Below are positions 1 to 44,275 of a DNA stretch of 44,275 bases, piece by piece; position 1 is the stretch's first letter, and every line of letters begins with the position of its first letter. A model generated the notes under the pieces. The model was not told the DNA's origin. It ran no database searches and saw only the letters and a program-made list of their open reading frames with translations. This DNA comes from a virus: IMG/VR virus record IMGVR_UViG_3300028883_000267, positions 1 to 44,275 of that record; one strand, 5' to 3'. Position numbers and translations under genes: made by a program.

Positions 1-23
1 ATTTCCAGCCCCGTGGTTGCCAT
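1..23 (-). CDS. Start of a small ORF running off the window edge
   Basis: An ATG at 23 reading leftward is preceded by a GGGGAGGGG ribosome-binding-like run. Only seven codons (MATTGLE) lie in the window. If position 1 is joined to position 44275, as in a circular genome, the frame stays open for about ten more codons and stops shortly before the ribosome-binding site of the gene at 44220. It would then be an 18-codon peptide. Whether it is translated is unknown. Confidence 0.25.
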
Positions 24-47
24 GATTTGACCCGCCCCTCCCCATAG

Positions 48-278
48 TCACCATTTGCGCCACTGACCGGCCACCCTTGAAGCGTTTGCTTTCGCAATGC
101 ACGCGGGATCATCACACACTGCGTATATGACAGTGCGGTCCTCCCCTTGGTACTCAGACTCACGGATGCGGTAGAGTGCTGGCCGTGCTACACGTTGCTT
201 GCAGTAGTTGCATAGCACGCCCCCTGCGTACTTGGCCTGGCCTTTGAAATACCTGCGAACATCTGACTTGGTTGTCAT
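48..278 (-). CDS. Small zinc-finger-like hypothetical protein
   Basis: A 76-residue protein. The ATG at 278 was chosen over one ten codons upstream because AGGAGGAGG lies just before it. It has a CNYC motif near residue 25 and a CDDPAC motif near residue 56, a spacing suited to one zinc site. It follows the HNH gene directly and precedes the packaging genes if the genome is circular. Function unknown; a small accessory of packaging or of the HNH protein is possible but unproved. Confidence 0.6.
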   Translation of the reverse strand: MTTKSDVRRYFKGQAKYAGGVLCNYCKQRVARPALYRIRESEYQGEDRTVIYAVCDDPACIAKANASRVAGQWRKW

Positions 279-304
279 TGCCTCCTCCTGAGTACAGGAT
301 AGTC

Positions 305-670
305 TCAATCACCGCCTTTCCCCCACCCCCGTGTCCTCGCCGTCTTCGTGTTGTGACATTGTGCGCACATTGCTTGGTGGTTGCTTGGGTCCCAAAACCG
401 CTCCCAATCGCCCAGGTGGTCCTTAATGTGGTCCACCACGGTGGCTTCGTTGTGGCACTCCTCAAAGTTCACGCACAGTGGGTGTTCTGATAGGAACATT
501 CTGCGATAGCGTCGCCAGCGCTTATTGTTGTAGAGCTTGAAGTATTCCGGGTGTGCCCGGGCGAAGTCATTGGCATGGGCGGCCTTGTGTTTGTCACAGT
601 AGCTTTCCCCGGACGCCACGAGGTTGGGACATCCGGGGTGCTTGCATGGGTGGCGTGGCTTATGAGGCAT
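305..670 (-). CDS. HNH endonuclease
   Basis: A 121-residue protein with the HNH layout: zinc-ligand pairs (CKHPGC, YCDKH) in the N-terminal part, then CVNFEECHN, VVDHIKDH and NHQAMCAQCHNTKT, which supply the beta-beta-alpha metal site and its histidines. Phage HNH proteins of this size commonly lie beside the terminase genes and assist DNA cleavage during packaging. Here the gene is at the left end of the window while the terminase genes are at the right end, so it would adjoin them in a circular map. It overlaps the end of the DUF115 gene by 11 bases. Confidence 0.85.
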   Translation of the reverse strand: MPHKPRHPCKHPGCPNLVASGESYCDKHKAAHANDFARAHPEYFKLYNNKRWRRYRRMFLSEHPLCVNFEECHNEATVVDHIKDHLGDWERFWDPSNHQAMCAQCHNTKTARTRGWGKGGD

Positions 671-1886
671 CTGCCACCTTCTTGAACAGCCGGTTGATGC
701 GCTTCATGTTCGCCTCAAGGTCAAGGTCATCACCCTTGCCCTGTGCGGTGAGCGTGGCCTTGATTTGCTTCAGGGCATTGGGTATCTCGTGCAACGGATC
801 CTTGAACTCCTGCGGCATCACACCGGCGCCAACGTAGAGGAAGTAGATATTCTGCTTGGCAAGGTGTTCTTCTGATACCCGGCATATCTGCTTGTAATTG
901 AATCCCTTCACACCCTTGTTACCCCGCCTGATAACGTCCTCCAGTGGCACGTAGGGGAGCATCCGCAGCAGACCCTTGTCCGAGGTGTTCACGATGTCCT
1001 TCTCAGTGATGCGCCACGCAATCACCGCCTGGTGCATGTAGAAAATCTGCATGGGTGTAGACAGCAGGCCGTCAAACTCGGTCTCCACCACGGGGTCAAC
1101 ACAACCGGGTTCCTGCGTCTCCACCAGGTTCGCCACGGACACCGGATGGTGCGTCACCCACTGGCCGTCCTCCCATCTCTGCGAACTGAAACGGTGTTTC
1201 TCGCCGGGGAAACTGAAGTCTGCCCCCACAAGGGCCAACTGGCGGTATCCAAGGATTTTCGCAAGCGATATCTGGGCGGCCAGGGCACATGCCAACATCG
1301 GGATCTGCGCAGTGACGCCAAGCGGCGCCTCATTGCAGTGATACCGGCCATCACGGAACTCGCCCAGCGGGGAGTAGCCCATAGCCTGCTCATGGCCATA
1401 GAACCCAATCTGCGGTTGCAGTTTGCGGAATACCGCCATGCGGCCTTTCCAGCCGCGCACCAGGTCCGGGGTCACCCCGGGGTGCAGGTGGAGGATGCTG
1501 TTGCGGCCTTCCCATGTATCGGCCTTGAGTTCGTTGATGTGGCAGTCCGGGTCCAGGGCAATGATATGCTCCGGCACCCGCCCATGGGCAAGCAGTGTGC
1601 TGGCGTGGGAGGTCGAGCAAATGATGTCTCCCTCCCAGTCCTTCATCAGCGGTAACGCCGCGTCAAGGGTGGGGCCACTGCCGAGAATGAGGGCATTCTT
1701 GTCCTTCTGCTTGGGCACCTGCGCCAGGTCCACCGCCCGCCCGGACTCAAGTGCGTCCATGATTTCCCGGTGGTTGTAGAAGCTGAACTCCACCTCATTG
1801 CGGTAGTGCCGCTCCCCGGTTTTGCTGTTGAACTGGCCCGCCTGAGCGCGGACGATTTCGTCAGTCCGTACTTTCGGTGCGCTCAT
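660..1886 (-). CDS. DUF115 / Maf-like (MptE-fold) protein, possible glycosyltransferase
   Basis: A 408-residue protein. Residues about 60-270 carry the DUF115 (MptE-like, Rossmann-like) signatures ALILGSGPTLD, HIIALDPD and ALVGADFSF. In flagellated bacteria DUF115 forms the core of Maf proteins, which transfer activated nonulosonic acids (pseudaminic or legionaminic) to flagellin; in archaea a relative is 6-hydroxymethylpterin pyrophosphokinase. The nearby gene at 2857 encodes a CMP-nonulosonate synthetase-like enzyme, so a transferase using that product is the more economical reading. This is inference: acceptor and sugar cannot be read from the sequence. Phages carry DUF115 proteins of unknown role. 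Confidence 0.7.
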   Translation of the reverse strand: MSAPKVRTDEIVRAQAGQFNSKTGERHYRNEVEFSFYNHREIMDALESGRAVDLAQVPKQKDKNALILGSGPTLDAALPLMKDWEGDIICSTSHASTLLAHGRVPEHIIALDPDCHINELKADTWEGRNSILHLHPGVTPDLVRGWKGRMAVFRKLQPQIGFYGHEQAMGYSPLGEFRDGRYHCNEAPLGVTAQIPMLACALAAQISLAKILGYRQLALVGADFSFPGEKHRFSSQRWEDGQWVTHHPVSVANLVETQEPGCVDPVVETEFDGLLSTPMQIFYMHQAVIAWRITEKDIVNTSDKGLLRMLPYVPLEDVIRRGNKGVKGFNYKQICRVSEEHLAKQNIYFLYVGAGVMPQEFKDPLHEIPNALKQIKATLTAQGKGDDLDLEANMKRINRLFKKVADAS

Positions 1887-2094
1887 CTATGTCTCCCACC
1901 GGTGCTTTCTTGGGTACTGAAATCTCTCGCCAGCGCACCACGTCATAGGCATGGCCGCCCTGACCCTTGCGGACCTTCCAGAACCGGCCCACTGAATACA
2001 GCACGCCTTTCACCCGCCGGCCATCGCGGAGTTCAACGTCCACGGTGGTGTCCTCGTTCGGGACCGCTTTTTCCACATTCTTCCAATCACTCAT
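1861..2094 (-). CDS. Small hypothetical protein between sugar-transfer genes
   Basis: A 77-residue protein starting at ATG 2094, which has GGGAGGGG at good spacing; a farther upstream codon would lie inside the preceding gene. It overlaps the end of the cytidylyltransferase gene and the start of the DUF115 gene, so the three are translationally coupled. The sequence alternates strand-forming segments (TTVDVELRDGRRVKGVLYS), suggesting a small beta-barrel. No family recognised. Confidence 0.6.
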   Translation of the reverse strand: MSDWKNVEKAVPNEDTTVDVELRDGRRVKGVLYSVGRFWKVRKGQGGHAYDVVRWREISVPKKAPVGDIDERTESTD

Positions 2095-2857
2095 TGTTCC
2101 CCTCCCGGGCATAGTCGTAATAGACCGCTGGACCGCGGCCTTTGAGGATGAAGTGCTCCATCAGCACCTCTCCAAGTTCAAACTCTTCAAGCGTGTCCAC
2201 ATCGGCGTCCTGCCACCCATCAAGCATCACAGCGGGAGACAAGGGCAGGACACGGGCCGCCGCTTTGGCTTTCGTGTCCACATCAATCGCCGCATCACTG
2301 TCATCAGCGGCACAAGACACCTGATACCAATCCGGGCGCACAACACCGGTGCCGCCAACTGCCCGGTAGTATTGGTAGCTCTTGTCAAACAGGGTGCATT
2401 GCAGCTCGTTCCCCACTTCCTCGTACAGCACCGTTTCGCGTTGCGGAATGGCCTGGAGAACGCCCCCGTCTGGAAGTCCAAGCCCGATAAACTTGGCAAT
2501 CATGCGGTCAATGTCATCAGGTTTCTTCAGGGGCACCGTGGGGAGCATAGACACCCACACGTCGAAGTCGCCGGTCGCTTCCATGATGCGATTGAGCATG
2601 TGCAACGTGGGACGTTGGCCACTCGCCGTGTCTGCGTCCGGCCAATCCGGCCGCCTGATGACATTGGCACCGTACTGCTCGCCAACTGCCTGTATCTCGT
2701 CGTCGTCAGTGGACAACCACACCTCATCCACAAGTCTGCTGCACTTGGCCTGAATGATGCTCCACGCCACAAGCGGAATGCCGCAGAATGGGCGGACGTT
2801 CTTGCGGGGCAACCGTCTGCTTCCACCCCGGGCGATAATCCCAGCAACTACTCTCAT
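2087..2857 (-). CDS. CMP-sialic/nonulosonic acid synthetase-like cytidylyltransferase
   Basis: A 256-residue protein of the NeuA/PseF family, which joins CTP to a nonulosonic acid to give CMP-sugar and pyrophosphate. Residues 7-20 form the nucleotide-binding signature (IIARGGSRRLPRKN), followed by FCGIPLVAWSI, the STDDDEI segment and MLPTVPLKKPDDIDRMI. Length matches single-domain family members. The start has a strong AGGAGGAG site that abuts the 3' end of the tmRNA-like element. It is followed by a small coupled gene and the DUF115 gene, giving an activation-plus-transfer pair. The exact sugar cannot be told; a CMP-Kdo-type substrate is the main alternative. Confidence 0.82.
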   Translation of the reverse strand: MRVVAGIIARGGSRRLPRKNVRPFCGIPLVAWSIIQAKCSRLVDEVWLSTDDDEIQAVGEQYGANVIRRPDWPDADTASGQRPTLHMLNRIMEATGDFDVWVSMLPTVPLKKPDDIDRMIAKFIGLGLPDGGVLQAIPQRETVLYEEVGNELQCTLFDKSYQYYRAVGGTGVVRPDWYQVSCAADDSDAAIDVDTKAKAAARVLPLSPAVMLDGWQDADVDTLEEFELGEVLMEHFILKGRGPAVYYDYAREGNNE

Positions 2858-2869
2858 GTTGTCTCCTCC

Positions 2870-2948
2870 TGGAGGCGCGGGGAGTCGAACCCCGGTCCCG
2901 TCTGTTCGCTGATGCGGTTTTCAGTCGGTCGATTCCACAACCACCCCC
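2870..2948 (-). ncRNA. tmRNA-like tRNA-like domain lacking the mRNA-like domain
   Basis: A 79-nt element between two genes. The 5' end GGGGGTG pairs with CGCCTCC (2877-2871) over 7 bp, with a G3-U70 wobble and A73 at 2870, the alanine identity set of tmRNA. The 5' segment after the acceptor reads GTTGTGGAATCGAC, close to the conserved tmRNA 5' end. The T-arm is CGGGG-TTCGACT-CCCCG preceded by GGAC, as in tmRNA 3' ends. A P2-like stem CCGACTG/CAGACGG (2928-2922 with 2904-2898, one A-A mismatch) is closed by a 17-nt loop where the mRNA-like domain and pseudoknots would normally be. CCA is not encoded. An attachment-site relic of a host ssrA gene or a decayed tRNA are the alternatives. Confidence 0.55.
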
Positions 2949-2951
2949 GTG

Positions 2952-4145
2952 TCATATCGCCACCGCATCCCTGGCCGTTTCCACGAACCGGTGATACCTC
3001 TGCGGATCCCCGTTCAGACTCAGGGGTCCGGGAAAGTTCAGGTGCCAATGCTTGCCCGCAAACGTCCGCGCCATCTTCGTCAGTGCCGCGTGTATCTCGT
3101 CGTCTGTTTGGGCATATACGGTGTCAACGAGTGACGGGCGCACCGCGAGCAGGTAGTCAGTCCCAAGTTCGTCAATCACGTAGTCCCAATTGCACCGTTC
3201 TGAGATGATGACCTCACGCAGGTTGGGTAGTGTCTTGACGATTCCCAACTTCCCATCCTGTGACTCGCAGCACCCGTATGACCCATTCCCAAATAGCGCA
3301 TAGATTGGCCTGAGAACGGGGAAAAGGTATTCCTCAAGCATCTCGGGCGATACGCAACTGAACTCCTCGCCATCACCGTGGACCCACATATCGCAGAGCC
3401 GGGGTGTCTCCACCCGAGTGCCGTGCCATGCGTAGAAGTCGGGGATAAAGCAGTTGTTGTCAGTCAGGCGCCGGCGGCGCTCAAGCCCCTGGTTGTGCCG
3501 GACAAATCCATCCGCGGTAATCTGAAAGAATCGCTTGATGAGGTCGGGATACAGGGCGAACCATTCCAGCATCCGCCGTTGGCCCATGAGTTGAAATGCC
3601 CACGCGCCAAACTTGGCAATGCACAGGTGCCGGTGCCGCCACTCCACCCGGACATCAAGTATGCCGTCAAGCAGTTCCCTGGTCCGGTCATATTGCTCAA
3701 GGGTCGTGGTGCCGTCCAGGTGCGGGGCCGGAACCTGCATCCGCTCAATGTCTTCCGGCGTCTCAAACTCGCCGTGAAACACGGTGTTGTCGCCAACCCA
3801 TGAATCGTGCATCTGGATGCCCCAGAAGGTGGCAGAACTCTCGTGATAGGTCGCACCCAGCATCACCCACGGTTCAATCACCATGTCACTGCCGAGGCTT
3901 GCATACCACAGTTGCTTGCGGAGTTGCGTTTCAACCGCCCCATACACGGGGTCTCTTGCCATGGGGTAGGGGGCGAGTATTTCCTTGAAGCAAAAGCCGT
4001 CTACGGACAGCAACACCGGGATAGGACCGTCCCAGTCAAAAGCGTTGTACTTACGCCACATCTCGCGCTTGCGGAGGTTGTCGTCACTGTGTGCTATGTC
4101 TGCAACCTGTTTGGCAAGCTCGCGGATCTGCGCGGTCTTGTTCAC
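2952..4145 (-). CDS. Uroporphyrinogen-decarboxylase-fold protein
   Basis: A 397-residue protein of the URO-D superfamily, which includes heme-pathway decarboxylase and cobalamin-dependent methyltransferases. The assignment rests on overall length and on the pattern of the C-terminal half (GSYGCCESQDGKL, then TLPNLREVIISERCNWDYV). It is the divergent type often annotated as trimethylamine corrinoid protein 2 and found beside sugar ABC transporters in anaerobes. True heme synthesis is unlikely. The start is GTG at 4145 with GAGGAGGGTG upstream. It follows the second permease by 27 bases and probably belongs to the same transcript. Substrate unknown. Confidence 0.65.
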   Translation of the reverse strand: MNKTAQIRELAKQVADIAHSDDNLRKREMWRKYNAFDWDGPIPVLLSVDGFCFKEILAPYPMARDPVYGAVETQLRKQLWYASLGSDMVIEPWVMLGATYHESSATFWGIQMHDSWVGDNTVFHGEFETPEDIERMQVPAPHLDGTTTLEQYDRTRELLDGILDVRVEWRHRHLCIAKFGAWAFQLMGQRRMLEWFALYPDLIKRFFQITADGFVRHNQGLERRRRLTDNNCFIPDFYAWHGTRVETPRLCDMWVHGDGEEFSCVSPEMLEEYLFPVLRPIYALFGNGSYGCCESQDGKLGIVKTLPNLREVIISERCNWDYVIDELGTDYLLAVRPSLVDTVYAQTDDEIHAALTKMARTFAGKHWHLNFPGPLSLNGDPQRYHRFVETARDAVAI

Positions 4146-4172
4146 TCAATCACCCTCCTCATCCCAATACCC

Positions 4173-4985
4173 TCACTCCTTCACCGCGCCCCCGAGCGCG
4201 GACGTGAAATACCTGCTTGCCGAAAAGAACACCACCAGCATGGGCGCAAGCAGGACTATGCCGACTGCCAGGCTCCGGCCAACCGGGTTGACTGATATCT
4301 CCGACGCCCCCAGCGTCATCACCGCCCGCATCAGGCCCACAAGCAACGTCTGCGCCGCCTTCCGCTGTAACTGGAGCATCTGCCACAGGTAGTCGCCCAT
4401 TGCACCAATCGCGGTGAACAGGGACAGGGCCGTCACAATGGGCCGCGATATCGGGGCAACCACCCGCCACAGGATCTGCCACTCGCTTGCACCGTCTATC
4501 CGGGCTGACTCAAGCAACGAAGGCGGGACGCCCTGGAAGTACGTGCGGGCAAGGTAGAGGCCGGAGGGGTAGAGTGCCGCCGGCAACACCACCGCGGGCA
4601 ATGTGCCGGACAACCCCAGTTTCCTCATCACCACAAACAGGGGAATGATGCTGGAAATCCGCGGTATCATCAGGCCGGACAAAAGTGCCAGCCACAGGAT
4701 TTTTTTGCAGGGGAACCGGTAAAACGCGAATGCGTAGGCTGCCATGACCACCGTGGAAACGGCCAGTGCCGTGCCAAGCCCCATTATCAACACCGTGTTT
4801 AACGCCCACCGTCCGACCGACAAGGACGCAATCCACTCGTAATTGCAGAGGGTAGGGTGGTGCGGTATCAACTGCGGGGGCATGGCGAACACCCCATGGA
4901 TGTCCTGAAGACTACCAATGGCCATGAAGTACAGCGGGGCAAGTGCGAGACACGCAAGCAGGACAAGCAGAATCTTAGCTCTCAC
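4173..4985 (-). CDS. Carbohydrate ABC transporter permease (MalG-like)
   Basis: A 270-residue inner-membrane protein with about six hydrophobic segments. The EAA loop, which contacts the ATPase, is visible as ARIDGASEWQILWRVVAPIS around residues 160-180. The C-terminus and the long periplasmic stretch after the first helix (LQDIHGVFAMPPQLIP) are typical of the second permease of CUT1 importers. It overlaps the first permease gene by 11 bases, so the two are co-translated. No ATP-binding subunit is encoded in the window, so it would need a host ATPase of the MsmK/UgpC kind. Confidence 0.9.
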   Translation of the reverse strand: MRAKILLVLLACLALAPLYFMAIGSLQDIHGVFAMPPQLIPHHPTLCNYEWIASLSVGRWALNTVLIMGLGTALAVSTVVMAAYAFAFYRFPCKKILWLALLSGLMIPRISSIIPLFVVMRKLGLSGTLPAVVLPAALYPSGLYLARTYFQGVPPSLLESARIDGASEWQILWRVVAPISRPIVTALSLFTAIGAMGDYLWQMLQLQRKAAQTLLVGLMRAVMTLGASEISVNPVGRSLAVGIVLLAPMLVVFFSASRYFTSALGGAVKE

Positions 4986-5799
4986 GGCTTAACCTCTGCT
5001 TGGCCCACGTCATCCCGGCTGTCAGTACCAGCAGGATGATAGCCTGTGCACTTGCCACGCCGTACCGTGACATCTGGAACGCTTGTCGGTAGATATGAAA
5101 CGCCATCGTCGCCGCGTGTTCCTGCGGGGCCATGGCGTAGATGGTTTCAAACACCTGCGGCGCCGCAATGGCCGCAAGCAACGCCATCATGCCAATGGTC
5201 GGGGCAATGATTGGCACCACCACACGGACCTTGATTTGCCACTGACTCGCACCGTCTATCTTTGCCGCGTCAAAAAGTGCCTTGTCGATAGACAGCATGG
5301 CCGCAAGAAATATGATGACCTGGGCGCCCATGACTGAGGACGCCACCACGAGTGACACCATCGGTATCGCTGTCCACCAATGGGAAACGAACGCCACCGG
5401 CTCAAGGCCAATCAATCCCAAAAGCCAGTTGATTGGCCCCGCCCGGTGGAACACCCACCGCCACACCTGGGCGATGATGATACCCGCAGACAGCATGGGG
5501 ATGTAGAACACAAACCGTGCGAAATCGTGCCACCGCTTCGCCAACGGAAACACCAGTAGCGCAACCGATAGTGCGGCAATCACGCTCGTGGCCACCATCA
5601 GCACCACGTAAAGCCCACTGTTGGCAATGGACCGCAGGAACGCCTCGTCACTCAGGGCTATCGCATAGTTGGCAAATCCCACAAACTCGGTGACAATGAA
5701 GTTGGTCCGGGTCAGTGACAACCGGACAACCTCCACCATCGGCCACGCAGTGAACAGTGCGAAGAAAACGGTTGCCGGAATCAACAGTAGAAATTTCAT
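4975..5799 (-). CDS. Carbohydrate ABC transporter permease (UgpA/MalF-like)
   Basis: A 274-residue membrane protein of the binding-protein-dependent permease family. It starts with a hydrophobic segment (LLLIPATVFFALFTAWP) and has the EAA loop AAKIDGASQWQIKVRVVVPI around residues 180-200. It is the usual first permease of a CUT1 sugar importer and precedes its partner directly. There is no good Shine-Dalgarno sequence before the ATG at 5799; instead a strong hairpin (5811-5834) sits just upstream. Substrate unknown. Confidence 0.9.
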   Translation of the reverse strand: MKFLLLIPATVFFALFTAWPMVEVVRLSLTRTNFIVTEFVGFANYAIALSDEAFLRSIANSGLYVVLMVATSVIAALSVALLVFPLAKRWHDFARFVFYIPMLSAGIIIAQVWRWVFHRAGPINWLLGLIGLEPVAFVSHWWTAIPMVSLVVASSVMGAQVIIFLAAMLSIDKALFDAAKIDGASQWQIKVRVVVPIIAPTIGMMALLAAIAAPQVFETIYAMAPQEHAATMAFHIYRQAFQMSRYGVASAQAIILLVLTAGMTWAKQRLSRES

Positions 5800-5810
5800 A
5801 CGGCAAGAAC

Positions 5811-5834
5811 GCCCGCCGTCGTGTACCGGCGGGC
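5811..5834 (-). promoter_or_regulatory. Intercistronic hairpin between binding protein and permease genes
   Basis: GCCCGCCG and CGGCGGGC form a perfect 8-bp stem with an 8-nt loop in the gap between the binding-protein gene and the first permease gene. No T-run follows, so it is not a classical terminator. Hairpins in this place in sugar importers often protect the upstream message and keep the binding protein more abundant than the permeases; that role is inferred from position. Confidence 0.5.
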
Positions 5835-5875
5835 ATGGGGGTCAGGAGTGTTGGCTTGTACACGCAAGCCCTTCA

Positions 5876-7123
5876 TCACTGCACCGCGTCCAGGTCTGCG
5901 GCGTACTCTGCAATGGCCTCTTCCGGGGTCATCTCAAACCGGAGAACCTTCTGGAGAATCGGGAATCCCAGCGACCGCCGCGGGGTGAAATACTGCGTGG
6001 TCAGGCCAACGTCAAAGATGCCGAAGTCGGCCACAATCTGCGCGGTCTCGGCCACCCTCAGATTGTCCGGCAGGAACTCAGCGTCAGCACGGTTCGGAAT
6101 CACAAGGGTGTTTGACATACTCGTCTGCACCCAACCATCGTTGAGGTACTCGGCGAAGCGGGCCGCCGCGGCATCCACCGCGGTCCCGGTGTTCTGCACC
6201 ACGATGGCCGCGTTGCTCACGTAGGTCGGGGTGCCGGATCCATCCACGGACGGGAAGGGCACGAAGGCATAGTCAAACTCGTCGTATCCCTGCTCGGCAA
6301 CAACACCGAAGTATGGCGCTATCCAGCCGGGGAAAAACGCCGTCGCCGCGAGTTCGCCGCGTGCCCAGAACAGCACATAGTCATCGTCAACCAGCGTGTC
6401 CGCTCCCGGGGGTGCATAGCCGTTTTCAACCAGTGTCTGCATGAACGCGAACGTCTCGGCGCCGCCGGTCTCGGCAATCGTGGAGTGGGTGTAGTCGCCA
6501 TCCTGGTACACGTCAACGCCGAAGGCGGAGAACCAATTCATCCACAGGTAGTCGCCCGACTGGTTGCCGGCAAAGAGGCCCGTGCCCCACTTCTCGCCGC
6601 CGTAGTGCTGCTTGACCATCTCGCACATTTCAATGAAGTCCGCGATGGTCCAGTTCCAGTCCACCTCGTATCCAATCTCGCGCATGATTTCCAGGTTGAT
6701 GGCCATGCCCTGCGCCCCGCCGGGCTGCGGGAGTCCAAGCACGTCACCACCGCGGGTGTACGGCCCAAGCACTCCGGGCAGGTACTGGTCAAGGTCACGC
6801 ACCACACCATTCAGGGGCAGGGCGTACTCTGGCACCAGGTACTTGCTCACGCGTCCGATGTAATCGCTGTACACGTTCGGCGCCATGCCCGCCGCAAGCA
6901 GGGCATCCATGGTCATGGTGGACCCGTCAGACAGGTCAAGTCCAAGCTGCACAACTTCGATATCCGGGTAGTCTGCTTCAAAAAGTTCAAGCGCGTGGAG
7001 AAAGTGAATGTCGTCTTCTGCCATCGTTGACAGAATGGTGATTTCACCGGCCTCGGGTTCGGCCTCGGCGAACGCCGCGCCTGCTACAAGCACGGCAACC
7101 AACAGGATAAGAACTCGTCTCAT
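5876..7123 (-). CDS. Extracellular solute-binding protein, family 1 (sugar ABC importer)
   Basis: A 415-residue secreted protein. The ATG at 7123 was chosen because it follows GGGAGGGGAAC and opens a signal peptide (RRVLILLVAVLVAGAAFA) with a probable cleavage after AFA; there is no lipobox cysteine, so it should be free in the periplasm. The mature part begins with EITILSTMAEDD and FEADYPDIEVV, typical of family 1 carbohydrate-binding proteins (MalE/UgpB type), and contains the conserved WIAPYFG and NTGTAVDAAAARFAEYL regions. It heads the importer genes at 5799 and 4985. Ligand not predictable. Confidence 0.9.
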   Translation of the reverse strand: MRRVLILLVAVLVAGAAFAEAEPEAGEITILSTMAEDDIHFLHALELFEADYPDIEVVQLGLDLSDGSTMTMDALLAAGMAPNVYSDYIGRVSKYLVPEYALPLNGVVRDLDQYLPGVLGPYTRGGDVLGLPQPGGAQGMAINLEIMREIGYEVDWNWTIADFIEMCEMVKQHYGGEKWGTGLFAGNQSGDYLWMNWFSAFGVDVYQDGDYTHSTIAETGGAETFAFMQTLVENGYAPPGADTLVDDDYVLFWARGELAATAFFPGWIAPYFGVVAEQGYDEFDYAFVPFPSVDGSGTPTYVSNAAIVVQNTGTAVDAAAARFAEYLNDGWVQTSMSNTLVIPNRADAEFLPDNLRVAETAQIVADFGIFDVGLTTQYFTPRRSLGFPILQKVLRFEMTPEEAIAEYAADLDAVQ

Positions 7124-7193
7124 GTTCCCCTCCCAGGGTTTTGATGGGTGAAACATACCCGATAGTTGTGGCCAAATTAAGGCAAAACTGGCC

Positions 7194-7445
7194 TCAGTTT
7201 CCGCCGCAGATTATCCGCCGCACCGTCCTGGGCGACACGTCGTTTTCGTGCGCCACGGTCTCATACGCAACGCCCACGGAAGCGGCAGAATGAATCACCC
7301 GGTTGAAGTCCGCCACGATTTTCTGTGTCTTCACGCGCGGGGCGTGCGGGATGTATACACGGCACCCGCCAAACCGCCGGCGGATCCGTTCCATTGCATC
7401 TTCACCAATCAACTCGCAAAGTTCATCAGCCGTGGTCTCGTTCAT
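7194..7445 (-). CDS. Mor-like transcriptional activator
   Basis: An 83-residue protein resembling the Mu middle-operon regulator Mor/C family: an N-terminal dimerisation part (ELCELIGEDAMERIRRRFGG followed by CRVYIP) and a C-terminal helix-turn-helix (YETVAHENDVSPRTVRRII). Such proteins switch on middle or late phage promoters. ATG 7445 follows GGGAGGGGGC and overlaps the stop of the zinc-ribbon gene (ATGA). It is the last gene of the early operon, just before the cargo genes, a fitting place for a switch to later expression. The target promoter is not identified. Confidence 0.65.
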   Translation of the reverse strand: MNETTADELCELIGEDAMERIRRRFGGCRVYIPHAPRVKTQKIVADFNRVIHSAASVGVAYETVAHENDVSPRTVRRIICGGN

Positions 7446-7621
7446 GCCCCCTCCCGTACAGATTCCTCCCCGCGCCACCCCGGCAACGGTTGGTCCTCAA
7501 TCTCTGACGTGTACCACCTCGTCTGACACCTGGTGCATATCCGCTCCCGCCAAACGATGCTTCCCTTCGGCCAAACGTTTTTGACTCGGTTCGTTTTGTG
7601 CCCGCACTTAGGACACCTCAT
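7442..7621 (-). CDS. NrdR-type zinc-ribbon small protein
   Basis: A 59-residue protein: MRCPKCGHKTNRV at the start and ICTRCQTRWYTSE some 25 residues later. This CPxCGH...CxxCxxR(W/F)xT(S/T)E pattern closely matches the zinc ribbon at the N-terminus of NrdR repressors, but the ATP-cone domain of NrdR is absent. GGGAGGGGAAC precedes the ATG, and the stop overlaps the start of the Mor-like gene. It may be a nucleic-acid-binding regulator acting with its neighbour, comparable in size to Ogr/Delta activators of P2-like phages. That role is inferred. Confidence 0.7.
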   Translation of the reverse strand: MRCPKCGHKTNRVKNVWPKGSIVWRERICTRCQTRWYTSEIEDQPLPGWRGEESVREGA

Positions 7622-8000
7622 GTTCCCCTCCCGTGCGGCACCCTACCGTCGCCGCGCTCACGATGCCCCGCAGTTTGTCCAACGCCGCGTCCATCTCCTC
7701 GTCGGTCCACCCGGCATCGTCGGTCAGCATCCTGCGTTCGGCGGCAATCTGCTGGTTGTGGCTACCTGCGCGGAGTTCCGGGTAGGCGTCAAACACCTCG
7801 CCCAGGTTCCGGTTGAGTGCCTTGATGTCGGGTGGCGTCTTGTACTGCGCGGTCTCGTTCACCACGCAATAGCGGTAGACAAGCTCCAACTCCCGCGGGG
7901 TCCGGTTCTCGGCCCACCGCTTGACCTCGCCCATCTGCACGGCGGTGTACGTCCCGCCGAAGTAGCCTTCAAGTTTTGCGCCAAACTCTGCTACAGTCAT
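7608..8000 (-). CDS. Hypothetical protein, possible helicase-loader-like
   Basis: A 130-residue, mainly helical soluble protein. ATG 8000 overlaps the stop of methyltransferase 1 (ATGA) and has GGAGGGCGC before it. The N-terminal half (about residues 8-75, with YTAVQMGEVKRWAENRTPRE and YKTPPDIKALNRNL) has the shape of small phage helicase loaders of the G39P kind, and it lies two genes after the replication protein. That resemblance is weak. No catalytic motif seen. Confidence 0.5.
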   Translation of the reverse strand: MTVAEFGAKLEGYFGGTYTAVQMGEVKRWAENRTPRELELVYRYCVVNETAQYKTPPDIKALNRNLGEVFDAYPELRAGSHNQQIAAERRMLTDDAGWTDEEMDAALDKLRGIVSAATVGCRTGGEHEVS

Positions 8001-8692
8001 GCGCCCTCCAGAAGGTCCGGCTGTACCACCGGCACAGGTTCATCCTCAAACAACCGGGGTTGCTTGTAGGCGTCCTCTATCCGCTTGCAAGCGATGTCGA
8101 AGTATTTGGGTTCTATCTCAATGCCGATGAACTTGCGGCCAAGGTTGGCACAGGCTACACCAGTTGTGCCGCTACCCATGAATGGGTCAAGGATGGTGTG
8201 ACCAGTACATGAACACTTTTGAACGCACCACCGCATCCATTCGATTGGTTTTGGACAAGGGTGCCCATTGTCCTCAACGGTAGCGAAAGAACTGAAACCA
8301 GATGGACCGCGCCTTGTGTGGGGCAGTCCTTTCCCGTAGTACAGAATTGGGTGCGTGACAGCAAATCCCCAACGCCCGCACCCCGCACCGCTTGGACAAT
8401 AGACGCTTCCCATTTCGTATGGCTTTGGGTAGTCCCACATTAGGCGCGTACCTGGAAACACAACGCCACGCTCAGCGAGTGCCAAAGCGTCCCGCACAGC
8501 GTGGGGGCCTATATCTGAGTCTCCACTGATATATCCATCACCTTTTCGCGCTGTGTGTTTAGTGTTCTTCCCTTGGAAGTTCACCCCATACGGCGGGTCA
8601 GTCACCACCGCGTCTACCTTGCCAAGCGTCGGCAGGATTTCCAGGCAGTCACCGAGGTAGAGCTTGGCGTCGCCAATCTGTTCTGTTCTCAT
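7997..8692 (-). CDS. DNA methyltransferase 1 (amino-methylating, DPPY type)
   Basis: A 231-residue S-adenosylmethionine-dependent DNA methyltransferase. The catalytic DPPY is at residues 32-35 and the AdoMet-binding FMGSG at 171-175, so the catalytic motif comes before the AdoMet motif, as in beta-class N6-adenine or N4-cytosine enzymes. ATG 8692 was chosen because its TGATG junction couples it to the replication gene. The first ~38 and last ~63 residues are nearly identical to methyltransferase 2 (12887-13576), while the centre, which holds target recognition, differs. No matching restriction enzyme is seen, so it probably protects phage DNA. Confidence 0.9.
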   Translation of the reverse strand: MRTEQIGDAKLYLGDCLEILPTLGKVDAVVTDPPYGVNFQGKNTKHTARKGDGYISGDSDIGPHAVRDALALAERGVVFPGTRLMWDYPKPYEMGSVYCPSGAGCGRWGFAVTHPILYYGKGLPHTRRGPSGFSSFATVEDNGHPCPKPIEWMRWCVQKCSCTGHTILDPFMGSGTTGVACANLGRKFIGIEIEPKYFDIACKRIEDAYKQPRLFEDEPVPVVQPDLLEGA

Positions 8693-9456
8693 CACGCCCC
8701 CCATGCCCGCGCCCGCTGGTACTCGTCGCTCAGGCCCGTCACAAGCTCGCCGAATCTCCGGGCTATCACCACAGGCTCCCACGCCGCGCCTTTCCAGTAG
8801 TCGTTTTTGCCCGCCGCCTTCTTCCGGGCGAACACCTGGAGAATCGCGCCGGCAAACTCCACCGGATCGGGGATGGCAGAGTCGGGCGCAAGGGCCTTGG
8901 TCTTGTCGGTGATTTCCTTCAGGGCCGCGTGCTGCTTGTGGGTGTCAGGCCATGCAAGGGCCGGCAGGTGTGCCTCAATGCCGTCGCGGTAGGCTACCAG
9001 TACAGGGTCAATCCGCGCGGGTGAGTCAGTGTCAATGTCAGAGTCAGAGTCAACGTCTAAGTCAGAGTCTAAGTCAATGTCGGGCATGACTGATGATGAG
9101 TCATATATGAGACATCGTAAGTCATCGGGAACACACCTCATTGATGCCTCAATTCCGGCCTTGACCTTACTGTTGTTGACGTTCTGCTGGGCGATGTAGT
9201 TCTTCACCACCACCCACCCGTCGCGGTAGACAACCAGGCCAAGCTCCTCAAGGTGTGTAAGCATGGCCGGTAGTGTCCGGGCGTCTATCCCGGTATAGAG
9301 CGCTATCTCGTCCAGGTCGTACTCATACGCCCCGCACAGCGTGAGTTCATCGTTGCTGATGAGGTGCAGATAGAGTAACTTTTCAACGGGATCACAGCGC
9401 TTGAACTTTCTTGAGCGCTTCCAAATGGAAGTCGCTATCATTCGTTGTCTTGCCAA
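8692..9456 (-). CDS. DnaD-like phage replication protein
   Basis: A 254-residue protein with a winged-helix-like N-terminal half (residues ~15-90, from RDGWVV back through LDEIALYTGIDARTLPAML), a low-complexity acidic linker of alternating Asp and Ser (residues ~125-145), and a C-terminal helical domain (EFAGAILQVFARKKAAGKNDYWKG). This is the layout of phage replisome organisers that bind the origin and recruit the helicase. The start is TTG at 9456, supported by GGGAGGGGG seven bases upstream; the next ATG (9441) is too far from it. The Asp-Ser linker is encoded by short repeats. Confidence 0.65.
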   Translation of the reverse strand: MARQRMIATSIWKRSRKFKRCDPVEKLLYLHLISNDELTLCGAYEYDLDEIALYTGIDARTLPAMLTHLEELGLVVYRDGWVVVKNYIAQQNVNNSKVKAGIEASMRCVPDDLRCLIYDSSSVMPDIDLDSDLDVDSDSDIDTDSPARIDPVLVAYRDGIEAHLPALAWPDTHKQHAALKEITDKTKALAPDSAIPDPVEFAGAILQVFARKKAAGKNDYWKGAAWEPVVIARRFGELVTGLSDEYQRARAWGA

Positions 9457-9481
9457 TTTCGCCCCCTCCCTGGCGGCATTG

Positions 9482-10051
9482 TTAGTCGGTTAGGCCCGTG
9501 TCCTCCGTAATGGCGCGGGCGAGGTTGCTAACCTGGATGTCTCCACGTAGCACCTCTTTTGCCAACTCCCGTACTGCCCATTGGAGAGTGCGAAAGTCTC
9601 CCGCAGAGCCAACCCATGTGTCACCCCAATGCAACGCCTCCACCACTTCCTCCGGGGTTGGGGTAGTTTTTGGGGTAGTTTTTGGTCGCCCCTGGAAATG
9701 TACCAGTTCCGGCTCATGGATGCTCTCGGCATCACATAAGTCGCCCAACAAATCGTCGGGGTAACACAGTTCTTCCATGGACAATTCGGTGGTGGGGTCA
9801 GTTTCACGCTCGTGCGCAATACCGGTGTTACAGCCAGAGTCGCGGCCAGAGTCGCACGTACGTGAAATATCCTTGCCGCTGTCGTCGGTAGCGGAAAGAA
9901 TAGTTTCCAATTGGTCACTATTGTGGTCGCATTCTGCGATATCCTCGTCCTCAAGGATGGCGTCGATGAGGTTGGCTATGTCTCGCTTTTCCGGTGCCCG
10001 CAAAATAGTGCGCCACCTATCTGCTAAGCCCTCAAGTTTCTCTCTGTTCAT
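9482..10051 (-). CDS. Hypothetical acidic protein
   Basis: A 189-residue acidic protein with a helical N-terminus (ADRWRTILRAPEKRDIANLIDAI), a polar central section with three cysteines, and a direct repeat KTTPKTTPT around residue 125 encoded by a tandem 12-base repeat (near 9665-9684). AGGAGGAGGAGAG precedes the ATG. It lies immediately upstream of the replication gene. No family recognised. Confidence 0.6.
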   Translation of the reverse strand: MNREKLEGLADRWRTILRAPEKRDIANLIDAILEDEDIAECDHNSDQLETILSATDDSGKDISRTCDSGRDSGCNTGIAHERETDPTTELSMEELCYPDDLLGDLCDAESIHEPELVHFQGRPKTTPKTTPTPEEVVEALHWGDTWVGSAGDFRTLQWAVRELAKEVLRGDIQVSNLARAITEDTGLTD

Positions 10052-10070
10052 CTCTCCTCCTCCTGCTTGC

Positions 10071-10430
10071 CTAACTTCCCGCCCAAGCGGGAAAAACGTT
10101 AGACAAGGCCCGTTTCCACCACGGATAGGGTCTGGTTTTGGCCGGTTCTACCGCTTCGGCGGGAACAAACCATTGCACCAACTCGTCATTTTTGATCATT
10201 CCGCGCAACGAACCTTCGGCCACACGCACAAAGTGAGCGCGGGCGGCACACATCGCGGGGCCACCAAGTTCCCTGTCATCGCCCTCATCAGCGGCCACCA
10301 CACACGGAGACACGGGCCGGTACATATAGCAGCCCACCTTGCTTTGGTTGACCTCGCCACACTCGTAACGTGGTCGCTCGCCGGTCTCCAGGAACCGCGC
10401 TCTATGCTCGCATCGGTAGCAGAGACTCAT
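10071..10430 (-). CDS. Cysteine-rich hypothetical protein
   Basis: A 119-residue protein whose first 50 residues hold CYRCEH, YECGEV and GCYMYRPVSPC, a likely zinc-binding cluster resembling rubredoxin-like or treble-clef ligands in phage proteins of unknown role. The start overlaps the stop of the upstream gene (ATGA). The C-terminal part is basic and Trp-rich (PYPWWKRAL). Confidence 0.6.
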   Translation of the reverse strand: MSLCYRCEHRARFLETGERPRYECGEVNQSKVGCYMYRPVSPCVVAADEGDDRELGGPAMCAARAHFVRVAEGSLRGMIKNDELVQWFVPAEAVEPAKTRPYPWWKRALSNVFPAWAGS

Positions 10431-10846
10431 GGGTTCTCCTTGAGGAAGGCGTCAACCTCATCCATTGCATCCCTGAGTTCGCAGTTAGTACCAGGTAATT
10501 TGTATGCTCCCTGCACATTGTCCAACAACTCCTTCGCTTGCTTCAGTTCGGTGCGGAGGGCATTCACGTACCGGTTGTTGGCGGTGGCTTGAAGTTTCGC
10601 GGAACTCGGCCAAAACTCACGTACCGTCTCGGCATATTGTGTTGCATCTTTGGTTATTCTCTGGTTTTCGGCCCACAACTCTGCGTTCTCGGCTTCCAGG
10701 GCGTCCATGTAGGGATCGGCATCCTTGGCAAGATAGACCTTGGCGGGTATGTTTCGGCCAGAAAAGTCACACCATATCTCCACCGGCACGTCGAACAGAC
10801 GACCGGGGTTTACGGTTCCCGGCACCGGTCGTGTTGGTCTACTCAT
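10427..10846 (-). CDS. Hypothetical coiled-coil protein
   Basis: A 139-residue protein. Residues ~20-45 contain a strand-rich segment (VEIWCDFSGRNIPAKVYLAK) and residues ~45-125 are mainly helical with heptad character (DALEAENAELWAENQRITKD; LRTELKQAKELLDNVQGAY). It is coupled to its neighbours by TGATG and ATGA junctions. Function unknown. Confidence 0.6.
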   Translation of the reverse strand: MSRPTRPVPGTVNPGRLFDVPVEIWCDFSGRNIPAKVYLAKDADPYMDALEAENAELWAENQRITKDATQYAETVREFWPSSAKLQATANNRYVNALRTELKQAKELLDNVQGAYKLPGTNCELRDAMDEVDAFLKENP

Positions 10847-11230
10847 CTACTCATCCTCCTCGTAGCAGAGGGCATGGAGGTGTTTCTGCATAGCCAACCC
10901 TGAAACGTGTGCAAGCTCAAAACTGTCGCCAAAACAATATGCGGATAGCACCTCATCTATCGTGACAAGGGGGCGGATGTTGGTTTGGTTGGTTCCCTCC
11001 ATATCGTTCTGATAAGCAACCAAGTCTTCGCCCGTCCCATAGCGCGTCCCATAGCGTTCGCTGTAGTCATACATCACCGGTCTATCCGGCTTGATGCGGG
11101 GCTTGGTGAGTTCGGCCAAGACCCCCTTTGCGAAAATGTTTGCGTACCTCTCATCTCCGGGACTCTCGTGGATCTGCCGCCGATACTGTTCCTTCACCGC
11201 CTTCCTGATTTCTTCTTCCGTGTACTTCAT
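10847..11230 (-). CDS. Hypothetical early protein
   Basis: A 127-residue soluble protein with an N-terminal helical segment (YTEEEIRKAVKEQYRRQIHE) and no recognisable motif. GAGGAGGGATAG precedes the ATG. Part of the early operon between the HTH protein and the coiled-coil protein. Confidence 0.6.
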   Translation of the reverse strand: MKYTEEEIRKAVKEQYRRQIHESPGDERYANIFAKGVLAELTKPRIKPDRPVMYDYSERYGTRYGTGEDLVAYQNDMEGTNQTNIRPLVTIDEVLSAYCFGDSFELAHVSGLAMQKHLHALCYEEDE

Positions 11231-11240
11231 CTATCCCTCC

Positions 11241-11597
11241 TCAACTCGCAATCAGTACGTATTCGCCGGTCGCCCGGATAAGCGAGGCAAGCGCACCACT
11301 CAGAGTCTCCCGCTCCTCTCCGGTATAGGTTCCAGCCGTCGCTACGTACCCACCGTTTAACCCGGCCTCTATGCCCACCTCGTCAAACTCGCGAACGATC
11401 TCCGCGACCATCTCACCAATCGTGAGAGATGGAACCGATACCCGGCCACGCGGTCGCACCGGTCTCTTAGCGCGGTCCATGCCATGACGCCTGAGCAACT
11501 CGGCTATCTGCTCAACCCGGACGCCGTACTCTTCGGCGATTGCCTCAACGCTTGACCCGGTAGACCACATAGCCATCACGTCCAAGATGTTGATCAT
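11241..11597 (-). CDS. Helix-turn-helix domain protein
   Basis: A 118-residue protein. Residues ~10-40 (MWSTGSSVEAIAEEYGVRVE followed by QIAELLRRHG) form a resolvase/Trfb-like helix-turn-helix; a basic linker (RAKRPVRPRGR) follows, then a mixed domain. Its start overlaps the end of the upstream gene. Probably a DNA-binding regulator; target unknown. Confidence 0.55.
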   Translation of the reverse strand: MINILDVMAMWSTGSSVEAIAEEYGVRVEQIAELLRRHGMDRAKRPVRPRGRVSVPSLTIGEMVAEIVREFDEVGIEAGLNGGYVATAGTYTGEERETLSGALASLIRATGEYVLIAS

Positions 11598-11836
11598 CCC
11601 ACCACCCCCGCGTAAACCGGCATGAAGGCGGCAACGAATGCATCCTTTCCATCCCTGCGCTCGGTGTCGTACAGGTCAAATAACTGCTGTGCGTTCAGAG
11701 ACCGCAACACCTGGTAAGCCTTCCGCTTGGAGATCTGCCGAGACCTCGCAGCAACGTCGCTTAGACAATCGCAATAGAACGGCATCTCTTCCGGGTGTCG
11801 AATGAAAACCTGTGGACCCGAAACTCCCAGACTCAT
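11594..11836 (-). CDS. Hypothetical protein
   Basis: An 80-residue protein with a helical middle (SDVAARSRQISKRKAYQVL) that could be a DNA-binding helix pair. The start forms an ATGA overlap with a 22-codon membrane peptide and its stop overlaps the HTH gene, so all three should be translated together. No family recognised. Confidence 0.55.
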   Translation of the reverse strand: MSLGVSGPQVFIRHPEEMPFYCDCLSDVAARSRQISKRKAYQVLRSLNAQQLFDLYDTERRDGKDAFVAAFMPVYAGVVG

Positions 11837-11901
11837 CTATCCCTCCAGCACTCAAACGCAATAGCAAACGCCATGAACGCCACAAACGCTAATAGAAACA
11901 T
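11833..11901 (-). CDS. 22-residue single-membrane-span microprotein
   Basis: A short ORF MFLLAFVAFMAFAIAFECWR plus two residues. GAGGAGGGG lies directly before the ATG at 11901, and the TGA overlaps the ATG of the next gene at 11836. The peptide is one hydrophobic helix with a short charged tail. The strong ribosome-binding site and the overlap on the downstream side argue for translation. It could act as a membrane effector or simply couple translation. Confidence 0.5.
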   Translation of the reverse strand: MFLLAFVAFMAFAIAFECWRDR

Positions 11902-11910
11902 GGCCCCTCC

Positions 11911-12291
11911 TCAAAACGGCACATCGTCCTGGAACTCGCCCGGGTCCTGGGTCTCACTCGTGGACTTGTTGCCCATCAACCGCAGACCGTCCACATGCAG
12001 CACAACCTTGCTGCGCTTCTGGCCGTCCTTCTCCCACCGCTCTTGGCGCATCTCACCGGACACTGCCACCTGTTGCCCCTTGGTCAGATAGCCATGCACC
12101 GACTCGCCGCGCTTGCCAAACATCACCGCGTCAAAGTAGTTGACCTCATCGGTCCACTCGTCGCCACGCTTGCGGCTGTAGTTGTTTGCCACCGAGAACG
12201 TGACCACCGCAGTGCCGGTGTTCGTGTACTTCAACTCAGCGTCCCGTACCACCCGGCCCGTTACCGTGGCGGTGTTGATGTCATCTGCCAT
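11911..12291 (-). CDS. ssb: Single-stranded DNA-binding protein
   Basis: A 126-residue SSB with one OB fold. The start (INTATVTGRVVRDAELKYT), the middle (NYFDAVMFGKRGESVHGYL, KGQQVAVSGEMRQERWEKDG) and the acidic C-terminal tip DDVPF, which recruits partner proteins, are all present. The tag-like linker is short compared with host SSBs. It protects single-stranded DNA during phage replication and recombination. GGAGGACACG precedes the ATG. The ~360 bases upstream are non-coding and highly structured. Confidence 0.95.
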   Translation of the reverse strand: MADDINTATVTGRVVRDAELKYTNTGTAVVTFSVANNYSRKRGDEWTDEVNYFDAVMFGKRGESVHGYLTKGQQVAVSGEMRQERWEKDGQKRSKVVLHVDGLRLMGNKSTSETQDPGEFQDDVPF

Positions 12292-12317
12292 CGTGTCCTC
12301 CTGCCCTGTGGGCTATA

Positions 12318-12363
12318 CGTGGGGTAGGGATTCGGTCCCCGGCATCGCGCCCATATCCCCACG
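12318..12363 (-). other. Short tRNA-acceptor/T-arm-like hairpin
   Basis: A 46-nt element: CGTGGGG pairs with CCCCACG over 7 bp, enclosing a 15-nt segment and a T-arm-like hairpin (GGGG-ACCGAAT-CCCT). It looks like a shortened copy of the larger tRNA-like element at 12436-12566 and is preceded by the same GAAAGA hairpin. Confidence 0.3.
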
Positions 12364-12435
12364 CACCCGGTCTTTCCCGGCGTCACCGCATTGCGTTTAT
12401 GCCCGTTTCACCGCGCAAGCGGATTCACGGGTCTA

Positions 12436-12566
12436 CGTGGTGGTGGGATTCGAACCCACGGGGTCATGCGCTTCTTCGCATGCAAGGCGGTGGTCACAAT
12501 GCCCCGCGCCCCTCGTCGCTCTTCCGAGCAGGACGGACTATGTCGCCGCCTTTCGACAGCACCACG
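12436..12566 (-). other. tRNA-like element with oversized middle
   Basis: CGTGGTG (12566-12560) pairs perfectly with CACCACG (12442-12436). A D-arm-like stem GTCG/CGAC follows the 5' strand, and a perfect T-arm GTGGG-TTCGAAT-CCCAC precedes the 3' strand. The total is 131 nt, too long for a tRNA, and no acceptable anticodon arm is seen; the middle instead has CATGCG/CGCATG and GCTC/GAGC hairpins. No CCA is encoded. It may be a tRNA mimic, a tRNA interrupted by an insertion, or a decayed tRNA. Confidence 0.35.
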
Positions 12567-12653
12567 CACCCCCGTCTTTCCGGGGTGTCTGGCCACTGCC
12601 CGCATGACACGGGACGCCGGACGCAACGCTCCGACTCAGTGGCACACCGTGCG

Positions 12654-12890
12654 TTAGGGCCGCACGGAACCCATGACGTCATCGCGGAATGCCGAAGGAG
12701 GTGAACAACACCCCGCGCCGATTGGCTCAACTTCTTCCGCGCCCTTGGCAATCATCTCTTTGCCGATGTCCTCGGGCACGTCGTCCCAGATGAAAATCTT
12801 CACGTACAGGCGGTCGCTGATTGCAGGGTTGCGCTCGCCCACCAGGTACTCGCTGTACCCGCGTATCTTTGTCGTGGATTCAAGCCTCAT
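12654..12890 (-). CDS. Hypothetical protein
   Basis: A 78-residue protein that starts with an ATGA overlap at the end of methyltransferase 2, with GGAGGGCGC before it. Its N-terminal ~55 residues look folded (YLVGERNPAISDRLYVKIFI then WDDVPEDIGKEMIAKGAEEV); the last 20 residues are low in order. No family recognised. Confidence 0.5.
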   Translation of the reverse strand: MRLESTTKIRGYSEYLVGERNPAISDRLYVKIFIWDDVPEDIGKEMIAKGAEEVEPIGAGCCSPPSAFRDDVMGSVRP

Positions 12891-13576
12891 GCGCCCTCCA
12901 GAAGGTCCGGCTGTACCACCGGCACAGGCTCGTCATCAAACAGGCGGGGTTGCTTGTAGGCGTCCTCAATCCGCTTGCAAGCGATGTCGAAGTATTTGGG
13001 TTCAATCTCAATGCCGATGAACTTGCGGCCAAGGTTGGCACAGGCTACACCGGTTGTACCGGATCCCATGAAGGGGTCGAGGACAGTGCCGGTTGTTTTC
13101 TCTATGCACCATTGCATAAGTCTGATTGGTTTCTGCGTTGGGTGCGCCCGCTTAGTATCACGCTCCCCCTCTCTGTTGAACCCGTCCCACTCTTGCTTGT
13201 ATAGATACACCCCGCGACCATGATTCCACCAAGCCACCTCCGCGTCAGAGAGGAACTTCCCGCGCTTCGATTCTGGCCGCTTATCCCATATAAGCCACGA
13301 ACCAACCGGCAACTTGGTTGCGTAGTGATTGCCCCCGAACATCACCACATCGTCAAACCCCAGAAATGGCTCGGGGTCGAAATCTATAGCATCACCCGTT
13401 ACCCTGCGACTGCGACTGCTCTCCGACACGCCGCCAGAAAAGCGCGTGTAGTCGGTATCCCAATCAATCCCATACGGCGGGTCAGTCACCACCGCGTCTA
13501 CCTTGCCAAGCGTCGGCAGGATTTCCAGACAGTCGCCAAGGTAGAGCGTCGCGTCGTGGATGGTCTCAACTCGCAC
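12887..13576 (-). CDS. DNA methyltransferase 2 (amino-methylating, DPPY type)
   Basis: A 229-residue paralogue of methyltransferase 1, with DPPY at residues 32-35 and FMGSG at 169-173. The start is GTG at 13576. The central ~110 residues (after DPPYG, with FGGNHYATKLPVGSWLIWDK and TQKPIRLMQWCIEK) differ from the paralogue and look like a different target-recognition and core insert. The two enzymes should methylate different sites. The gene overlaps the small membrane-protein gene upstream and the hypothetical gene downstream. Probably guards phage DNA against host restriction. Confidence 0.9.
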   Translation of the reverse strand: MRVETIHDATLYLGDCLEILPTLGKVDAVVTDPPYGIDWDTDYTRFSGGVSESSRSRRVTGDAIDFDPEPFLGFDDVVMFGGNHYATKLPVGSWLIWDKRPESKRGKFLSDAEVAWWNHGRGVYLYKQEWDGFNREGERDTKRAHPTQKPIRLMQWCIEKTTGTVLDPFMGSGTTGVACANLGRKFIGIEIEPKYFDIACKRIEDAYKQPRLFDDEPVPVVQPDLLEGA

Positions 13577-13766
13577 GCTTCACCACCGCCACAACCAACG
13601 CCACGCAAAGCGCCAACACCACCGCCGGCCACACAAACGCAATCACCCCGTTTGCTGCCATCTCCCGCAGGCGGCCGTCTTCAGGGTCGTGCGTCTGCTC
13701 GCCCAGGATGGTCGCGAGTATGAACATGCCGCACGCGCCAATGCCGTATGCTATCAATGCTGCCAT
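13566..13766 (-). CDS. Small two-span membrane protein
   Basis: A 66-residue protein with two hydrophobic helices (ALIAYGIGACGMFILATIL; VIAFVWPAVVLALCVALVVA) joined by a charged loop of ~18 residues and ending in KRAS. AAGGAGACAGC precedes the ATG. It could be a superinfection-exclusion or holin-like protein, but it lies in the early operon away from the lysis genes. Confidence 0.6.
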   Translation of the reverse strand: MAALIAYGIGACGMFILATILGEQTHDPEDGRLREMAANGVIAFVWPAVVLALCVALVVAVVKRAS

Positions 13767-14083
13767 GCTGTCTCCTTGTCACGGTTGGGCCGGCTGTTCT
13801 GAGACTCCCCCCGGATCTCAGCCGCGAGTCGCTCGCGTTCTACCGGCCTCGCCGCGCCAATTAGCACGGCGTCATTGCAGGCAAGTGAGCACACCAACAC
13901 CAGGTTTATCGGGTGGTCAATCACGTCCTTGCCGTACTGCGCCACAAACGATTTTGTCTTTGGGATACGGTGGGCTAACTGCGGCGGCGGGAAGTCCAGA
14001 AAGCTCAACGGCTTCCCGCACACGCCACACTTGCCACCTTGAATCTGCATCTTGTGCTGCACAATCTGTCGGTAGTTCTTCAA
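13754..14083 (-). CDS. HNH-like nuclease
   Basis: A 109-residue protein with CGVCGKPL (zinc pair), QLAHRIPKTK (the histidine of the HNH core), then HPINLVLVCSLACND (second zinc pair and Asn). This is the usual order of a small HNH nuclease. The start is TTG at 14083, forming a TTGA overlap with the preceding stop and having GGAGGTG upstream. In the recombination segment it may process DNA joints; the precise role is unknown. Confidence 0.7.
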   Translation of the reverse strand: MKNYRQIVQHKMQIQGGKCGVCGKPLSFLDFPPPQLAHRIPKTKSFVAQYGKDVIDHPINLVLVCSLACNDAVLIGAARPVERERLAAEIRGESQNSRPNRDKETAWQH

Positions 14084-14337
14084 GCGGGCACCTCCACGGG
14101 GTTGCTCTTCAGGTATTCAATGAGTGCGGCAAGCAACTCCACGCGGTTGTCGTTCTCGTCCAAGTCGCCGTCAATCTCGTAGTCCTCAGCCGCCACCACC
14201 CCGGCGAGATAGCCGCGGATGTACTCGGGCGACTCGTTGTAGAAAACGCCTTTCGCGTCCTCTTCCTTGCCATGCGGGCGGGCGTCAACATGCACCCTCT
14301 CGTTGCCCGCATCTGTGATCTCGTAAACCATGGTCAT
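14080..14337 (-). CDS. Hypothetical acidic protein
   Basis: An 85-residue acidic protein (AAEDYEIDGDLDENDNRVEL in the middle) starting with an ATGA overlap at the end of the exonuclease gene. Its place directly after a recombination exonuclease is where some phages keep host-nuclease inhibitors, but no similarity is visible. Confidence 0.55.
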   Translation of the reverse strand: MTMVYEITDAGNERVHVDARPHGKEEDAKGVFYNESPEYIRGYLAGVVAAEDYEIDGDLDENDNRVELLAALIEYLKSNPVEVPA

Positions 14338-14966
14338 GCTACGTCTTCTCCTATCTTGCTCGCCTGATCGATTGCCAACTCAACGAACTCCCGGACCCGT
14401 TCCTCAATCGCCTTGTGAATCGCGGCATCCGGGAACACGCGAACCTGGAACAAAGGAAGCCCGAAGTAGAACGAGATGAAGTCGCACCACTCGCGGCCCG
14501 TGCACATCAGTTGCGCGTGCATCTGGTAGACGTACTTGCTGTCAATGTCTCCGGTGCGGAGCATGCGGATGTGGGTACTCTTCTTGGGACACTTCGCCTC
14601 AACCATGCCGACCGGCCCAACGAGGCGATCAGGCGACGCCCCGAAGCGCGGTATGGTCGGGTGGTCAACGAAGCCCACCTTGTCTACCATCACGTTGTTC
14701 TGGATGGAGTACAGTTCGCAGGCGTCCGCTTCCTGCATCTGCCCGTCCTTCATCGCGTCGGTAACAAAGTGGTCCGCGGGTTGCTCGGTCAGGATCTCCC
14801 CAATGATGTCATCCAGGTAGTTCCAGTAGTCCGCCTTCGGTTTACCGGGCTTTACCTTCCCACTCTTCAACGTCGTGGTCTCCGTGAAGGCCATCACCTT
14901 CCAGACCTCCGACGCCGTGACCTTGCCCACGCGGGCCTCGAACCATTCAGCCGTTCCCTGTTCCAC
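14334..14966 (-). CDS. YqaJ-type (lambda Exo-like) recombination exonuclease
   Basis: About 210 residues. The family start QGTAEWFEARVGKVTAS and the nuclease core are visible: GASPDRLVG, then MVEAKCPKK (the D...ExK metal site of PD-(D/E)XK nucleases), and YVYQMHAQLMCTGREWCDFI. It degrades one strand of double-stranded DNA ends to give the single strands used by the annealing protein encoded just upstream. GTG 14966 was chosen as start because GAGGGGGGG precedes it and it begins at the family's usual N-terminus; an ATG at 15017 would overlap the annealing gene by 71 bases. Confidence 0.88.
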   Translation of the reverse strand: MEQGTAEWFEARVGKVTASEVWKVMAFTETTTLKSGKVKPGKPKADYWNYLDDIIGEILTEQPADHFVTDAMKDGQMQEADACELYSIQNNVMVDKVGFVDHPTIPRFGASPDRLVGPVGMVEAKCPKKSTHIRMLRTGDIDSKYVYQMHAQLMCTGREWCDFISFYFGLPLFQVRVFPDAAIHKAIEERVREFVELAIDQASKIGEDVA

Positions 14967-15702
14967 CGTCTGTATCCCCCCCCTCAAGTTCCGCTCTCCG
15001 CTTGTCCTTCGCGTCAACCAACTGGTTGCGCAATGCGGAGTTGTTCTTTAGATGCAGATATGCGGGCTTGTACGCCTCAAAGAGAGCCTCAACCGTCTGC
15101 GCGGCCTCCATGTCAATCAGGCCCTTCTCCAGCCACTCCTCCGCTTCTGCACTGCTGTTGTCCTCGGGGTTGTCGTGCATGGTGGCCACCACTGATGTGG
15201 GCTCACCGTCAGGAACCGCCCACTCCGGCAATGGTGGCGGCGTCCAGGACACCCGCATCTTCTTGTTGCTCTGCTTGTCCTTGATGAAGTGCTTGAAGAT
15301 TCCCGCGTCGTCGTCAAACACCTCCGCGAACGTTACGGGGAGTTTGTACAGGTAGCGGCCGATGCCCCACTGGACAGCGGCCCGCTTCATCGCGGAGGAC
15401 AGCCCGCCCTTGACTTCCTCAATGTGCGTGTTGTCCGCGCCGTCCCATTTCGTGATCCACCCGTTGCCCTTAGTGCGGATGGAAAGCCCGCAGACCACGC
15501 CGCCGGACGGCCCCGGCTTGTAGAGGTTCTTCCAGTTGTCAATGCCTACCACGTCGTCAAGCCGGTCCATAATTGCCCGGTTGGTGATGTAGGCCACCAC
15601 CATCACCCACGGTCTGCCCCCGCCCGCGATCCCGTCGCGCTGGACGCGCCATTCCAGGTCTTGCACCGGAAACGGCTCTTTGAGCTTCGCAAGGTCACTC
15701 AT
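14947..15702 (-). CDS. Rad52/Rad22-family single-strand annealing protein
   Basis: A 251-residue protein. Residues 1-140 match the phage Rad52-like fold: LKEPFPVQDLEWRVQ at the start, AYITNRAIMDRLDDVVGIDNW, and the telling SSAMKRAAVQWGIGRYLYKL. The C-terminal third is a polar tail that may bind SSB or the exonuclease. It anneals complementary single strands in phage recombination and works with the YqaJ-type nuclease encoded next to it. GGAGGAGTCGGC precedes the ATG. Confidence 0.9.
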   Translation of the reverse strand: MSDLAKLKEPFPVQDLEWRVQRDGIAGGGRPWVMVVAYITNRAIMDRLDDVVGIDNWKNLYKPGPSGGVVCGLSIRTKGNGWITKWDGADNTHIEEVKGGLSSAMKRAAVQWGIGRYLYKLPVTFAEVFDDDAGIFKHFIKDKQSNKKMRVSWTPPPLPEWAVPDGEPTSVVATMHDNPEDNSSAEAEEWLEKGLIDMEAAQTVEALFEAYKPAYLHLKNNSALRNQLVDAKDKRRAELEGGDTDGGTGNG

Positions 15703-15968
15703 GCCGACTCCTCCAGTGCCCTCTCTCGGGCAAGGTCCATGGGGTCACCGTAGCGGGTGCCCCTGTACTCGGCGGTCCACCTGGAAATCTCCGCGTCGAT
15801 GATTTCCATGACATCGCGTTTGTTAAGAAACACCTCCAGAAAGTCGGCGTCGTCATTTTCCGGCGTCGCCTTCTTGTGTTCCCAGTAATAGGGGTCATCA
15901 CTGTTCCACCCAAACGTCACGTCAATAGTGAGTGTCTCGGTGAGCTTCACCGGGATTGTGTGCTCCAT
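15699..15968 (-). CDS. Hypothetical protein
   Basis: An 89-residue acidic protein with an N-terminal strand segment (HTIPVKLTETLTIDVTFGWN) and a helical C-terminus. Its start overlaps the stop of the RHH gene (TGATG) and its end overlaps the annealing-protein gene (ATGA). Position suggests an accessory of recombination. No family recognised. Confidence 0.55.
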   Translation of the reverse strand: MEHTIPVKLTETLTIDVTFGWNSDDPYYWEHKKATPENDDADFLEVFLNKRDVMEIIDAEISRWTAEYRGTRYGDPMDLARERALEESA

Positions 15969-16213
15969 CAGTTCACCTCCAAACTGTTATTTGTCTCAGG
16001 CAACGCCCGAGGATTGCCACCAAAGCCTAAGTTCTTAGGGTCTACGCGACGCGAGCGCACCAAGTCGGCTACCGGACCCTTAGCGGGGTACTTCGTCATG
16101 TAGGCAACGATGGCGTCTCTCGCGTATTCGCTCCTTGTCTTGCAGCGATACGCTGCTTCGCGGTCCAATTGCTCAAACACGTCTGCCGGGAAACTCACCT
16201 TGACCGTCCTCAT
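15968..16213 (-). CDS. Ribbon-helix-helix (CopG-like) protein
   Basis: An 81-residue protein starting MRTVKVSFPADVFEQLDREA with YCK...RSEYARDAIVAYM, the beta strand and two helices of a CopG-type DNA-binding domain in the first ~45 residues. ATG 16213 overlaps the preceding stop (ATGA). The C-terminal half is a polar extension. Likely a repressor of an early promoter; target unknown. Confidence 0.7.
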   Translation of the reverse strand: MRTVKVSFPADVFEQLDREAAYRCKTRSEYARDAIVAYMTKYPAKGPVADLVRSRRVDPKNLGFGGNPRALPETNNSLEVN

Positions 16214-16476
16214 TCCGCACACCTCTCGCACCGCAGCATCCCCCGGTAACCGCCGTCAATCAGACGGTTGGTCGCCGTGAGTCGTTCGCCACACCGGGGG
16301 CACAGATGGGGTGCCGCCGCGAGCCTTGCCCACTGTCGCCCGCGCCGCACCAAGATGGCGGTCAGGGTTGTCGTGTCGGGAGTCTGCGCGGCAATGTCGG
16401 TCATCATTCGCCACCGGTTGCGGAACTGGTGCGTATCGATTTCTGCCGCCGTGAGTCGTGGCTCAGTTGCGATCAT
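16210..16476 (-). CDS. Small zinc-ribbon protein
   Basis: An 88-residue protein with a helical N-terminal part and a C-terminal zinc ribbon (LCPRCGERL...MLRCERCAE). ATG 16476 was chosen over an upstream start because a perfect AAGGAGGT site stands before it. It overlaps the HTH gene by 14 bases. Likely nucleic-acid binding; role unknown. Confidence 0.6.
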   Translation of the reverse strand: MIATEPRLTAAEIDTHQFRNRWRMMTDIAAQTPDTTTLTAILVRRGRQWARLAAAPHLCPRCGERLTATNRLIDGGYRGMLRCERCAE

Positions 16477-16729
16477 GGGAAACCTCCTTGAGAATTGCTC
16501 TCTTGCTATAGCGGTATGTGCGCTCGCCGCGGGTCTTGTATTCGGGCGATGTGCCACGTTGCCGACGCCGTGCAAGTGCCGTCTGTGAAATGCCCATCAG
16601 TGCCGCCGCCTCGTCAGGTGGTAGCCACTCGTCTTCCGGTTCCCCGGCAAGGCGGGTGGTCAAGTCCTCGGCGGTCATGCCAAGGATCTCAGCGGCGCAC
16701 ACAACACGGGCAGGGTAGGGTGCGGTCAC
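16463..16729 (-). CDS. Excisionase/MerR-like helix-turn-helix protein
   Basis: An 88-residue protein. Residues ~35-85 (WLPPDEAAALMGISQTALAR, then RGERTYRYSKRAILKEV) form the winged helix of the MerR/excisionase (helix_turn_helix_17) type. The start is GTG at 16729, making a GTGA overlap with the upstream gene. It could serve as the excisionase partner of the integrase at 18139 or as an early regulator. Confidence 0.65.
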   Translation of the reverse strand: MTAPYPARVVCAAEILGMTAEDLTTRLAGEPEDEWLPPDEAAALMGISQTALARRRQRGTSPEYKTRGERTYRYSKRAILKEVSHDRN

Positions 16730-16917
16730 GACGCCTCCCCAAACGGCAACCCCATCTGCTTCCGCACGATGCGGTCAAGCACCGTGCCCCTGTACGGGTC
16801 TCGCGGTGCCGGCTCGCCCATCTCTACCCACCGCGCATAGTTGGTGTAGGTGGGCGTCCACTCCATTGCCCGGCACCATGCGTGATACCGTCGCTCTCGC
16901 GGGGTATCGTAGCTCAT
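16726..16917 (-). CDS. Small hypothetical protein
   Basis: A 63-residue protein rich in Arg, Trp and Tyr (RRYHAWCRAMEWTPTYTNYA). Coupled on both sides by ATGA and GTGA overlaps, second gene of the early operon. No family recognised. Confidence 0.55.
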   Translation of the reverse strand: MSYDTPRERRYHAWCRAMEWTPTYTNYARWVEMGEPAPRDPYRGTVLDRIVRKQMGLPFGEAS

Positions 16918-17081
16918 GCCGCGTCCTGCGGGCCGTTGTCGCGGTCCCTCTCTTCCAGCCGTCGCGCAAGCTCAAGCATCGCCACAATCTGTCCGTTGAT
17001 TGTCCGGTGCATCCGCTTGGCCTCTTCTCTGATCCACACGTTCATGCCATGCTCCACGGCGATATTGAATCGCTCTGCCAT
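16914..17081 (-). CDS. Arc/MetJ-type ribbon-helix-helix regulator
   Basis: A 55-residue protein: MAERFNIAVEHGMNVWIREE, then AKRMHRTINGQIVAMLELAR. This is the strand-helix-helix of Arc-like repressors, nearly nothing else. ATG 17081 follows GGGAGGGGAACG; a longer reading upstream would run through the promoter. As first gene of the early operon, directly behind an inverted repeat over the promoter (17105-17131), it is the best candidate for an autorepressor of that promoter. Confidence 0.7.
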   Translation of the reverse strand: MAERFNIAVEHGMNVWIREEAKRMHRTINGQIVAMLELARRLEERDRDNGPQDAA

Positions 17082-17104
17082 CGTTCCCCTCCCGGACACC
17101 ATGT

Positions 17105-17131
17105 TGGTGTATCTATAGGTAGTATACACCA
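17105..17131. promoter_or_regulatory. Operator: 8-bp inverted repeat over the early promoter
   Basis: TGGTGTAT and ATACACCA are perfect inverted repeats separated by 11 bases. The right arm overlaps the -10 box of the leftward early promoter, so a bound protein would block it. The RHH proteins encoded at 17081 (minus) and 17202 (plus), on either side, are the obvious candidates. Confidence 0.6.
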
Positions 17132-17148
17132 GCATAATGTTTTGACAA
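17121..17148 (-). promoter_or_regulatory. Leftward early promoter
   Basis: On the minus strand TTGTCA (17148-17143) and TATACT (17126-17121) are separated by 16 bases, close to the sigma-70 consensus. It faces the early operon that begins at 17081 and overlaps the inverted-repeat operator. Confidence 0.65.
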
Positions 17149-17166
17149 GCGAAATTGCACATTTTC

Positions 17167-17195
17167 TTGCAGTTTTTCGTGGGCGCGTGTATGTT
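17167..17195 (+). promoter_or_regulatory. Rightward promoter for the RHH gene, possibly leaderless
   Basis: TTGCAG (17167-17172) and TATGTT (17190-17195) are 17 bases apart. Transcription would begin near 17202, at the GTG that opens the next ORF, and there is no ribosome-binding site, which suggests a leaderless message. It is back to back with the leftward early promoter, a typical lysogeny switch arrangement. Confidence 0.5.
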
Positions 17196-17201
17196 TAATT
17201 C

Positions 17202-17465
17202 GTGGGTGAGAAGAAGCGGCAACAGTCCATATCTATGCCGGACAACCTCAAGGAATGGGTTGAATCTCTTGCGGTACAGGACAACATTTCTACATCAGCA
17301 GAAATCAACCGCTTGCTCTCAATTGCGAGACGGCACATTGAAGGCGAAAGAGACCGCAGAGACAATCTCGCGGCGCTCGAAGAACTGGTGAAAGCGTGTC
17401 TGGAAAAGCTGGACCCCGGCAACCAGAACAGTGCCGGGCGGGGCGCCAGTGAGGCAGCAAACTGA
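17202..17465 (+). CDS. Ribbon-helix-helix-like regulator
   Basis: An 87-residue protein. Residues ~8-45 (QQSISMPDNLKEWVESLAVQ then STSAEINRLLSIARRHIEGE) fit a ribbon-helix-helix domain of the ParD/CopG type, followed by a helical, charged tail. The GTG at 17202 coincides with the predicted transcription start; an ATG at 17235 is the alternative. It is divergent from the early operon, in the usual position of the phage repressor. A hairpin CCCCGC/GCGGGG follows the stop codon. Confidence 0.6.
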   Translation: MGEKKRQQSISMPDNLKEWVESLAVQDNISTSAEINRLLSIARRHIEGERDRRDNLAALEELVKACLEKLDPGNQNSAGRGASEAAN

Positions 17466-17520
17466 CGCCCCGCAACATCCGGGCTGCGCGGGGTGCCCTA
17501 TCCTCGATATCCGCAGGTAT

Positions 17521-17530
17521 ACCAATTGGT
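17521..17530. promoter_or_regulatory. Short palindrome before the lipoprotein gene
   Basis: ACCAATTGGT is a perfect 10-bp palindrome 26 bases before the lipoprotein ATG. It may be a regulator site for that gene; no clear promoter boxes are seen with it. Confidence 0.3.
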
Positions 17531-17555
17531 GATAACTTCTACCATGGAGGACACG

Positions 17556-17912
17556 ATGAAACGAGTGGCAATTGTGTTGTTGGTGTTGTTGGTGTTGTCG
17601 GGATGTTGGGCACCGTTTGGCGATGTGGTGCCGGACTACGAGTATGAAATTGCTTACCACATTTCCGGGACCGCACCGAGCGTCAGCCTGACCTACTACA
17701 ACAGCAGTGGGAGTATTGAGCAGCACACCGGGATCGCGCTGCCAGCGTCAATCAGCTATCCAAGCTATGGGTATTGGTACGCCTCGATCCTGGCGCAGAA
17801 CGAATGGGCCAGTGGCAGTGTCACAGTTGAGATATACCACAGGGACACCCTTGTTCAGACGTCCACGAGTTCGGGGGCCTATGTCATCGCCATGACGGAT
17901 TATTCCCTGTGA
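17556..17912 (+). CDS. MmpS-like lipoprotein, possible lysogenic-conversion factor
   Basis: A 118-residue lipoprotein. ATG 17556 has GGAGGACACG before it and opens a signal peptide KRVAIVLLVLLVLSGC with the lipobox LSGC at Cys16. The mature domain (YEIAYHISGTAPSVSLTYYN; ALPASISYP; ASGSVTVEIYHRDTLVQTST) has the small beta-sandwich pattern of the MmpS family. It is on the plus strand between the regulator and the integrase, where prophages keep genes expressed in lysogeny. Surface lipoproteins in this position often alter the envelope or block superinfection; that is inference. Confidence 0.7.
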   Translation: MKRVAIVLLVLLVLSGCWAPFGDVVPDYEYEIAYHISGTAPSVSLTYYNSSGSIEQHTGIALPASISYPSYGYWYASILAQNEWASGSVTVEIYHRDTLVQTSTSSGAYVIAMTDYSL

Positions 17913-17928
17913 AATTGGTGCGGCAAAA

Positions 17929-18123
17929 CCTCGGGCAAAACCCCGGGCCGTTATGCCAGATGGACGTACCGGGCGACCTCGGAACGTGCCGTCACAGGTA
18001 CAAAATCGGGAAACGCGGTGCGATGCGGTACGTGGGGGCGCGGTTCGAATCCCCCGCCGCTCATATGAGACGTGCTTGTGGGGTAACAACTTACAGCGCC
18101 GGTGTCCGGTGCCTCGGGCAAAA
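17929..18123 (+). other. Putative attP: tRNA 3'-end core with flanking arm repeats
   Basis: Just upstream of the integrase lies a tRNA 3'-end-like core (about 18035-18062, GGTTCGAATCCCCCGCCGCT) without the rest of a tRNA, as expected where a phage recombines into a host tRNA gene. The 12-base direct repeat CCTCGGGCAAAA occurs at 17929-17940 and 18112-18123, on both sides of this core, with a further GGCAAAACC copy overlapping the left one. These repeats look like arm-type integrase sites. The identity of the host tRNA is not clear. Confidence 0.55.
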
Positions 18124-18138
18124 GGGGTAGGCAATACC

Positions 18139-19281
18139 TTGGGCAGACCGCGAGAACCGTTCACGTTGTACCTCGGCCCCGGGAAGAAACACCGGCGGTG
18201 GTACTACCAGACCTACGACGCATGGGGCCGCAGAACGCCGGCCAAATCCACGGGGCTGGAGAACAAGGCAGACGCATACGCATGGTGCATGGACCGGCAC
18301 AACCGGGGTGTCCTGGGCAACCCGCCGGATGACCCGACACTGCGCGAGTGGGTGGAGTCCCGCCACTGGTGGGACTGGGCCCGGTGCGAATACGTCAAGG
18401 GCAAGCTCCTGCGGTCGGAGGCGGGAAAGCCCGCTATCACCCGCGCATACGCTGACCGGTCAAAGACAAAGGTTGACACGCACATCCTGCCGTACCTCGG
18501 CACCGTGCGGCTGTCCAAGCTCACACCGCAGATACTGGAGCGCTGGATGTTTGACCTTCTCGCAACCGGGCTTGCACCAAAGACGGTGAACAACATCGCC
18601 GCGGTCCTACGCACGATGGTGCGGGAAGCGTGGCGCCTGGAGATGATAGAGCGCAACCCGTGGGATCGTGTCCGGCCACTGGCCAACAACAGCAAACCCC
18701 GCGGCATCCTCACCGTGGCAGAGGCCCGCCTGGTTCTGGACCCGGTGACCGCCGGCAAGGTCTGGGAGGATCACGTTTTCTATGTGGCAAACCTTCTCGC
18801 CGCCTTCACCGGGTTGCGGCAGGGTGAGGTATTGGCGATGGACAAGGACCACGTATTTGATGACCACCTGTCCATTGAGTATTCGTGGGATAGGCAGTAT
18901 GGCAGGAAGACCACCAAGACCAAAGAAAGCAGGGTAGTCCCGTTGCCCCCGATGGTGGCCGCGCAGATGGCGCCACTCATGGACCACAACGGCTTTGTGT
19001 TCAGCAAGGTCCACGGGCTGCACCCGGTGCGCAGGGATGACGTGACGCAAGCGTTGTACGATGCTCTGGATGCTGTGGAGATTCACGACTACAAAACCCG
19101 CCGGATTGCGTACCACTCATGGCGGCACTTTGCGAACACCTACTTCCGCAGTCAGTCAGTACCGGACGCCAAGGTGATGCACGTCACCGGGCACAAGACG
19201 ATGGAGATGGTGGACCGGTACACGCACTTCCGCGCCGAGGACTTCACGGAGGTTATCGCGGCACAAAATCGCCTCCTGTAG
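18139..19281 (+). CDS. int: Tyrosine recombinase integrase
   Basis: A 380-residue site-specific recombinase. It has an N-terminal arm-binding part (FTLYLGPGKKHRRWYYQTYD), a SAM-like core-binding domain (~residues 100-190) and the catalytic domain with Arg227 (FTGLRQGEVL), His326 and Arg329 (HSWRHF), His352 (TGHKT) and the nucleophile Tyr361 (VDRYTH). TTG 18139 was chosen as start: the ORF is open further upstream but that part runs through the attP-like site and reads as non-protein. AGGGG lies 12 bases ahead. It inserts the phage into, and with an excisionase removes it from, the host chromosome. Confidence 0.93.
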   Translation: MGRPREPFTLYLGPGKKHRRWYYQTYDAWGRRTPAKSTGLENKADAYAWCMDRHNRGVLGNPPDDPTLREWVESRHWWDWARCEYVKGKLLRSEAGKPAITRAYADRSKTKVDTHILPYLGTVRLSKLTPQILERWMFDLLATGLAPKTVNNIAAVLRTMVREAWRLEMIERNPWDRVRPLANNSKPRGILTVAEARLVLDPVTAGKVWEDHVFYVANLLAAFTGLRQGEVLAMDKDHVFDDHLSIEYSWDRQYGRKTTKTKESRVVPLPPMVAAQMAPLMDHNGFVFSKVHGLHPVRRDDVTQALYDALDAVEIHDYKTRRIAYHSWRHFANTYFRSQSVPDAKVMHVTGHKTMEMVDRYTHFRAEDFTEVIAAQNRLL

Positions 19282-19317
19282 GGCCGAAAAAAAACTTCAA
19301 AAACTTTCGTTTTCTTG

Positions 19318-19346
19318 TTGACAAACCTTAGCGCGTGCGCTACTAT
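19318..19346 (+). promoter_or_regulatory. Strong rightward promoter with palindromic spacer operator
   Basis: TTGACA (19318-19323) and TACTAT (19341-19346) are 17 bases apart, almost the full sigma-70 consensus. The spacer contains the perfect inverted repeat TAGCGC-GT-GCGCTA (19329-19342), which a bound repressor would use to shut the promoter. It drives the two genes at 19366 and 19599. Confidence 0.75.
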
Positions 19347-19365
19347 TATAAGCATGGAGGACGTT

Positions 19366-19587
19366 ATGAAGTATGCAGGCTATCATGTTGATGGGAGCAA
19401 GGCGGCAGAGTTTGAGGCAGCGGCGCGGGCACACTTTGATGACGCTGAGTTTGTCAAGGATTTGCAGGAAGCGATGATCAACCTCGACCGCGAGACGATG
19501 AGTTTTGACATTGCCGTCGTCGATGCGCACCCCACGACTATCGCCCTTGCCAAGCAGTTTGGCACCGGCATCAACAGCTACGCATAA
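19366..19587 (+). CDS. Small hypothetical protein of the lysogeny segment
   Basis: A 73-residue acidic protein (MKYAGYHVDGSKAAEFEAAA at its start) with GGAGGACGTT before ATG 19366. It is the first gene behind the strong promoter at 19318 and is followed after 11 bases by an HTH protein gene. No family recognised; with its partner it could be a regulator or a two-gene toxin-antitoxin-like unit. Confidence 0.55.
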   Translation: MKYAGYHVDGSKAAEFEAAARAHFDDAEFVKDLQEAMINLDRETMSFDIAVVDAHPTTIALAKQFGTGINSYA

Positions 19588-19598
19588 GGAAGCGGAAG

Positions 19599-20027
19599 AT
19601 GGTTGATATCACCAAAGGCACGATCCTGATTCACAGCGGAGAAGGCGCTGTTGGCTCTTATGAACACTACCACGGCGCCAGAACCGGGCGGGCACTCAAA
19701 TCCCGGTTGACTTCCGAGCAGGCGCACGGAGACAGGTGGGCGCGGGCATTGATACATGACCATGACTCGGTGTACTCGGTGCTATCCGACGATCTCACTG
19801 AGGTTGTTGACCAGCGTGAGGTTCACCCGGCGCATATCATTGACATAGGATTCTCGACCGCTCAGGCAATGGCCGAACTGGGCGCCGCATACAGCACCAT
19901 CACCCTCCACGCCCGCAATCTCGGCATTGCCAAGCGCGGACGGGACTACCTGTTTACCGCAGCCGATATTGCCCGGTTGCGCGAATCGCTCGCGACGTCA
20001 CGCCCCGGGCGCCCGCCGTCAAAGTAG
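19599..20027 (+). CDS. HTH-containing regulator
   Basis: A 142-residue protein. The C-terminal ~60 residues (STAQAMAELGAAYSTITLHA then RGRDYLFTAADIARLRESL) form a MerR/DNA-binding-like helix-turn-helix with wing. The N-terminal half is polar and unrecognised. AAGGAAGCGGAAG precedes the ATG. The end overlaps, tail to tail, the last codons of the membrane protein encoded on the minus strand. It may bind the palindrome in its own promoter. Confidence 0.55.
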   Translation: MVDITKGTILIHSGEGAVGSYEHYHGARTGRALKSRLTSEQAHGDRWARALIHDHDSVYSVLSDDLTEVVDQREVHPAHIIDIGFSTAQAMAELGAAYSTITLHARNLGIAKRGRDYLFTAADIARLRESLATSRPGRPPSK

Positions 20028-20471
20028 CAGACTCAGAACGAACCCGACCACGAACCCAACGACCCCGCCGGCGAGCCATCCCGTGATGACCCGCCTACGG
20101 GCTGTCCGTTGATACGCTTGAAAGCTCTCTGACAATCCCGTCAACGTCTCTTCGGATCGCCTCAATAAGACTGTCAACCTCGCCAATTCCAGTTGAGAGA
20201 AACGCAAGTTGCGTTGCGAGATCTGAAGCAATTGCCTGACTTCGGACAACTCCGTCTGTAGCTGCCTGGAGAGATTCACGGCTTCGCTCAAGGCTATCTT
20301 CTGCGCTTTCCAGGCTTCCTCTAACTTCCGCAAGTTGTCCTTCAAGCTGGTCAATCTGTCGCTGATGGTCGGCGGCATCTGCGTCTCTTGCGCCACAGAC
20401 ACCGACGAGCAGACCACCAGCAAACAGAAGGATAGCAACAAGCACAAGCAAACCGATCTTCTTGGCTTCAT
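20019..20471 (-). CDS. Spanin-like coiled-coil protein with C-terminal membrane anchor (overlapping frame)
   Basis: A 150-residue ORF that fully contains, in another frame, the 127-residue gene at 20095-20478. It begins with a signal sequence (SVCLCLLLSFCLLVVCSSVS, possible cleavage after SVA), continues as a long coiled coil (SLKDNLRKLEEAWKAQKIAL; LSEVRQLLQISQRNLRFSQL) and ends in a membrane helix (ITGWLAGGVVGFVVGFVLSL). That helix lies beyond the stop of the other frame, so it is independent support. Signal, coiled coil and terminal anchor are the layout of unimolecular spanins, except that the lipobox is poor (LVVC). Confidence 0.5.
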   Translation of the reverse strand: MKPRRSVCLCLLLSFCLLVVCSSVSVAQETQMPPTISDRLTSLKDNLRKLEEAWKAQKIALSEAVNLSRQLQTELSEVRQLLQISQRNLRFSQLELARLTVLLRRSEETLTGLSESFQAYQRTARRRVITGWLAGGVVGFVVGFVLSLLL

Positions 20472-20478
20472 CTCTCAT
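20095..20478 (-). CDS. Rz-like inner-membrane coiled-coil protein (i-spanin candidate)
   Basis: A 127-residue protein with an N-terminal membrane helix (KIGLLVLVAILLFAGGLLVG) followed by a periplasmic coiled coil (IDQLEGQLAEVRGSLESAED; LEAIRR-type heptads). This is the layout of i-spanins such as lambda Rz, which bridge the inner and outer membrane in the last step of lysis. ATG 20478 overlaps the stop of the holin-like gene (ATGA) and follows GAGAGGAAGG. A second ORF in another frame covers the same DNA, recalling the Rz/Rz1 nesting. Confidence 0.6.
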   Translation of the reverse strand: MRDEAKKIGLLVLVAILLFAGGLLVGVCGARDADAADHQRQIDQLEGQLAEVRGSLESAEDSLERSRESLQAATDGVVRSQAIASDLATQLAFLSTGIGEVDSLIEAIRRDVDGIVRELSSVSTDSP

Positions 20479-20669
20479 GCCTTCCTCTCAGCTACCCCCG
20501 CAACAATCGACGCCGCACCGGTAATGACAATCCACTTGGAGTAGTCCACCATCATCGCGTTGCCAATGATGGACCCAATCACACCAAGGGCCACCGAAAT
20601 ACCCATAAGGATAACCCCGGCAACCCGCTTTGAAGACAGGTTGCCGTTTACGTCTTTGAATAGAGTCAT
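20475..20669 (-). CDS. Small membrane protein, holin-like
   Basis: A 64-residue protein with two hydrophobic helices (VAGVILMGISVALGVIGSII; WIVITGAASIVAGVA) and a charged N-terminus. Size, topology and place directly before the spanin-like genes suit a holin that permeabilises the inner membrane. The start overlaps the end of the fibre gene (ATGA). Confidence 0.6.
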   Translation of the reverse strand: MTLFKDVNGNLSSKRVAGVILMGISVALGVIGSIIGNAMMVDYSKWIVITGAASIVAGVAERKA

Positions 20670-21763
20670 GATGCCGACTTCTTGATCAGGCGCAGATTCA
20701 CAAACGGAGGGTGCGTGTCGGCAGAATCCAACGATCCGGTAAACGCGGGAGAATGTTCGTTGTCATTTCCGGCGTAACTCTGCTTGCCGCCAGCGTACAA
20801 CCCGTCATCCCCGGACTTCACATTCCACACAGCACCACCGAAATACGAGTCGCACTTTGCAGACAGGGGGTGGGTATGTTCCCATGACCCGGTGATCGCG
20901 TATGGTTCGTCTGTCATGAAGATGGAGAAATCTGCCCCGGCTACTTCGGCCCATCCGGTCGGAATAGTTGATCCTTTGAACAGTACAATGGTATTTTCTG
21001 GAATGTCTGCCCACATTATGTTGCCGGCCACCCTGTATGGTTTAAGTCCAATGCTCTTCCCGCCAAGCTCTGCATTCCCACTTTCTACACAGAACTTGTG
21101 GTAATGCTCTTCGGGGTACTCGGTCCCGGTGTACACGGAGCAATCGTCGATGTCATCGTTCTTGTGTGTCCCAGAAACTATCTCCTGAGAGTTCCCGTGG
21201 TTATGATTGATTGCGTTTCCAGACACCGCCCCAACGTCATCTGCCGACCCGGAAATGGCGAGATACTTGCCATACAGTTCGGTTGCTGCCACAAGCGCGG
21301 CAGTTTGGTATGGTGGATCACCCTGCCAAAGTCTCAGTGTTGTTTGGTCGGTAAATACAATCGTCCCGTACTTGAGGAACCCACATATAATTGTGGCGTC
21401 ACTTCCTTCGCGGGCGTACAGAACGTAACTGTCCATGATGTTGGACGCGCTTGCCGGAATAGACCATGCCCCGCCACTTCCTGAATGCCCGTGCGAACTG
21501 GACCCATTCGCTTTCTCGGGAGATGACCCAAAACTGCGGTCTTTCAACTCTCGGTCACCACTGCTGTTTTGCCATGTGATTATACCACTTCCCGCGTGTG
21601 CATGGGTGGCACTGCCGCCCTTTGTTCCCGGCGTCTCGTTGGGGTCGATCACCGGCACCCTGAATGATTCCCCATCCAGCACGTCCCAATCTGCCGTGGG
21701 ATCTACCCCCGGCCCAACAGCCCCATCGAAAAGCTGAACCACATTAATCGCTACTCCTGCCAT
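20666..21763 (-). CDS. His-rich tail fibre / receptor-binding protein
   Basis: A 365-residue protein starting at ATG 21763 (GGGAGGAGACT upstream). It contains many HxH-type motifs (THAHAGSG, SSHGHSGSGG, NHNHGN, EEHYHKF, WEHTHPLS) and a collar-like part (PENTIVLFKGSTIPTGWAEV), as in short tail fibres whose His pairs bind metal ions along a trimer axis. The same His-rich style, including YHKF, occurs in the C-terminal part of the extended hub protein at 26325-28946, so the two probably share a fibre domain. Likely binds host surface receptors. Confidence 0.7.
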   Translation of the reverse strand: MAGVAINVVQLFDGAVGPGVDPTADWDVLDGESFRVPVIDPNETPGTKGGSATHAHAGSGIITWQNSSGDRELKDRSFGSSPEKANGSSSHGHSGSGGAWSIPASASNIMDSYVLYAREGSDATIICGFLKYGTIVFTDQTTLRLWQGDPPYQTAALVAATELYGKYLAISGSADDVGAVSGNAINHNHGNSQEIVSGTHKNDDIDDCSVYTGTEYPEEHYHKFCVESGNAELGGKSIGLKPYRVAGNIMWADIPENTIVLFKGSTIPTGWAEVAGADFSIFMTDEPYAITGSWEHTHPLSAKCDSYFGGAVWNVKSGDDGLYAGGKQSYAGNDNEHSPAFTGSLDSADTHPPFVNLRLIKKSAS

Positions 21764-21777
21764 AGTCTCCTCCCGCG

Positions 21778-22803
21778 CTATGCGCTTATTTTTCCCAACT
21801 GCCAAACGTTTACCTTGTCCCGTGGTGGGGCAGGGAACCATTCGCGTTGGATTTTCCTGACTTGTTCGCCATCCCACTCAATCGTGAGAATGGTGAACCC
21901 TGCATCATGGCTTTTGCGTGTGCGGCGCATCCATGCGCTTTGGTAACTGCACGCTCCAGCCGCTACTATCTGACACCCTCGGTCCTCCCACTCACCGGCC
22001 TTGTGGTCGTGACCCAGGATGATGACGTGGGGCAAGTCGTCCTCACTCAGGGACCGCACCACCTGTTGCCCACGGTAACTCTTGGCGTACGTGCTGCCGT
22101 CCTCACCGTGCCACAACCTGATGCACAGGTCGCCAAAGTACAGGTCTGCCTCATCACTGCCGCAATACGTGGCGTTCGGGATCTGGGCCGCGATGTCCTG
22201 GACAATGAGCGCACCCACCGCCTTGATGTACCAGCGGTCATGATTGCCGTCTATCAGGTGCATGGGCGAAAGATCCCACTGCGCCAGGTCATTGACCATC
22301 AGGGCCTGTTGTGCGGCATACCCAATGCCGTATGGCACAAGGTCGTAAATATGCCCCTGCCGGGAACTCATGCCCTCGGACACGTCGCCCGCGTGTACCA
22401 CATGGTCAACCTCTGCCTTGGCGAACTCATCAAAGGCTTGAAACAACAGGGCTTGCTCATATCCTTTGCTCCCGCCGTGGGTGTCAGACAGCACACCCAA
22501 CTTGAGCGTCTGACACTCTGACAACTCAAACGACCGCCGGGTGACGTTCGCGCCGGACTTACTCTGCATCAGCGCCCGCAGTTCCGCGTCACTGAATTGC
22601 TCGCCTATCTTCTTCAGTGTGGAAAGGCGGTCAAACTGCCCAACCACATCAAAGGCTTTCTCAACATGAGACTTGTACCGTCGCTTGTACCGACTCAGGC
22701 TTTCGCTTGAGATGGCAAACACCTCGCACGTGTCCCGGTCGCCACGGTCAAGTGCAAACTCTACGATCTCTTTTACACGTTCATCTGTGGCAAATCCTGG
22801 CAT
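21778..22803 (-). CDS. Calcineurin-like metallophosphoesterase
   Basis: A 341-residue protein. Residues ~1-85 form a helical, HTH-like region; residues ~100-330 are a metallophosphoesterase with all metal motifs: DTH 107-109, GD 139-140, GNHD 186-189, WHG 231-233 and GHDH 264-267. ATG 22803 has AGGAGG at ideal spacing. It hydrolyses phosphoesters, of nucleotides or nucleic acid, with a two-metal site. Its place among tail-fibre genes is odd. The first residues (FATDERVKEI) recur in a short remnant ORF at 24696-24755. Confidence 0.88.
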   Translation of the reverse strand: MPGFATDERVKEIVEFALDRGDRDTCEVFAISSESLSRYKRRYKSHVEKAFDVVGQFDRLSTLKKIGEQFSDAELRALMQSKSGANVTRRSFELSECQTLKLGVLSDTHGGSKGYEQALLFQAFDEFAKAEVDHVVHAGDVSEGMSSRQGHIYDLVPYGIGYAAQQALMVNDLAQWDLSPMHLIDGNHDRWYIKAVGALIVQDIAAQIPNATYCGSDEADLYFGDLCIRLWHGEDGSTYAKSYRGQQVVRSLSEDDLPHVIILGHDHKAGEWEDRGCQIVAAGACSYQSAWMRRTRKSHDAGFTILTIEWDGEQVRKIQREWFPAPPRDKVNVWQLGKISA

Positions 22804-22848
22804 CAAACCTCCTCGTGTGAAAGTCTCCCAGAGTCAATACTTTCAACA

Positions 22849-23115
22849 TCAGTCTTCCATCACAAACTTGATGCGCGTCTTTGCCTCGTAGGCTCCAGCT
22901 AACATGGAGATGTTAGCGGTATAGGCGCCCACCATCGTGCCGGCGGAACTCTGCCAGACGTAGCTCCACACGCCGGACCCCTCATCGGTCATGGCAGTTG
23001 AACCAAGCACCTCCGTGCCATTGGGATCTGAAATCACGATTGTGGCGGAGCTCGTGGACCCGCCGCCGGAGACCGAAACCGTGTCCTCAATTCGTACCGT
23101 TGTTCCGAGAATCAT
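22849..23115 (-). CDS. Small beta-rich fibre-associated protein
   Basis: An 88-residue, strand-rich protein (TVRIEDTVSVSGGGSTSSAT; VWSYVWQSSAGTMVGAYTAN) resembling an Ig-like or BppU N-terminal domain. The start overlaps the preceding gene's stop (ATGA). Probably part of the tail tip or fibre. Confidence 0.5.
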   Translation of the reverse strand: MILGTTVRIEDTVSVSGGGSTSSATIVISDPNGTEVLGSTAMTDEGSGVWSYVWQSSAGTMVGAYTANISMLAGAYEAKTRIKFVMED

Positions 23116-23306
23116 ACTGAGTCCTCCACTAAGAGTGTGTGATTGACGTGTTCACTTGCCGCTGGGTAGTGCGTAACGTGTTCAGATACCGAGACAGAGG
23201 TAATCTTGATCATATCCACCGATACCGGTGGAGAGGCAACACCGATGTCATAACTGACACCGCGTATATGAATGTCTGGCGCATTGTATCCAAGCCGTGT
23301 ACGCAC
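23112..23306 (-). CDS. Small hypothetical fibre-region protein
   Basis: A 64-residue, strand-rich protein lying between two fibre-type genes, overlapped at its end by ATGA. It starts directly after the stop of the preceding gene. No family recognised. Confidence 0.5.
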   Translation of the reverse strand: MRTRLGYNAPDIHIRGVSYDIGVASPPVSVDMIKITSVSVSEHVTHYPAASEHVNHTLLVEDSV

Positions 23307-23930
23307 TTACTCCTCCGTCTTGATATTCACCCAGGTGTCATCACATGATGTTGCGCTGAATCGCCACACGATGAAATCTCCGTTGGTGTCTGCCGCGTCC
23401 GCATCAAACTGGTAGAGTCCGTCAGACACTTCCGTAATCGTCCCGTCCACCGCTTCAAACGCCCCACCGTCAATAGACCGTTCTCCGGTCACTGTTTTGC
23501 CAGTCGCGACTGTGACGTGATCGCTGGAAAGAACCATCACCACCGGGAAGTTGTTCAACGCCGCGTTTTTCTTCACGCCTGCGGCATCAACCGGGAGGGT
23601 GTCTGTTCCTGCGACCATAGAATCATAGACACTTTGCGGGATAACCATGAACTCATGCCACACCGACAACGCCGTTGCCACATGAACGGCCACAAGCAAA
23701 CGCCCCACCGTGTTGGTGTCTGTGGTATTGATGGCGCAATTGTAGAATCCGAGTTCGTCGTGTGTGCATGAATCGCCGTCACTCTTCTGCGCGAAATTGC
23801 CACCGTTCTTTGAGAGCCTGACATCTGCCTGGGAGATTGTGAGCGAGTCCATCTCCGTGTCCCCATCATCAACATCCAGGAATGGCCCTATCTTCAACGT
23901 TACTGCTGTACTCTGTCGCAAATACTGCAT
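23307..23930 (-). CDS. Baseplate/fibre protein, BppU-like
   Basis: A 207-residue protein. The N-terminal half (TAVTLKIGPFLDVDDGDTEM; ISQADVRLSKNGGNFAQKSD; GFYNCAINTTDTNTVGRLLV) follows the pattern of phage upper-baseplate proteins that attach receptor-binding parts. The second half has another strand-rich repeat of the same style (GERSIDGGAFEAVDGTITEV, SDGLYQFDADAADTNGD), suggesting two similar domains. Coupled to its neighbours. Confidence 0.55.
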   Translation of the reverse strand: MQYLRQSTAVTLKIGPFLDVDDGDTEMDSLTISQADVRLSKNGGNFAQKSDGDSCTHDELGFYNCAINTTDTNTVGRLLVAVHVATALSVWHEFMVIPQSVYDSMVAGTDTLPVDAAGVKKNAALNNFPVVMVLSSDHVTVATGKTVTGERSIDGGAFEAVDGTITEVSDGLYQFDADAADTNGDFIVWRFSATSCDDTWVNIKTEE

Positions 23931-23931
23931 T

Positions 23932-24423
23932 TCAGTTTCTCCTTAACCTATGAAGGCAACAGACAACTGGGACAATGGAACCCGCTACAGTGATGTCTGC
24001 CTCAAGAGCATCCAAGAAGTTGGCCCCAGAAACAGCGTTGTTTTCGGCTGGGGTGATTTGGTCCCCAGGAGCATAGTTCGCTCCAACCCCACCAGATGTT
24101 GAAATGGCTATTCTTTGGTCAAAATAGACTCCGAGCCACCACCCTGCTGTAACGTCAAAAGCCGTAAAATCCCCTGGCGATGAAAACTCATGTACCTTTT
24201 CTCCGGTACCTACAGACACCTCTATGACACTCGTCTCCCGCGTCATCTGCGTCCCTGAAGCAGAGAAAAACGCCATCCTTGCTGTTGACGGTGACGTGCA
24301 GTTGCCGTAGAACGCAAATCGAGTACATTGCCCACTTATACTCGCAGTAGCGGCAGACCAGAATGTGTACTTTGAAATTGAGGTGGATCGATTGCTTGCT
24401 CCCTGGCCAGCTTCGTTTGCCAC
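23932..24423 (-). CDS. Hypothetical tail fibre protein
   Basis: A 163-residue, strand-rich protein low in charge (YTFWSAATASISGQCTRFAF; VTAGWWLGVYFDQRIAIST) with a jelly-roll-like pattern, as in fibre head domains. It lies between the short coiled-coil gene and the BppU-like gene. Role inferred from position. Confidence 0.5.
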   Translation of the reverse strand: MANEAGQGASNRSTSISKYTFWSAATASISGQCTRFAFYGNCTSPSTARMAFFSASGTQMTRETSVIEVSVGTGEKVHEFSSPGDFTAFDVTAGWWLGVYFDQRIAISTSGGVGANYAPGDQITPAENNAVSGANFLDALEADITVAGSIVPVVCCLHRLRRN

Positions 24424-24426
24424 TGC

Positions 24427-24693
24427 CTACTCCAGCATTCCGTTGACTTTCGCCAGCGACACCTGGTACTGCGCCGTCAACTTTCCAAGCTCGTCTTTGC
24501 ACAGCGACTCAAATGCCCCGGTGGGTGCGTATGCTCCCACCTCAGCAATCAAAGTTGCGTACCGTGCAGGGTACTCGTTGTAGTCCGCGGCGATTGCCTC
24601 AAGCTCGGCAATCACTTCTGCAATACGCGCCTCGTTCGCGCTGATGCCATCAGAAATATCGTCCAGCCCTTTCTTCACTTCACTTGTTGCCAT
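24427..24693 (-). CDS. Short coiled-coil protein
   Basis: An 88-residue helical protein (EVKKGLDDISDGISANEARI; AEVIAELEAIAADYNEYPAR). ATG 24693 was chosen since AAGGAG stands six bases before it, whereas the ATG at 24699 touches that site. Could be a fibre stalk or chaperone. No family recognised. Confidence 0.5.
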   Translation of the reverse strand: MATSEVKKGLDDISDGISANEARIAEVIAELEAIAADYNEYPARYATLIAEVGAYAPTGAFESLCKDELGKLTAQYQVSLAKVNGMLE

Positions 24694-24695
24694 TG

Positions 24696-24755
24696 TCATC
24701 TCCTTGGTTCACCTATCTCTTTGACTCGGTCATCTGTAGCAAATGAAGTTGCCAT
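24696..24755 (-). pseudogene. Remnant of a metallophosphoesterase gene start
   Basis: A 19-codon ORF with GGGAGGTCTG before its ATG. Its residues FATDDRVKEI match the start (FATDERVKEI) of the phosphoesterase gene at 22803, and the bases are alike too (TCATCTGTxGCAAAT on the plus strand). The rest of that gene is missing here. It appears to be the stub left by a duplication or rearrangement; it may still be translated as a leader peptide. Confidence 0.5.
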
Positions 24756-25276
24756 CAGACCTCCCAGTCTTTCCAACTTGGTACGTTCACCCACACCCGT
24801 TGCCGCAGTCCAAACGCCTGATGCACCTCATCTCCGAGCCACTGCGCGTCGTCAGGGTCAAGGATGTTGATGCACCCAAGGGTGGTGCGACTCGGCACCA
24901 TGCCGCTTCCGGGATTCCATCGGGCATGGTGGATGCCATAGCCCCGCCCCTTGACGTACCGCATCAGGGGCTTGTCGTAATGTCCTTTCTCGTCCACCTC
25001 CCATACACGCAGCATCTGCCACGCGGCAGTGTCGATAAACACTGGCCAGTATTCGCTGTCCTTACCCATCTCAACCGAGCGGGTGATTTCCCACATCCCC
25101 GGCGGGAACTGTCGCGGGTAGTAGGCAAGCCCGTGGGGCGTGGTCTGCCCCATGGTCCTGACTACCTGGTTGGCTTTGCGTTCGCCGTTCTGCTCGTTGC
25201 GGACCTCACAGGTTGCCGGGATCTCCCGCCCGAATGCGAGGAGTCGCTTGCCCGTGAACTGGATCTCGATGTTCAT
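24755..25276 (-). CDS. L,D-transpeptidase (YkuD-like) domain protein
   Basis: A 173-residue protein. The YkuD active-site block is seen at residues ~113-138: YGIHHA (His116/117) followed by TTLGCINI with the catalytic Cys135. Family enzymes make or cut 3-3 cross-links in peptidoglycan. ATG 25276 forms an ATGA overlap with the XhlA-like gene; a longer frame upstream is not needed. There is no signal peptide, so it would need holin passage or act from the virion. No other lysin is seen in the window, so it is the best endolysin candidate, though unusual. Confidence 0.72.
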   Translation of the reverse strand: MNIEIQFTGKRLLAFGREIPATCEVRNEQNGERKANQVVRTMGQTTPHGLAYYPRQFPPGMWEITRSVEMGKDSEYWPVFIDTAAWQMLRVWEVDEKGHYDKPLMRYVKGRGYGIHHARWNPGSGMVPSRTTLGCINILDPDDAQWLGDEVHQAFGLRQRVWVNVPSWKDWEV

Positions 25277-25779
25277 CCACCGCCCCCAAACAGTCGAGAC
25301 CCGGCCCACAGAAGGGTGACACCGCTGGCCACGCTCGCGAGTACCTTCCAAAGCCAACTCCACACCGCCTTGAATCCACGTTCCTGGCGGGAAATCCACT
25401 TGTCGTGAATCCGTATCTTGTCATGGGCTGCGTGAATGTCCTGCGTGTTCTGATCGGTCTTTGCGCAGACCTTTGCTATTTCCTCATCGTGGCGCTTTTC
25501 CATAGCCTTCAGGTCGAGTTTGATATCTCCAACGTCGTCCTTGATTTCGCGGAGCATCCCGCCTTGGCCCCCTCTGCCCAGAAGCATGCCGCTCAACTCA
25601 CTCAGGTCGTGACACACGTCGTTGAGTGTTACGATGTCCAGTTTCTCTCTGTCTGTCCCAGCCATAAGGTCTGCCTCCGCTTCTTCTCTTGTAATGACCC
25701 GCGTCGCCCGCGGCGGGTCTCGCACCTCGGCTATCGCCATCTCCTGTAGTTTCAGCCGACGGCGCTCTATTTCGTCCAT
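25273..25779 (-). CDS. XhlA-like coiled-coil membrane protein
   Basis: A 168-residue protein with a charged N-terminus, a coiled coil (IKDDVGDIKLDLKAMEKRHD; KTDQNTQDIHAAHDKIRIHD) and one C-terminal membrane helix (VWSWLWKVLASVASGVTLLW). This is the build of XhlA/hemolysin-type phage proteins that accompany holins and lysins. The next gene, coupled by ATGA, encodes the transpeptidase-type enzyme, in keeping with a lysis role. Confidence 0.65.
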   Translation of the reverse strand: MDEIERRRLKLQEMAIAEVRDPPRATRVITREEAEADLMAGTDREKLDIVTLNDVCHDLSELSGMLLGRGGQGGMLREIKDDVGDIKLDLKAMEKRHDEEIAKVCAKTDQNTQDIHAAHDKIRIHDKWISRQERGFKAVWSWLWKVLASVASGVTLLWAGSRLFGGGG

Positions 25780-25813
25780 CAGATCTGCCCATCCTCATGG
25801 CGCCCGGCAAACA

Positions 25814-26308
25814 TCACGCATCCGCCGCCGTGATTGCATAGGTGGCAAGTATGGTGTCGCCTGACGTTACGCTTTTGTTTCCACCATCTGCCGCGGCAAC
25901 CGCGAGAAGCGTCCCGGACGTGCCGGATGAAGCGGAACAGAGGAACGCGCCCCCGATGGTGGCAGACCCGTTGATTGAGAATGTCGCCTTGCTTGCCGAG
26001 TTGGAGACGGTCTGGTCAGACCTCACGCCGCTGTATGCCTGGCGCGCGCCCTCGCTGTACTCGTCGGCCTCCGTCCACCCGCCATGCGAGGCAAGCGTGT
26101 CGCCGGACGCAGGTGTTGGGGATCCGTCTGTCAGTCCAATGTACCAATCGGTGATTTGGCTGCTGCCTATCAGTACCGTGTCAAGGACGTGGGTCAGCCC
26201 CTCGTTGACAACAAGATTGGATGCGGTCATCGTCCACTTGTGGTCGCCGTCTTTCCCGATACACCAGAGGGTAAACACGCCACCCAGTCGCATCTTGCTA
26301 TCTGTCAT
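25814..26308 (-). CDS. Tail fibre-type protein
   Basis: A 164-residue protein. ATG 26308 follows GGAGGAATGGAACA. It begins LGGVFTLWCIGKDGDHKWTM and has LVVNEGLTHVLDTVLIGSSQ and WYIGLTDGSPTPASGDT, a pattern common in small tail-fibre or appendage proteins, with a Ser/Thr/Ala-rich end. It follows the extended hub gene, so it is likely a tip accessory. Confidence 0.6.
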   Translation of the reverse strand: MTDSKMRLGGVFTLWCIGKDGDHKWTMTASNLVVNEGLTHVLDTVLIGSSQITDWYIGLTDGSPTPASGDTLASHGGWTEADEYSEGARQAYSGVRSDQTVSNSASKATFSINGSATIGGAFLCSASSGTSGTLLAVAAADGGNKSVTSGDTILATYAITAADA

Positions 26309-26324
26309 TGTTCCATTCCTCCAT

Positions 26325-28946
26325 TTAGTCCTTCTCCCAGAACACCAATTTGCGCGTTTTCGGCAACGACGATGTGGAGCATGTGTGGCCGTGAGCAGCG
26401 ATTGAGTGTTGGGTGCCGTATTCAATCCTGCGCCGCTCACTTCCACTCTCGTATTCATATTGCGTGTTTGTCACCGTGGAACTGGTATTGGATGCAGCGG
26501 CGTTGGAAACCTGAATGGTCGCGTTTCCGGCGTGGTTTGCTTCGTTGCTCGCATCGTCCTCGATCTTCAACAAGTACCCGGACGCCGCCTTGCTCCATCC
26601 GTGAGACGATAGACTGGATGCGCCCTTTCCAATCAACATCGTTCCAGATGGGAAACTGTTGATGTCGTAGATTGGCGAAGTCACGTTGTAAACCCTGTAC
26701 ACACGGTACGGTGGGTCCACCGTCAAGGCGTGCGAGTGCGTGAACTTGTGATAGTGACCATAGAAGTAAGCGCTGCGCTTGTAACTGTCTTGTCTTGGGT
26801 TGGTGCCCCTGTCGTTGCCGGTGTTGTTTTCCGTGGAGATGGACGTGGACAAGTGTCCAGACGCCGTTTCTCCCGCTTCCGCAGCGGAATTGCAGACCAA
26901 CACATACTTACCGTCATAGTCTTCGTTCAATGACAGGCAATCGTGAGTGATAGCTTCTCGGGCAAAGACAAGTGCGCCGGTCGGGAAATATCCGGCGGAT
27001 TCGTAGCATGCGATCTTGACGTAGGGCGGATAGATGTCCATAGACTTTGAGTGGCCATGGCTCGCGTCGTGGTCATGCGAATATTCGTTGACACACCAGC
27101 CGTAAGAAGAAAATGTCCGGTAATCTACGACATTCGTGTGCGCCACCGCGCCGGTTGACAGGCTGGTTGACGCAAGCGTTACTGTTGGTGTTGATTCGCC
27201 TGTACCTTGAGCATCGGGTGAGGTGTCTTCGCTGTATGCAAAGCAATCGCTGTTGCCGCCGTTGGTGTAGATAGTGGCGCTGGACCCGGCGGTAATCCCC
27301 GGCGGCACCATGGACGAGTCCATACAGACAAAGACGTCTGACGGTATTCTAAGCTCCGTCTCTGATTCATCGCCCAGCGAAACCGTGTCAGATGCGTCGA
27401 TCGCATAGCCCACACTCGCGCCAACCGTGTCATCCAACCCCACCGTATCGGATGCGGTGATCGATAGTGCCAATGCTGGGTCTGCCGAATCACCGACTCC
27501 AAGCACGTCGCTGATTGCGATGTCTGTGAATCCAGCCATGTGCCGAATGCCGAGGTTCATCAGAGATGTGTCCATGACACGTTCAACGCTGATGACTTCC
27601 GCCTTCAGGTCGCCAATCATTGGTTGGTTGCCACGCTGAATCGTAATCTTAATTTGGTCGCCCAATTGGATAGCGCGATTCTCAATGGGCACCGTGATGA
27701 CCTCGGTCCCGTGTACATCCTCGGTGTAGTCAAGCACCCTTTTGGCAAACGCGATGGCCGCAGCCTCATCCACGAGCAGGGTGTCAAAGGTTTTCTGGCT
27801 GTACGTTTTGTACTGCGCAAACACATCGGCTTCACGGCTGGCGTCGGTGTAGTAGGTATAGGTGCCGTCGCCCCAGTTCTTTGCATATCCAACCCGGACT
27901 GAAGACGCCACCTCGGACGAATCATACGCAATGGAATGCTTGCTCATGATGTCGCCGGCCAGAATTGTCGCCTGAATTGGGTCGCTTGCGTCCACCACCT
28001 TGAACGTGAACAGATTATCCGCGTTCACCCGAAACACACCGAAGACGCTGCCGCAGATATCGGCAATCACGTCGATGACCGGGGCGGGTTCCTGCATGTC
28101 AATCGTAATGTTGGCAACCAGGGCCTTCGCGGCCGCCCACTCGGTCATGTCGTAAAACGTGGAGTCATAGGTGTAGCCGTAGGCCTGGGTAATGATTTCC
28201 TCAATGGCTGTCAGGGCATTGGTGTCCGTGCAGGAATAGGTGATGGGCCTGGTCAACTGTCGGCGCTTGTCACTCACCGATATGGTGACTTGCTCTTCTC
28301 CAACCGTGATGCTCTGCATGAACCCGGTGAACACCCGGAGATATTCAGAGTAGTCCACGTCCTCAAATCCAACGAACACACGCACGTCGTTGCCGTAGAT
28401 GTCCACATCGGTTCCGAAGGTGTCAAACTCCCCGTCCCCGTTGGCAAGTTGTACACTGATGGCGGGGAAACTCAGACGGCCGTAGAACAACGGATCCCGC
28501 GATTCCTCGATGCTTGGTGTGTTTAGCAGTCGCCCTTCCACCGGAACCGGGCCGTTGGCGGGTGTAAACCGGCGGTGGGAGTATGAGTAGATTTGTCCGA
28601 CAATGATGGTGTGCAATGACGGCTCATCAAAATCTGGGCACGTCACCCACAGCCGCCGGATATCGCCCTCGTAGTACCATGCGCCGGGGGTGTCTGCAAG
28701 GTCGGCAACGGAAACGCCCTCGGTCGCCGGAACACCGTCGATCTTCAGCGATCCGATTGGCCGCGTGTCTTGCGCCGCGAAGCCATCCAGCAGCGACGCA
28801 TCAACCCACGGATAGGTATTGCGGAAGTCAACACACCAGATGCCTGCGCCGTTATTGACCCATTGCTCATTGGGGATGCCAATGTCCAGTTCCACAACGA
28901 TACGGTGCTTTGAGGTACTGCGCTGTAGCGCGGTGGAAAGGTTCAA
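26325..28946 (-). CDS. Tail hub/tip protein with long His-rich receptor-binding extension (copy 2)
   Basis: An 873-residue protein. Residues 1-470 are a close paralogue of the protein at 28949-30367, from SKHRIVVELDIGIPNEQWVN to the MDTSLMNLGIRH end. Residues ~480-545 contain a short repeat (ITASDTVGLDD, IDASDTVSLGDE) and residues ~545-873 form a fibre domain with HDHDASHGHSKS, YGHYHKFTHSHAL and AAHGHT. The start is TTG at 28946, two bases after the upstream stop, with a G-run before it. The shared half probably forms the tail tip, the extension binds the host. Confidence 0.75.
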   Translation of the reverse strand: MNLSTALQRSTSKHRIVVELDIGIPNEQWVNNGAGIWCVDFRNTYPWVDASLLDGFAAQDTRPIGSLKIDGVPATEGVSVADLADTPGAWYYEGDIRRLWVTCPDFDEPSLHTIIVGQIYSYSHRRFTPANGPVPVEGRLLNTPSIEESRDPLFYGRLSFPAISVQLANGDGEFDTFGTDVDIYGNDVRVFVGFEDVDYSEYLRVFTGFMQSITVGEEQVTISVSDKRRQLTRPITYSCTDTNALTAIEEIITQAYGYTYDSTFYDMTEWAAAKALVANITIDMQEPAPVIDVIADICGSVFGVFRVNADNLFTFKVVDASDPIQATILAGDIMSKHSIAYDSSEVASSVRVGYAKNWGDGTYTYYTDASREADVFAQYKTYSQKTFDTLLVDEAAAIAFAKRVLDYTEDVHGTEVITVPIENRAIQLGDQIKITIQRGNQPMIGDLKAEVISVERVMDTSLMNLGIRHMAGFTDIAISDVLGVGDSADPALALSITASDTVGLDDTVGASVGYAIDASDTVSLGDESETELRIPSDVFVCMDSSMVPPGITAGSSATIYTNGGNSDCFAYSEDTSPDAQGTGESTPTVTLASTSLSTGAVAHTNVVDYRTFSSYGWCVNEYSHDHDASHGHSKSMDIYPPYVKIACYESAGYFPTGALVFAREAITHDCLSLNEDYDGKYVLVCNSAAEAGETASGHLSTSISTENNTGNDRGTNPRQDSYKRSAYFYGHYHKFTHSHALTVDPPYRVYRVYNVTSPIYDINSFPSGTMLIGKGASSLSSHGWSKAASGYLLKIEDDASNEANHAGNATIQVSNAAASNTSSTVTNTQYEYESGSERRRIEYGTQHSIAAHGHTCSTSSLPKTRKLVFWEKD

Positions 28947-28948
28947 GT

Positions 28949-30367
28949 TTAGCCCCCCCGCCGAATGCCAAGTTTCATCAGGGGCACGTCCATGACACGT
29001 TCAACACTGATGACCTCTGCCTTCAGATCGCCAATCATGGATTGGTTGCCGCGCTGAATCGTCACATTGATTTGGTCGCCCAACTGGACACCGTGGTTTT
29101 CCAGGGGCACCGTGATGACCTCGGTCCCGTGTACATCCTCGGTGTAGTCAAGCACCTTTTCCGCAAACGCAATGGCCGCGGCCTCGTCCACGAGCAGGGT
29201 GTCAAAGGTCTTTTCGTTGTAGGTCTTGTATTGGGCAAACACCGCAGCCTCACGGCTGGTGTCGGTGTAGTAGGTATAGGTGCCATCGCCCCAGTTCTTT
29301 GCATATCCAACCCGAACGGAAGAAACAACCTCCGATGGGTCGTAGGAGATGGAGTGTTTGTTTACGATGTCGCCGGCCAGAATTGTTGCCTGCGCCGCCT
29401 CGCTTGCGTCCACTACCTTGAAGGTGAACAGGTTGTCCGCGTTTACCCGGAACAACCCAAACACGCTACCGCAGATGTCCGCTATCACATCGATGACCGG
29501 AGCCGGTTCCTGCATGTCAATGGTGACGTTGGCAACCAGGGCCTTCGCTGTTGCCCACTCGGTCGTGTCGTAGAACGTGGAGTCGTAGGTATACCCGTAG
29601 GCTTGTGTGATGATTTCCTCAATGGCAGTCAGGGCGTTGGTGTCGGTGCAGGAGTAGGTGATTGGGGCGGTCAGTTGCCGCCGCTTGTCGCTCACCGATA
29701 TGGTGGCCGCCTCTTCTCCCACGGTGATTGACTGCATAAATCCGGTGAACACCCGCAACCACTCGGTATAGTCCACGTCCTCAAACCCGACAAACACCCG
29801 GCAGTCGTTGCCGTAGATGTCCACGTCCCGCCCGAATAGGTCAAACTCCCCGTCTCCGTTGGCAAGTTGCACGCTGATTGCCGGGAAGCTTAGTCGGCCA
29901 TAGAACAACGGATCCCGCGATTCCTTGATTCCAGGGATGTTCATCAACCGGCCTTCTACCGGGACCGGGCCGTTGGTAGGAATGAAGGCGTGGTGTGAGT
30001 AGGCGTAGATTTGCCCAATGCTGATGCTGTGCAATGAGGGTTCGTCGAAGTCGGGGCAGGTAATGTACAATGTCCCGGTCGTGCCGTCGTAATACCACGC
30101 GCTCGGCGTGTCGGACAGGTCGGCGGTGGACGTTCCCTCCGTCAATGGCACACCGTCACACTTTGCGCTTCCGATGGGCCGGAATCCCTGCGCGGTGAAC
30201 CCCTCCTCAAGCAGGGATGTATCTACCCACGAATAGATGTTGTTCGTGTTCACACACCAAAGACCGGCCCCGTTGTTCACCCACTGCTCATTGGGAATGC
30301 CGATGTCCAGTTCCACCACGATACGGTGCTTTGAGGTATTGCGCTGTATCGCAGTGGAAATGGTCAT
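28949..30367 (-). CDS. Tail hub/tip protein (copy 1, no extension)
   Basis: A 472-residue protein, a tandem paralogue of the first 470 residues of the next gene. Segments such as VEGRLMNIPGIKESRDPLFY, GFEDVDYTEWLRVFTGFMQS and DTNALTAIEEIITQAYGYTY suggest a hub/baseplate protein of the gp27/Tal fold with strand-rich domains. It ends right after the unit where copy 2 continues into the fibre. The start overlaps the upstream stop (ATGA). Confidence 0.75.
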   Translation of the reverse strand: MTISTAIQRNTSKHRIVVELDIGIPNEQWVNNGAGLWCVNTNNIYSWVDTSLLEEGFTAQGFRPIGSAKCDGVPLTEGTSTADLSDTPSAWYYDGTTGTLYITCPDFDEPSLHSISIGQIYAYSHHAFIPTNGPVPVEGRLMNIPGIKESRDPLFYGRLSFPAISVQLANGDGEFDLFGRDVDIYGNDCRVFVGFEDVDYTEWLRVFTGFMQSITVGEEAATISVSDKRRQLTAPITYSCTDTNALTAIEEIITQAYGYTYDSTFYDTTEWATAKALVANVTIDMQEPAPVIDVIADICGSVFGLFRVNADNLFTFKVVDASEAAQATILAGDIVNKHSISYDPSEVVSSVRVGYAKNWGDGTYTYYTDTSREAAVFAQYKTYNEKTFDTLLVDEAAAIAFAEKVLDYTEDVHGTEVITVPLENHGVQLGDQINVTIQRGNQSMIGDLKAEVISVERVMDVPLMKLGIRRGG

Positions 30368-31107
30368 AACTCAAACCAGACAGTTACCCACCCGCGGTTT
30401 GCTACGGTTCCCGCCGTGGCATCGTATGATGAACTGTCAAACATTCCGCCACCATATCGGGACAGGTTTATGACGCCTCCGTCAGCGTCAATCATCCAAC
30501 TACCTTCTTCACCTCCAGAACCGTCACCGCCCCGGACGTCGTATGTCAGGGGTCTCGAATCAGAAGCCGCACTATCAGGAAAAATGATTACCGAAACTGA
30601 ACGAACGTTTTCTCTCGTGATTCCTGGAACGGGAACTTCTTTGTTTGCGTCCGTATCCATGTCCCATTCGCCGATTTGGCACTTCACGCAACACAGTTCC
30701 CCGTGTCTTGTTGGCAGAAAAAAGGCACTCTCATACGATGTCGCGCCGGACTTGTAGACCCCGCCCACGTACCGTGTCAACGACGCCGCCGATGCATACC
30801 ACCCCTGCTTGGAATCTGACCAAGCCGGGGCCGTGTCCGTATACTCTGCCGTGATGGTCTGGCTACCCGCGCTTCCGGCAGGTATCACCGTGATGTACGC
30901 AACACCACCCGTGGTCACCGCCGTCCAGCTTGAGGCGTTCGGGGTCTCGTCAGACGCGAAGGTAAAGAACCCACCGGCGACCTCCACCTTGCTGCCCGCC
31001 GCAATCACCGACTCCGCAGACGTAGTGAAGTTGGTCAGGCTGATTGCCTGGAATCCCAACAGTGAATTGATTATGGTTACCGCAGTCGCTACCTGTGCCC
31101 CTGCCAT
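30364..31107 (-). CDS. Tail tip-associated protein
   Basis: A 247-residue, strand-rich protein with a Ser/Thr/Ala-rich N-terminal part and a later GELCCVKCQIGEWDMDTD segment. It starts with a TAATG junction at the end of the distal tail gene (GGGAGGACTTGTA upstream). Between the distal tail and hub genes it is probably structural. No family recognised. Confidence 0.55.
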   Translation of the reverse strand: MAGAQVATAVTIINSLLGFQAISLTNFTTSAESVIAAGSKVEVAGGFFTFASDETPNASSWTAVTTGGVAYITVIPAGSAGSQTITAEYTDTAPAWSDSKQGWYASAASLTRYVGGVYKSGATSYESAFFLPTRHGELCCVKCQIGEWDMDTDANKEVPVPGITRENVRSVSVIIFPDSAASDSRPLTYDVRGGDGSGGEEGSWMIDADGGVINLSRYGGGMFDSSSYDATAGTVANRGWVTVWFEL

Positions 31108-31859
31108 TACAAGTCCTCCCTAAGCGTCATGCTCCACTCAAACTGCATGCGCCGCGTATGCTGAAAATCAATCGCCCCATCTATCGAGCAGTAGCACGGC
31201 TCCACGATGGGATAGGTCCGCAGTGAATCGAAGTTGCAGAAGATGACGCTTGCGTGATTGCCCACCGCGTCAAACATGGTCTGCACGGCGGTCAATGCCG
31301 TGCCCCCGGTCCTGGGGAATGAAAGGCTGAACTCCCGCCACCCACTGCCCTCGGTGGCGAACTTCTGCCGACCCCGCCCATAGACCACCGTGTCATCGCG
31401 GTCCTTGGTGACCGAGAAGGAAACCAGACTTGCCGGGTCAATCGCAAGGTACGTGCCCAACCACAGGCGGCCCGCTTCCACGTACCCGTCAGAATTGCTC
31501 CCATCGTCAAGCGTGAATCGCCAATACTGGTAGGTCTCAGCGCTGCCGAGAAACTTGAGAATCGCCCCGGTGCTGTAGGTCATGCTGGTGGTGAACGAAG
31601 GCGAGCCCCACGAGTCGGAGGTGTGCGCTTCAACGGTCACCGCTGCGGACCCGGAGAGGTTGTGGCCCAATACCGCCATGGTGTCCACGTCCTGCGCGGA
31701 ACCCAGGTCAACCACCACCGTCTGTGCCGTGGCAGCAGTTGAGCGCCACCGCTTCGCCAATCGCCCGTTCTGCACGTTCTCAATGGGGTACAACAGGCTT
31801 TCGGTCAGTGCGGTTGGTGCGGTCGCTGCGTCTATCAGGTTTTCGTAGGCTATTCTCAT
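31107..31859 (-). CDS. Distal tail protein with discoidin-like domain
   Basis: A 250-residue protein. The first ~140 residues (VVVDLGSAQDVDTMAVLGHN then AETYQYWRFTLDDGSNSDGY with EAGRLWLG) match the F5/8-type C (discoidin-like) beta-sandwich common in distal tail proteins; the rest is a strand-rich Dit-like part (WREFSLSFPRTGG; RRMQFEWSMTLREDL). It directly follows the tape measure gene, the standard place. Confidence 0.72.
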   Translation of the reverse strand: MRIAYENLIDAATAPTALTESLLYPIENVQNGRLAKRWRSTAATAQTVVVDLGSAQDVDTMAVLGHNLSGSAAVTVEAHTSDSWGSPSFTTSMTYSTGAILKFLGSAETYQYWRFTLDDGSNSDGYVEAGRLWLGTYLAIDPASLVSFSVTKDRDDTVVYGRGRQKFATEGSGWREFSLSFPRTGGTALTAVQTMFDAVGNHASVIFCNFDSLRTYPIVEPCYCSIDGAIDFQHTRRMQFEWSMTLREDL

Positions 31860-34309
31860 ACAACCGCCCTCGCGTCTATCAACAGACGCCCGTCCTTTGC
31901 GGCATTGCCCGTGAAGTCAAGGAGGGTCTGTCCGTCCAGGTTGACCACCACATGAGTCTGCCCGCCGCCCACGTCGGAGAAGTTCCCCCGCGCACTCATG
32001 AGGTCTCCCAGTTGGTCAAGCGGCAGAATCAACTCCGGCTGCCCACCCTCACCGATGAGCGCCTGTGTTGGTCCCGTGACAATGCCGCCCTGTGCCATGG
32101 CCGGAAGCGGTTGTGCGGCAATCGCCGCTATCTGGGCGCCACCGGTGATGCCGGCAAGTACCGAAAGCACGACACCGGCAATACCGCCCGGATCCGCAAG
32201 AAACCCAATGATTGCCTGTGCGGTATCAATGGTCGCATTGAAGATTCCCAGTGTTTTTTCGCGCCGTGCCTGCTTGCGCTTGATGTCGAGTATCAGGGCG
32301 TCTTTCTCTTCCTCGGATGCCGCACTTGCCTCAATATTGGCTATCTCAGCTTCTGCCCGGGCACCGGAGATGCCAATGATTGCATCTGCCATCCGTTGCG
32401 TGGCGTCAATGATGCGGTCGGCATAGTTGGTCTCATACCAGTCAGCAAACTTCTCCCACGCCGTTTGCTGGGCCTCTGCGTCTGTGGCAAGTCGGGCCAC
32501 CGCGTTGCGCACACTGACCACCGCTCCGGTGACGTCTTCTTCCCATTGCGTCCAGGCGGCATTGTCTACTTCAACGGACTGGGTGTTGTCCGAAACCGCG
32601 CCGGACAGATTGCGGTAAAGCGCTATTCGCTGGGCTGTGCTTGTCCCGGTGAAGTTGTTTTCTTCTTCCTCCATCAGGGCCATGCCGGCCAGACGCTCGG
32701 CGTTCAGGCGTTCCCGCTCGGTCCTTTCTGCGTTTGCCACCCGTGCGCGAACGTTGGCTGCCCCGACAAACGCCCCGGTTGTTCCTTCCTCTTGCTCGCC
32801 ATACAGCCTCACGGCTTCGGTCAGGCCCTCAATTGCACTGGTTGTCTCTTCTGCCCCGTCGCCAAGGTCATTGAGTCCGGCAAGCAACTCCTCCGCACTC
32901 ACCGTGGTGTCGTCAAACGCTTCCTGGTTGGCTTCAAGCGCTACCTGTTCCTCGTCCCACGCATCCTCGATTTCCTGTATGGCACTGAGCAAATCAGACA
33001 GGCGTTGTCGGTTATTCTCAACCCGTGTACTGGCGTTGTCCCGCATCGTGATGAGGTTGCCCAACTGCGTGAGTTGTGCGCGGTTCAGCGTGGCCCGCCG
33101 CTCCATCAGGTCGTTGTACTCTTCCTCTGTCCGGTTGAGGAGGTCCGTGTCCTCTCGCAACTGCCGGGCGGTCTCCACGCGGTCTTCCATGAACCGGGAA
33201 CGCGCAGCTTCCTGCTCCTCCTTGCTCAGCGTCCGCACCGCGTTGGCGGTGTCGTAGAGGAGTCGTTCGTACTCCCTCTTGCGCCGGATGAGAAGCACAA
33301 TTCCGGCGGTCAGTGCAGCCACCGCCGTTATCGCCAGCACGATGGCCCCGGCCGGTGGTGCGGCGAGTAAAGCAAGGGCCGCTTTTATGCCCCCGATAAT
33401 TGCGGGCAACTTACTCAGCATGATAAGCAACGGACCAACAGCCGCCGCCAACCCGGAGACCACAAGGATGGTGCGCCGCGTCCCCGTGTCCATCTCGGCC
33501 CACCGCTGCACCATGTCTGTCGCGGCATCAACAATGTTTTTGAGGGATGGCAGCAGGATTTCAGCAAACGACCGCCCGAGAATGGCAACGTTGTCTTTCA
33601 GGGTGGAGAACTTGCCGGCAAGGGTCTGTGACGCCCGCTCCATGCCCCCGAAGAACAACCCGCCCTCGGATGTTGCGAGGGTGAACGCCTGCGCGACCTC
33701 TTCCGCACTGATTGCGCCCTCGGACATACGGTCCTTGAGTTCCGCCATGGTCTCGCCGGTCTGTTCGCTGATGATTTGCAGGGGATTGAACCCAACGTTG
33801 ATGAGTTGGAGCAAATCCTGCCCCATGAGACGCCCCGCGCTCTGCACCTGGCCATACACCAGGGCCAACTGACCCAACCGTTGGCTGTCGCCAAGCGAGA
33901 TGTCGCCAAGTTCTTTCAAAACAGGAAGTACGTTGTCTGCCTCAACCCCGAATGCAAGCAGGGTCTTTGTCCCGTCTGCAAGGTCGGTCATTTGGAACGG
34001 GGTCATCGCGGCCATGTCGGTCAACCGCTGAATCATGAGGGCAGCATCTTCAGCACTGCCCAGCATGGTCTCAAATGCCGCGCTTTGGAGTTCCAGGTCT
34101 GCCGCAGACTTGATTGCCGCGGCGCCAAGCCCGACTATTGGCAGGGTGATGCCCATGGTGAGGGTTCGGCCGGCACGCGCCATGCCCCGCGCAATGCGTT
34201 TGACGTCGCGGTCAAACTGGCTCATCTTCCGGCTTGAACCTTCAACCTTGCGGACGAAATCGGCAGTGTCACCAACTATTTTGACTACAAGGTCACCTAA
34301 CTGGCCCAT
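31856..34309 (-). CDS. Tail tape measure protein
   Basis: An 817-residue protein. The N-terminus (VKIVGDTADFVRKVEGSSRK; RGMARAGRTLTMGITLPIVG) and TMLGSAEDAALMIQRLTDMA belong to the TP901-type tape measure family; residues ~270-340 hold hydrophobic helices (AALALLAAPPAGAIVLAITA); residues ~345-480 are coiled coil; the C-terminus has IGEGGQPELILPLDQL. It sets tail length and enters the host at DNA ejection. At about 1.5 angstrom per residue the tail would be near 120 nm. Confidence 0.92.
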   Translation of the reverse strand: MGQLGDLVVKIVGDTADFVRKVEGSSRKMSQFDRDVKRIARGMARAGRTLTMGITLPIVGLGAAAIKSAADLELQSAAFETMLGSAEDAALMIQRLTDMAAMTPFQMTDLADGTKTLLAFGVEADNVLPVLKELGDISLGDSQRLGQLALVYGQVQSAGRLMGQDLLQLINVGFNPLQIISEQTGETMAELKDRMSEGAISAEEVAQAFTLATSEGGLFFGGMERASQTLAGKFSTLKDNVAILGRSFAEILLPSLKNIVDAATDMVQRWAEMDTGTRRTILVVSGLAAAVGPLLIMLSKLPAIIGGIKAALALLAAPPAGAIVLAITAVAALTAGIVLLIRRKREYERLLYDTANAVRTLSKEEQEAARSRFMEDRVETARQLREDTDLLNRTEEEYNDLMERRATLNRAQLTQLGNLITMRDNASTRVENNRQRLSDLLSAIQEIEDAWDEEQVALEANQEAFDDTTVSAEELLAGLNDLGDGAEETTSAIEGLTEAVRLYGEQEEGTTGAFVGAANVRARVANAERTERERLNAERLAGMALMEEEENNFTGTSTAQRIALYRNLSGAVSDNTQSVEVDNAAWTQWEEDVTGAVVSVRNAVARLATDAEAQQTAWEKFADWYETNYADRIIDATQRMADAIIGISGARAEAEIANIEASAASEEEKDALILDIKRKQARREKTLGIFNATIDTAQAIIGFLADPGGIAGVVLSVLAGITGGAQIAAIAAQPLPAMAQGGIVTGPTQALIGEGGQPELILPLDQLGDLMSARGNFSDVGGGQTHVVVNLDGQTLLDFTGNAAKDGRLLIDARAVV

Positions 34310-34312
34310 TGC

Positions 34313-34950
34313 CTATTCCTCTATTTCTACGCCGTACTGCTCGCGCAGTTCGTCCCGGCGTTGCCGGATCTCATCGGCCGATGCTCCCACAAGCGAGCCC
34401 CCGTCCGACTTTGGCTTGGGGTACTTGAACCGCATCCCCTCGTTCAGGTACATCACGATCTGCCCGAAGCTCATGTGCTCCAGCAAGTACTCTTTCTTCC
34501 ACCCGTACAGAATCCCCATGATGGCGAACAGGCGGCCGAGTCTTACGGGGTCTCCTCGTCCGCCTGTGGCTTTTTTACCTCCGGGTCCTCCGCTGTTTCC
34601 AGACTGTTGAACACGGCCCTGGTCACGTAGTCCATCAGGGCCTTGATTTGAATCACGTCCGTGTTGACAAGCAACCACTCTTTGTTCATGTCTGGGTACT
34701 GCGATTGCGTAATGGCCGCACACAGTTCCGCCGCAATCTCAAAGCTCCGCCGCGCCTCTTTCCCGCCGGCCTCAACCTTCTTCAGTTTCTCCGGTGTGTT
34801 GGTGAGGTCGTTGAGTTCCTGCTGCATTCCCATGATGTCGATGGCGACCCCGGAGGGGATGAAAGACACGTCAATGTCCTTCCCTCCGAGGCGCACAAAC
34901 TCTTTTGGCGGCCGCAGTACATCAAGGTCATGTACGATGGGTTCGCTCAT
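34313..34950 (-). CDS. Tail assembly chaperone, frameshift product (G-T fusion)
   Basis: A product of about 212 residues made by a -1 frameshift: residues 1-127 are read from 34950, then the ribosome slips at the A AAA AAG heptamer (34576-34570) and continues in the other frame (ATGGRGDPVRLGRLFAIMGI) to 34313. GGAGG lies just before the slip site. Siphophages make such fusions at a low ratio so that the T part can recruit tape measure and tail protein. The gene precedes the tape measure gene by three bases. Confidence 0.8.
34543..34950 (-). CDS. Tail assembly chaperone (G protein)
   Basis: A 135-residue protein, the unshifted product. It starts LDVLRPPKEFVRLGGKDIDV and has a helical body (RRSFEIAAELCAAITQSQYP; IKALMDYVTRAVFNSLE). 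It lies between the major tail protein and tape measure genes, as expected for the chaperone coating the tape measure before tail tube growth. Confidence 0.82.
   Translation of the reverse strand: MSEPIVHDLDVLRPPKEFVRLGGKDIDVSFIPSGVAIDIMGMQQELNDLTNTPEKLKKVEAGGKEARRSFEIAAELCAAITQSQYPDMNKEWLLVNTDVIQIKALMDYVTRAVFNSLETAEDPEVKKPQADEETP
34570..34576 (-). promoter_or_regulatory. Programmed -1 frameshift site
   Basis: The heptamer A AAA AAG lies in the correct phase of the chaperone gene (codons GTA AAA AAG). A GGAGG sequence immediately upstream could pair with 16S rRNA and stimulate the slip. The -1 frame opens into the conserved second chaperone part. Confidence 0.8.
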
Positions 34951-34952
34951 GC

Positions 34953-35564
34953 TCAGACTCCAAGCTCACTTTCGATGAAGAACAACTGGTCTCCGGCTGT
35001 CCTGGAGGTGTCCAGTTCCGCGGTCAGGGTGAACGGAATCACCATGGCCGGGTCGGTGTCGTGGTCTGACTTCGGCGTGAACGCGATACCCTGCTCAATC
35101 TTCGCCTTGTAGACCACAAGGATGGTCTGCGCCGTCGAACCATCCACCATCGTGGTGTTCTCAAACGCAAATGCCTTGCCGGTCAGGGTGTTAAGCCCGC
35201 CCGTGGAGAACGTGTTTGCAGTGCCGGCGCCGCTGATGTACGTGGCGGCCGTGGCCGAGTTCTCCGTGTCCAGGTTGCCGCCCCGGATTGCGTCAAATGT
35301 CGGCGGCCAGAACTCAAGAAGTTCAAAGCTCACCGTCAAGGTCTGATTCGCAACCAGTTCCTCCGGCATGTCCGAATTGCCCGCCTGCGTGGTTGTTCGC
35401 TCAATGTTCTCCTGAATGCTGGTCAGGTTGCCGAGGCCCAGCACCGTGCCAAGAGAACCACCGGCGAAAACTCCCGCCGATGCGGCCACGCCCAACCGGA
35501 ACCCGCCCTGAAGCAACGTCCCGGCGTTCGTCAAACTTGTCTGCTGATAATGTCCAAGTGCCAT
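34953..35564 (-). CDS. Major tail (tube) protein
   Basis: A 203-residue protein with an Ala/Gly-rich N-terminal part (GGFRLGVAASAGVFAGGSLG) and strand-rich body (LVANQTLTVSFELLEFWPPT; DTDPAMVIPFTLTAELDTSR). Size, position before the chaperones and TAGGAGGGTG ribosome-binding site fit the tube protein of a siphophage. Direct motif evidence is limited. Confidence 0.72.
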   Translation of the reverse strand: MALGHYQQTSLTNAGTLLQGGFRLGVAASAGVFAGGSLGTVLGLGNLTSIQENIERTTTQAGNSDMPEELVANQTLTVSFELLEFWPPTFDAIRGGNLDTENSATAATYISGAGTANTFSTGGLNTLTGKAFAFENTTMVDGSTAQTILVVYKAKIEQGIAFTPKSDHDTDPAMVIPFTLTAELDTSRTAGDQLFFIESELGV

Positions 35565-35576
35565 TTTTGCACCCTC

Positions 35577-35975
35577 CTATCCTACTGTTGATTCGTTATG
35601 CACGAACCTCACGTCAACCGGGACGTGATACAGATCCGTGTCCGGCTCGGGAATCATCATCTTCCCCTCAACCGTTCCACATTGAATGTCAAACCCGTCC
35701 ACCGTGCCCCGGAAGTTGTGGAATAAGACACAGACTTTCCGCGCCAGGTCTTGCACATCCTCCGGCTTTGCTGCACGGCAACTGATTTGATACCGCGGGG
35801 CCTCAAGCACCCCGTTATGAAGCGGGATGTACCCCGCCTCGAAGAAATTGATGCACGGTGCGTCACCACCGGGCCGCATGCCATGGAACACCCCGGCAGA
35901 CCCAACGATGTCGGTGATGTCCGAATCGTGGAGTAACCGGTAACCAATCGCTTGCGAAATGGTGCTTGCACTCAC
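35577..35975 (-). CDS. Tail terminator/completion protein (DUF3168-like)
   Basis: A 132-residue protein, strand-helix mixture with NFFEAGYIPLHNGVLEAPRY and DLYHVPVDVRFVHNE, as in gp17/DUF3168-type tail completion proteins that cap the tube. The start is GTG at 35975, overlapping the upstream stop (GTGA), with AGGAGAAGGGC before it. Confidence 0.7.
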   Translation of the reverse strand: MSASTISQAIGYRLLHDSDITDIVGSAGVFHGMRPGGDAPCINFFEAGYIPLHNGVLEAPRYQISCRAAKPEDVQDLARKVCVLFHNFRGTVDGFDIQCGTVEGKMMIPEPDTDLYHVPVDVRFVHNESTVG

Positions 35976-36430
35976 GCCCTTCTCCTACGTGCGGCCGCCC
36001 TTGTTCGGCGCCGCTTGTTGATCACTCGCTGTCCCGCACGTCCAGCCTCGGCCAGTACCGCGTTGAAACTGGAATCCATCGCCGGGCGCATGAACGGATG
36101 GGCGGGCTTGTCGTATGTCCCATACTCAACCCAGTGCGCCCAATACACGCGCTCGCTTCGCCGTCCGGCGAACACCCACGCGCCGGGCAACGCCGTCTCA
36201 TAGCTCCCGCCGGCCAGCCCTCGCGCCAGGGTCTCAATCTGGGACCGCTTGCGCCGCCCCATCGCACGGATGGACAGTTTCAATGCCCCGGTGTCCTCTG
36301 GAACCAATGCCCTCGCTTTGGTGGCAATGACCTCCGCGCTGCTGAGTAGTGCCTGTTGCACCTCGGTGTACATTTCCTTCGTGATTTGCTCGCCATGCCA
36401 GATGCTTGACGTCTCAATCGTTTGGATCAT
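35972..36430 (-). CDS. HK97 gp10-like head-tail component
   Basis: A 152-residue protein with the family pattern: helical start (QQALLSSAEVIATKARALVP), EDTGALKLSIRA, then AHWVEYGTYDKPAHPFMRPA. The last motif (W-EYG...P.HPFMRP) is diagnostic. It joins head and tail. The basic Arg/Ala tail (NKRRRTRAAARRRRA) is notable. Confidence 0.88.
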   Translation of the reverse strand: MIQTIETSSIWHGEQITKEMYTEVQQALLSSAEVIATKARALVPEDTGALKLSIRAMGRRKRSQIETLARGLAGGSYETALPGAWVFAGRRSERVYWAHWVEYGTYDKPAHPFMRPAMDSSFNAVLAEAGRAGQRVINKRRRTRAAARRRRA

Positions 36431-36750
36431 GCTTCCACCAGTTCCTTCAGCATCAGTTCCAGTTCCCGGTTCCGTTCGCTCGGGTTCATCACGCTGACAA
36501 TCTCAAAGGTCCGGTCTCCAAAAATCACCCGCATGGTCGGCGTTATGCCCGCCGTGTACCGCATGCGCATCCGCAGTGTGACCTCGCTGTTTTCCATGCC
36601 GCTTTCGATCCACTCCCGCCCTCTCAGCGGTTCAATGGACGCCCAGCACACCGTTGCGGTGCCCCAGGATGTCGTTATCCCGCCGTACCCGTCATTGGCG
36701 TGCGTCGGCTCTTTGATCCAGCACTTGTGCCGCAAGCGACCAGAGTTCAT
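36427..36750 (-). CDS. Head closure / head-tail adaptor protein
   Basis: A 107-residue protein of the SPP1 gp16/HK97 gp7 type: LRHKCWIKEPTHANDGYGGI, then TVCWASIEPLRGREW, RMRMRYTAGITPTMRVIFGD and RTFEIVSVMNPSERN. ATG 36750 gives an ATGA overlap with the upstream stop; a GTG three codons earlier is possible. It closes the packaged head before tail joining. Confidence 0.85.
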   Translation of the reverse strand: MNSGRLRHKCWIKEPTHANDGYGGITTSWGTATVCWASIEPLRGREWIESGMENSEVTLRMRMRYTAGITPTMRVIFGDRTFEIVSVMNPSERNRELELMLKELVEA

Positions 36751-37349
36751 ACCGGCCACACCCTGTTTAGGGTCAGCAGAGAATCAGCGCCCACAAACGC
36801 ATTTTTCACCCAGTCGGGATGCCGGTGTCCGACGTCATCGTTCTCACGGTGTTCGTACATATGCCCGACAACGAGTTTGATGGCCTGCGTGATTTCAGCC
36901 GGCACCGATGATGCCGCGCTGCCGTAACCCGCCACATACTCAACCTCCACACCCACTCCCGGGCGCAGAACCGCGCTCGGCCAACTCTCCCCGTACCCCA
37001 GCCTCAGCTTCCCCGGCTCCGACGCGGTGTCTGCGTAGTAGTTACCAGCAGTCATCGTGGTTGCCGTTCCGCCCGTGCCGTAGTACTTGACAGATGTCAC
37101 AGACATCAGCGGTGGCCGCGGAAGCGTTATCCACGCCTCACTCGGGAACCTTTCGAGCGTCAGTTTCCACGTTTGCTCCAGGTAGGCCCGATTTTGGAAA
37201 GCCTCGCAGTACCGTCGCGCCGCGGTAAGAAACGCCATGATTGTCGTGTCCTCGTCGTTGCCGGACGTTTCGCTCAAGCGCAGATGGTCTTTGACCTCAT
37301 CGAGGTCAAGAGGCTCAATGGCTGGTTGCGTCACGATTGTCAGCGCCAT
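36747..37349 (-). CDS. Head-tail connector (gp6-like)
   Basis: A 200-residue protein. Residues ~8-45 (PLDLDEVKDHLRLSETSGND, DTTIMAFLTAARRYCEAFQN) are the start of gp6-like connector proteins, followed by QTWKLTLERFPSEAWITLPR, PPLMSVTSVKYYG and a helical end (ITQAIKLVVGHMYEHRE). It forms the ring beneath the portal. Confidence 0.87.
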   Translation of the reverse strand: MALTIVTQPAIEPLDLDEVKDHLRLSETSGNDEDTTIMAFLTAARRYCEAFQNRAYLEQTWKLTLERFPSEAWITLPRPPLMSVTSVKYYGTGGTATTMTAGNYYADTASEPGKLRLGYGESWPSAVLRPGVGVEVEYVAGYGSAASSVPAEITQAIKLVVGHMYEHRENDDVGHRHPDWVKNAFVGADSLLTLNRVWPV

Positions 37350-37404
37350 GCGTCATCTCCCAGGGGTCAGGGTGGGGAGCCACCGGCCCCCCACCAAATC
37401 ACCA
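37350..37404 (-). other. Hairpin-bearing gap between capsid accessory and connector genes
   Basis: The 55 bases hold GGTGGGG and CCCCACC as a perfect 7-bp stem with an 11-nt loop. No T-run follows, so it is not a clear terminator; it may protect the upstream message or be a weak pause. Confidence 0.3.
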
Positions 37405-37869
37405 CTATGCGATTGCTGTAGCAGTGATGTCCTCCTGATACCGTCCGCCGGAAAGCACAACCATGGCAGACCCCAACTTGCTCGTGCCGGGGTCGCTGAT
37501 GTTCAACTGCACGTACTGATACCCGTCACTGAGTTCGTCAGCGTCAAGCTCAATCACCGCAAATGCGGCAGTGCCGGCAGCAATGGTGATGGTGGACGCT
37601 GCGGCAAGGGCCGCATCCAGGGTGTCACCGTTGGCGGTCGCTTCCTGCGCAAACCGGAACGTCACCGCGGTGCGGCCGGTCCCACCAAACCCGGTGCATT
37701 CACCCAGGGACAGGGTACAACCAGACCCCGCGCCGAAGTTCACCAGGATGGAAGCGTGCCCCCACCCTGCCATCGAAAAAGTGTCCGAGGTCGCCGCAGC
37801 GCTCAAAGACTGCGGCGCCAGGAGCTGCACAATGTGGCCTTGTTCGGCCGCTACAAATCCTTTGCTCAT
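37405..37869 (-). CDS. Capsid-associated (decoration-like) protein
   Basis: A 154-residue, strand-rich, Ala/Gly/Thr-rich protein (GHASILVNFGAGSGCTLSLG; YQYVQLNISDPGTSKLGSAM). It lies directly after the major capsid gene with its own AAGGGAGGAATG site, the common place for a decoration protein. A minor fibre is the alternative. No specific family seen. Confidence 0.55.
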   Translation of the reverse strand: MSKGFVAAEQGHIVQLLAPQSLSAAATSDTFSMAGWGHASILVNFGAGSGCTLSLGECTGFGGTGRTAVTFRFAQEATANGDTLDAALAAASTITIAAGTAAFAVIELDADELSDGYQYVQLNISDPGTSKLGSAMVVLSGGRYQEDITATAIA

Positions 37870-37881
37870 TTCATTCCTCCC

Positions 37882-39168
37882 TTAAGTCCTGGTCGCCACG
37901 GTGACGAACGGTGACTGGGTGTTGGTCCCCTTGTAGGGTGTCAGTGCCGAGTGCCACGCGGGCTGTCCGTCCATCCTGATAATGAAGCGGAACACCATCT
38001 CATCGGTAAGGAACTGAACGTGCATTGACGCGGCCGCCTGCATCCCGCCCTTCTCAAGAACGAGGTACTGGCTCAGGTCAAAGAAGTTCAGGTCGCCAAC
38101 GTCGCCAACGGTCGATGCCTGCTCAATGAAGTCCACGTTCTTGCCAAGAATCGTCCCGTGGGGCGAACCCGCAAGCGAGTTGTTCGGAAGCCACAGCGGG
38201 CTATCACCGAGAGTCGTGGCCATCAACTGCGGCACACAGTCCACGTTCGTGAACCACTGCGCCCGGTTGAGCGAACCGGGATACATCCTGGCAAACGAAG
38301 CAGTGATGTCGGCGGCAACAATGGTGTCGGCGCTGGAAGCACCGGTCACCGGTACCAGACAGTCGGCATTCTGGATGCCAAGCGGCTGGCCTGCGCCGGT
38401 TCCCCACATGATCGCGTCGTCAATCTTGAACGAGAACTCTTCCTCAAATCCTGCCCGGATGACGCCCTCAAGAATGGACGAGTCCTGAAGCATTTCGTCG
38501 GTGACGTACACCAGGCCGGTCAGCTTCTTCAGGCTCATTTCCACGTTGCGGAACTTCGGGCTGGATGCGGTCAGGGTTGCACCTTCACCTTCCCAGTAGG
38601 CCCGGATGCCACCCCAGCGGGAACCGTCTGCACGGCTCGTCTCGTCAATGCCGGGAATCTTGATGCTGTTGGCATTGGAGCTCAGGCGAAGCTTTCGCGT
38701 CTTGGGGTACAGCACAGACTGTGCGTGTGCCGCTTCGAGCAACTGGCTAGAGAAATCCTCCTGCACCAGGAACCCGCCAAGTGACGGGGTGGACTCTGCG
38801 AGTCCGGTGGACGCCTGCGGCCCCGAGAGTCGGGGGTCAAGGTGCCCGGTGGGCATACCGGCAAGGGTCTCGCCCCACGGCTTCGATGCCGCGGCAACGG
38901 CCTGCATGTACTGGCCCAGTCCTGCAAACTTCTGAACCTCTCCGGGTTCATCCATCTTCGGGCGTTCGCCCTGCGGCTTGCGGATTCCCGCGATGGCCTT
39001 CTCTGCACGGGAGCCGGCGTCGAGTTCAGCATTGATGCTGTCAACGTCGTCACAAAGGGTGCGCATTTCCGCGGTCTCTTCCGGGGTGCGTTCCTCTTTG
39101 TCGTACAGTTCAACCAGGCGAGATTCGACTTCTTCAAGCTGCATCTTCAGATCGTCACGCTTGTTCAT
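37882..39168 (-). CDS. Major capsid protein, HK97 fold
   Basis: A 428-residue protein. Residues ~1-100 are a coiled-coil scaffold (delta) domain (LKMQLEEVESRLVELYDKEE) normally removed by the prohead protease. The mature part has LGGFLVQEDFSSQLLEAAHA, YWEGEGATLTASSPKFRNVE and MSLKKLTGLVYVTDEMLQDS, IMWGTGAGQPLGIQNA and KNVDFIEQASTVGDVGDLNF, a typical HK97-like set. The start overlaps the protease stop (ATGA). Confidence 0.93.
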   Translation of the reverse strand: MNKRDDLKMQLEEVESRLVELYDKEERTPEETAEMRTLCDDVDSINAELDAGSRAEKAIAGIRKPQGERPKMDEPGEVQKFAGLGQYMQAVAAASKPWGETLAGMPTGHLDPRLSGPQASTGLAESTPSLGGFLVQEDFSSQLLEAAHAQSVLYPKTRKLRLSSNANSIKIPGIDETSRADGSRWGGIRAYWEGEGATLTASSPKFRNVEMSLKKLTGLVYVTDEMLQDSSILEGVIRAGFEEEFSFKIDDAIMWGTGAGQPLGIQNADCLVPVTGASSADTIVAADITASFARMYPGSLNRAQWFTNVDCVPQLMATTLGDSPLWLPNNSLAGSPHGTILGKNVDFIEQASTVGDVGDLNFFDLSQYLVLEKGGMQAAASMHVQFLTDEMVFRFIIRMDGQPAWHSALTPYKGTNTQSPFVTVATRT

Positions 39169-40022
39169 TTGTCGTCTCCTCTACGTGTTTTTGATGCTGC
39201 GGATATCGCGAGCCTTGCCCGTGTGAGGATTGCGTCCTCCTCCGGGTCCGGGGTCGGTTCCGCTTCCGTCTGCTCTACCTCCGGCTCCGCAGCATCTCGC
39301 CGCGCAAATCCGTGCGACGCAATCTGGATGGCCTCGCGCTTGCTGAACCCCATGTCTCTCACACGTGACTCGAACTCGCGGATGTCTTCCGGCTTGTCGC
39401 TTGGCGTTTCCGTTCCGGGTATCTCACTCGGAACGTGAGCGTATTTGTATTTTGATAGGTCGTAGCTGGCGGCCATCTCGCCGTAATCGGAGATGCCCGT
39501 CGCAAACCCGGCCTCCACCGCTTCGTCAGCGGTGTACCAGGTCTCTTCCGCCATGGCCTCAGAGATTTCCTCGTCGGTCAGGGCGGTGTGTTGCGCATAG
39601 ATGGCGACCATCTGTTCGTCAATCTTGTCCAACAGGTCCGCGTCCTTGCGGAGGTCGGCGGCGGTGCCCATGGAAACACTCCAGGGCTTGTGAATCATGA
39701 AGTAGGAACCCTCACCCATGATGAGTTCGTCGCCGGCCAGTGCAATCACCGAGGCAATGGATGCGGCCATGCCAAGCACCTCAACGGTCACCTTCTGGCG
39801 AACCGTGGAGATGACGTTGTAAATGGCAATGCCGTCAAAGACACTCCCGCCCGGGGAGTTGATCATGAGGCGTATTGAGTTCTTGTCCTTGATCTTGTCA
39901 AAGTCCTTTTTGAAGTCGGCGAGGGTGACGGAATCGCCAAACCACGACGCACCGATGTCTCCGAAAATCGAGACCTCTGCGGTCTCATCCTTTGCGTTGA
40001 TGCTGTACCACGACGCTTTCAT
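39165..40022 (-). CDS. ClpP-like prohead protease
   Basis: A 285-residue serine protease of the ClpP/S14 family. Residues ~1-190 hold the fold: INSPGGSVFDGIAIYN, VLGMAASIAS with nucleophile Ser88, FMIHKPWS with His111, and the acidic segment ISEAMAEETWYTADEAVEAG. The C-terminal ~90 residues are polar and may act as a scaffold. It matures the capsid encoded next. GGGAGGGCGAC precedes the ATG, right behind an intrinsic terminator. Confidence 0.93.
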   Translation of the reverse strand: MKASWYSINAKDETAEVSIFGDIGASWFGDSVTLADFKKDFDKIKDKNSIRLMINSPGGSVFDGIAIYNVISTVRQKVTVEVLGMAASIASVIALAGDELIMGEGSYFMIHKPWSVSMGTAADLRKDADLLDKIDEQMVAIYAQHTALTDEEISEAMAEETWYTADEAVEAGFATGISDYGEMAASYDLSKYKYAHVPSEIPGTETPSDKPEDIREFESRVRDMGFSKREAIQIASHGFARRDAAEPEVEQTEAEPTPDPEEDAILTRARLAISAASKTRRGDDK

Positions 40023-40033
40023 GTCGCCCTCCC

Positions 40034-40070
40034 AAAAAAACCCGGCTCGCCCATGTGGGCAGGCCGGGTT
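40034..40070 (-). terminator. Intrinsic terminator inside the head operon
   Basis: On the minus strand AACCCGGC...GCCGGGTT forms an 8-bp GC-rich stem, extended inside by GCCC/GGGC around a short loop, and is followed by a run of seven T. This is a full rho-independent terminator. It stands 12 bases before the prohead protease gene, between packaging/portal and capsid genes. Confidence 0.8.
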
Positions 40071-40133
40071 GTGCGGTCACTGCGTCGCAGTCAGAGAGTC
40101 AGGTTTTCAAAGATCCGTTGCGCGTTCCTCGCG

Positions 40134-40295
40134 CTACACGTTATACTCGGTGATCCTCACCAGCGCGGTCTCATTGTCGCGCTTCACATCAATTTGAATC
40201 TGAATGTTGCCGCTATACATCTTCGCCAACTCCAGGGCCTCGTCCTTCAGGTTCTGCGAGATGCCCCGCTTCACCAGAATTGTCTCCGCCGTCAT
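40134..40295 (-). CDS. Small hypothetical protein after the portal
   Basis: A 53-residue protein: TAETILVKRGISQNLKDEAL then ELAKMYSGNIQIQIDVKRDN. ATG 40295 lies just after the portal stop, so translation is probably by coupling; no clear ribosome-binding site is seen. The codon pattern and the filled gap support a gene. Function unknown. Confidence 0.5.
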   Translation of the reverse strand: MTAETILVKRGISQNLKDEALELAKMYSGNIQIQIDVKRDNETALVRITEYNV

Positions 40296-40297
40296 TA

Positions 40298-41587
40298 TCA
40301 CTGCGCCACCCTCAACTCGTTTTCGTCTTCCTCAGACACCGATGGCGGGGCGGCCGGTTCTTGCTCGGCGTCTTCGCTACTGGCGTCGCCCATGTTAAGC
40401 GGCTTCCAATACAGTTGTCCGGCACGCCCGCCAATCGGATTCATGTTTTCCTTCTCCCGGATTTCGTCCGCGTTGATGGCTCCAATGTTCCGCATCACCG
40501 CGTATGCCTCCATCCGGCTCTTGGTGTCGCCGCGCAGCAACCCGTCAAGGTTGAACTCCGCGAATAGCACCTTGCGTTCCTGGGGACGCAGAAGTTTCCA
40601 CGACATGTGCTGTTCCCAACGGACAGCCCATGGCCGGATTGCGTCAACCACAAACTCTATCTGCTGCTGCTCAATGTTGCTGTACGTAGCCTTGCTCAAT
40701 TCTTTCAGCTTGTGCGGGGGCAGGTTGAACCACCGCGCCACCTCGCCAATCTGGAACACCTTTGATTCCAGGAATTGCGCGTCCTCAAGCGGCATACCCA
40801 ACCGCTCAAACTTCATGCCTTCCTCAAGCACAAGGTTGCTGTGAGAGTTGCTGAGTCCCGCCCGCTTCTCCTGGATGTTTTTCACCAGTCGGGCGTGTGC
40901 CTCGTCACTGAGTTTCCCCGGATGCATCAACACGGATCCCACGTTCGTGCCCTGCCCGTAGAAACGCGCCTGGAACTCCTCCATCGCGAGGCCGAGGCCT
41001 AACGTTTCTCGCGCCTTCGTCAACACGGAGTAGCCCAGGCGCCCATCAAATCCAAGTCCGGGAATGTGCAGCATCCGTTCCGCGGGAACAATACGCGGCT
41101 TGCTGGCCTGCTCGTGTATCTCGTAGACAATCTTGTCGTTCTCGTCGCGGCCAACCTTGGTAATCGCCGGGTTCCACGGCCACAACTCTGCGGGCCGCCC
41201 GAGTTTGTCGGGGATGATTTCGGCGTATGCGTTGCCGCGCAGCAGGAGGTGCCCCTGCAATGTCTCGCGGAACACGTATGACGTCATCTCAGGATTTGGG
41301 TTGTAGTGGAGAAGGTCGTGAAGGGGATGGTCTCTGTACGGTTCCTTGCCGGAACCCACGCGCTTGTAAAGTCCGACCGGCAGACTGGCAATGGACCCAG
41401 CGATAATGTTGACCGCGCAGAACACCGCCGAGAAGTTCATAGCGGTATCACCGGACACGTCAACCCCGGCGTATGACGGTTGCCCACCTGTGGCAAGGTC
41501 CATCAATGCGTCGAGGTCGCTGATACTGAGACTCATTTTGTAGGCCGCACGGGCGGACTTCAGGCGGTCACGAAGTTTCAACTCCAC
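40298..41587 (-). CDS. Portal protein (HK97 type)
   Basis: A 429-residue portal. Family segments: MNFSAVFCAVNIIAGSIASL with PVGLYKR, HPLHDLLHYNPNPEMTSYVF, RGNAYAEIIPDKLGRPAELW, GTNVGSVLMHPGKLSDEAHA, then WEQHMSWKLLRPQERK and NPIGGRAGQLYWKPLNMGD. Twelve copies form the ring through which DNA is packaged. The start is GTG at 41587 or, with better spacing to AGGAAGGGAG, TTG at 41581. Confidence 0.93.
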   Translation of the reverse strand: MELKLRDRLKSARAAYKMSLSISDLDALMDLATGGQPSYAGVDVSGDTAMNFSAVFCAVNIIAGSIASLPVGLYKRVGSGKEPYRDHPLHDLLHYNPNPEMTSYVFRETLQGHLLLRGNAYAEIIPDKLGRPAELWPWNPAITKVGRDENDKIVYEIHEQASKPRIVPAERMLHIPGLGFDGRLGYSVLTKARETLGLGLAMEEFQARFYGQGTNVGSVLMHPGKLSDEAHARLVKNIQEKRAGLSNSHSNLVLEEGMKFERLGMPLEDAQFLESKVFQIGEVARWFNLPPHKLKELSKATYSNIEQQQIEFVVDAIRPWAVRWEQHMSWKLLRPQERKVLFAEFNLDGLLRGDTKSRMEAYAVMRNIGAINADEIREKENMNPIGGRAGQLYWKPLNMGDASSEDAEQEPAAPPSVSEEDENELRVAQ

Positions 41588-41625
41588 TCCCTTCCTGGCC
41601 GGGTTGTGCGGTACAGGTCAATAGT

Positions 41626-41654
41626 AGTATATACCCATATCGGCATATCCGCAA
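41626..41654 (-). promoter_or_regulatory. Promoter candidate ahead of the portal gene
   Basis: On the minus strand TTGCGG (41654-41649) and TATACT (41631-41626) are 17 bases apart in a 110-base gap between genes. The gap is AT-rich compared with its surroundings. It could drive the portal gene separately from the terminase genes. Confidence 0.45.
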
Positions 41655-41697
41655 GCCCCTATATAGCATCCTGTGCTACAGCCAATCCCACCGGTCA

Positions 41698-42072
41698 TCA
41701 TGCCGGAAGCGGGGCGGGTCCTTCCCCTCCCTCATGGCCTGTCGCTCCTTGGCTCTCCGTATCCGTCTCCGTATTCGCTTGAACAAGCCGGTTGGTGTAT
41801 CCCACCGGCGGCCGCACTTCCACGTCTTGCTCATGATTGCCCCTCAAGCCCCACCTCCCACCTTCATAACTCGGGATGTATCCATATCCTTTGCGCCGGT
41901 CTTTCTGTCGGTCATCAGGAACCGCCGCACGGATGTCGTAAACAAGCCGGCAGACTCCCTCCCAATCGCCCTTGGACATACCAGCAAAGCCATTAGAATC
42001 ACACCACATCACCTTCTCGTGTAGCTCAATAACCTTGCCAATCAATTCGCGACTGACTGTAACTCCGCTCAT
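41698..42072 (-). CDS. Hypothetical protein between terminase and portal
   Basis: A 124-residue protein. ATG 42072 overlaps the large-terminase stop (ATGA); a longer frame upstream is only the shadow of the terminase gene. The N-terminal ~65 residues are helical (GVTVSRELIGKVIELHEKVM; GDWEGVCRLVYDIRAAV), the rest is basic then polar. Function unknown. Confidence 0.6.
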   Translation of the reverse strand: MSGVTVSRELIGKVIELHEKVMWCDSNGFAGMSKGDWEGVCRLVYDIRAAVPDDRQKDRRKGYGYIPSYEGGRWGLRGNHEQDVEVRPPVGYTNRLVQANTETDTESQGATGHEGGEGPAPLPA

Positions 42073-43625
42073 ATCGATATCAACCCCCTCTCGTTGTACA
42101 CGCTTTCCGGGTCGCGCCGCGTGAGCCTGTCCAGTGCCATGATTGACGCCACGATTCCATCTATCCTCTCCGTGCTTTTCCCCTTGTCCGGCTTTACGTT
42201 TTCTGCCGGATCCGTGGTGACAACCACGTTGTCCGCCATCCACCGCAGCACCGGGTGGCCACCGTGCCGGATGTCGCCGGCCATGACCCGCTTCAACAGT
42301 TCCTTGGTCGGCGGACTCATGCTCCGGTAGCCCTGTCCAAACTCCACCATCGCGAACCCGTCGTCCGTCAGGTTCTGGCTCATCTCCACTGCGCCCCACC
42401 GGTCAAATGCCAACTCCCGGATCTCGTATTGCTTGCTCAGTTCGTTGATGTCGTGCCGGATGGTTGCGTAGTCAATCACGTTCCCGGGCGTCGCCTTCAG
42501 GAACCCGTCCCGCACCCATTGGTCATAGGGCACCTTGTCCTTCTTCGCCCGCTTTTCAATGTTCTCCTCCGGTACCCAGAAGTAGGGGAGGAAATACGCA
42601 AGGTCGTCCTCTCCCTCAAACGCCAGGACAAACGCCGCAATATCAATGCTCGACGCGAGGTCAAGGCCGGCATAGCACGTCTTGCCGTACAGGGTCTTCG
42701 GGTCAAACGGATCCCCACACGCATCCCACTTGGCCATCGGCAGGAACCGGCTCTCCTGCTTCACCCACTGGTTCAGCCGCAGGCGCCGGAACGTGTTCTC
42801 CTCCAGCGGGTTGTCCCGCGCCCGCCGGCAGGCCGCCGTTATCGTCTTCGGTGTGAGTATCCCGTCACCGTCCTCATACAGTGATGTCATGGACGGGTTG
42901 CACTTCTCCCACACCTTCTGGTCTGTCCAGTCGTCGTCGTCCTCCGCGTAGTAGAGGACGGGCAGGAACGTCGGGTCATTAATGATGCCGTCGCGCACCT
43001 GGCGTGCGTACTCGTGAACCTCCCAGCAAACAGAATGCCGGTCGAACCCCGCGGTCGTGATGGCGAAGAACACCGGCTGCGTCCGCGCATCTCCAGACCC
43101 TTTTGTGAGTACGTCCCACAAATCTCGCGTGGGTTGTGTGTGGAGTTCGTCAAAAATGACACCATGCACGTTGTACCCGTGCTTGCTGTAGGCTTCGGAA
43201 CTCAGCACCCGATAGAAACTGCTGTTGTTGTGGACGATGCGTTTAGTGGAGTCAACAATCTTGCACCGCGAACTCAACGCCCGGGAATACCGCACCATCT
43301 GCGCCGCCACGTTGAACACGATGGATGCCTGGTCACGGTCACTCGCCGCGCTGTAGATTTCCGCCCCAGGCTCCCGGTCGGCAAACAGGAGGTACAACGC
43401 GATGCCTGCGGCAAGCTCAGACTTCCCGTTCTTCTTCGGCACCTCGCAGTACACCGTCTGATATTGCCGCGTCCCGTCTTCGTTCACCGTGCCGAATAAC
43501 TTGGACACCATGTCGTGCTGCCACGGCAGCAGGTAGAACGGCTTGCCCGCCCACCGGCCCTTCGTGTGCTTCAGGTACTTGGGGAAGAAGTTGCACGCAT
43601 GGTCCGCCTTCGCTTGGTCAAACAT
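42069..43625 (-). CDS. terL: Terminase large subunit
   Basis: A 518-residue packaging motor. The ATPase has a Walker A-like PKKNGKS at residues 63-69 and Walker B VIFDE at 156-160; the RNase H-like nuclease begins with GLDLASS (Asp322) and continues to the C-terminal metal residues near VVVTTDPAENVKPDKGKSTE. It is of the HK97/P27-associated class that uses cohesive ends or related packaging. The start forms a TGATG overlap with the small subunit. Confidence 0.95.
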   Translation of the reverse strand: MFDQAKADHACNFFPKYLKHTKGRWAGKPFYLLPWQHDMVSKLFGTVNEDGTRQYQTVYCEVPKKNGKSELAAGIALYLLFADREPGAEIYSAASDRDQASIVFNVAAQMVRYSRALSSRCKIVDSTKRIVHNNSSFYRVLSSEAYSKHGYNVHGVIFDELHTQPTRDLWDVLTKGSGDARTQPVFFAITTAGFDRHSVCWEVHEYARQVRDGIINDPTFLPVLYYAEDDDDWTDQKVWEKCNPSMTSLYEDGDGILTPKTITAACRRARDNPLEENTFRRLRLNQWVKQESRFLPMAKWDACGDPFDPKTLYGKTCYAGLDLASSIDIAAFVLAFEGEDDLAYFLPYFWVPEENIEKRAKKDKVPYDQWVRDGFLKATPGNVIDYATIRHDINELSKQYEIRELAFDRWGAVEMSQNLTDDGFAMVEFGQGYRSMSPPTKELLKRVMAGDIRHGGHPVLRWMADNVVVTTDPAENVKPDKGKSTERIDGIVASIMALDRLTRRDPESVYNERGLISI

Positions 43626-44068
43626 CAGTCCAGGTACCCATCGTCGTCGTCGTCACTCTGACCAGCCACCACAATCTTTCCGCGACTGCTGGCGGTCATC
43701 CCGAACTCTGCCATCCACCGGAGCATCTGCGTTTCCAACTTGTCGCCCACACGCATGACAGACAGCATTACCTTCGGATCCTCAACGTCACCGTTCATCA
43801 TCTCCTGAGCGGTCAACCACCGCGCCCATAGCTCCGCCAGTACCCGGAACGCAGGCAGGTCCGCCTCGGTCAACACGCCCAGGTTCGCCAGAATCGGAGC
43901 GTACCTCTTCCAGAACACCACCGCCTCGCCGGACATCTCCGCCGCCCAACCCTTCGGCAACGTCCCACTCACGCTCTTTGGCTTCGGTTCGTCCTGGTTG
44001 ATACGCGCCGGCCGCACGCCCTTGAGCACCTTCAACGCTGTCGGCGCCGGGGTGGGTCCGCGGCTCAT
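43625..44068 (-). CDS. terS: Terminase small subunit (P27 family)
   Basis: A 147-residue protein with the P27-family pattern: SRGPTPAPTALKVLKGVRPA, then PKGWAAEMSGEAVVFWKRYA and PILANLGVLTEADLPAFRVL, and an acidic tail (SDDDDDGYLD). It recognises phage DNA and loads the large subunit encoded next to it. The start overlaps the upstream small ORF (ATGA). Confidence 0.87.
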   Translation of the reverse strand: MSRGPTPAPTALKVLKGVRPARINQDEPKPKSVSGTLPKGWAAEMSGEAVVFWKRYAPILANLGVLTEADLPAFRVLAELWARWLTAQEMMNGDVEDPKVMLSVMRVGDKLETQMLRWMAEFGMTASSRGKIVVAGQSDDDDDGYLD

Positions 44069-44220
44069 GACTTGTCCCTGTTCGCCAATGCCCGCAGTGC
44101 AATCACCACCTCGTCAATCCACTGCTGGTCAAAGAACACTTTCCCGCCCCGCGACTCCCGCGAGGCCCCCGCCAACTCGGACGCCAACGCCCGAATCCAG
44201 CGTAAATCTGCTTGCTTCAT
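44065..44220 (-). CDS. Small hypothetical protein before the terminase genes
   Basis: A 51-residue protein (MKQADLRWIRALASELAGAS; FFDQQWIDEVVIALRALANR). ATG 44220 has GGGAGGGG upstream, and the stop overlaps the start of terS. Its helical build suits a small DNA- or protein-binding partner. No family recognised. Confidence 0.6.
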   Translation of the reverse strand: MKQADLRWIRALASELAGASRESRGGKVFFDQQWIDEVVIALRALANRDKS

Positions 44221-44275
44221 TGTGGTTTCCCCTCCCAGTTAGAAAAAATCACACCTGTACGCACTCATACGAACC

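Follow-up and report, generated by a model that had tools for sequence, protein, structure and literature searches.

In canonical tmRNA, G3·U70 and the discriminator A73 direct charging by alanyl-tRNA synthetase, the elbow of the D-loop and T-loop binds SmpB, and the complex of Ala-tmRNA, SmpB, and EF-Tu enters ribosomes whose A site is vacant (PMC3968760). A few forms without a coding sequence (CDS) are known. The 2025 tmRNA database holds 97,179 sequences, of which nine are classified as "standard, no CDS", and mentions a single phage case; the CDS-less forms described are the DS6A phage case, two plastid sequences, and mitochondrial tmRNAs (PMC11915505). The plastid (Mallomonadaceae, approximately 65 bp) and mitochondrial CDS-less tmRNAs are, like the element presented here, tRNA-like domains (TLDs) without a tag frame, but they are organellar, and the mitochondrial genes are usually permuted (PMC11915505). 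According to two reports, mycobacteriophage DS6A encodes a TLD-only tmRNA, and a TLD-only RNA similar to that of DS6A strongly inhibits tmRNA in E. coli, whether it is chargeable or not (PMC4131195, PMC11915505). The first of these reports attributes the inhibition perhaps to titration of SmpB, for which no charging is needed (PMC4131195). The DS6A RNA resembles the element treated below in being a TLD-only phage RNA without an mRNA-like domain; it is a single reported case, and the family with a P2 stem and capping hairpin was set beside it by description. The open-licence papers searched contained no family that has a defined P2 cap and is spread widely among phages.

A tag-less mini tmRNA gene between two viral ORFs

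The window, i.e., the whole stretch of DNA analysed, is a complete virus record of 44,275 bases with genes for a tape measure protein, portal, protease, capsid, and TerL on the minus strand. Its TerL is closest to those of phages of Lachnospiraceae and relatives (57-58 %). The initial annotation had proposed a tmRNA-type tRNA-like domain without an mRNA-like domain but was silent on its strand and on the gap between two minus-strand ORFs that it fills. The window sequence contains a tag-less mini tmRNA gene of 79 nt on the minus strand, which starts 3 nt past the stop of the upstream ORF and ends 12 nt before the ATG of the downstream one (Table 1). From 2948 to 2870 the minus strand reads, 5' to 3', GGGGGTG GTTGT GGAATCGAC CGACTG AAAACCGCATCAGCGAA CAGACG GGAC CGGGG TTCGACT CCCCG CGCCTCC A, the interior between GGAATCGAC and GGAC being CGACTGAAAACCGCATCAGCGAACAGACG. 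All parts listed in the initial annotation were found again: a 7/7 acceptor stem with G3·U70, A73, the segment TGGAATCGAC, GGAC, a T-arm, and a P2-like stem capped by 17 nt. The P2-like stem consists of six pairs, one of them an A·A mismatch, and together with the capping hairpin (29 nt) it stands in place of the whole mRNA-like and pseudoknot part of tmRNA.

Table 1 Features of the mini tmRNA gene and flanking ORFs (positions in the window)
Feature	Position	Strand	Basis
Upstream ORF, 397 aa, no Pfam match	2952..4145	-	Pfam
Mini tmRNA gene of 79 nt, confined to the tRNA-like domain	2870..2948	-	RF00023 45.2 bits, model 1-374; family model R1 63.3 bits
Acceptor stem, 5' strand GGGGGTG, with the G of the G3·U70 pair	2942..2948	-	Sequence; 7/7 pairs
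Reduced D-loop segment GGAATCGAC, tmRNA/SmpB-type, without D-stem	2928..2936	-	Sequence
P2 stem and capping hairpin, CGACTG AAAAC CGC ATCA GCG AA CAGACG	2899..2927	-	Fold; family covariation
GGAC preceding the T-arm	2895..2898	-	Sequence
T-arm CGGGG-TTCGACT-CCCCG (5-bp stem, 7-nt loop)	2878..2894	-	Sequence; fold
Acceptor stem, 3' strand CGCCTCC	2871..2877	-	Sequence; pairing
Discriminator A73; CCA not encoded, G next	2870..2870	-	Sequence
GGAGGAGACAAC, leader of the downstream ORF resembling a Shine-Dalgarno sequence, immediately 3' of A73	2858..2869	-	Sequence
Downstream ORF, 256 aa, cytidylyltransferase family (CTP_transf_3, PF02348)	2087..2857	-	Pfam

With standard tmRNA (RF00023) the element shares the acceptor with G3·U70 and A73, the stemless D-loop GGNNTCGAC, GGAC, the T-arm, and the start of P2, but resume codon, tag frame, H5, and pseudoknots are all missing, and it measures 79 nt versus 230-400 (length of tmRNA: PMC3968760). 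A covariance search that allowed deletion, as suggested with the first description of the element, matched the Rfam tmRNA model RF00023 from end to end (2948-2867, model positions 1-374, middle deleted) with an E value of 1.7e-18 and 45.2 bits, just below the curated cut-off of 47 bits. Standard searches of the window gave no Rfam match above the gathering scores, and ARAGORN reported neither a tRNA nor a tmRNA. The minimum free energy fold of the 79-mer recovered the acceptor, P2, and T-arm. Its stability is no better than that of shuffled sequences (z = 0.08), so the case rests on homology and not on energy.

Several other classes were considered. An ordinary tRNA is not indicated, as the fold has no D-stem, ARAGORN finds no tRNA, and the combination of a D-stem with an anticodon arm is absent. 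The mascRNA-menRNA family (RF01684) is tRNA-like, with a small arm replacing the anticodon arm, and its likeness to the element comes from the acceptor and T-arm; it is a eukaryotic product of lncRNA processing, unlike the mini tmRNA, and its model scored 33 bits versus a gathering score of 42.5. A two-piece or permuted tmRNA (RF04321) was matched weakly (14.5 versus 47 bits), and both halves of the element are in the normal order.

The proposal that the RNA is unable to tag is supported by the sequences of the window element and its relatives (see below). The 29-nt insert contains no tag reading frame with a resume codon and stop, and only P2 and the capping hairpin fit in it, leaving no space for H5 or the pseudoknots PK1-PK4. 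Among 81 elements, 24 had in the hairpin an alanine codon with a stop downstream in the same frame, compared with 23.0±4.2 in shuffled sequences, i.e., without excess. A candidate five-residue tag in records L002 and L003 (GCA, four codons, and TAG) was set aside, since across the family such frames do not exceed the shuffled level. In L072, ARAGORN called a longer tmRNA, which we regard as spurious because the 80-nt element at that place forms its pairs independently. The mini RNA thus has all tRNA-side parts of tmRNA and none of the template, and the window RNA is likely to be chargeable with alanine, judging from its acceptor and discriminator.

The surroundings of the gene contain further ORFs of interest. 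On the same strand, at 660-2857, an ORF for an MptE-like protein (PF01973) and the cytidylyltransferase ORF (PF02348) flank a small ORF beside the mini tmRNA, which suggests a sugar-nucleotide or glycosylation cassette. On the other side (4173-7156, minus strand), two ORFs for ABC-transporter permeases and one for a solute-binding protein (BPD_transp_1, SBP_bac_8) lie on the same strand as the phage genes and represent either auxiliary genes or a host flank. At 2858-2877 (minus strand), the acceptor sequence CCTCC directly precedes the GGAGGAG leader of the next ORF, with which it could pair.

The mini tmRNA family

Searches for relatives with the 873-aa tail protein found none, and a tight DNA pattern modelled on the window element had no matches. 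A pattern in which TGGANTCGAC and the GGAC-T-arm were 15-45 nt apart detected two viral contigs, and a relaxed one, in which GGNNTCGAC was used and 18-48 nt were allowed between TCGAC and GGAC, detected at least 120. As this pattern fixes GGNNTCGAC, GGAC, and the core of the T-arm, conservation of the D-loop, GGAC, and T-loop is not independent evidence, also not for SmpB binding; the acceptor, A73, P2, cap, and spacing were left free. The matches listed contain 89 unique viral elements, including that of the window (at least 88 besides it). Among these, the acceptor has 7/7 pairs in 86 and 6/7 in three, G3·U70 is present in 87 and A73 in all 89, CCA is encoded in 16, and the distance from TCGAC to GGAC is 28-32 nt in 80, although 18-48 nt were allowed. 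Neighbouring ranges of this distance yielded fewer contigs, 23 at 49-79 nt and three at 3-17 nt. The RF00023 cut-off was passed by 47 of the 49 other carrier records among the matches listed.

The same pattern occurred at only 24 places in about 85,000 species genomes, with a 7/7 acceptor in six. The cases in Parafrankia and Acidimicrobiales adjoin genes for TerL and portal or head proteins, and L129, another of the six, adjoins a protein related to phage families.

Compensatory changes in the stems, together with homologues in other phages, had been named as a check on the structure, and both were found. Covariance model R1 was used to align 83 elements, of which 82 distinct rows were scored. 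Standard pairs occupied 93.4 % of the cells versus 66.3 % after shuffling. The covariation score was 0.661 versus 0.141 for shuffled alignments and at most 0.122 when the columns were slid by one to three positions; fitting to model R1 favours the structure, but the margin over the slid controls is large. Both sides change in 17 of 22 pairs, with double changes in all seven pairs of P2 and all three of the cap, for which the family consensus is AAA-R-CCG-CAYG-CGG-A. The pairs G1-C72 and G3·U70 (82/82) are invariant in this alignment, while acceptor pairs 4-6 vary through five or six pair types. As G3·U70 and A73 are kept in spite of being outside the search pattern, with pairs 4-6 covarying, alanine identity is, by the pattern of substitutions, under selection in this family.

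For some phages ssrA is the site of integration, and their DNA includes its 3' end. A decayed or captured piece of host ssrA, or an attachment site, could leave such a sequence behind, and matches to the T-arm only do occur in many mycobacteriophages. In the present family, the 5' and 3' halves are both present and paired, covariation is strong, the length is fixed, and there is a capping hairpin of its own; moreover, the matches in at least 120 viral contigs stand against the six good cases in the species genomes. The covariation refutes this reading for the family, and we regard it as hardly credible altogether; no sign of the ssrA fragment considered in the initial annotation was seen. The observation of a tag-less tmRNA-type RNA in a phage is thus confirmed, and it is not a relic. 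A T-arm match in Pseudomonas phage SM1 was weak and showed no clear mini tmRNA.

Elements of other sizes were also encountered. About a dozen from the range of 49-79 nt have 7/7 acceptors and larger P2 loops; such acceptors with 50-74 nt between TCGAC and GGAC were seen in L158, L160, L162, L165-L167, L169, L170, L172, L174, and L177, and these represent either short tmRNAs or another class of greater length in which no clear tag is seen. Smaller forms without the capping hairpin and with 11-19 nt between TCGAC and GGAC are located at L179:5-63, L116:5575-5641, and L108:1914-1980 (all on the plus strand), L179 having the ultra-short distance of 11 nt. The larger-loop and ultra-short forms show that related subtypes exist. 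Viral relatives with a P2 hairpin of 40-43 nt (L031:11908-12002, L044, and L123:11594-11684) overlap a predicted ORF of 236-260 aa on the same strand, which belongs to one protein cluster.

Gene neighbourhoods and partners

Among the matches listed, the mini tmRNA gene lies just upstream of the major capsid gene at 12 loci, one of them in Pontimonas phage phiPsal1, upstream of a DnaB-like helicase gene at eight of the nine loci of that cluster, and opposite an HNH gene at seven. Several lie in tRNA arrays, those of Streptomyces phages among them, and many copies are remote from neighbouring genes or run antisense to them. So many unrelated gene contexts make it most likely that the RNA acts in trans. 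A role in cis, as a processing or translation-control structure between cistrons, is accordingly very unlikely: it would agree with the ORF-ORF gap filled by the window copy and with the possible pairing of CCTCC with the adjacent GGAGG, but the downstream genes differ completely between phages, copies occur far away, antisense, or in tRNA arrays, and G3·U70 is not required for RNA processing. The minimum-energy fold of a longer fragment, in which part of the leader is in a hairpin and which differs from the tRNA-like fold, would also fit a role in cis, the fold energy of single sequences being uninformative as evidence for the 79-mer and the longer fragment alike.

The location in phage tRNA arrays would also suit an RNA that serves outside ribosome rescue, either as a non-decoding alanine donor for another host or phage enzyme or as tRNA-like bait for defence nucleases that attack tRNAs. 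Alanine identity is conserved without an anticodon, and the capping hairpin could bind another partner. The reduced D-loop and GGAC are, on the other hand, of the tmRNA type, a plain tRNA-Ala would suffice as donor, and no neighbouring enzyme is conserved across the contexts; we consider a role of this kind improbable, though less so than one in cis.

A phage-encoded SmpB as partner was discarded: no SmpB gene was found in the 49 carrier records among the matches listed, whereas the control search detected it in ten bacterial controls; many of these records may be fragments, which makes the absence weak for each one singly. The lack of SmpB genes in the carriers implies that a partner from the host is needed. 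A full-length tmRNA accompanies the mini form in two of these 49 records, the 123-kb record L010 and Streptomyces phage Riptide. In the mini form of Riptide (L152:2477-2553, plus strand), the D-loop and GGAC have drifted while G3·U70 is kept. WhiB-like genes are present at several mini tmRNA loci, and the cultured carriers infect Streptomyces and Pontimonas, which together point to Actinobacteria as prominent hosts. The annotation of the cultured carriers either omits the element or has a hypothetical protein over it.

Possible roles in ribosome rescue

The initial annotation had suggested an inhibitor or decoy of ribosome rescue, without the precedent of DS6A and without the large family with its own capping hairpin. 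By analogy with the DS6A RNA and the published inhibition by a TLD-only RNA, this suggestion is plausible. The reading we favour, at about even confidence, is that of an alanine-charged, tag-less mimic of tmRNA that would act in trans, compete for SmpB, EF-Tu, and stalled ribosomes, and blunt rescue. The RNA would be excised from the phage transcript like a tRNA, by RNase P and 3' processing, with CCA added by the host, and would be charged by the alanyl-tRNA synthetase of the host via G3·U70 and A73. Bound by host SmpB and EF-Tu, it could then compete with host tmRNA or enter stalled ribosomes in its stead. As resume codon, tag, and stop codon are all missing, it would be unable to switch the ribosome to a template, and the net effect would be that trans-translation is blocked or blunted during infection.

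The strict alanine identity indicates that charging matters in nature, and entry into stalled ribosomes, with either a dead end or a tag-less release as outcome, is thus more likely than pure titration of SmpB, as far as can be read from the conserved residues. Titration needs no charging (PMC4131195), and the strictness of G3·U70 suggests something beyond it. A pure decoy would not account for the conserved hairpin AAA-R-CCG-CAYG-CGG-A, a point against the favoured reading.

A tag-less form of rescue would be the opposite of inhibition: the alanine-charged mini tmRNA with SmpB would take over the stalled peptide, the peptidyl-RNA would drop off and be hydrolysed, and ribosomes would be freed without tagging, which would help the phage, e.g., when a host defence cuts mRNAs. 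This requires charging with alanine and fits the strict G3·U70 and A73. In trans-translation as known, ribosomes are released when they reach the tag's stop codon, and we know of no established route of ribosome release without it. In favour of such a role, mitochondrial tmRNAs that lack a tag frame are co-conserved with SmpB and are believed to assist when mRNAs are incomplete (PMC11915505), while the published TLD-only RNA inhibits (PMC4131195). We consider tag-less rescue unlikely, though the least unlikely of the alternatives to the alanine-charged inhibitor.

Taken as a family, the mini tmRNAs extend a known oddity to a widespread group with a distinct structure, DS6A being compared by description. 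They add 89 unique viral sequences among the matches listed, in which alanine identity is under selection and an additional hairpin is conserved. They also expose a blind spot: the genes escape ARAGORN, and in cultured Streptomyces and Pontimonas phages they have gone unannotated. With confidence a little short of even, we propose that phages, many of them of Actinobacteria, carry widespread, independently evolving mini tmRNAs with conserved alanine identity and capping hairpin, which would be RNA antagonists or tag-less replacements of trans-translation acting via an alanylated ribosome complex and not by simple titration of SmpB. Two questions become directly testable in laboratory hosts: whether ribosome rescue is switched off or replaced by phages, and for what reason a TLD-only RNA should need charging. 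The family suggests that phages use such RNAs to interfere with, or take over, the ribosome rescue of their hosts.
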